IMG/VR virus record: IMGVR_UViG_3300046006_000636
Coordinates: 1 to 36,681 of that record
Strand: one strand, 5' to 3'
DNA length: 36,681 nucleotides
From: a virus
The notes beneath the pieces are model-generated. The model was given only the letters and a program-made list of their open reading frames with translations. It had not been told where the DNA came from and made no database searches. Both the position numbers and the translations under genes were made by a program. Below, in pieces: positions 1-36,681 of the stretch; position 1 is the first letter of the stretch, and the number at the start of each line of letters is the position of its first letter.

Positions 1-3
1 GGG

Positions 4-129
4 CTTGTGATATATCACCACTCAACTTCGCACTAAATTTCGTACTAAATTTTGCGCTGATTCTTACGCTTTTGGTAAGCCTTTTGGTTGTTCTCACGGA
101 TTTTTTCTTTAGACAAATTTTGCTTGTAA
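4..129. repeat. Terminal direct repeat, left copy
   Basis: This 126-base stretch is identical to 36556-36681 at the other end. It covers the 3' end of the HNH gene, its stop codon and a perfect 12-base palindrome (GTGATATATCAC, 7-18). Bases 1-3 (ggg) do not match the bases before the right copy (att), so exact identity starts at 4. It is either a circular-assembly overlap, giving a unique length of 36552, or a short physical terminal repeat; the sequence alone cannot decide. Confidence 0.9.
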
Positions 130-527
130 TGGCGCGACAAAGCACAAAGTTTGCAATCTTTAGCAATTCGGTACCTGCCCTCATTGACAAAAGGCACATC
201 ATGGCGACAATGAAGCTTGTCATGGTTGTACTGACGCTTTTTAGCGTTTCTGTCAGCCATATTGTCCGCAACGGTTCCCAACATCAGGTGGTCTGGTCGG
301 ACACAAGTTGGATTGTCACAGGTATGGGTAACATGCTTGCCGTTCGGCCACTCTCCGTGTTCAAGAAACCACGATACGCGATGTGAGTACTCAGTCTTTT
401 TATTGATGCTAAATCGCCCGTATCCGTTGTAAAGCGTGTATGCGTTCCACAGCCAGCACCCGTCTGTTTTATCTACCTTCTCCCAAAAGCGGTCTTCTAC
501 TGGTCGTAATTCTGTTTTCTTTCTCAT
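45..527 (-). CDS. HNH homing-type endonuclease
   Basis: A 160-aa protein. Residues 68-80 carry the HNH_3-type beta-beta-alpha-metal core: H68-T-C70-D-N72-P-x-C75-V-R-P-D-H80. It is preceded by the typical lead-in CWLWNAYTLYNGYGRF. C107, C125 and C128 downstream could form a second zinc site, and the C-terminus is Lys/Arg-rich. Free-standing HNH proteins of this sort nick or cut DNA and act as homing endonucleases or packaging-associated nucleases. Start 527 is preferred over the longer frame to 593 because AAGGAG sits 7 nt upstream on the minus strand and the codon overlaps the stop of the preceding gene (ATGA). The 3' end lies inside the terminal repeat, so a truncated second copy appears at the right end. 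Its lack of terminase neighbours on the same strand favours a homing or accessory role. Confidence 0.85.
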   Translation of the reverse strand: MRKKTELRPVEDRFWEKVDKTDGCWLWNAYTLYNGYGRFSINKKTEYSHRVSWFLEHGEWPNGKHVTHTCDNPTCVRPDHLMLGTVADNMADRNAKKRQYNHDKLHCRHDVPFVNEGRYRIAKDCKLCALSRHYKQNLSKEKIRENNQKAYQKRKNQRKI

Positions 528-664
528 GCTTGCTCTCCTTGCTGGTCGTGCCAATATTTGGCTTCTTCTTGTTCTGTCTTGAATGGCGGCCACGGTTCCG
601 TGGTAATGTCTGCAAAGGCATCAAGTGGGAATCCGTCAACGATGTATTCTTCGTGCTTATTCAT
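524..664 (-). CDS. Small acidic hypothetical protein
   Basis: A 46-aa acidic protein (MNKHEEYIVDGFPLD...) with no recognised domain. Its stop overlaps the HNH start by ATGA, which implies translational coupling. A start at 676 (ATG CTA GCA GAT ATG) is also in frame. No Shine-Dalgarno precedes either, but TATGCT lies 7 nt before the 664 ATG, as expected for a leaderless transcript from a promoter at 672-677. It is the first gene of the left-going unit that runs through the HNH gene. Function unknown. Confidence 0.6.
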   Translation of the reverse strand: MNKHEEYIVDGFPLDAFADITTEPWPPFKTEQEEAKYWHDQQGEQA

Positions 665-691
665 ATCTGCTAGCATACACCATGTTGGTGT
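665..691. promoter_or_regulatory. Divergent control region with operator-like palindrome
   Basis: The palindrome ACACCA-TGT-TGGTGT (677-691) abuts a minus-strand TATGCT (672-677) that could be the -10 of the left-going unit. Bases 665-682 also match 34543-34560 at 17 of 18 positions, upstream of another left-going gene. The placement suggests a regulator-binding site controlling left-going, probably early, transcription. The regulator is not identified; the HTH/zinc protein at 33872-34222 is one candidate. Confidence 0.5.
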
Positions 692-701
692 TTCGCAGTG
701 T

Positions 702-728
702 ATGTAACAAAAAAATCTTGTATATAGG
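702..728 (+). promoter_or_regulatory. Putative phage promoter motif (copy 1, N12 class)
   Basis: TAACAA (705-710), 12 nt, then TATAG (723-727), 30 nt before the first rightward gene. With its flanks (ATGTAA-N12-GTATATAGG) it matches the copy at 12492-12517 in both blocks and in spacing. It probably drives the structural operon. There is no clear TTGACA-type -35. Confidence 0.45.
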
Positions 729-757
729 AACATTTTTTATTTTCGGAGGGTAAATCC

Positions 758-1204
758 ATGGCTGCAGCTTTATTGCTTACACAAGAGCAGGAAGCTTATT
801 TGGCATGGCTACTTACACCAGAAGACCAACGAGAACCAGCAACCAAGCGTGCTTATGCAGATTCCAAAGAAATGCATGAGAACACATTGCGTAGTTGGGA
901 AAAGAAAAAGAATTTCATAGAACGGTGGAAGTTGGGTGTTGAAGGACTCAACCAGTCACCAGAACGGACACAGAAGCTCTTGGATGCGCTTTACATAAAG
1001 GGAATCTCTGGCGATACAAAGTCGGCAGAGCTTTACCTGAAAGCTACGGGCAATATGCCTAATGCATCCACCTTGAATATCAAGACCGAAACTTCACTCC
1101 GTGATATATCAGACGATGAACTGGAAAAGATGATTTTGGAATTGGGCGCTAAGCAAGTAAAGAAAGCCCCAATCTTTCCAATGTCAATTACCGAGGCAAA
1201 CTAA
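758..1204 (+). CDS. terS: Putative terminase small subunit
   Basis: A 148-aa protein with an N-terminal helix-turn-helix-like region (about residues 12-60). This is followed by a helical segment, LYIKGISGDTKSAELYLKAT, typical of phage small terminase subunits of the phBC6A51-like type. Small terminase binds the packaging site and recruits the large subunit. It is first in the rightward operon and has a strong GGAGGG site 7 nt before the ATG. The stop overlaps the next ATG (TAATG). The unusual point is that its partner, the large subunit, is 5.7 kb away beyond a giant fibre gene. The call rests on the helical pattern, position and size. Confidence 0.65.
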   Translation: MAAALLLTQEQEAYLAWLLTPEDQREPATKRAYADSKEMHENTLRSWEKKKNFIERWKLGVEGLNQSPERTQKLLDALYIKGISGDTKSAELYLKATGNMPNASTLNIKTETSLRDISDDELEKMILELGAKQVKKAPIFPMSITEAN

Positions 1205-1557
1205 TGCGTGCACAATGGTCAGCTCCAGGTGGAAACACACTTCAAGGGCGTAGCAATGCGCTCCAAGTGCAAATTAACAACACGATTAAGCGCGCACTCA
1301 AAGAACAAAGCGACGCTCTATTAAATGACCACCAACAAGAAGACCTAATCAATGGTGGCGATGCTTCAACAACACAGTTTCATTATCTTCTAGTTCCAAA
1401 CACAACGGCAATGGGCGCATCTACTGCAGCCGCTGGTGCTTTTGACGCAAACACAGGTGCCGCTGGTTCAACAACTCCTGCTGCTACAGCGTTTGGTACT
1501 GCACAATATGTGTTTAAGACACGCAGAGATTTCCGCAATGCGGGACGAGGTTACTAA
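1204..1557 (+). CDS. Hypothetical protein, possibly virion-associated
   Basis: A 117-aa protein with no recognised family. The N-terminal half is polar and helical; the C-terminal half is low-complexity Ala/Thr/Gly (about residues 62-100) ending in a basic tail, RRDFRNAGRGY. It overlaps the small terminase stop (TAATG) and abuts the fibre ATG directly (stop 1555-1557, start 1558), so it is co-translated with both. An accessory fibre or connector role is possible but only inferred from position. Confidence 0.7.
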   Translation: MRAQWSAPGGNTLQGRSNALQVQINNTIKRALKEQSDALLNDHQQEDLINGGDASTTQFHYLLVPNTTAMGASTAAAGAFDANTGAAGSTTPAATAFGTAQYVFKTRRDFRNAGRGY

Positions 1558-6915
<5,358 letters not shown>

Positions 6916-6954
6916 TAAGTTAATTGAAGAATAAATTTCATACCGAAGGAAACA

Positions 6955-8547
6955 ATGGAATTCAATGACCTCGTAAACGAGTACAACTTTAGAAAATGTC
7001 GCGGTCCTGAAGACGCAGATGTAGAACAGCTAGTAGAAGCATTTGAATTTTTCTGTGCAAACTATGTTTACATCAAGCATCCAAGCAGAGGGCGTATTCA
7101 ATTTGAGTTACGACCAGCACAGATAGCAACTGTTAGAGCATGGCTAGGACACAGAAACACGATTGTTCTTAAAGCGCGTCAGATTGGCTTTTCTACACTT
7201 GCTGCCGCTTTTGCTTTTTGGCTTGCTTTTTTCTGGTCAGACAGATTCATAGTTATGCTTTCAAAGACCGAACGAGAAGCCGCCAAGCTTTTGTCTAAAG
7301 CAAAGTACATTTACAAGTTCTTGCCTCAATGGTTGAGGATGTCAGGTCCTGAACTTATTCAAAACAATGTGCTTAAAATGACTTTTGATAACGACTCGGT
7401 TATTGAGTCATTGCCATCAGCCAACGAACCTGCTCGTGGTGAATCCGTATACCTAGCCATCATTGACGAGATGGCGTTCTTGCCAAACCCTGAACAGGCT
7501 TGGGCTTCTATTGAACCTATTGCCGATGTCGGTGGTCGTGTTATTTGTTTGTCCACGGCTAAGGGCGAAGGCAACATCTTTTACACCTTGTGGCACGGGT
7601 CACAGACAGGAACCAACCGATTCCATGGCATCTTCTTTCCATGGTCAGCCAACGGAGACCGTGACCAATCTTGGTATGACGCACAATCTCTTGAACTTCC
7701 ACCATGGCAGTTGCACCAAGAGTACCCGTCAAACCCAGAAGAAGCCTTTATTCGTTCTGGTCGCCCAGTATTTGATATTGACTCACTAAACCGTTTTGAG
7801 ACAGAACGCCCAAAGACAGGGTTTAACAAGAAGTCATCAGATGTGAGGAATGCCTTCATGTTTGAGTCTTCTGGCGGACCTTTGTCTATCTGGCGTTTAC
7901 CTGAATTCGGGGCAACATACACGATTGGCGCGGATGTGGCGGAAGGCTTGGCTCGTGGAGACTATTCAACAGCCCATGTAATTGACGCCAAGTCTGGACT
8001 CGTAGTTGCTCACTGGCACGGACACATTGACCCAGACAAGTTTGGCGAAGACATCCTGTATTCCCTCGGCTACTTCTACAACGAAGCCCTGATTGGTGTT
8101 GAGTCAAATAACCACGGTCTAACCACCCTGACAGCCCTAAATCGCGCAAACTACAGCAACCTGTATCGTCAACGCCGTTTAAACCAAAGAAACCCAGAGC
8201 AGACAGAACAGCTTGGTTGGAGAACTACATCGCTTACAAAGCCGTTAGCTATTGACGAACTCAGCGCCAATATTAGAGATGGGGTGTTGCAGATTATGTG
8301 CGAATACACCATTGCTGAACTTAAGACCTTTGTTCGTGACGACAACGGCTCTATGCATGGCTCACCCCATGACGACAGGGTTATGAGTTTGGCTATTGCC
8401 AATCAGATGCTTAAGTATGTTTGGCTGGCTGAATATCGCCCAAAGACCGATGCCCCGTTTGGAACCTTGAACTATTTTGCGTCCAAGCTCAAGAAGCCGA
8501 CCAAGGAACGGGAGCGTTATCTAATCGGAGAGTTCAATACCTACTAG
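6955..8547 (+). CDS. terL: Terminase large subunit (ATPase-nuclease)
   Basis: A 530-aa DNA-packaging motor. The ATPase domain has a Walker-A-type loop, KARQIGFST (73-81), and Walker B, YLAIIDEMA with D171 and E172, followed by the coupling motif LSTAKG. The C-terminal RNase-H-like nuclease has acidic residues at GADVAEG (D327), GVESNNHG (E383) and GSPHDDRV (D473/D474), all spaced as in known large terminases. It cuts concatemers and pumps DNA into the prohead through the portal. AAGGAAACA precedes the ATG. Length is normal for the family and no key residue is missing. Confidence 0.95.
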   Translation: MEFNDLVNEYNFRKCRGPEDADVEQLVEAFEFFCANYVYIKHPSRGRIQFELRPAQIATVRAWLGHRNTIVLKARQIGFSTLAAAFAFWLAFFWSDRFIVMLSKTEREAAKLLSKAKYIYKFLPQWLRMSGPELIQNNVLKMTFDNDSVIESLPSANEPARGESVYLAIIDEMAFLPNPEQAWASIEPIADVGGRVICLSTAKGEGNIFYTLWHGSQTGTNRFHGIFFPWSANGDRDQSWYDAQSLELPPWQLHQEYPSNPEEAFIRSGRPVFDIDSLNRFETERPKTGFNKKSSDVRNAFMFESSGGPLSIWRLPEFGATYTIGADVAEGLARGDYSTAHVIDAKSGLVVAHWHGHIDPDKFGEDILYSLGYFYNEALIGVESNNHGLTTLTALNRANYSNLYRQRRLNQRNPEQTEQLGWRTTSLTKPLAIDELSANIRDGVLQIMCEYTIAELKTFVRDDNGSMHGSPHDDRVMSLAIANQMLKYVWLAEYRPKTDAPFGTLNYFASKLKKPTKERERYLIGEFNTY

Positions 8548-8550
8548 ACT

Positions 8551-8577
8551 AGGTAATGGTTTTGCTTTACTTATAGG
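8551..8577 (+). promoter_or_regulatory. Putative phage promoter motif (copy 2, N12 class)
   Basis: AGGTAATGG, then TATAG at 8572-8576 (TAATGG-N12-TATAG), in the short gap after the large terminase stop. TATAGGAGA merges with the ribosome site of the next gene, whose ATG is 7 nt after TATAG. It probably restarts transcription of the small-gene and portal cluster. Confidence 0.45.
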
Positions 8578-8583
8578 AGATAT

Positions 8584-8805
8584 ATGCATTGTTCATCTTG
8601 TTCAAAGCCGATTGAGTCAGAAAATGACATAAAACGGGGTCTTTGTTTCAAATGCCATGTAAAAAATGTCCGATTGGGTTTCACCCATGGAAAAGAAGAC
8701 TTTCATGGTCCGACAATCCGTCAGCGTCAGCGAGAGATGGAAGATTCACCAAGATTTAAGGCTGGAGAAATAGAGAAGGTTCCAGCAAGGAAAGAGTTGA
8801 TATGA
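8584..8805 (+). CDS. Small zinc-ribbon protein
   Basis: A 73-aa protein. Two CxxC pairs, C3-x2-C6 and C21-x2-C24, in MHCSSCSKPI...GLCFKCHVK form a zinc-ribbon-like knuckle. The rest is polar and basic. GGAG lies just before the ATG. Its stop overlaps the next start (ATGA). Function unknown; it could bind nucleic acid or assist head assembly, as the cluster runs into the portal gene. Confidence 0.75.
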   Translation: MHCSSCSKPIESENDIKRGLCFKCHVKNVRLGFTHGKEDFHGPTIRQRQREMEDSPRFKAGEIEKVPARKELI

Positions 8806-8975
8806 AAAAGAAAATTAAGCCAGCGGCAAAGATTGAAATGAAGTCTTCCAAAGCCGTGAAGAAGATAGATGTGCCTGCTGAGAAGCAAGCAAAGAAAGAC
8901 GCTACGAAATCGGCAAAGTACCAAAAGCCAAAAGAAAAACCAAAACCAAAGCCTAAGAGCAAGGACAAAAAGTAA
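8802..8975 (+). CDS. Lys-rich small protein
   Basis: A 57-aa protein that is about 40% Lys with a Pro-Lys tail (KPKEKPKPKPKSKDKK). It has no predicted fold. It overlaps the previous gene by ATGA and the next by TAATG, so it is translated as part of a coupled string. The composition resembles histone-like or DNA-compacting tails, which is inference only. Confidence 0.7.
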   Translation: MKKKIKPAAKIEMKSSKAVKKIDVPAEKQAKKDATKSAKYQKPKEKPKPKPKSKDKK

Positions 8976-9211
8976 TGAAGAAGCCAAAGTTCGGAGTTGT
9001 AATAGCGATTGGTAAGTCACCAATGGGTGAGGCTTACAAAAAAGCAGCTGGCAAATACGCATCAGAAGAAAAGGACAGAGTTCCAAAAGCCAAAATGCCT
9101 AACGCTTCTAATGTTGAAAAAGACCCTAAAAAACCTAAGAGCAGAATGCCTATTGCTCCAAAGTCTGGCAAGCCATCAACCAAACCAATGCGCACAGATA
9201 AGAAGCTCTAA
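8975..9211 (+). CDS. Lys/Pro-rich small protein
   Basis: A 78-aa basic protein. The N-terminal segment FGVVIAIGKSPMGEAYKKA resembles the start of the protein at 9913-10317 (TPMGEAFKIAIMIGKS), so the two may share an N-terminal motif by duplication. The remainder is Lys/Pro-rich and probably disordered. It is coupled by TAATG at both ends. Function unknown. Confidence 0.7.
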   Translation: MKKPKFGVVIAIGKSPMGEAYKKAAGKYASEEKDRVPKAKMPNASNVEKDPKKPKSRMPIAPKSGKPSTKPMRTDKKL

Positions 9212-9381
9212 TGAAGAAGCCAACCAAAGCTCAGAAAAAAGTTGAGAAAGTAATGCGTGAGTACAAGAAGGGTGACCTTCGCTCAGGCTCAAAAAAGGGT
9301 CCAGTAGTAAAGAGTCGTGAGCAAGCAATTGCAATCGCTCTATCAGAAGCCAATCAATCAGTTAAAGGAAAGAAGAAATAA
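9211..9381 (+). CDS. DUF6496-like small protein
   Basis: A 56-aa protein. The pattern KVEKVMREYKKGDLRSGS, then VKSREQAIAIALSEA, matches what I recall of the DUF6496 family, found in many phages and bacteria. It is a short basic helical protein of unknown function. Its start overlaps the previous stop (TAATG). It lies among head-packaging genes and is one of several Lys-rich proteins here. Confidence 0.8.
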   Translation: MKKPTKAQKKVEKVMREYKKGDLRSGSKKGPVVKSREQAIAIALSEANQSVKGKKK

Positions 9382-9383
9382 CC

Positions 9384-9719
9384 ATGTCGTTAGTCCCATC
9401 AGTAGAATCCGCAACACTTGGCGCTGCAGAAGCGGCACTGACACTTTCTGCACTAACCGCAGACACAGTTGTTGTTCAAGTAACTGGAACATTCACTGGC
9501 ACAATCACATTTGAAGCCTCAGTAGATGGCACAAACTATGTTGCCATTGCAATGAAAGCCTCCGCACAAACCACAGCAACAACTCTTGTTACAACGGCTA
9601 CAGCGGCTGGTGTGTTTAGTTTGAACATTCAAGGGTTGCCAAATTTCAGGGCAAGAATGAGTGCTTATACCGATGGGTCAGCGGTTGTTACTGCATCATT
9701 GGCAAGGTCAAATAAGTAA
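9384..9719 (+). CDS. Putative virion beta-sandwich protein
   Basis: A 111-aa protein of predicted beta structure. The segment VQVTGTFTGTITFEASVDGTNYVAI and the end FRARMSAYTDGSAVVTASLA follow a pattern frequent in small phage structural or decoration proteins. It lacks the Lys richness of its neighbours. It starts 2 nt after the preceding stop and overlaps the next ATG. A head decoration or fibre-attachment role is inferred. Confidence 0.65.
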   Translation: MSLVPSVESATLGAAEAALTLSALTADTVVVQVTGTFTGTITFEASVDGTNYVAIAMKASAQTTATTLVTTATAAGVFSLNIQGLPNFRARMSAYTDGSAVVTASLARSNK

Positions 9720-9913
9720 TGGCAGCGAACAAGCAATATCCAGCTTCAAAGGCAACAACGAAACCTGTTTGGGACACAAAGAATCCTAAAAAGAAATCAA
9801 CTCCATTAACCCCTGCGCAAAAAGAAAAGGCTAAAGCATCAGCAAAATCTGCTGGTCGCCCATACCCAAACCTTGTTGACAACATGAACGCAGCAAAAAA
9901 GAAAAAGAAGTAA
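9719..9913 (+). CDS. Lys-rich small protein
   Basis: A 64-aa basic protein (PVWDTKNPKKKSTPLTPAQKEKAKASAKSAGRPYPNLVD) ending in a five-Lys run. It has no recognised domain. Its start overlaps the previous stop and its stop overlaps the next start, both TAATG. Probably disordered; DNA or capsid-interior binding is a guess from composition. Confidence 0.65.
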   Translation: MAANKQYPASKATTKPVWDTKNPKKKSTPLTPAQKEKAKASAKSAGRPYPNLVDNMNAAKKKKK

Positions 9914-10317
9914 TGAAGCAATCTCAAACACCAATGGGCGAAGCCTTCAAAATTGCCATAATGATTGGCAAATCAGAAGGAGAGAAACCAGAAGAAAATT
10001 CAGAGGACGAAAGTCTTCCAGAAGGTGTGACGAATTCAATCATCAAACTTGCACCAGCTGAGGCTGAATATGTTGAGTCAATGTTTGAGATTGTTGAAAA
10101 GTACGGCAAGTTAGCTGACAATGATGGCAATGGCATTTGGGTTGGTTATGAATCTGCTGCGCAAAACAAAAACAAATCAATGGGCGTTAAATGTTCAAAC
10201 TGTGCATTTTGGTGTCCAGAGATGAAAGGCTGTCACATAATTGTTGCTAAGGCTGAAGCAAATGGTTATTGCAGACTTGCCGCAATTGGCGAAGGGCTTG
10301 TAAAAGGTAGAAAATAA
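9913..10317 (+). CDS. Cys-rich hypothetical protein
   Basis: A 134-aa protein. Residues 1-20 repeat the PMGEAFK motif of the gene at 8975. A middle acidic stretch is followed by a C-terminal cluster CSNCAFWC...GCHII...GYCRLA, with five Cys and a His arranged like a small metal or iron-sulfur site. Similar Cys clusters occur in small phage head-region proteins. Coupled by TAATG on both sides. Function unknown. Confidence 0.7.
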   Translation: MKQSQTPMGEAFKIAIMIGKSEGEKPEENSEDESLPEGVTNSIIKLAPAEAEYVESMFEIVEKYGKLADNDGNGIWVGYESAAQNKNKSMGVKCSNCAFWCPEMKGCHIIVAKAEANGYCRLAAIGEGLVKGRK

Positions 10318-10610
10318 TGGCAAAAAAGAAACCGACCGTTGAGAGCGCATACAAAAGTGCGGCTTGGACTCGCAAAGAAGGAAAGAATCCTGAAGGCGGT
10401 TTAAATGCTAAAGGTCGTGCTTCTTACAAAGCAGAAACAGGTGGAACTCTCAAACCACCAGTATCTGCAAAGCAAGCAGCAAAATCACCAAAAGATGCTG
10501 CTCGCCGTAAATCGTTTTGTGCCCGTATGGGTGGAATGGAAGGACCGATGAAGGACTCAAAAGGAAAGCCAACCCGTAAGGCTCTGGCTCTAAAGAAGTG
10601 GGATTGCTAA
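10317..10610 (+). CDS. DUF6321-like basic protein
   Basis: A 97-aa protein. AWTRKEGKNPEGGLNAKGRA and RRKSFCARMGGMEGPM, with a final KALALKKWDC, match the phage family I know as DUF6321, found near portal and terminase genes. It is strongly basic. Its stop overlaps the portal ATG (TAATG), implying coupled synthesis with the portal. Function unknown; a packaging or head-assembly accessory is plausible. Confidence 0.75.
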   Translation: MAKKKPTVESAYKSAAWTRKEGKNPEGGLNAKGRASYKAETGGTLKPPVSAKQAAKSPKDAARRKSFCARMGGMEGPMKDSKGKPTRKALALKKWDC

Positions 10611-12496
10611 TGGCTCGTCAAAGTAACGCAGACAGACTTTCAAGTTATAGAAAGCGTGTTGATTACGCACGCAACTGGCGCAAGAACGAAAACTATGACA
10701 ATCTCTGGCAACGGATGATTAACCTTTACCGTGGTCGTCAGTACCGTGGTCAGGCAGTAGGTGACAGACTCCTTGTAAACATTGCTTTCTCCACGATTAA
10801 CACACTTGCACCATCAGTTGCTATTGGTCGCCCAAAAATTAATGTGAACCCACGCAGACCAGAAGATGGCGACAAAGCTGTCGTTACTGAATCAATCATC
10901 AACTATTGGTGGCAACATTACGAATGCCAACCACAGTTCCAACTTGCTGTTAAAGACTATTTGATTCTTGGTCATGGTTGGGTAAAGACTGGATACCGTT
11001 TCGTTGAAGAAGAAAAAACCAAAGACATTGAAGACAGTGCAGACGAAGCTGCAGACCCAAACAAACCAGCAGATGATGTTGAATCAGATTTCATCATTAG
11101 AGAAGACCGCCCATTCTTGGAGCGTGTTGACCCGTTTGACATGTTTGTTGACCCCGATGCAACATCCATGGACAATGCACGATGGATTGCTCAGAGAACT
11201 CGTCGCCCAATCAAGGACATCAAGAACGACCAGCGATATGATTACTCTGCTCGCAAAGATGTAGGACCTTCGTCATACCAGCGCTATGGCGACATCAATA
11301 CAACTCCAAACTTCTACACCACGAACTCTTATGGTGAAGAAGATGCCTATGCAGACATCTTTGAGTTTTACGACATTGACACAGGCGAAATGTCCGTGTT
11401 TTCTGACTCTGGAGACAAGTTCCTCATCAAGCCAGTCAAGATGCCATATGTGTTTGGTCACCCATTCTTCATGTTGCGCAACTACGACATTCCTGGCTTC
11501 TTCTACCCAATGGGTGAACTGGAAGCCATTGAGCCGTTGCAGTACGAACTAAACGAAACCCGTACGCAGATGATGAACCACAGAAAGCGTTACTCACGCA
11601 AGTGGCTTGCCCTTGAGTCTGCCTTTGACGACTTCGGTCGCCAGATGCTTGCTTCAGATGACGACAATGTGATTGTGCCTGTTAAGGGCTCCGAAAACTT
11701 GAACAATGTGGTTGTTCCAATGCCAGCACTTATCAACCCACCAGAGTTCTACAACCAGTCGGCTTTGATTCAGAACGACATTGACCGTGTGTCAGGTGTC
11801 TCTGAGTACCAGCGTGGAGCAATTCCTGAGACCACGAGAACAGCCCGTGAAGCATCAATCATTGCTGAGGCAGGAAACGCTCGTGTTGCTGAAAAGCTTG
11901 TCAACATAGAGAACGCCATCGCTAGGTGCGCGGCGAACCTCATCATGCTTGCTCAGCAGTATTTGACTGGAGAACAGACGGTTCGTATCGTTGGCACAGA
12001 AGCAGCACCTGTTTGGTTGACTTTTGACCGTGACTACATTGCTGGAGAATTTGACTACAGCGTAGAAGCTGGCTCAACTGCTCCACGAAACGAGGCTTTC
12101 CGTCGGGATATGGCTTTGCAGATGGTTTCAGCAATGGCACCGTTTGCTCAGGCTGGTCTTGTCAATATGGCAAAACTTGCTGAGTTTGTGCTTGGAACTG
12201 GATTTGGTGTTAAGAATGCTTCAGCCTTCTTGACCCAACCACAGGCTCCTGAAGCACCAGAGGGAATGTCGCCAGACCAGCAAGTCCTTGAAGGACAAGG
12301 GCTTCCACCTGGTATGACCCCTGACCAAATGGCTCTTGGACAAGAACCACAACTTCCACCAGGGATGATTCCTGGAGCACCACTCCAAGGTCCTGGCGGG
12401 GAAGTAGGCGCGCCACCAATGGGCGCATTAGAGAGTTTGCCACCTGAAATCTTGCAATTATTGCTAGCACAGGCGCAACAAGCTCCACCGATGTAA
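10610..12496 (+). CDS. Portal protein
   Basis: A 628-aa protein. The N-terminal part (YRGRQYRGQ...RLLVNIAFSTINTLAPSVAIGRPKINVNPR), the central VDPDATSMDNARWIAQR and the PLQYELNETRTQMMNHRKR helix are typical of phage portal proteins, the dodecameric ring at the DNA-entry vertex. Start 10610 is chosen because it overlaps the previous stop; the frame extends to 10598 but without support. The last ~85 residues are Pro/Gln/Gly-rich (PPGMTPDQMAL, PPGMIPGAP) and probably disordered, an unusual tail that could face the head interior. Confidence 0.85.
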   Translation: MARQSNADRLSSYRKRVDYARNWRKNENYDNLWQRMINLYRGRQYRGQAVGDRLLVNIAFSTINTLAPSVAIGRPKINVNPRRPEDGDKAVVTESIINYWWQHYECQPQFQLAVKDYLILGHGWVKTGYRFVEEEKTKDIEDSADEAADPNKPADDVESDFIIREDRPFLERVDPFDMFVDPDATSMDNARWIAQRTRRPIKDIKNDQRYDYSARKDVGPSSYQRYGDINTTPNFYTTNSYGEEDAYADIFEFYDIDTGEMSVFSDSGDKFLIKPVKMPYVFGHPFFMLRNYDIPGFFYPMGELEAIEPLQYELNETRTQMMNHRKRYSRKWLALESAFDDFGRQMLASDDDNVIVPVKGSENLNNVVVPMPALINPPEFYNQSALIQNDIDRVSGVSEYQRGAIPETTRTAREASIIAEAGNARVAEKLVNIENAIARCAANLIMLAQQYLTGEQTVRIVGTEAAPVWLTFDRDYIAGEFDYSVEAGSTAPRNEAFRRDMALQMVSAMAPFAQAGLVNMAKLAEFVLGTGFGVKNASAFLTQPQAPEAPEGMSPDQQVLEGQGLPPGMTPDQMALGQEPQLPPGMIPGAPLQGPGGEVGAPPMGALESLPPEILQLLLAQAQQAPPM

Positions 12497-12518
12497 TGAG
12501 TTCGCTTAGTATATAGGG
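12492..12518 (+). promoter_or_regulatory. Putative phage promoter motif (copy 3, N12 class)
   Basis: TAATGA (12494-12499), 12 nt, then TATAG (12512-12516), starting at the portal stop codon and ending 46 nt before the scaffold ATG. It matches the copy at 702-728 with identical spacing. It probably boosts scaffold and capsid expression. Confidence 0.45.
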
Positions 12519-12562
12519 AATTAAATATTTCCACATGGAACAACCCAGAAGGACGGACTCCA

Positions 12563-13333
12563 ATGAGTGACATAGAAATTACTGACGCTACAGACAGCCA
12601 GGTTACCCCCGATGAGGGACAGGTTTCCGAAGCGGTTGATGCTGAAGTAGAAACTCCAGAAGCAGAACCAGAACTCTTTGATTACACAGAGGTAGGCGAC
12701 AAGTTCGTCAAACTCCAAGTGGACGGAGAAGAAGTTTTAGTTCCAGTGAAGGAGGCTCTTGCTGGATACCAGCGTCAAGCGGATTACACCCGCAAGACAC
12801 AGGAACTCAGCGAACAGAGAAAGAGCATTGAGTACGCCGCCGCTTTGCAGGAAGCCCTGCAGAACGACCCAGCGAACACATTGCGCTTACTTCAAGACCA
12901 GTACGGAACATTTGCAGAGCCTGAAGAGGATTTGTGGATAGACCCAACTGAGAAGTCGTTGAAGGAAATGGAAAAGCGTTTAGCGTCCTTTGAACAACAA
13001 CGGGCGATGGACGAACTAACCAAGACCATTGACACTCTGCAGAGCAAGTATGGTGACGATTTCAACGCAGATGAAGTTGTAGCTAAGGCGCTCGCTACGG
13101 GAGCCACTGATTTGGAAGCAGTCTTTAAACAGGTTGCTTTTGACAAGGTGTATTCCAAGGCATCTGAAGCCAATAAGAAGTTGGCTAAAGAACAAGAGAG
13201 GCTAGACGCGAAGCGTGGCGCATCAATTGTGTCAAGCGCATCTACATCCAAGGGGACAACGGCACCAGCATCTGCTCCACCAAAAACCGTATTTGAAGCT
13301 TTTGAGCAGGCAAAACGCCAACTCGGAAGCTAA
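12563..13333 (+). CDS. Scaffolding protein
   Basis: A 256-aa acidic protein. The N-terminus is Glu/Asp-rich and disordered (1-45). A core with KLQVDGEEVLVPVKEALAGYQRQADYTRKTQ is a conserved scaffold-like element, followed by long coiled-coil helices (about 80-215) and a Ser/Thr/Ala linker. It ends in a short basic helix, VFEAFEQAKRQLGS, the usual coat-binding end. Scaffolds guide capsid assembly and then leave. Its place between portal and capsid supports this. GGACGG lies upstream, and the next gene begins 27 nt later. Confidence 0.8.
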   Translation: MSDIEITDATDSQVTPDEGQVSEAVDAEVETPEAEPELFDYTEVGDKFVKLQVDGEEVLVPVKEALAGYQRQADYTRKTQELSEQRKSIEYAAALQEALQNDPANTLRLLQDQYGTFAEPEEDLWIDPTEKSLKEMEKRLASFEQQRAMDELTKTIDTLQSKYGDDFNADEVVAKALATGATDLEAVFKQVAFDKVYSKASEANKKLAKEQERLDAKRGASIVSSASTSKGTTAPASAPPKTVFEAFEQAKRQLGS

Positions 13334-13360
13334 AACCCAAACCTCAAACAGGAGAAAATC

Positions 13361-14314
13361 ATGGCTGGCAATCCAGACTTTAATGCAATACTTTCCACCA
13401 CCTTGCAGAACTATCAGCCAACGCTGGTAGACAACATCTTCAAGGACCTAGTGCTTCTTAACCACATGAACTCAAAAGGCAGAGTTCAGATGGAAGAAGG
13501 CGGCACATCAATCGTTGAACCACTCATGTACGCAGTGAACGGCACCGCCAGCTCGTACAGCGGTTATGACGCGATTGACCTCACCCCACAGGACGGCATC
13601 TCAGCTGCTAACTACCAGTGGAAGCAAATGGCTGCTTCTATTGCTATCAGCGGTATTGAAGAAGCACAGAACCGTGGAACCGAAGCAATCATCAAGTTGC
13701 TCAACGCAAAAATTATGCAAGCTGAAATGTCGGTTAAGTCTGACCTCAACGGCATGCTTTACGGCGATGGCACTGGTAACGGAAGCAAAGACTTTAACGG
13801 TCTTGGCAATATCGTTGCAACCGTAAACAACACGGTTGGTGGCATTGACGCTTCGGCAAACACTTGGTGGAACCCATACCAAGATGTTTCTGCATCAACC
13901 CTGTCACTCGTTGACATGGGCAAGGTGTACAACAACGCATCCAAGGGCAATGATGTTCCAGACATCATCGTCACCAACGAAGACTTGTTCTCAAAGTACG
14001 AGTCACTGTTGCAACAGAATGTGCGCTACCAAGATGTCGCAAAGGCAAACGCAGGCTTCCAGAACTTGATGTTCAAGCAGACGCCAGTTGTGTTTGACCT
14101 TGCCTTGGCAGCAGACACCTCCGCAGCACCGATGTACTTCCTCAATACGAAGTACCTCAAGCTCGTTGGTATGAACGGTCACTGGTTCAACACCACCGAT
14201 TTCCAGAGTGGCACCGTTGCAGGCATTGACGCCCGCTACGCGCTGGTCTTGGCATTTGGTGAATTGACCTGTTCCAACCGTTCGCGTCAGGGTTACTTGA
14301 CCGCAAACGCATAA
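13361..14314 (+). CDS. Major capsid protein (HK97-like)
   Basis: A 317-aa protein with the order expected of an HK97-fold coat. An N-terminal helical arm (LSTTLQNYQPTLVDNIFKD) leads into GGTSIVEPLMY and the spine-helix region ISGIEEAQNRGTEAIIKLL. A glycine-rich GDGTGNGSKDFNGLGNIV and a C-terminal beta domain follow. It forms the icosahedral shell. CAGGAG precedes the ATG. Dedicated control is suggested by a scaffold promoter motif upstream and a double-hairpin terminator immediately downstream, as expected for a highly expressed gene. Confidence 0.88.
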   Translation: MAGNPDFNAILSTTLQNYQPTLVDNIFKDLVLLNHMNSKGRVQMEEGGTSIVEPLMYAVNGTASSYSGYDAIDLTPQDGISAANYQWKQMAASIAISGIEEAQNRGTEAIIKLLNAKIMQAEMSVKSDLNGMLYGDGTGNGSKDFNGLGNIVATVNNTVGGIDASANTWWNPYQDVSASTLSLVDMGKVYNNASKGNDVPDIIVTNEDLFSKYESLLQQNVRYQDVAKANAGFQNLMFKQTPVVFDLALAADTSAAPMYFLNTKYLKLVGMNGHWFNTTDFQSGTVAGIDARYALVLAFGELTCSNRSRQGYLTANA

Positions 14315-14330
14315 TCAGCTTCGGCTGGTT
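14313..14330 (+). terminator. UUCG-capped hairpin after capsid gene
   Basis: AATCAGC-TTCG-GCTGGTT forms a 7-bp stem, with one G-U pair, closed by a UUCG tetraloop, starting inside the capsid stop codon. It lacks a U-run and may protect the mRNA 3' end or work with the larger hairpin just downstream. Confidence 0.55.
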
Positions 14331-14342
14331 CATAGATGTAGT

Positions 14343-14394
14343 CAGTGTTGGTGCCTGTCTTCCTTCGGGCAGGTCACCAGCACTGGCTATTTCC
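14343..14394 (+). terminator. Large hairpin terminator after capsid gene
   Basis: CAGTGTTGGTG...CACCAGCACTG form a long near-perfect stem, continued by CCTG/CAGG around a TTCGG-containing loop, then a short U-rich tail (CTATTTCC). It ends the scaffold-capsid message; a promoter motif restarts transcription 11 nt later. Confidence 0.7.
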
Positions 14395-14404
14395 ATTTAC
14401 CGCC

Positions 14405-14428
14405 TAGGTAATGGATTAGCTATATAGT
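14405..14428 (+). promoter_or_regulatory. Putative phage promoter motif (copy 4, N8 class)
   Basis: CTAGGTAATGG, then TATAG at 14423-14427 (TAATGG-N8-TATAG), directly after the capsid terminator. It shares most bases with the minus-strand copy at 36512-36533. TATAGT could be the -10. It lies 71 nt before the next gene. Confidence 0.45.
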
Positions 14429-14498
14429 AGGGAATCAATCCGATTTCCGCCCAAACATGGTTTGGTAATCTGGCGAAAGCCAAGGAGTAATGACAATC

Positions 14499-14978
14499 AT
14501 GGCAACTAATAACAGGTTCGCAGTAGAGCGCACCAATGTGCTCAAAAGCGATGTAACACTAGGCGTTTCATACGCCGCACTGGATGCTGGCGATTTTGGC
14601 TGGTATGGAATCGCAGGTCAAACCTACGCATTTGATGCCCGCATCGCCTATTCGGCAGCAGCAGCAACTGACGGAGCAGCATTCTCAATCAGTGCCCCAG
14701 CAACACCAACGCAAGTTGCATTCATTTCCGAATACAACACAGATTCAACCACAGTCGTTCGTACGGCTTGTGTCGCAGTTGACACTCCAGACCACGGTTC
14801 TGCTTCGGTAGCAATCGGAACTGGTTTGAACCAAGCATTCCTCCATGGAACTATCACTCCATCGGCAGACGGCTTCATCTCGGTCAGCGGCATTGCAGAA
14901 AACGCATCTTCAATCATTGCCAAAGCAACTGCTTCGGTTTTGACTTGGAAGCGTGTTGACTTCCCAGACGCACCGTAA
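14499..14978 (+). CDS. Putative minor virion / decoration protein
   Basis: A 159-aa beta-rich protein (MATNNRFAVERTNVLKSDVTLG...). The pattern ending GTITPSADGFISVSGIAENASSIIAKATASVLTWKRV is common in small phage head or neck structural proteins. An ATG at 14490 is also in frame, but GGAG (14484-14487) is only 2 nt before it, against 11 nt before 14499, which is preferred. It lies between terminators: its own leader holds a promoter motif and a hairpin follows. Role inferred from position and fold pattern. Confidence 0.65.
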   Translation: MATNNRFAVERTNVLKSDVTLGVSYAALDAGDFGWYGIAGQTYAFDARIAYSAAAATDGAAFSISAPATPTQVAFISEYNTDSTTVVRTACVAVDTPDHGSASVAIGTGLNQAFLHGTITPSADGFISVSGIAENASSIIAKATASVLTWKRVDFPDAP

Positions 14979-14992
14979 TTAAACCCGTTAAC

Positions 14993-15025
14993 TGTGTTGC
15001 CAGTTGAAGGGCTGGCGGCACATTT
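14993..15025 (+). terminator. Hairpin after small virion gene
   Basis: TGTGTTGCCAG and CTGGCGGCACA pair as an 11-bp RNA stem (two U-G pairs) with an 8-nt loop, followed by a weak TTTAAC tail. It may be a partial terminator or an mRNA-stabilising element before the next ribosome site. Confidence 0.5.
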
Positions 15026-15050
15026 AACAATGTTCTAACGAAGGAGAGAT

Positions 15051-15353
15051 ATGAACAGACAACCGATTTACACCAATCAAGCACCAGCAGGGTGTGAGAG
15101 GTACGGAAATACTTCAGGTATAGAGGCATCAAACATTTCATCTGTTTATGCAATGCCAGGAACAGAGCCAGCGATGCCTAGCGAAGTTTCTTATGGTCGT
15201 AATGTTTTAGACCATTGCACATATCACTATCCAGAAGGACATGAGTGCAGGGCTCCGAGAGTTAAAGATGATGCGTTTTGCATAGGTCACAAGAAACAGA
15301 GAATCAATGCTGAGAAAAAAGCGAAAGCATTAGAGGAACAAGTCCAGGAATAG
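15051..15353 (+). CDS. Small zinc-binding protein
   Basis: A 100-aa protein. CTYHYPEGHECRAPRVKDDAFCIGHKK gives a Cys/His set (C...C...C-x2-H) like the treble-clef-like zinc knuckles seen in small phage and bacterial proteins. The N-terminal half is polar and unstructured; the C-terminus is a short charged helix. AAGGAGAG precedes the ATG. It lies between the capsid and adaptor genes. Function unknown. Confidence 0.75.
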   Translation: MNRQPIYTNQAPAGCERYGNTSGIEASNISSVYAMPGTEPAMPSEVSYGRNVLDHCTYHYPEGHECRAPRVKDDAFCIGHKKQRINAEKKAKALEEQVQE

Positions 15354-15361
15354 GAATTTAA

Positions 15362-16231
15362 ATGCCAGCACCAGCAAGTACGCTAACGACGGGTCTTAAC
15401 TCCTATTACCTTATTCAGTTAATAGAAAACCTTTCACAACTTCAAATTGGCTACGACCCTGATGTTGATGACATTGACCAAGACTTGGTTCTTCAGTTCC
15501 TTAAAGAGGGCTATCAGAGAATCGTTTCTCTTGACACTCGCTGGCCGTGGTTCCAAACCACATACCAGTTTGAGACCCTTCCATCAATCAGAACTTATTC
15601 TTCTGGTTTGAGCGTTACTGCAAGCTGGTCTCCATATATTCCAGTATTTCCTGATGCAGCTGCATTAAATAAAACTCTTCAAAATGTTCGTGAAGTTATT
15701 AGCGTTATTAATAACACCGACGGCGGAAACGAACTTGTTTACATTGACCAGTTCAAAGCCGAATCAATCTGGGTTGGAACCAACGACCAACCAGATATTC
15801 CTGCGTATTGGTCGCTTTGGGGCAACCAAATAAATCTCTGGCCGAAACCGAACGATACCGAATATCAGATGACCATGCGTGGTTATCGTGAGCCAGACCT
15901 GACATGGCTCACAGACTCAGCCAACTCGCAAAGCACGAACTATGTAGACCTTGACCCAGAGTTCCACATGATGCTTGTGAACTTTGTTCTTGCGCGCACA
16001 TTCCAATTCCAAGAAGACCCTGAGATGGCTAATGTGTACATGCAGCACTACAACTCGGGTGTAACTATTGCTAAAGCGAACTTGACTGCACCAAACAGCA
16101 ACCAACCGTTAATCATGAGCGGTGGATTGCAACTTAATGGAGCAGCGAACACTGCCTATGGATTTGGCTACGGACAAGGTGGAATCATGGTTCAACCTGG
16201 TTCACCATATCCGTTAGGAAGAATGTTCTAA
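15362..16231 (+). CDS. Head-to-tail adaptor-like protein
   Basis: A 289-aa protein. Helical N-terminal LVLQFLKEGYQRIVSLDTRWPWFQ, a beta region with YWSLWGNQINLWPKPNDTEYQMTMRGYREP, and helical VDLDPEFHMMLVNFVLARTFQFQEDPEMANVY follow the pattern of podovirus adaptor (gp4/neck-type) proteins that sit under the portal. It is followed after 3 nt by the propeller-like tail protein, as in P22-like gene order. The exact homologue is not established. Confidence 0.65.
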   Translation: MPAPASTLTTGLNSYYLIQLIENLSQLQIGYDPDVDDIDQDLVLQFLKEGYQRIVSLDTRWPWFQTTYQFETLPSIRTYSSGLSVTASWSPYIPVFPDAAALNKTLQNVREVISVINNTDGGNELVYIDQFKAESIWVGTNDQPDIPAYWSLWGNQINLWPKPNDTEYQMTMRGYREPDLTWLTDSANSQSTNYVDLDPEFHMMLVNFVLARTFQFQEDPEMANVYMQHYNSGVTIAKANLTAPNSNQPLIMSGGLQLNGAANTAYGFGYGQGGIMVQPGSPYPLGRMF

Positions 16232-16234
16232 CAA

Positions 16235-17989
16235 ATGGCGGCTATTGACTTCAAGCAAGTCTTTGACTTTACTGGCGGTATTAACTTTCGTGCTGACCAG
16301 TTTCAGTTGGCAGACAACGAATCACCTGGTGTGCTCAATGTAGAAATTGACCCACGAGGTGGTGTGTTCAGTCGCGCTGGTTACCAAACAAAACACACGA
16401 CAGCTGTTGTGGCTTCTGGAAATGTATGGAAACCAAAAGGTTTGTACGACTACAAATACTCCAACTCTCCATTAATTATGTTGACTACTGGTTATGATTC
16501 TGTAGGTCCGACCAATGGAAAAATCTACCAGTCAAGTGGTGGCAACTTTACAAAACTTGCAGCAGATGCATTTAACGATGTCAATGTAAAGTCAACAAAC
16601 GGAGCGTCAATGACGCAATGGGAAGACACGATGTACTTTGCCATTGGTGTTACTGCTCCTTATATGTACAGTTGGGAGTCTGGTAACACATACGCAACCC
16701 AATTGACTGCTTCAGGTCCGACTTGGCAACCATACGAGATTCCTGCGTTAACGCCATATATGCCACGAGCAGAACATGTATTGGCTCATGCCAACAAGTT
16801 GTTTGTTGCTAACACCTATGAAAATGGAACTGCATATCCAAACCGTTTGCGTTGGTCGCACGAAAACCTTCCTGGCTCTTGGTATCAACAGGATTACATT
16901 GACATTATTGCTGGTGGAGAAGGTATTCGTGGCATTCAAGTTGTAGATGGTCAGTTGCTTGTCTTCAAGCCAAAAGCTATTTACCTGCTTATGGGCTATG
17001 ACGCTGATTCATTCCAATTGGTTGAACTAACCACGGTTCTTGGTATTGATTATCCACAGCAAGCAGTAGCTGGTTCTGGTGGCGTTTACTTCTTTGACTA
17101 TCCAGGTGGTTTGTTCTTCTATGACCGCAATGGAATCCAAGACATATTTGAGCGAATTAAGCCGATAATCATTAACAAAGAAGTCAACTCTGAATATACA
17201 TTTGACATAACGCTGTCGTATGTGCGAGACAGACTTTGGGTATCAATGCCGTATGCTCCGTCGTCAGTAGCACCACCACCAGATTACCCGAGCGTTAACT
17301 TTATTTTTGACCCAACAATTGGTCAGCGTGGTGCATACACAATGTTCCAAACAGCTGAATGGTTTGACCCTTCAATAGCGTCACCAGATGAAAACTTGGT
17401 TGGCGGTTTTGGTCTTGTATGTGGCATGGATTGGCGCGATTCAAATGACCAGCCTTACTATCTGATGGTTTCACCATACGAAGATTATGCATATGTCATG
17501 TATGTTGACGATTACGCAAACACAGTAGATGATTCCCCAGCTGGATTTACTGGCAGATTTGGCACTGGATACAGAACAGCATGGTTTGATGACAACCGTT
17601 ATGTGCAATTGAAGTCGTTTATTCGCCCTTATTTTGTGCTTAAAGAAGTTGCATCTCCTACTCAGATTCGTCTTGGTATTTATAAGAACTATGATGAGAC
17701 CAATCAATCTGGTGGTACAAAAACAATCTCTTTAACACCAATTTCAAGTGGTGGTACTTATTCAACAAGCGGTGCTGGTGGTTTATATGGAACGGCTGTT
17801 TATGGAATTAGCACGGTTGGAGCGTCAATCAAAAGAAAAGGAATTGCTCCGCTTGGCAGGGGTTATGCAGTTCAATTGCAGTTCATCGGACCAGATGACA
17901 CAACTGACTCATCAGTTGCGCCAGGACGCAAATGGGGATTAAACAGCATCGGTTACAAATTCAAGCGCAGAAAAATTAGAGGAACCTAA
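16235..17989 (+). CDS. Tail stopper/hub protein (P22 gp10-like propeller)
   Basis: A 584-aa beta-rich protein. The start, FDFTGGINFRADQFQLADNES with PGVLNVEIDPRGGVFSRAGY, is the hallmark of phage tail stopper/tube-like propeller proteins. Repeated blade-like segments follow (TQWEDTMYFAIG, HANKLFVANT, GIRGIQVVDGQLLVFKPKAIYLL, GVYFFDYPGGLFFYDRNGIQDI). Such proteins close the portal channel and join it to the tail tip. Adaptor upstream and tip proteins downstream fit this role. Confidence 0.75.
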   Translation: MAAIDFKQVFDFTGGINFRADQFQLADNESPGVLNVEIDPRGGVFSRAGYQTKHTTAVVASGNVWKPKGLYDYKYSNSPLIMLTTGYDSVGPTNGKIYQSSGGNFTKLAADAFNDVNVKSTNGASMTQWEDTMYFAIGVTAPYMYSWESGNTYATQLTASGPTWQPYEIPALTPYMPRAEHVLAHANKLFVANTYENGTAYPNRLRWSHENLPGSWYQQDYIDIIAGGEGIRGIQVVDGQLLVFKPKAIYLLMGYDADSFQLVELTTVLGIDYPQQAVAGSGGVYFFDYPGGLFFYDRNGIQDIFERIKPIIINKEVNSEYTFDITLSYVRDRLWVSMPYAPSSVAPPPDYPSVNFIFDPTIGQRGAYTMFQTAEWFDPSIASPDENLVGGFGLVCGMDWRDSNDQPYYLMVSPYEDYAYVMYVDDYANTVDDSPAGFTGRFGTGYRTAWFDDNRYVQLKSFIRPYFVLKEVASPTQIRLGIYKNYDETNQSGGTKTISLTPISSGGTYSTSGAGGLYGTAVYGISTVGASIKRKGIAPLGRGYAVQLQFIGPDDTTDSSVAPGRKWGLNSIGYKFKRRKIRGT

Positions 17990-17991
17990 TC

Positions 17992-18561
17992 ATGGCAACA
18001 GTAAATATTCCATTTTCATTTAGCAACGGTGACCCAATTGTTGCTTCTGAACATAACGCTAACTGGCAGTCAATAGAGGCGTTTGTTAACGCTTTGTCTG
18101 CAGGAGACAACTTTGACACTGGTGCTCTTGACACAGTAACGATTTCTGATGGTGCAATTACATCTGCGAAGCTTGGAACATCTTTGACTTTGGTAACACC
18201 AAACTTAGGCGTTGCAACGGCAACATCTTTAGCAATCAGCGGAAACATCGTTTACCACACTGGTACGACTGCACAAATTACTTCTTATACATTGGCTATT
18301 ACCGATGACTCAAAAATTATTGAAATTGCTAGCGCAACACCAGTCAACCTAACTGTTCCTTTGAACTCTTCTGTTGCATTTCCTATTGGTACTTCAATAA
18401 CAGTCCTTCAGACTGGTGCTGGTCAAATTACGGTTGTTCCAGTTTCTGGAGTCACAATTAACTCAACTCCAGGACTCAAGGTTCGTACTCAATGGTCTGC
18501 TGCAACGCTTCTTAAGCGTGCAGAAAACACTTGGGTACTCATTGGAGACTTGGCTGCCTAA
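17992..18561 (+). CDS. Tail fibre/tip protein
   Basis: A 189-aa beta-rich protein. The middle SDGAITSAKLG and the C-terminal part (LTVPLNSSVAFPIGTSITVLQTGAGQITVVPV...GLKVRTQWSAATLLKRAENTWVLIGDL) are a domain I recognise at the ends of many phage tail fibres and appendages, probably a beta-prism or receptor-binding tip. It starts 2 nt after the propeller protein and its stop overlaps the next ATG. It may bind at the tail tip or serve as a second adhesin beside the collagen fibre. Confidence 0.72.
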   Translation: MATVNIPFSFSNGDPIVASEHNANWQSIEAFVNALSAGDNFDTGALDTVTISDGAITSAKLGTSLTLVTPNLGVATATSLAISGNIVYHTGTTAQITSYTLAITDDSKIIEIASATPVNLTVPLNSSVAFPIGTSITVLQTGAGQITVVPVSGVTINSTPGLKVRTQWSAATLLKRAENTWVLIGDLAA

Positions 18562-19295
18562 TGCCGTTATTTATTGGCGCACTTGATGCTGGCGGAGACC
18601 AGCCAACAGCACCTGGAACTCCGACGGCTACGGGTGGAAACGGTTTAGCTACCGTTGCATTCAGTGCATCTAGTTATCTTGGTAAAACTGGTGTAGTTAC
18701 CTATACGGCTACATCAAGTCCTGGTGGATTAACAAGGTCAGGCGTGTCGCCTATTGACTTCACTGGTTTGACAAACGGAACTGCTTATACATTTACAGTT
18801 ACTGCTACCACGGATTACGGTGTTGTTTCTCCAGCAAGTGCTGCATCTAATTCTGTAACTCCTGCTGCTCCGCCTCCTCCGCCGCCGCCACCGCCTCCTC
18901 CTCCTGGTCCTCCGCCACCTCCTCCTGACCCATGCGCTGGTTGCCCTGCTGCTGGACAGTTGCTTAGTACCTATTGCAGTGGCACAACTCTTGTCGGAAG
19001 TTATACAAACGGTTGCTGTGGAACCACCGATGCCATCATTGCGTACAACAGTGGTAGTTGTGGTTATGTTCCACCACCACCACCAGTACCTGGATGTTCT
19101 GCCTGCGTATACACCGTAACTGGTCAATCGCAATTTACATGTGGCTGTGAAGAAATCCGTTTTATTTTAAAACAAAAGTTTTATGTGGTAACTTCTTATT
19201 CAACAACATGTACCCCAAACCCGTGTTCACCTTGCGTATGTCCGCAATCAAGCACAGGACCATGCACGCTGTCTAACTTTAATTGTTTCTCATAA
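18561..19295 (+). CDS. FN3-polyproline-Cys-rich tail protein
   Basis: A 244-aa protein. An N-terminal fibronectin-III-like domain (about residues 14-100: PTAPGTPTATGGNGLATVAF...GLTNGTAYTFTVTATTDYG) is followed by a polyproline linker with twelve consecutive Pro. A C-terminal region of about 120 residues holds 16 Cys, with a second Pro run inside. FN3 domains on phage particles bind surface glycans. The Cys density suggests disulfides or a metal cluster, odd for a protein folded in the cytoplasm. Start 18561 (TAATG overlap) is preferred to 18531. It lies just upstream of the prolyl-hydroxylase-type gene. Confidence 0.75.
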   Translation: MPLFIGALDAGGDQPTAPGTPTATGGNGLATVAFSASSYLGKTGVVTYTATSSPGGLTRSGVSPIDFTGLTNGTAYTFTVTATTDYGVVSPASAASNSVTPAAPPPPPPPPPPPPGPPPPPPDPCAGCPAAGQLLSTYCSGTTLVGSYTNGCCGTTDAIIAYNSGSCGYVPPPPPVPGCSACVYTVTGQSQFTCGCEEIRFILKQKFYVVTSYSTTCTPNPCSPCVCPQSSTGPCTLSNFNCFS

Positions 19296-19313
19296 AAAAA
19301 CACGAAGGATAAA

Positions 19314-19541
19314 ATGTCAGACCCATTTGAAAACCCAGAAGAATTTGTAGACAAACATGCATATTTTGCATTTGTTGTTGACGGAGAAGTAACACATTTA
19401 CATACAGTTGATTTTCTTTTGGAAATGATTGTTGCATCCATGTCATCAAACCCAACGGTCGTAAGACTGTCCAAAGAGGATGCCCTCAAGGTTAAGGGCG
19501 GATGGTACTTTGACGGCACCAAATTCAAAGAACAGTTGTAA
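19314..19541 (+). CDS. Hypothetical small phage protein
   Basis: A 75-aa acidic protein (AYFAFVVDGEVTHLHTVDFLLEMIVASMSSNPTVVRLS...GGWYFDGTKF). It resembles short conserved proteins seen beside tail genes in marine and freshwater phages, of unknown function. CGAAGGATAAA is its ribosome site. It is followed after 2 nt by the Cys-rich small gene. Confidence 0.7.
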   Translation: MSDPFENPEEFVDKHAYFAFVVDGEVTHLHTVDFLLEMIVASMSSNPTVVRLSKEDALKVKGGWYFDGTKFKEQL

Positions 19542-19543
19542 TC

Positions 19544-19771
19544 ATGTCTGCTTGGAAGGAATATAAAGCAAGACTTGGGACAACGCGCCCATGGGATGTG
19601 CTGAACCCAAACACAGAGTTTGCATCAGACATTGTCCAAAGCACCCGTTATTCACTTTGTAACGATTGTCCAGAGTTCATCAGATTTACTACCCAATGCA
19701 AGCAATGTGGGTGCGTAATGAAATCCAAAACCAAACTGTTGCATGCAACCTGCCCTTTGGGGAAATGGTGA
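19544..19771 (+). CDS. DUF6171-like Cys-rich zinc protein
   Basis: A 75-aa protein. CNDCPEFIRFTTQCKQCGCVM with a final CPLGKW supplies six Cys in CxxC...CxxCxC...C order, typical of small zinc-binding proteins (probably DUF6171) that neighbour 2-oxoglutarate oxygenase genes in cyanophage-like genomes. Its stop overlaps the oxygenase ATG (TGATG), so the two are co-translated, suggesting linked function. Confidence 0.72.
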   Translation: MSAWKEYKARLGTTRPWDVLNPNTEFASDIVQSTRYSLCNDCPEFIRFTTQCKQCGCVMKSKTKLLHATCPLGKW

Positions 19772-20481
19772 TGTTTGACTTTGCTGATGTGACCACGCCT
19801 GAGTATCAGTCGTTCGTCAAGTTTGTTGACATTGAAACAAACACTCCACGAAAGATGTCAGAACTAGACCCAGCAACAATCCCCTATGGGTTTAAATCCG
19901 AGGTTGGTCTATTTCGTGGATACCAGAGAGAGAACTTGCTTTCCAAGGAGGAATGCGAGTATCTAATTTGGCTTGCTGAATCAGGAGATGAGTGGCTAGA
20001 AGAAACACTTCCGTTCTGGCAAGGCAGGAATATTCCTTTGATGACCATGCTCCCATCTAGACCATGGGCTACAGAGGAAACCTACCCATTGTGCGTGGAC
20101 ATCGTAAAGCGGATATGGAGTTTTATTGAAAGCTCATTTGGTGTTGAGGTTTACCCAGACCAGATAGGTTTGGTTCGTTGGTTCCCTGACAGTTGGCAAA
20201 TGACCCATAAGGACGATGTTGACGGCTTGGACAGGGTTGCTGGTTCTGTTCTGTTTCTTAACGATGATTACGAGGGCGGCGAACCTTTTTACCCTTACTA
20301 CGACAAAATGGTCAAGCCAAAGACTGGCATGGTCTATGCCCATTCATCGGATGAAGACCATCTCCATGGGGTAACACAGATTAAGAATAAGACTAGATAT
20401 ACAATTTCAACCACATGGACAAAGAACAAGGACAAGTTCTCCTATCCAACCCATTTCAGTGACCCCAAGGTAATGATTTAA
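19771..20481 (+). CDS. 2OG-Fe(II) oxygenase, prolyl-4-hydroxylase type
   Basis: A 236-aa protein. The iron facial triad is visible: H146-K-D148 in WQMTHKDDVD, distal H199 in EDHLHGV, and the 2-oxoglutarate-binding R209 in KTRYTIS. FLNDDYEGGEPFYP is the usual strand between them. This family hydroxylates proline or other residues using 2-oxoglutarate and O2. An in-frame extension to 19666 exists, but 19771 is preferred: it overlaps the preceding stop and has GGGGA 7 nt upstream. Candidate substrates in this genome are the Pro-containing collagen-like fibre and the polyproline tail protein. Such genes are frequent in cyanophages, so a virion target is inference. Confidence 0.88.
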   Translation: MFDFADVTTPEYQSFVKFVDIETNTPRKMSELDPATIPYGFKSEVGLFRGYQRENLLSKEECEYLIWLAESGDEWLEETLPFWQGRNIPLMTMLPSRPWATEETYPLCVDIVKRIWSFIESSFGVEVYPDQIGLVRWFPDSWQMTHKDDVDGLDRVAGSVLFLNDDYEGGEPFYPYYDKMVKPKTGMVYAHSSDEDHLHGVTQIKNKTRYTISTTWTKNKDKFSYPTHFSDPKVMI

Positions 20482-20494
20482 CCTTTATAATAAG
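20468..20494 (+). promoter_or_regulatory. Putative phage promoter motif (copy 5, N9 class)
   Basis: AAGGTAATGA, then TATAA at 20486-20490 (TAATGA-N9-TATAA), overlapping the oxygenase stop. It sits 14 nt before the first ejection-type gene, with AAGGAC as the ribosome site. Confidence 0.4.
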
Positions 20495-20504
20495 GACTTT
20501 AACA

Positions 20505-20951
20505 ATGGCATTTGACCCTTCCCTATTTGAACAGCAACGGCGGAACCTGCTTGGCAACTTCGCGCAGCAGTCCGCCCTTAATGCTTATCAGCGTTACCTA
20601 TCTGAGACCCGTGGTCAACGCCCTATTTTGAGCCTCCAAGAGGCTGCTTTTAGCCGTACCCCAACTGGTGGTCTTGGCGAAGTGCCAAAACTGACATCTT
20701 CTTATGCGCGCCGTGGGCTAACTGGCAAAGGCATGCGCTCTGGTATCTACAACGAAGCTCTTTCTAGCTATGCCAAGAACCGTGCTCGTCAGCTTGGTTA
20801 TGCGCAAGAAGACCTTGCTAGTGCACTTAGGGGTTCTGATGTACAGCAGACTGGTTACGAATCATCCTTGAGAACTGGTATGCAGGATTTAGAAGCAAAC
20901 AAGGCAAGACAAATAGCAGCTGACGCTCAGGCGTTGCTTGGATTGAGGTAA
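20505..20951 (+). CDS. Putative internal virion / ejection protein
   Basis: A 148-aa protein. It is helical and rich in Gln/Ala/Arg, with SYARRGLTGKGMRSGIYNEAL and a long C-terminal helix. It starts the block of four genes before lysis, where podoviruses keep their internal core/ejection proteins. No family recognised; role inferred from position and composition. Confidence 0.6.
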   Translation: MAFDPSLFEQQRRNLLGNFAQQSALNAYQRYLSETRGQRPILSLQEAAFSRTPTGGLGEVPKLTSSYARRGLTGKGMRSGIYNEALSSYAKNRARQLGYAQEDLASALRGSDVQQTGYESSLRTGMQDLEANKARQIAADAQALLGLR

Positions 20952-20953
20952 TC

Positions 20954-22144
20954 ATGGCTATCGGTATCACTAAATATCAAACTCGTGGGGTTCCACGACA
21001 AGGTGCAGTCCCTCCAACCTTTGGTCCATCACCAATTCAACAACGAGCTACTGGTACTGGTTACACATCCGCATTTACGCCAGCCATTGATACAGGTGCT
21101 GACCTTCCTGAAGTTGACTTGAGTGGCAGTCCTGCTGATACTGGTATCACATCCACATCTGGCTCTGGCACATCTGGTGCTGCTGGTCTTATGAACGCAG
21201 AGACGGCTCGTCGTAAATTTGAGGCTGAGCAAGCAGCTGGTACTGCTGCGGCAACAAGGGCGCAAACTGGTGCACAAGCACAAGCCGCTTACCTTCGTAG
21301 TCTTTTGGGTCAGGGTGTTCCATCTTCTATCACTGGAGAAATTGGCGCACAAGAAACTGCTGGTCGTAGTTATATCAATACGCAGGCACAGAACTTGTTG
21401 GAGCGTTTGGCTGGAGCATTGACCACTGGTCAGCAATTCACCACTCAGGGTTACGACACATTGCGCAATTACCTTACGGCTAATCCTGCACAGGCTTATG
21501 CTCAGGCTCAACGCGCCGTTCCAACTGTCACGCAGAATGCTCTTGCTCAATATATGCAGGCTCAAGGTGTTGACCCGTCCATGGCTCAACCAGCAGTTGA
21601 CCAAGCAAACCTTGCCGCTCTTGGCGGTGCAACGAACTACAACCAGTTACTCAATGTATTGAGTGGTGCAGAAGCTTCTGGTCAAGCTTCACGAATGTCC
21701 GAAGAGCAGATGGCTCGTGCGTTGGCTGGTTCACAACTTCAATCAATCTATGGTTCTGGTCGTGCAAATGTTGAATCTGAACAACTTTCAGCATTGAACG
21801 CTCTTGCCACACAGATTTCTAATGCTCGTATTGCTGCTCAGCAAGCACAGACAGCACAAGAACAGGCAATTCAAAACGCTCTTGCAGCGGTTTATGGAAC
21901 TGGTTATACAACTCCTCCACCTGTAACAGGAACGGAGACAGAAACAGTAACCGAAACAGTGGCTCCTGTAGCCCCTGTTCAATCTGCATCAGTAGCAAGA
22001 CTTGCACAACAGGTAGCTAATGCCAAGAACCAAACTCTTGTTAACCGTGCAAATGCTTTTATTGAAGCAAACCCAACAGCCACCCCTGCACAGGTTGCTA
22101 AAGCATTCCCATCATTAACAGCATCGGCAAAGAAGAAGAAATAA
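20954..22144 (+). CDS. Ala/Gln-rich putative ejection protein
   Basis: A 396-aa protein. Residues 1-75 are Pro/Gly/Thr-rich and disordered. Residues 80-310 are Ala/Gln-rich helices with strong coiled-coil character; then a TETETVTETV linker and a C-terminal helical domain (SVARLAQQVANAKNQTLVNRANAFIE). It ends AKKKK. Composition and position match podovirus internal proteins that exit with DNA and build a conduit across the cell envelope. The stop overlaps the next ATG. Confidence 0.65.
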   Translation: MAIGITKYQTRGVPRQGAVPPTFGPSPIQQRATGTGYTSAFTPAIDTGADLPEVDLSGSPADTGITSTSGSGTSGAAGLMNAETARRKFEAEQAAGTAAATRAQTGAQAQAAYLRSLLGQGVPSSITGEIGAQETAGRSYINTQAQNLLERLAGALTTGQQFTTQGYDTLRNYLTANPAQAYAQAQRAVPTVTQNALAQYMQAQGVDPSMAQPAVDQANLAALGGATNYNQLLNVLSGAEASGQASRMSEEQMARALAGSQLQSIYGSGRANVESEQLSALNALATQISNARIAAQQAQTAQEQAIQNALAAVYGTGYTTPPPVTGTETETVTETVAPVAPVQSASVARLAQQVANAKNQTLVNRANAFIEANPTATPAQVAKAFPSLTASAKKKK

Positions 22145-23070
22145 TGCCTAACCCAGCAATCAATCAACTTATCGCGGCGGGTGCTTCACCTAAGCGCGCA
22201 AAAGCATTTACTGAAATGGTTGCGAACAAAGCTCAACCAATGTCAATGCCAGAAGTTGCAACCCCACAAATCATGGGTGCTGGTATGCCACAGATTCAAG
22301 GTATTGGTTCTCCTCAAGTTGCAGGCGCACAACCACAAATTGGAAAACCTAAAGGACCGAACGAGTGGTATAACGACGACTATGTAGCAGCAAGTCAATC
22401 TTGGCTTTCTGGTAAAGGAATGCCTGGTTACCAAGTTCCAGAGTTTGGAACACCAGAAATTAAAGATTACTTTGAATACACAAAGGGTCCTGGTGCGTAC
22501 CAAAAGATTGAAGAAAAAGCCTTCGTAGCTTTTGCTCCACAGTTTTCTTCTGCATTAAAAGCTGGTGGGTATGAAAAATATCTTGCCAACTTGGTTAAGG
22601 GTGGAATGTCCTTGCCACAGATATACACACAAATCCAAAAAGATTTTGCAAACAAAAATCCAGCCTTGACAGTTTTTCCTAAAGGCGGAGATTACGATGT
22701 TGTAAAGTCAGCTAGCGGTTTTGCAAAAGATTTGTACAACGAATACGGAACCGTTAAGTCAAAGTTTAATGATTTCACCACCAAGGTTGACCCAAACTAT
22801 CGTTATGCGTTACCAGACCCAAAATTTAAATACGGTGCGACCACAAACTTTAAAGCTGGCACAATTGATGTATTGAATAACTATTGGGCATTTCAAAAAT
22901 ACCAAGCATTTGAACAGAAACTGAAAGCTACTGGTAAATATACTCCTGCTCAAATTACCAAGGCATTGACTAATGCAAAAACTCAACTTGCAACTGCTGT
23001 TACAAAGTCTGGTCAAACACCATTCAATGATGAAAAGGCTCGTCGCGACGCACTTAAAAAGAGTAAGTAA
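22144..23070 (+). CDS. Putative internal virion protein
   Basis: A 308-aa protein. The N-terminal part is Met/Pro/Gln-rich and repetitive (PQIMGAGMPQIQGIGSPQVAGAQPQIG, with PQ-I/V recurring); the rest is helical and basic (YAPAQ, AKTQLATAVTK, ALKKSK). No family recognised. It is coupled by TAATG to genes on both sides, including the 1583-aa protein, so it likely belongs to the same internal complex. Confidence 0.62.
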   Translation: MPNPAINQLIAAGASPKRAKAFTEMVANKAQPMSMPEVATPQIMGAGMPQIQGIGSPQVAGAQPQIGKPKGPNEWYNDDYVAASQSWLSGKGMPGYQVPEFGTPEIKDYFEYTKGPGAYQKIEEKAFVAFAPQFSSALKAGGYEKYLANLVKGGMSLPQIYTQIQKDFANKNPALTVFPKGGDYDVVKSASGFAKDLYNEYGTVKSKFNDFTTKVDPNYRYALPDPKFKYGATTNFKAGTIDVLNNYWAFQKYQAFEQKLKATGKYTPAQITKALTNAKTQLATAVTKSGQTPFNDEKARRDALKKSK

Positions 23071-26000
23071 TGGCTGAACCACGCACACCATTAGAAAGGC
23101 TTGCCAAATTGCAGGCTACTCCTGTCCCTAAAAAGATGGTTCCTACAGTCAAACCAGTTAAGAAAACCACAACACAAACAGAACCTTGGGACCCAGATAA
23201 AGCTGCAGAACAAGTGCTTGCTAATACTGCTAGTTCAAATGTTCCTGGCAACAAGCCATTCGTAGGACCTACTCTTGACCCTGACATTGTTCAAGCGCGT
23301 GCAAAACTTGCTGGTAAAACTGGACAAGCGCTTGCTGCTGGCGTTGACCCAAATCGCGTTACTGAAATAGCGGCTGGTCAACCAGACCCAAACCGTGGAT
23401 TTATTGGTATTGGTAAGGGACTTCTTAAATTGCCTGGGAAACTTGTTCCCGATGTTCTTGATGTAAGCGACATTCCACTTCCAGGCACCAAGAAAAATCT
23501 TGGACAATTAGTTGGACCGCCCGCAAAATCACTTGGCGAAGGCGCTCTGAAAAAGGCAGCAGGACCGCTTGATGTTCTTGGACTAGGTTTTCGTTTTATT
23601 TCATCAACTTTCAAAGAGGTTGGTGACGAACTAGCTGACGCTCGCGGAACACGCAAGCGCGGTGTTTCAATTGACCCAAAGACTGGCAATCCATATGATT
23701 TTGGAGCAGGTGGGTTTAGTCTTAGAGATTGGTACAACCAAACATTTGCTGGAACATTTGGTTTAGGTGATAAATACAAAGCAGATGACCCTGCAATTAT
23801 TTCTGAAGCTACACAGTATGAAAATTTAACTCCAAAAATGCTTGCAGACATAAAAAACAAAGAACAAGCTTTTACTGGCGGAGAAGCTTTTGCTGGTATT
23901 AAAAATGCGTACATAAACCAAGCTCTTGGATTTATTTTTGATGTTGGATTTGACCCTTTAACATATGGAACTGGTGTTGGTGGTTTTGCAAAAGGCGCTT
24001 TTGCAAAAGGTCTCTTAACTTCTGGTAGTCGTGGAGCAAAAATTGCTGAACGATTTGCTTTAGTAGAACAAGCTGCGTTAAAAGCAACGCTTAAAAAAAC
24101 AATTGCCCAAGAAGCTCGTGCTGCGGCAATAGCTGCTGGTGACAATGTTGCAGCTAAGGCAGCAGAGAGTTCAATCAAAATTGCTGAAAAAGAATTGGCA
24201 AAAGCAGCCGCTAGAGCAACAGCAGATGCACCAGTTAGAGGGTTGGGTGAAGGAACTAAACGAGCATTAGCAATTAGGGTCTTGGAGTTGAAAGATGATG
24301 CTCTTGGGTTTGTTGAACGCGCAAATCAGGCTGGTGTTGCTGGTCTTACGGTTACGCAAATTGACGAGGCGCTCAAGACTGGAACGCTTGGTGCCGATTT
24401 AGCTCGTGCTGGTTTTCAGCCAGAAGAAATTACCGAATTTGCTGCAAGATATGCAGAGGCAAATCAATTCGTTCAGTCAATTACTCCAGAAGTAATTAAA
24501 AATATTCAACGAAGCGGTTTGTCAGGACTTGCTCCAGCACTCATTGATGCAGCCAAAGTAAAAGCGCCAATTCAAGCAGCAACTGGTTTGGGCGGAAAGA
24601 TTAAAGCAATACCAGAGGCAATCAAAGCAATTCCTCAGATTGAATCACCGTTTCTTCAAAACCTTAAAGCTGGAACTCGCACTCCTGCACAAGAAGCTCT
24701 TGGAGTTCGTGGTGGTTACAGATTCTATAACCCTCTTGAACCGTTTGGTGTAGGTCCAAAAACAGTTACTCCATTTAGAGCAATTAACGAACCAGTATTT
24801 AATGTGTTGGGAAAACTTGTTGCAGGCACCCGACTAAGTGTTGCTAGAAAAACAGGCACAGTAGGGATACTCAACAAACTTCAACTCACTACTAATGGTG
24901 GAATTCTCCTTGACGAAGACCTCCTGAAGGTACGAGTTGCTCTTAAGACTGGAAACTTAAGCGGAGAAGATGCGCAGTTGTTGACAAGACTGCTAGATGT
25001 TGATACTCGTTATCGTTCACTTGTTTCTAATGAAAGACTGCAAGCCGCTGGTACATTGCGTAAGTCTGGTGTAAATAACTTTGACGACAAGGTTTTGGAT
25101 AGCGTTCTTCCGTACTTACAAAAAGACCCAGCAGACTGGGCGACAGCGGGACTTCCAACCATGAACGCTGTGCAGAATAGGGCATACAACACTGTTCGCA
25201 ACTTGATGGAAGAATTTTTTGATTACACATCAAAGGTATCTGGCGGTACAGGTTTTGTTCCAGGAAAAATAACTAACTATTTTCCACAGCTTCAAACATC
25301 AAAAGCAATTAACTGGATGCGACGCAATCCAAAAGAAGCAGAAAAACTTGCTAAAGGCTTAGGAGTAGACCGCACTTGGTTCTTGGGTAACTTCCGAGAG
25401 CGTTCTTTGAAAGAAGGAGATATTTGGTTTGGTCATAAACTAGAACCAGAAGACATAAATGTAACAACGCTCAATGATTTTGCTCGCAATCCTATGGCTG
25501 GTTCTGGCATAGAAGGATTAAAGTTTGATTTCTTTGAAACAAATGTTAAAAAAGCATTGCAACAGTATGTAGATAAACATGCACAATTCGCCGCATTCCA
25601 ACGAGCCTTGGGAGAAGCACCAGAGCGTGCTCCAGAACTGTTTGTTCGCGGTACAACGATTGAAGTTCCACGACTTACTTCTGCTGGCGATGAGATTCTT
25701 GATGCCAAGGGTATCCCTATGGTTGATAAAGAATTTGTTAATCCACAGGTTGTGTCTCCAACTCTTCCACCAGAAGCCAGCAAACTTATAGCGGAAATTG
25801 GTCTTGGTAAACCAGCTATTCCAGGAATAAGACCAGCAGTTTCTGGAAAACTCAGCATTGAAGCTTTAACTGCTGCATCACCACAGAAACTTCAAGAACT
25901 ATTAACCCAACTTAAAGATTTAACAGCATCAATGCGAGCACCAGCAGTAATTAAAGAATCTTTTGAACAGCAAATTGATGTCATTAAAAAAACAATTGAT

Positions 26001-27821
26001 GATTTAAATGCAACAGCGGCATTGTTAGACCCAGCCGCTAAAGCTAGAGCGCTTACTGTTAACGGAGATTTTGGTAGATTGCAAATTCAACAAGTTCTTG
26101 ATGAATTGGCTCGTGCACCTTTTGATATTCCACCAGCAGGCGCAAAATGGGCTGAATATGTTGACTATGTAGGTAAAGGTGTTAAAGGTCTCAACCCTGA
26201 AACATTGCCAGACATCGGTGCAAGACAACTTGTAGCAGAATACTTGCAGAATGCGCAACGCCTCGGAGACAAAGAATTTGCAGGAAGAACAAAGCAATTT
26301 ATTCAATGGTATACAGGTTGGTCAAAAGCGAACTATACAGCTAGCCCTGGTTTTCATTTGAGAAACTCGGTTGGCAATGTGTTTCAATTTGTTGTTGCAG
26401 GTGGAGACCCTATAAATGGAATAAACGGAGGTACCATTTTTAGAAGTCTTCAACGAAAAATCAACCGCGGGCTTACTGTGCGCGAAGCAGTTCTTGAGCT
26501 TGTTGAAGAACCAGGTTTTGTTACAAAGTTTTTGCAAGATTCCCCAGGTCTCAAAGGTCTAACCAGACCAAAGGCGCAAGGAGCTCAACAGTTTAATCAA
26601 CTGGTTAACCTTATTGAGGAATCCTTCAATCTTTCTGGCAATGTCGGGTTCGGTCAGTTCGGTGAAGTTGGAACAGCACTTGGAGCAAAACCGCGTGGGT
26701 TTTTGCTTCGTCAAACACCATCGCGTGTTCCTGTACTCAAAGAAGCTGGCGATGCATATGCATGGCTTATGACAAAGAACAGGCAGTTTGGTACAGAGAT
26801 TGAAAACTTCAACCGTTTTGGTTTGATGTGGGATGGTCTTGTTAAAGGTCTTTCTCCGCAAGAAGCAGCAGCGCGAGTTGATAAATACCTTTTGAATTAC
26901 CAAGAATATTCAAAACTTGACAAAGTTGCTCGTACCGTTTTCCCATTTTGGACATTTATGAGTAGAAACGCTCCGTTGGCATTTCAATTTGCAATTACTA
27001 ATCCAAAAGCATACGCATGGTACAACTCGTTCAGAAGGAATCTTGAAGGACAGAGTGAAGAAGAAGGTGGTCTAGGTATTCCAGACTACGAAAAAGAACG
27101 CGGGTTGTTTGCTACCAAAGAAGAAGGTTTTGGAGCATTGTTTCCTGGAAATGCATTTAAACCATCACTACCATTCCAAGGTGCTGGAGAAACTGTTTTG
27201 AATCAATTGATTTCAGAACCACAGTCGCTTCTTGGAAATGTGAACCCATTGTTTAGGGTTCCAGTAGAAACTGCTTCTGCTTTTATACAGCGTCCATTTG
27301 ACCCAGAGCTTGGTCAGTTTGGCGGTAAAGGATATACATTCTTTACTGGTGCACCAGTGGTTTCACGACAAAAAGAAACAACTGGAAAAACAACTGAAGA
27401 ACTTGCACGATATTTGACTGTTGAATTAACTACACCATCTTCTCCACTAAAGAGAATAGTTGCAGCGATACCTTCTGGTTTGGGTGGAGACAAATTGCGC
27501 GAAGGTATGTTGGGTGATTTACTTGGTATTCGTATTGACGAAAATGAACCAGAACTTCAGGAACTTCAAGCGTTAATGAACTGGACTGGTGTGCCATTTG
27601 CAAACATTAAAACATCTTCGCAACGCCGTGAAATAGAGCGTAGAATTTATGAACTTGCTCGTTTGATTGACGCAAAAGAAAGCGGTCAGTACTATGAACG
27701 CAAGGAACAACAGAAAGAAGCTGAAAAGAATCTTCCTGAACAACCAGCAACTGGAACGCCAACAGCTCCGTGGGACCCAGATTCAGCAGCAGAAGCCGTA
27801 CTGAATTCACTACAACCATGA
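23070..27821 (+). CDS. 1583-aa internal/ejection or polyvalent virion protein
   Basis: The largest protein after the fibre. Helical and Ala-rich over much of its length (AEKELAKAAARATAD around 370-385), with folded-looking sections near 560-950 and 1060-1330. The segment TVFPFWTFMSRNAPLAFQF (about 1290-1308) resembles a motif near the end of very large phage virion/polyvalent proteins. A short motif PWDPDxAAExVL occurs near the N-terminus (39-50) and again at the extreme C-terminus (1567-1578), an unusual internal echo. Probably ejected with the DNA or forming the internal core; no peptidase or lysozyme motif was found by eye. Confidence 0.7.
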   Translation: MAEPRTPLERLAKLQATPVPKKMVPTVKPVKKTTTQTEPWDPDKAAEQVLANTASSNVPGNKPFVGPTLDPDIVQARAKLAGKTGQALAAGVDPNRVTEIAAGQPDPNRGFIGIGKGLLKLPGKLVPDVLDVSDIPLPGTKKNLGQLVGPPAKSLGEGALKKAAGPLDVLGLGFRFISSTFKEVGDELADARGTRKRGVSIDPKTGNPYDFGAGGFSLRDWYNQTFAGTFGLGDKYKADDPAIISEATQYENLTPKMLADIKNKEQAFTGGEAFAGIKNAYINQALGFIFDVGFDPLTYGTGVGGFAKGAFAKGLLTSGSRGAKIAERFALVEQAALKATLKKTIAQEARAAAIAAGDNVAAKAAESSIKIAEKELAKAAARATADAPVRGLGEGTKRALAIRVLELKDDALGFVERANQAGVAGLTVTQIDEALKTGTLGADLARAGFQPEEITEFAARYAEANQFVQSITPEVIKNIQRSGLSGLAPALIDAAKVKAPIQAATGLGGKIKAIPEAIKAIPQIESPFLQNLKAGTRTPAQEALGVRGGYRFYNPLEPFGVGPKTVTPFRAINEPVFNVLGKLVAGTRLSVARKTGTVGILNKLQLTTNGGILLDEDLLKVRVALKTGNLSGEDAQLLTRLLDVDTRYRSLVSNERLQAAGTLRKSGVNNFDDKVLDSVLPYLQKDPADWATAGLPTMNAVQNRAYNTVRNLMEEFFDYTSKVSGGTGFVPGKITNYFPQLQTSKAINWMRRNPKEAEKLAKGLGVDRTWFLGNFRERSLKEGDIWFGHKLEPEDINVTTLNDFARNPMAGSGIEGLKFDFFETNVKKALQQYVDKHAQFAAFQRALGEAPERAPELFVRGTTIEVPRLTSAGDEILDAKGIPMVDKEFVNPQVVSPTLPPEASKLIAEIGLGKPAIPGIRPAVSGKLSIEALTAASPQKLQELLTQLKDLTASMRAPAVIKESFEQQIDVIKKTIDDLNATAALLDPAAKARALTVNGDFGRLQIQQVLDELARAPFDIPPAGAKWAEYVDYVGKGVKGLNPETLPDIGARQLVAEYLQNAQRLGDKEFAGRTKQFIQWYTGWSKANYTASPGFHLRNSVGNVFQFVVAGGDPINGINGGTIFRSLQRKINRGLTVREAVLELVEEPGFVTKFLQDSPGLKGLTRPKAQGAQQFNQLVNLIEESFNLSGNVGFGQFGEVGTALGAKPRGFLLRQTPSRVPVLKEAGDAYAWLMTKNRQFGTEIENFNRFGLMWDGLVKGLSPQEAAARVDKYLLNYQEYSKLDKVARTVFPFWTFMSRNAPLAFQFAITNPKAYAWYNSFRRNLEGQSEEEGGLGIPDYEKERGLFATKEEGFGALFPGNAFKPSLPFQGAGETVLNQLISEPQSLLGNVNPLFRVPVETASAFIQRPFDPELGQFGGKGYTFFTGAPVVSRQKETTGKTTEELARYLTVELTTPSSPLKRIVAAIPSGLGGDKLREGMLGDLLGIRIDENEPELQELQALMNWTGVPFANIKTSSQRREIERRIYELARLIDAKESGQYYERKEQQKEAEKNLPEQPATGTPTAPWDPDSAAEAVLNSLQP

Positions 27822-27982
27822 GGAAGTTGATATGCGTTGGAATATTGCTACTAAGTGGTTGCGGCTTTCAAGGAAGCTACCGATACAAGTGTCAAGACCC
27901 AAGCAATTGGGAAAAGCCAGAATGCAATCCTCCGCTATGCGTAGCAAGCGATACCTGCACAAAAGATTTAATTGGAGAATAA
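27818..27982 (+). CDS. Small lipoprotein of the lysis cassette
   Basis: A 54-aa protein. Signal peptide MRKLICVGILLL with lipobox LSGC (Cys15), then a short mature part YRYKCQDPSNWEKPECNPPLCVASDTC with further Cys. It resembles small lipoproteins found beside lysis genes in marine phages. The ATG overlaps the upstream stop (ATGA). Next to the holin and transglycosylase candidates, it could be an outer-membrane spanin-like lysis factor, though no inner-membrane partner is obvious. Confidence 0.7.
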   Translation: MRKLICVGILLLSGCGFQGSYRYKCQDPSNWEKPECNPPLCVASDTCTKDLIGE

Positions 27983-27984
27983 AC

Positions 27985-28272
27985 ATGGCTAAACCAAAGC
28001 GTTACTCGGGTGATGAACTACACGCAAGACTTATCTTCACGGTTGGTCTTGTGTTGGCGTTCGTGTTTGCAATATCTGTTGTTGGATTTGTATACGCACT
28101 CATGTTTGTTACACAGCCAATCAGTTCGCAAGCGCCAAACGACGCTGCGTTCATTGATTTACTAAAAACGCTTACCGTGTTCCTCACGGGTTCGTTAGGA
28201 GGGCTCGTCATGTCTAACGGCATGAAGGGTAAGAAAAAAGAGACAGAAGACTCGGACTCGTCCGACAAGTAA
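27985..28272 (+). CDS. Two-TM membrane protein, holin candidate
   Basis: A 95-aa protein. Two hydrophobic segments (about 14-42 and 57-76) with a short loop and a highly charged C-terminal tail (KGKKKETEDSDSSDK), a common small-holin layout. The chosen ATG has TTGGAGAAT upstream; the longer in-frame ORF from 27832 is out of frame with the overlapping lipoprotein gene and unsupported. Lying between lipoprotein and muralytic enzyme, it is the best holin candidate. Confidence 0.7.
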   Translation: MAKPKRYSGDELHARLIFTVGLVLAFVFAISVVGFVYALMFVTQPISSQAPNDAAFIDLLKTLTVFLTGSLGGLVMSNGMKGKKKETEDSDSSDK

Positions 28273-28301
28273 TCTCTTCCACCACTAATAAAGGAAAACT
28301 A

Positions 28302-28766
28302 TTGAAAGCATTGGTCTTGGCTATAGCTATATCCGTATTTGCTTTTGTAACTCCAGCTAATGCTGGTGGGAGTTGCCCGCAATGGGAGACTTCTATACGA
28401 AAGGCTGGTCTTCCAGTCAAAGAGTTCAGTTACATCGCTCACAGAGAGTCCAGATGCCGTATCAAGGCAATCAACGCTCGCTATGACAAGAACGGAAAGG
28501 TCATTTGGACACTCAACAAGAACGGCTCAATTGACCGAGGATTGTTTCAGATAAATTCAGTCCATAAACAAACCGTCAGAACTATTTGTAAGAGTGATTT
28601 AGATGAGCTTTTAACTTTACCTTGTAATTTAAAAGTAGCTAAATATCTATATGACAGATATGGATTGGCTCCGTGGAAAGGGCATTCGGTTATTCCTCAA
28701 TCCCGTACCGACGCTCCTCCCACCCTTGGTGCTCGCGCTCTAGATAATCTTGCAAGAAATAAATAA
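28302..28766 (+). CDS. Secreted lytic transglycosylase (endolysin)
   Basis: A 154-aa protein. TTG start with AAAGGA 6 nt upstream. Signal peptide MKALVLAIAISVFAFVTPANA, cut after A21. The mature part has the SLT-type catalytic motif: E49 in AHRESRCR and SIDRGLFQINS. Four Cys (C25, C52 and two later) suggest disulfides outside the cytoplasm. It cleaves peptidoglycan glycan strands for lysis or entry. The 3' end overlaps the convergent gene by 77 nt. Confidence 0.85.
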   Translation: MKALVLAIAISVFAFVTPANAGGSCPQWETSIRKAGLPVKEFSYIAHRESRCRIKAINARYDKNGKVIWTLNKNGSIDRGLFQINSVHKQTVRTICKSDLDELLTLPCNLKVAKYLYDRYGLAPWKGHSVIPQSRTDAPPTLGARALDNLARNK

Positions 28767-29001
28767 AGTTTGCTAAAAAGTCTTCAATATAATCAAAAGA
28801 TTCAATAAAGTATTCGTCGGTATCTTCGCTTTGCGAGTTGTACCAATGCTCTACTAAATCCATGCATTGTTCGTTAGTTAAACCAATGTTGACTATAAAC
28901 CCATTCTCGTTGTCATGAATGATTCTGTCCGTCCTGTCGGCAAGGTCGTAAAGGTCTTCTTCGTTAAATAACCTTTTAGCCCAACTCCATGAATCAGTCA
29001 T
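28690..29001 (-). CDS. Acidic hypothetical protein
   Basis: A 103-aa acidic protein (SWAKRLFNEEDLYDLADRTDRII...EYFIESFDYIEDFL). No domain recognised. Start 29001 overlaps the sigma-like stop by 8 nt and is preferred; an in-frame start at 29025-29028 (MMGELV) is possible. Its 3' end lies antisense to the transglycosylase gene. It ends the left-going operon. Confidence 0.65.
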   Translation of the reverse strand: MTDSWSWAKRLFNEEDLYDLADRTDRIIHDNENGFIVNIGLTNEQCMDLVEHWYNSQSEDTDEYFIESFDYIEDFLANFIYFLQDYLEREHQGWEERRYGIEE

Positions 29002-29359
29002 ACCTGAGTATCTTACTAATTCGCCCATCAATCATTAGTACTTCTTCTAAATGGCTGTATGCAATCTGCTTTAGTCTCCATGCATGGGTGGCAGAAATGC
29101 CCATTCTTTTTCCCAACTCTTCATAAGTGATGCGCTCGTAGTTAATGGCGTGGATTACAAATCGGTCTTGTTCTAGTAATACCGCCAAACAGTCAAGAAC
29201 AATATCTTGAACATCATTAAATAAAGTTTTATGTTTACGAGGCTCTTCAAATGGAGCCGCTTCCATCAAGGCTTGGTATTCGTTTTCTGGTTCGTAATTA
29301 CTCAACAAGCTCATGAGGTCGTCAACATCAATAGGGATTTCCCTTTTGCTGTAACTCAT
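28994..29359 (-). CDS. Sigma-70 region-4-like protein
   Basis: A 121-aa protein. The C-terminal part, about 63-108 (LLEQDRFVIHAINYERITYEELGKRMG, then SATHAWRLKQIAYSHLEEVL), matches the helix-turn-helix of sigma region 4 that reads the -35 and contacts RNA polymerase. Region 2 is absent. Such phage proteins act as partial sigma factors or anti-sigma-like regulators. Start 29359 is preferred: it lies 4 nt after the stop of the 27-aa peptide gene. The frame extends to 29389 without support. It may direct polymerase to the TAATG-N-TATA motifs. Confidence 0.78.
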   Translation of the reverse strand: MSYSKREIPIDVDDLMSLLSNYEPENEYQALMEAAPFEEPRKHKTLFNDVQDIVLDCLAVLLEQDRFVIHAINYERITYEELGKRMGISATHAWRLKQIAYSHLEEVLMIDGRISKILRYD

Positions 29360-29363
29360 TGAG

Positions 29364-29447
29364 CTAGAAAATTTCCAAGACATGACCAATCACCAGAATA
29401 GCCAAGCAGATAACGGAGAACTGTAAAGCTCTGTATATGGAATTCAT
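29364..29447 (-). CDS. 27-aa membrane peptide upstream of sigma-like gene
   Basis: MNSIYRALQFSVICLAILVI then GHVLEIF: one hydrophobic helix spanning about residues 8-24. The minus strand has a perfect AAGGAGGT 3 nt before ATG, the strongest ribosome site in the region. Its stop lies 4 nt before the sigma-like ATG, so it may be a leader for translational coupling or a true single-span peptide. Confidence 0.65.
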   Translation of the reverse strand: MNSIYRALQFSVICLAILVIGHVLEIF

Positions 29448-29471
29448 AGCACCTCCTTCAAGATAACGGCG

Positions 29472-29491
29472 CTATAAAAATAATACCATTA
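29472..29491 (-). promoter_or_regulatory. Putative phage promoter motif (copy 6, N9 class)
   Basis: On the minus strand, TAATGG, 9 nt, then TATAG, between RusA and the 27-aa peptide; 25 nt to the ATG. It fits the motif of copies at 14405, 20468 and 36512. A small stem-loop (29494-29510) lies just upstream. Confidence 0.4.
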
Positions 29492-29493
29492 AG

Positions 29494-29510
29494 TGCATTT
29501 TTCTAATGCA
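29494..29510 (-). terminator. Small hairpin after RusA
   Basis: TGCATT and AATGCA flank a 5-nt loop, 3 nt after the RusA stop. On the minus strand a T-rich run follows shortly after. It is a weak candidate terminator before the promoter motif. Confidence 0.35.
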
Positions 29511-29511
29511 A

Positions 29512-29871
29512 CTATCGTTTAAATGCCTTCAGGTTTACAACTTGCTTGTCATCGTCGTATGCAACACCGTTTAATCCATCAAGCAGACTCTTCACATAGT
29601 TGTCAAGGTCTCCGCGAAGTTTTGATTCTTCCTTGACATTTATCAAAGTGACATTGATGTGCGTGGATTGGAATGTGCACGCCACCTGAATGCTTCCCTC
29701 AAGCTTTGGAAGACCAAGGTCAAGGTAAGTCTGACGGATTGCGTCCTCATATTCACGAGTTGCCTTGTCCGTGTACATGCCATGCTTGCCAGCACGAGGG
29801 CGACCCTTAGCCTTTGGTTTTAACGGGATATTGAATGTAATTACACGCTTACTGCGTGATTCTTCAGTCAT
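29512..29871 (-). CDS. rusA: RusA-type Holliday-junction resolvase
   Basis: A 119-aa protein. Start with the basic KAKGRPRAG loop; catalytic acidic residues in GDLDNYVKSLLDGL (D88, D90, K94) and YDDDKQV (D107/D108), in the same order as E. coli RusA. It cleaves four-way DNA junctions, resolving branched DNA before packaging. Start 29871 is preferred to 29904; it overlaps the end of the 54-aa membrane gene by 8 nt. It is the only clear DNA-processing enzyme besides HNH and terminase. Confidence 0.9.
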   Translation of the reverse strand: MTEESRSKRVITFNIPLKPKAKGRPRAGKHGMYTDKATREYEDAIRQTYLDLGLPKLEGSIQVACTFQSTHINVTLINVKEESKLRGDLDNYVKSLLDGLNGVAYDDDKQVVNLKAFKR

Positions 29872-30028
29872 TGGGTTCTTTGAACACAAGCCAGTAATGA
29901 GCAATCAATGCAAGAACTGTGGCTATGAGGGCAACCTTTTGTGTAAAACCAGAGAGAGTGAAATACATAACAACAGCACCCGACAAAGTAAAACCAAGCC
30001 CAAGTGTTGAGTCAAAGAACTTCTTCAT
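29864..30028 (-). CDS. Small two-TM protein
   Basis: A 54-aa protein. MKKFFDSTLGLGFTLSGAVV and VALIATVLALIAHYWLVF give two hydrophobic helices (about 8-27 and 31-49) with a Lys-rich start and Asp end. It overlaps the upstream gene by ATGA. It looks holin-like but sits in the left-going operon, far from the lysis genes, so function is uncertain. Confidence 0.68.
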   Translation of the reverse strand: MKKFFDSTLGLGFTLSGAVVMYFTLSGFTQKVALIATVLALIAHYWLVFKEPND

Positions 30029-30570
30029 CCGAATTTAAGCCCAATGTCCTGTGCGCTTACATCCTTTGGCGGCCAGAACGGAGTCTTGTTGCCATCGGCA
30101 CTAACAAAATGCGGACGACGATTCTCAGGAGTTGCACTATCACGGTTGTCAAACACCTTTTCTACGCCAGCTTTAGCGGCGGCGCGACCAAGCCATGCTG
30201 GAATCGGACCGTGGGTCTGACCAGCAATCTGCACATCCTTCATCTTCTTCACAGGTGTTGCTGATGCTTTCATACCTGCTGAAACCGCAGTACTTGAACG
30301 AGCATTATCTAGTTCGGATTTGATTTCATCTTGTGACTTACGGACAGGGATGTTGCGCCCGCCCACTGTAGGCGCATCATCCCACGGTGACCCTTCAGGC
30401 ACCGATTGTCCATAAAGTCTCCCAAGAACAACATCAAGGACACCAGAGAAAGCTTCTTCAAACCCCTTTAGTGCATCTTCAATTGTCTCAGGCTTAGTAA
30501 CAACTGTTAACTCAGAAGCAATCTTCGCGCATGCTTGGATTTCTATTGAGCGTGAAACTTCGTTAGCCAT
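30025..30570 (-). CDS. Hypothetical protein, possibly DNA-binding
   Basis: A 181-aa protein. An N-terminal helical part with KPETIEDALKGFEEAFSGVLD, a Ser/Asp linker and a C-terminal motif, IPAWLGRAAAKAGVEKVFDNRD...RPHFVSADGNKTPFWPPK. I have a recollection of a similar VxDNRD...FWPP pattern in phage proteins annotated near single-strand DNA-binding genes, but cannot confirm it. The stop overlaps the two-TM gene and the start overlaps the preceding stop, so it is coupled to both. Confidence 0.6.
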   Translation of the reverse strand: MANEVSRSIEIQACAKIASELTVVTKPETIEDALKGFEEAFSGVLDVVLGRLYGQSVPEGSPWDDAPTVGGRNIPVRKSQDEIKSELDNARSSTAVSAGMKASATPVKKMKDVQIAGQTHGPIPAWLGRAAAKAGVEKVFDNRDSATPENRRPHFVSADGNKTPFWPPKDVSAQDIGLKFG

Positions 30571-30956
30571 TATTTAGCTTTCTTCGCTGGTGCTTTCTTA
30601 ACAGCCTTCTTAACTGGGGCTGCTTCAACTGCTTGTACTGCAAGCTTCAACAAAAGGGTGGTGTTCTTGTCGCCAATCTTGCTGGATACAAATGACAAGA
30701 CAACAGAAGCAACAGGAACAAGTGCAGCGATAAGTTCTGCTGACCAACCCTGCTGAACGCCAACATAAGTCAAGAGACCAACGGCGGCACCTTTCATTCC
30801 TGTGTCTAAATGTGCAATCTTTTTGTTCTTTTCCATGGTTTCCACCTGTTTTCTGTGTTGTTCGTATACTTCGTCAAAGCCTAGTTTATCCATGAACTCA
30901 GATGAGCTAATGAATAACCCTGCTTTACGCATCTCTCTTTTATTAGGCGCTTTCAT
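30570..30956 (-). CDS. Membrane protein with Lys/Ala tail
   Basis: A 128-aa protein. Basic N-terminus with a coiled helix (to ~45), two hydrophobic segments (GAAVGLLTYVGVQQG... and ELIAALVPVASVVLSFV), and a histone-like tail, APVKKAVKKAPAKKAK. Start 30956 overlaps the methyltransferase stop (TAATG), preferred to 30971. Could be a second holin or a membrane-DNA anchor; undecided. Confidence 0.68.
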   Translation of the reverse strand: MKAPNKREMRKAGLFISSSEFMDKLGFDEVYEQHRKQVETMEKNKKIAHLDTGMKGAAVGLLTYVGVQQGWSAELIAALVPVASVVLSFVSSKIGDKNTTLLLKLAVQAVEAAPVKKAVKKAPAKKAK

Positions 30957-31468
30957 TACTTTGTACCCCAACAGCGCAGGTCGGTGCCAAGCTTGTTGAC
31001 AGCGGAATGCTCAAAGTAGCCTTCCATGAGTTGATTGAGTTCCCATTCACCAATGTTGCGGTAGTGCTCCCACGGGCGAATAGGGTTCTCGTCAATGGCT
31101 GAGTGAGGTGCGCGACCTTCACCCGCCATAGTGGCGATAAAGATTCCACCCTCACGCAAAGAGGACATGGCGTTAAAGATGATTTCCCCATAATGAGGTG
31201 TGTGTTCAAAGACTTCGTTGCACACAACAACATCAAATGAATTGTTCTTCCAGTAATCAACAGCATCAACAACTAGGTCAACGCCAGGTCCTTCTTGCAT
31301 GTCAATGCCTATATACATTTCGGCATGGGGTTCTAGTAGCTCCCGAATGCCACCGTTAATATTCAACGAGCCAATTTCAAGAATGTCAAACTTCTTGTAG
31401 TCATGGAACTCGCGTGTCCGCCAGTCAATGAAAGTGTTGTAGGTATAATCAAGTGCTGAAGCATGCAT
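30956..31468 (-). CDS. SAM-dependent methyltransferase
   Basis: A 170-aa class I methyltransferase. Motif I DILEIGSLNINGG, motif II YIGIDMQEG, post-I VDLVVDA, and FDVVVCNEVFEHTPHYGEI fit the Methyltransf_11 group that methylates small molecules or sugars rather than DNA. It overlaps the glycosyltransferase stop (TAATG), so the two probably work together on a glycan. Confidence 0.85.
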   Translation of the reverse strand: MHASALDYTYNTFIDWRTREFHDYKKFDILEIGSLNINGGIRELLEPHAEMYIGIDMQEGPGVDLVVDAVDYWKNNSFDVVVCNEVFEHTPHYGEIIFNAMSSLREGGIFIATMAGEGRAPHSAIDENPIRPWEHYRNIGEWELNQLMEGYFEHSAVNKLGTDLRCWGTK

Positions 31469-33234
31469 TATCGTGCTCGTTTCTGTTGGTCGTACTTTTC
31501 CTTATCCAAGTTTACTATACGGGCAAGCTCATCATTGGGAACCTTATTGATTGTCACTGAATGTTCATGGACACAACGAGCCTTGGAAGTAATCAGACAC
31601 TTACGACCTTTGTCAACCACATGGTCAACTAGGTGGTCATCACCCCACCAGAGTTGTAGTTCTTCTGGGAATCGGTAGTCAGTCAGGTCAGACGCCAGCA
31701 TCATGGCAAAGCCCGCCATGCCACCTGTGCCGTCATAGCGACCACGACAGGTATCTGTGACCACTCTGTCCTGTGCAAGTGCTGAGTACTGCGGGCAAAT
31801 CAAGCCAATGGAGTCGTCACGGTCTAGTTCTGCCACCAAGTGGGACACACAGTTCTCGTTTAGGTACACATCATCGTTCAAGAAGAACACATGATTGCCA
31901 GTTTTGGATAAATTAAACCCAAAGTTCCATGCTTTGTGGATGTTGAACTCGCCAGAAGTCATCACTTTTTTGACTTTTTTGTCATTTATGTCGTCAAGTC
32001 TGTCAAAAGCTTCTTGACCGTCACAAATAACGAAAATATTGTCAACTTTTTGGTCTTGCAGCAGCTGGTTAACAACGCGGCGTAAACCTGCAATGTTGTC
32101 TTTGGTTGGAATCACCACATCAGCCATGCTTACAGCGTTCTTATAGAAAAACATGTTGTCACTGAGCCGTTTATCATGTGGCGCGTGTCCTAGAGCCTTG
32201 TAGCCGTGTTCTAGGGCAATCTGATGCCTACCAAGACGATGCGCCGCAATAGCCAAGAGGTCATGAGGCAACCAACCCCACATAACAGCCTCTGTAAGAT
32301 ACAAATCACCACGGTTAGTCAATGACAAAGCACGAGAAGCGGCGAAATAACAACCTTCCCAATGCCCAATGTCGTAATAGTGCTGTGCAAGGTCAACCCA
32401 AAGCTCACGACCCCATGGATATTCACCACAACCACGAAGAAGCCACTTTTCACGCTCTTCAGGTGACTGTTTAGCGATGTACCGCATGGAGAATGCTCGT
32501 TCAGGTGCCCAAACAGATGAAGGCATCAACAAATGACGCTTGAACATCTCCACGGACTCTTGTGTACGCCCATAGAACATCAACTCACGGGCGCAATAAT
32601 AAACATTGCGGTCATTGTCAGGGTTTTCTTCAACATCCAACAACAAAAGAGGCAAATAAGAACTACGAGACTTCGTATTGTCAGCAAAATGGTAGATACG
32701 AAGCCCGCATTGACCTTGTAACTCTTGATGTCCAGACTGAGTGATGTTGACCTCATGGACTGCGTTCATCCATCTGTGGGAGAAACGGCGCGTAATCTTG
32801 TCACCTTGATAAATCAAACCAGGCTTACCGCGCGCAATAGTTCCCTGAATGTCAATGGAACCATCTTCGCTGTGGATGTATTCTTCCCAATTCCATGTGT
32901 AGGTATACCGAGCACGATTTACAGAGCCATCGTTGGGCACAGCCTCAAGGTGGGCGCGCCAACCATCACCAAGAACCTCATCCACATCAAGGTTGATAAT
33001 CCAATCAATGTCATTTGGCAGTAGGTCAAGTAGGTGATTGCGAGCATTACCAAAGTGCCATGGAACTATCTTTGCTTCATGAACAGTCACACCACATGCT
33101 CTCGCCAAGGCGACCGAGTCATCATCAGAGCCTGTATCAAGTAGCACACGATAATCAGCATCTTTAGCGGAATCAGCCCAACGAGCAATGTGCTTGGACT
33201 CGTTCTTCATTATTGAGACAATTGCAACCTTCAT
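31468..33234 (-). CDS. Bifunctional GT2 glycosyltransferase
   Basis: A 588-aa protein with two family-2 GT-A domains. The first (about 1-200) has VSIMKNESKHI, DTGSDDDS and the metal-binding LDVDE (82-86). A helical TPR-like middle (about 200-360) contains HYYDIGHWEGCYFAASRALS. The second (370-588) has VVIPTKDN, LNDD (452-455) and WWGDDH (529-534). It probably adds two sugars in sequence. Candidate acceptors are the Thr-rich collagen fibre or a host/phage glycan. Start 33234 overlaps the upstream stop by ATGA, with AAGGA before it. Confidence 0.88.
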   Translation of the reverse strand: MKVAIVSIMKNESKHIARWADSAKDADYRVLLDTGSDDDSVALARACGVTVHEAKIVPWHFGNARNHLLDLLPNDIDWIINLDVDEVLGDGWRAHLEAVPNDGSVNRARYTYTWNWEEYIHSEDGSIDIQGTIARGKPGLIYQGDKITRRFSHRWMNAVHEVNITQSGHQELQGQCGLRIYHFADNTKSRSSYLPLLLLDVEENPDNDRNVYYCARELMFYGRTQESVEMFKRHLLMPSSVWAPERAFSMRYIAKQSPEEREKWLLRGCGEYPWGRELWVDLAQHYYDIGHWEGCYFAASRALSLTNRGDLYLTEAVMWGWLPHDLLAIAAHRLGRHQIALEHGYKALGHAPHDKRLSDNMFFYKNAVSMADVVIPTKDNIAGLRRVVNQLLQDQKVDNIFVICDGQEAFDRLDDINDKKVKKVMTSGEFNIHKAWNFGFNLSKTGNHVFFLNDDVYLNENCVSHLVAELDRDDSIGLICPQYSALAQDRVVTDTCRGRYDGTGGMAGFAMMLASDLTDYRFPEELQLWWGDDHLVDHVVDKGRKCLITSKARCVHEHSVTINKVPNDELARIVNLDKEKYDQQKRAR

Positions 33235-33875
33235 TGTTCCTTCTCCACAAACTCATAGAAATACAACTCTTCTGAACTCTCACTCACCCAACGAGAACCT
33301 GTGTGTTCGCATGAGAACTCTTTACCAAACACTTGCCAATCAGGCTTTACAAGTTCACGGGAGATGAAAGCGCCGCCATCCATCCACATCACACGATTGT
33401 TGGGTTGCATGAAGTATTGACCACCTTCACCTTCAAAGACATGCCCACATTTGTGACCTGCAGCCATTTCCCCATAACCTGCATGATATTGAGGACCGAG
33501 ACACCAATCAATGGTGAACATGTACTTGGCTTTGTGCAGAGTACGGTCTTTGAGCATGATGTGCGCGCCGCGATTCTTTAAATAGTCCACGATTCCTGCG
33601 CTGGCATAGTACGACATGGAATCCCACAATTGAAGCCAATCAAGAGGGAAGTGACTAGCCTTCTCACTGCCACGAAGGTAGTGAATGGGCACACGAGCAT
33701 GCTGAGACCCATATTCAGTCATTACGGAGAACAACGCACAACGCTGAGGAATAGAGGTAAACATAAAGACCTCAACAACGACAACAGGGTTATCAGGATG
33801 AGGGTCTTGGTTATAGAAGAAACCAGTGTCTAAATAGGCTACGAAAGTAGGGATATTGATATTCAGGTAATTCAT
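33231..33875 (-). CDS. Hypothetical protein with conserved KCGH/PNNR motif
   Basis: A 214-aa protein. YMFTIDWCLGPQYHAGYGEM and then HKCGHVFEGEGGQYFMQPNNRVMWMD resemble a family I recall from marine phages with no known role. Start 33875 chosen: GGAGGG 7 nt upstream and ATGA overlap with the HTH gene stop. It directly precedes the glycosyltransferase and may supply or modify the same target. Confidence 0.65.
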   Translation of the reverse strand: MNYLNINIPTFVAYLDTGFFYNQDPHPDNPVVVVEVFMFTSIPQRCALFSVMTEYGSQHARVPIHYLRGSEKASHFPLDWLQLWDSMSYYASAGIVDYLKNRGAHIMLKDRTLHKAKYMFTIDWCLGPQYHAGYGEMAAGHKCGHVFEGEGGQYFMQPNNRVMWMDGGAFISRELVKPDWQVFGKEFSCEHTGSRWVSESSEELYFYEFVEKEQ

Positions 33876-34222
33876 TGGCTTTCCCTCCATTTAGCAATGC
33901 GTATCTGTTGACATAGGCGACAACGGCGCGAAAGATTCCCTTGATTATCTACATACTCATACAAGTTGTCACCAGACAAAGGATGACCACGAAAACAATG
34001 AGAAGACAAAGGTCTACCTTTACGGTTTCCCTGCTTGTTCTTCACAGGTGCTTTATAACCCTCAGACAACGGATGAATACCCGTCAGAACCTTCTTAACC
34101 GTGCTCACAGAACAGTTAAAAACAAAGGCAACATCATGATGAGTCATCGGCGCAGAACAATCCAAGTAATACTCGTAACATTCAATCATCTCAACAATGT
34201 CAGCCTTAGACAACTTAGCCAT
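33872..34222 (-). CDS. HTH and zinc-knuckle DNA-binding protein
   Basis: A 116-aa protein. An HTH at about 27-48 (MTHHDVAFVFNCSVSTVKKVL), a basic linker (KNKQGNRKGRPLS) and C-terminal HCFRGHPLSGDN...RRCRLCQQ, a zinc-binding element common beside HNH folds. Probably a transcription regulator or homing-type DNA-binding protein. It could bind the paired sites at 665-691 and 34531-34560. Its stop overlaps the downstream ATG. Confidence 0.72.
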   Translation of the reverse strand: MAKLSKADIVEMIECYEYYLDCSAPMTHHDVAFVFNCSVSTVKKVLTGIHPLSEGYKAPVKNKQGNRKGRPLSSHCFRGHPLSGDNLYEYVDNQGNLSRRCRLCQQIRIAKWRESQ

Positions 34223-34260
34223 GAACTAATAGTAATGCATAAGCATCAAAACCAATGCAA

Positions 34261-34494
34261 CTAAAAGGGAAGCCTGTTATCCAACACAGGACTAATGCTC
34301 TTCAACAAATCCCACACCTTCTCAGCATGCACGCGCAAAGCATCCCTATGTTGCGCATTAAAAGAATCAACACCATCAAAGTGTGTGAAACCCTCAAGAC
34401 GCTTCAACTCTGCCTGCCATTGCTTATCAACGGCAACGAAGCCCTGTAGTTCAGCAGCAAGCGCGCCAATTAATCTGTTCTTATCTGTAGCCAT
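34261..34494 (-). CDS. Hypothetical helical protein
   Basis: A 77-aa protein (ATDKNRLIGALAAELQGFVAV...AELKRLEGFTHF...HAEKVWDLLKSI), wholly helical, no family recognised. GGGAG lies 7 nt before ATG 34494. An in-frame GTG start at 34554 would lie in the shared repeat; less likely. First gene of the left-going block after the noncoding region. Confidence 0.65.
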   Translation of the reverse strand: MATDKNRLIGALAAELQGFVAVDKQWQAELKRLEGFTHFDGVDSFNAQHRDALRVHAEKVWDLLKSISPVLDNRLPF

Positions 34495-34542
34495 GTCGTA
34501 CTCCCATGTGTCGTGTTGTACACAGAGTATACACCAAAAACA

Positions 34543-34560
34543 ATCTGCTAGCACACACCA
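34543..34560. repeat. Control repeat, right copy
   Basis: Matches 665-682 at 17 of 18 positions (ATCTGCTAGC then T/C, then ACACACCA-type end). Another ACACCA lies at 34531-34536, and a minus-strand TATACT lies just beyond. Like the left copy it precedes a left-going gene, so it is probably a shared operator or promoter element. Confidence 0.6.
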
Positions 34561-34663
34561 CGAAAGATATGTAGAAAATGTGGGACTACAACCAATGTGT
34601 ACACTAGCGTACGCACCGACTAGAAAGTCTCAAGTTGGCTACAAGGAACAGAAGAACACTAAA

Positions 34664-34704
34664 AACGCTAACAAAAGTATGCAAAACGCTTGCAAAAGTT
34701 AGCA
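34664..34704. repeat. Iteron-like direct repeats
   Basis: Two 20-nt copies, AACGCTAACAAAAGTATGCA and AACGCTTGCAAAAGTTAGCA, 21 nt apart, identical at 16 of 20 positions. The outer GCTAAC and GTTAGC also form an inverted repeat. About two helical turns apart, they could bind a replication or regulatory protein. Confidence 0.5.
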
Positions 34705-34852
34705 GGCTAGAAATACTGAAGAAGAAAGAGGAATGATAAGGGCATAACTACTAGCCGTAATTGACCGCTCAGTTAATTAATTGCTGTCGTATTTGCTGTG
34801 TTTGTGCAGCCATTGTGTGCTTGTTGGTGTGTAATAGCCAGTTATCAACCTA

Positions 34853-34890
34853 CGGGTAAACTATCAAGTTAGGTATGACTTGTTTACCCG
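34853..34890. other. Perfect 9-bp inverted repeat
   Basis: CGGGTAAAC and GTTTACCCG flank a 20-nt spacer which can pair again (AAGT/ACTT). There is no T-run on either side, so it is more likely an operator or origin stem-loop than a terminator. Confidence 0.6.
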
Positions 34891-35085
34891 ACTGTTCGGT
34901 GCACGACTACCTGGGACTGCTGGCTACTACACATGTATAGGTTATCAGACATTGATGCTGTAATCAATTAATACAGCCGTTGATGTAGTGATGTATACAC
35001 ATTCGTTGTTGTATGTGACCACATAGGCATATACACATGGATAGTCATATAGTCAGTCAGTACCTGTACACACATACCCTAGGCA

Positions 35086-35108
35086 CCCCCATACCCACCC
35101 CCCCACCC
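35086..35108 (-). other. G-quadruplex-type tract
   Basis: The minus strand reads four G-runs of 3, 7, 3 and 5 separated by 1-3 nt, fitting the G-quadruplex pattern; 12 bases later comes TATATATATAAA. It could pause polymerase or help strand opening. Confidence 0.5.
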
Positions 35109-35170
35109 ACCGTCAATTTGTATATATATAAAGGGTAGGGAGCCGTGGTTACTTCTAAATACTTCTTATG

Positions 35171-35317
35171 TTACGAGTTGTCGTTTTCTGTGATTCGGTC
35201 TTCTGGTGGTGTGTAGAAGGATGCTTCGTATTGTTCAAATTCTGTTTGTTCGTCGTATTCGTCTAGTAGGTATGCTTCGTCGCCGTTGATTACTACTATT
35301 TGTCGTGGATTGTTCAT
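35171..35317 (-). CDS. Small acidic protein
   Basis: A 48-aa very acidic protein (NNPRQIVVINGDEAYLLDEY, then DEQTEFEQYEASFYTPPEDR). TATAGT lies 6 nt before ATG with no ribosome site, fitting leaderless translation. Its composition resembles small phage inhibitors or DNA-mimic proteins, but that is only a guess. Codon use and a clean start support it as a gene. Confidence 0.6.
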   Translation of the reverse strand: MNNPRQIVVINGDEAYLLDEYDEQTEFEQYEASFYTPPEDRITENDNS

Positions 35318-35922
35318 GTGTTTACTATACCCCGTACGGTTGTTTTGTTAAGTACTGTTGTGAATTTTTATTTTGTGTTGCCTGTAATTTGTTGTATGCT
35401 AACAGTTTGTTGTCAACTTTGGGTATCTGTGAATGGTTGCGCCTCATGAGCGGCGCGCTCTCTAGTGCCTTTGCTTCGCTGTCGCTCGCACGGCACGACC
35501 TTTTTGTTGTGTTTGTTATCCGCCCTAAGAAAGAACAAAGAACGGCAAGAAAAAGAAAGAATGCACCCGTTGTGTGACTAGGCGCAGTTCCACACCCCCA
35601 GCAGCGTTTATAACTTTTGTTATAGGGGCAGGGCTTCACTTTCCTGACCAGATTGGGTACTGGATTTATTTCTTTCTTCTAAAATAAAAGCGGAACGCAA
35701 AACCCGCGCCCTCTAACGGCATCCACGGTAGGCTCATTTAAGTGCTTGGCGGGAAATTAATCAACCACCTCTACTCGTGTACCTTCGCGGCATGGGTGTG
35801 TCCTAACCACACCAATAATCCACCTATCAGGGTGGAGCTGAAACTCTCTCTATTGATTAGAAAGAGTCATTACCTTCTTGACCTTTTTAGTCAGGTTTAA
35901 TTCCCGACCTGTTTGGTCAGGA
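35318..35922. other. Structured noncoding region
   Basis: About 605 nt. ORFs on both strands here (35305-35577 plus; 35325-35639 minus) lack ribosome sites and plausible composition. It holds hairpins: TATAAC/GTTATA near 35610, GGTGTG/CACACC near 35797, CCACC/GGTGG near 35822, ACTCTCTCTA/TTAGAAAGAGT near 35842-35866, and CCTGACC/GGTCGGG on the minus strand near 35905-35925. The last may terminate the Lys-rich gene. No tRNA was seen. Confidence 0.5.
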
Positions 35923-36492
35923 TTACCTAGAATCGTGTTTGCCTTCCCATGGCAGAAGCTTCTTCTTTGCAAGCGCCTGTTCGGCTGCTGCTTCTTGCTC
36001 TGCTTTGCGGGCTAACCACTCAGGGTTTGGAGTTCTAGTTGCTTTGAACTCTGTTTCAGCCTTGTGATGTGGCTGCTTTTCAACCTTTTTATTAAATTTT
36101 TTTTCTGGCGCAACATTAGAGACGATTAATGGTTGCTTCTCTGCAGGCTTTGGCTTGAGTGCTTTTTGGCGTTGCTTGTATTCTTCAAGGGCTTTTTCGC
36201 GGTCTTTGACTGCGTACTCTCTGGCAAGTTGTTGTTCAATGGCTATTTGCGCAGGGGTCTTTGTAGTGACGGTGCGTTTGCCTTTGCGTTTGCGCTTCTT
36301 TTTAATCTTGTTCACCTTGTTGATTTCGTCATAACCTAAAGGCTTTTCTACTACCTTTGTGCCGTCAGCTTTAATCACGGTCACTGGTGAGTTCAGTTCT
36401 GGCTTATAAGCCTTACCTGTAGTCCAGCGTGGATTAATCGTGTGGTTGGCAATGTACCGATTGGTACTGCGTCTGTAATTCATTCCTGCCAT
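35923..36492 (-). CDS. Lys-rich hypothetical protein
   Basis: A 189-aa basic, probably mostly disordered protein. KIKKKRKRKGKRTVTTK (about 63-79) is a nuclear-localisation-like basic patch, followed by a charged helix (AIEQQLAREYAVKDREKALEEYKQRQKALK) and Lys/Pro/Glu-rich C-terminus (LARKAEQEAAAEQALAKKKLLPW). AAGGAG lies 6 nt before the ATG. No family recognised; nucleic-acid binding is likely from composition. It has its own promoter motif upstream. Confidence 0.7.
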   Translation of the reverse strand: MAGMNYRRSTNRYIANHTINPRWTTGKAYKPELNSPVTVIKADGTKVVEKPLGYDEINKVNKIKKKRKRKGKRTVTTKTPAQIAIEQQLAREYAVKDREKALEEYKQRQKALKPKPAEKQPLIVSNVAPEKKFNKKVEKQPHHKAETEFKATRTPNPEWLARKAEQEAAAEQALAKKKLLPWEGKHDSR

Positions 36493-36511
36493 ATCGTGCT
36501 CCTTGGTTCAA

Positions 36512-36533
36512 CTATACATTACAACCACTACCT
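36512..36533 (-). promoter_or_regulatory. Putative phage promoter motif (copy 7, N8 class)
   Basis: On the minus strand AGGTAGTGG then TATAG (TAGTGG-N8-TATAG), 19 nt before the Lys-rich gene ATG. Most bases match the plus-strand copy after the capsid terminator, including CTAGGTA and TATAGT. Confidence 0.45.
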
Positions 36534-36555
36534 AGAAATGCTACTAGGTCATATT

Positions 36556-36681
36556 CTTGTGATATATCACCACTCAACTTCGCACTAAATTTCGTACTAA
36601 ATTTTGCGCTGATTCTTACGCTTTTGGTAAGCCTTTTGGTTGTTCTCACGGATTTTTTCTTTAGACAAATTTTGCTTGTAA
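36556..36681. repeat. Terminal direct repeat, right copy
   Basis: Exact copy of 4-129. It contains the palindrome GTGATATATCAC and the tail of the HNH gene, cut off at the window end. Confidence 0.9.
36597..36681 (-). CDS. HNH endonuclease, partial duplicate from terminal repeat
   Basis: The last ~27 codons of the HNH gene, including the stop, identical to 45-129. Not a second gene; it follows from circular assembly or a terminal repeat. On a circle the HNH gene would be followed, leftward, by the promoter motif and Lys-rich gene at 36492. Confidence 0.8.
   Translation of the reverse strand, partial: YKQNLSKEKIRENNQKAYQKRKNQRKI

Follow-up and report, generated by a model that had tools for sequence, protein, structure and literature searches.

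Tandem copies of a probable actinobacterial operator and a structured element, probably RNA, in a conserved noncoding region of a phage genome

We analysed a viral contig 36,681 bases long (the window) and found that a 676-nt noncoding region carries two tandem copies of the 16-bp dyad GCTTGC-AAWA-GTTAGC, a sequence that overlaps promoters in actinobacterial chromosomes, together with a three-way junction whose pairing is kept by compensatory changes. Our preferred reading, with a probability of about 0.58, is a conserved phage control region that combines an operator pair for an Rv0474-like host regulator with a structured element, probably an RNA. The initial annotation had read the region as a candidate origin that would recruit the host replisome in a phage with no visible replisome genes. 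A conserved, non-random control region in such a phage is what we also observe; its proposed function as an origin is not established, for the reasons set out below.

The window has a 126-nt terminal direct repeat (positions 4-129 and 36556-36681, with GGG ahead of the start copy), which makes a complete circular assembly of ~36.55 kb probable. The structural arm, on the plus strand, encodes a terminase, an SU10/P22-type portal and a major head protein, and the small-gene arm lies mostly on the minus strand. When the plausible genes were scanned against Pfam and PHROGs, there was no match to a DNA polymerase, helicase or primase, in agreement with the initial annotation, which had missed RusA. 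Besides HNH-type proteins, the DNA- or transcription-related products detected by these scans are mainly RusA and a sigma-region-4-like protein (Table 1). The ORF of the latter is read straight through in the window and other relatives; its homologues in L170, L171, L173, L174 and L150 are split by an apparently identical +1 frameshift right before a GVSTPHAWRL motif, possibly a programmed frameshift. The 30025-30570 product gave a poor structure model (pLDDT 43) and ends in a C-terminal motif, VFDNRDSATPENRRPHFVSADGNKTPFWPPK, that resembles the tails of phage ssDNA-binding or annealing proteins; its C-terminal half is missing in the relatives L170, L174 and L101. Structure comparison of the 28690 product yielded no significant PDB match, and neither of these two products thus gave a replication fold. 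WhiB genes (PF02467) are present in the relative L172 (16934-17320) and in the dyad carrier L264 (1006-1266), indicating actinobacterial hosts for these phages.

Table 1 Features of the noncoding region and related genes, in window coordinates
Feature	Position	Strand	Remarks
Sigma-70 region-4-like HTH protein	28994-29389	-	E 5e-5, just under the cut-off; conserved across the phage group
RusA Holliday-junction resolvase	29512-29904	-	PF05866, E 5e-18; phrog_140, E 6e-25
Noncoding control region, 676 nt	34495-35170		Between a 77-aa ORF (34261-34494, minus strand) and the 48-aa ORF
Lone near-DnaA box TTGTACACA	34516-34524	+	One mismatch; not above chance
Operator-like dyad copy 1, GCTAAC-AAAA-GTATGC	34667-34682		Kept in L002 and L184, with slight variation in L082/L083
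Operator-like dyad copy 2, GCTTGC-AAAA-GTTAGC	34688-34703		Spaced 21 bp from copy 1; same dyad as that preceding Rv0474-like HTH genes
Three-way junction, probably RNA of a leftward transcript	34828-34933	-	z -4.2 on the minus strand, -2.8 on the plus strand; compensatory pairs
9-bp inverted repeat, distal helix of the junction	34853-34890 (arms 34853-34861, 34882-34890)	-	Both-sided changes in two of its pairs; one U-A replaced by U.G
G-rich tract, G4-type on the minus strand	35077-35108	-	Position kept in L002, L187, L172 and L165
Conserved block CCACGGCTCCCTACCCTTTATATATATACAAATTGACG	35113-35150	-	Most widely kept part (L002, L184, L187, L165, L172, L011); once in the genome
48-aa ORF	35171-35317	-	Upstream of the region in the putative leftward transcript; similar small ORF in L002, L184 and L187
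Promoter-like TTAACA-16-TATAGT	35324-35351	-	Position suits a leaderless start of the 48-aa ORF; 10/12 match; weak, as shuffles also yield such sites

The noncoding stretch has exactly the extent first assigned to it, with ORF boundaries at 34494 and 35171. Positions 34575-35179 are 80% identical to the copy in L002, a relative whose terminase is 96% identical to that of the window, and this identity is distributed blockwise, diverged spacers alternating with long stretches free of change. L184 and L187 fall into one clade with the window and L002; L172 and L165 have only the end blocks and the dyads in common with the region. Two smaller features of the initial annotation were found again, the C/G tract, which is the sole G4-type run in the genome, and TATATATATA, present in a single copy at 35121. 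No tRNA was found in the region. A small plus-strand peptide over the repeats (in a frame ending ...NANKSMQNACKS) was considered and rejected, its core of ~50 nt being invariant even at synonymous positions and its start unconserved. A second noncoding stretch of ~600 nt (35318-35922) adjoins the region and contains the majority of the terminator-like hairpins identified in a scan of 34200-36000 (9, compared with 1.8 expected).

The repeats first reported as iteron-like (34664-34704) are genuine tandem repeats, located at 34662-34682 and 34683-34703, with 17 of 21 positions identical and a period of 21; none of 300 first-order shuffles of the region reached this identity at any period from 15 to 30. 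Their identification as iterons did not hold, as they match an actinobacterial host operator and not the iteron of a Rep protein. The repeats are two copies of the dyad, copy 2 exact in the core and copy 1 less perfect. L172 carries two identical copies, likewise 21 bp apart, and the close relative L187 a single degenerate one (score 16.4). Within 2.16 Mb of compared loci, strict forms of the dyad are confined to the gap of the window group, with isolated looser matches in L125 and L176.

A scan with the extended dyad, GTGCTTGCAAWWGTTAGCAC, returned at least 120 matching stretches; site counts given here refer to the 120 matches listed, nearly all of which come from actinobacteria by title, where titles are given. 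Using the strict pattern, a conserved HTH gene (signature QREAAQVSVRQLAEKAGVSNPYLSQIERG) was present within 1.1 kb downstream of the dyad in 84 of the 120 matches listed, and many of the remainder listed precede HbhA-like or other small genes. An HbhA-like gene often follows the HTH gene, giving an order (dyad, HTH, HbhA-like) that we take to be that of Rv0474-hbhA. The dyad is present once in seven of eight host genomes and twice in the eighth, with zero matches for a reversed-motif control. In a draw across the phylum it was found in 19 of 296 genomes, mostly upstream of the HTH gene, and in the large-genome loci L442-L449 it lies upstream of an orthologous MASLNVGNLGEYLREQRR gene. It precedes other small genes in Acidimicrobiia-like genomes, and only 2 of the 32 small actinobacterial genomes examined encode the regulator, with this operator not nearby. 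The chromosomal form, GCTTGC-AAWW-GTTAGC, is the same 16-bp dyad as that of the window and is probably the autoregulatory operator of an Rv0474-like XRE regulator (Mycobacterium Rv0474 / MSMEG_0918), a protein assigned to it by position alone. Rv0474 reportedly acts as a repressor of its own expression (PMC10884836). A literature search for this operator found no dyad motif or binding data.

Host and phage sites differ in their arrangement. The host operator is usually present once, is in many cases (63 of the 120 matches listed) preceded at 10 bp by a third half-site, and overlaps a promoter -35 element: a TANNNT -10 lies 16-18 nt from the TTGCAA of the dyad in 113 of the 120 matches listed. 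In contrast, the phage has two whole dyads at 21 bp with no promoter at the right distance, and a -10 at that spacing was found at 0 of 20 phage or plasmid dyads, which thus lack the -35 placement seen in hosts. The repeats thus resemble a host operator that has been separated from its promoter. Searches by tblastn among the compared stretches identified no phage-encoded copy of the regulator.

The dyad extends beyond the relatives of the window. A single-dyad scan of viral contigs gave 81 stretches, many of them probably chance matches. A second copy at exactly 21 bp occurs in viral loci that encode no homologue of the window's proteins, and a degenerate tandem-pair pattern matched 12 viral stretches. 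The tandem pair is not a general bacterial feature, with 0 matches in 84,980 bacterial genomes. Further carriers among annotated records were three phages of Gordonia, the Rhodococcus phage Weasels2, two podovirus-type Manatee Spring records and the Mycobacterium adipatum plasmid pMYC1. The dyads of these carriers lie mostly in gaps without annotated genes, and some copies are not 21 bp apart, or just one is good; one copy in MW202803 falls within a short annotated hypothetical ORF, and those of pMYC1 occupy a gap of 970 nt that precedes an ORF and dnaB. The window group, the L263/L280/L308 group, the Gordonia phages, Weasels2 and pMYC1 are mutually unrelated. Carriers of the dyad thus comprise three or more unrelated groups of phages together with one plasmid; the sites lie in long noncoding gaps, in many cases as a 21-bp tandem pair, a spacing that is the same in L172 and the L263 group. 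In the gaps of L263, L264, L277 and L280, several LexA-box-like sites (CGAACACTTGTTCG, CGAACACACGTTCG) are found beside the dyad pair.

We propose that the tandem repeats are paired sites for a conserved, Rv0474-like actinobacterial regulator of the XRE-type HTH family. In host chromosomes this regulator appears to have one site, over the promoter of its own or an HbhA-like gene. The phage operator would be a doubled version at 21 bp, corresponding to two helical turns, and devoid of a promoter, a layout which suggests that phage DNA most likely attracts the host protein. Once recruited, the protein would set the transcription or the architecture of the phage control region and, as phage copies build up, would be pulled off the host promoter. 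LexA-box and other host-regulator sites occur on phage DNA; the window resembles these in bearing the operator of a host regulator, but differs in the regulator concerned and in the tandem, promoterless layout. A broader scenario, which we put forward tentatively, is that unrelated actinobacterial phages and at least one plasmid independently took up the doubled promoterless host operator to recruit or sequester the regulator at a control or origin region, coupled in this clade to an undescribed three-way-junction RNA.

The 9-bp inverted repeat of the initial annotation is present and forms the distal helix of the junction (Table 1). Chance predicts 0.25 occurrences of a perfect 9-bp inverted repeat within 60 nt, which makes such a repeat weak evidence alone; this one sits inside a larger stem (34828-34841 with 34920-34933) that shows compensatory changes. 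When the window type is compared with the L002/L187/L184 type, four pairs are double-compensatory (8 cells), one U-A is replaced by U.G and one terminal pair is lost, with 98.3% of cells paired across the junction and no double changes in slid-partner controls. This covariation reflects few independent events, because the element is restricted to the closest relatives and effectively to two sequence types; a covariance model matched close relatives of the window's own clade, with nothing convincing in the distant L172 and L165. Folds of the whole 677-nt sequence barely surpass those of shuffles (z -1.5 and -1.1), and we therefore claim structure for the 126-nt core only. No Rfam family reached a gathering-level score in the region, GOLLD and ROOL remaining unmatched even at E 10. 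The window resembles these two large structured phage RNAs in having a structured element in a noncoding phage gap, but structure is shown for only ~106 nt of it. A leftward transcript would start leaderless at the 48-aa ORF, from the promoter-like sequence at 35351-35324, and run through the junction; the element at 34828-34933 is most likely an RNA within this predicted transcript.

The stem could instead act at the DNA level, as a cruciform or folded single strand that serves, for example, as a RusA substrate or a single-strand priming site. Covariation by itself cannot tell DNA from RNA, RusA acts on junctions and the plus strand folds too, and yet we do not favour this reading: the wobbles read as G.U when taken from the minus strand, matching the direction of the neighbouring genes, and the minus-strand fold exceeds its shuffles by more than the plus-strand fold (z -4.2 versus -2.8), observations that involve small counts and some circularity, since it was the minus-strand fold that was tested. 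That the region as a whole is a product of chance, or functionless, decayed intergenic sequence, is very improbable. Long gaps do occur in phages and single features such as the 9-bp repeat are near chance level, but the blockwise conservation in L002 contradicts this explanation, and the compensatory changes and the near confinement of the dyads to this gap among the compared loci also speak against it. It is unlikely that the promoterless pair is purely a sponge, titrating the host regulator and derepressing its single operon (regulator and HbhA-like gene). A chromosomal operator that is usually single per genome compared with two per phage genome, the absence of promoters at phage operators and their presence in unrelated phages would suit a sponge; two sites per genome, however, would titrate little early in infection, and the sites are confined to control gaps rather than being found anywhere, which suggests a local role.

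A replication origin used through the host replisome, either DnaA- or recombination-dependent, with the dyads as accessory sites and the structured element for priming or unwinding, is possible though not favoured. The missing replisome genes, the long conserved noncoding gap and the encoded RusA are consistent with it, as is the location of the pMYC1 dyads. Two related phages have DnaA boxes near dyads, as in DnaA-dependent origins: in the relative G016 (L172), TTATCCACA and TTTTCCACA lie ~60-70 nt from the repeats and form the best DnaA-box cluster in its scanned stretches (L065, L172), and MW202803, which encodes DnaB-like and primase-like proteins, has five near-DnaA boxes (0.49 expected) in a 1-kb stretch that also holds the dyads. 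In contrast, the region in the window has no DnaA-box excess (1 near-match versus 0.58 expected), with no cluster anywhere in the genome, and the dyad gaps of the other carriers Gmala1, Weasels2, L263 and L308 contain no DnaA boxes. Nor does the region hold an AT-rich unwinding element, its minimum being 33% GC per 60 nt versus 22% elsewhere and its sole TA tract 12 nt long. The GC-skew analysis suggested in the initial annotation places the cumulative minimum at 35111 and the maximum at 28682, extremes that track gene orientation and not replichores, so it is uninformative on the origin. Iteron-type theta origins (e.g. RSF1010, P1, pSC101) have short tandem repeats at about two-turn spacing, with G/C-rich and A/T-rich tracts nearby. 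The window is similar in these respects, its tandem direct repeats having a helical-turn period of 21, but there are just two of them, they match a host operator, and the Pfam and PHROGs scans contain no Rep family that could supply a cognate initiator. These confidences are not mutually exclusive, because an origin is compatible with the operator reading.

If the preferred reading of an operator pair and structured element is correct, Rv0474, known mainly from Mycobacterium tuberculosis, where it lies beside HbhA, would be a common contact point of actinobacteria and mobile elements, and its operator could be used to locate the control regions of phages with otherwise no genes in common. The structured element would add one more candidate structured RNA, and the replication of a small phage without visible replication genes would become testable.
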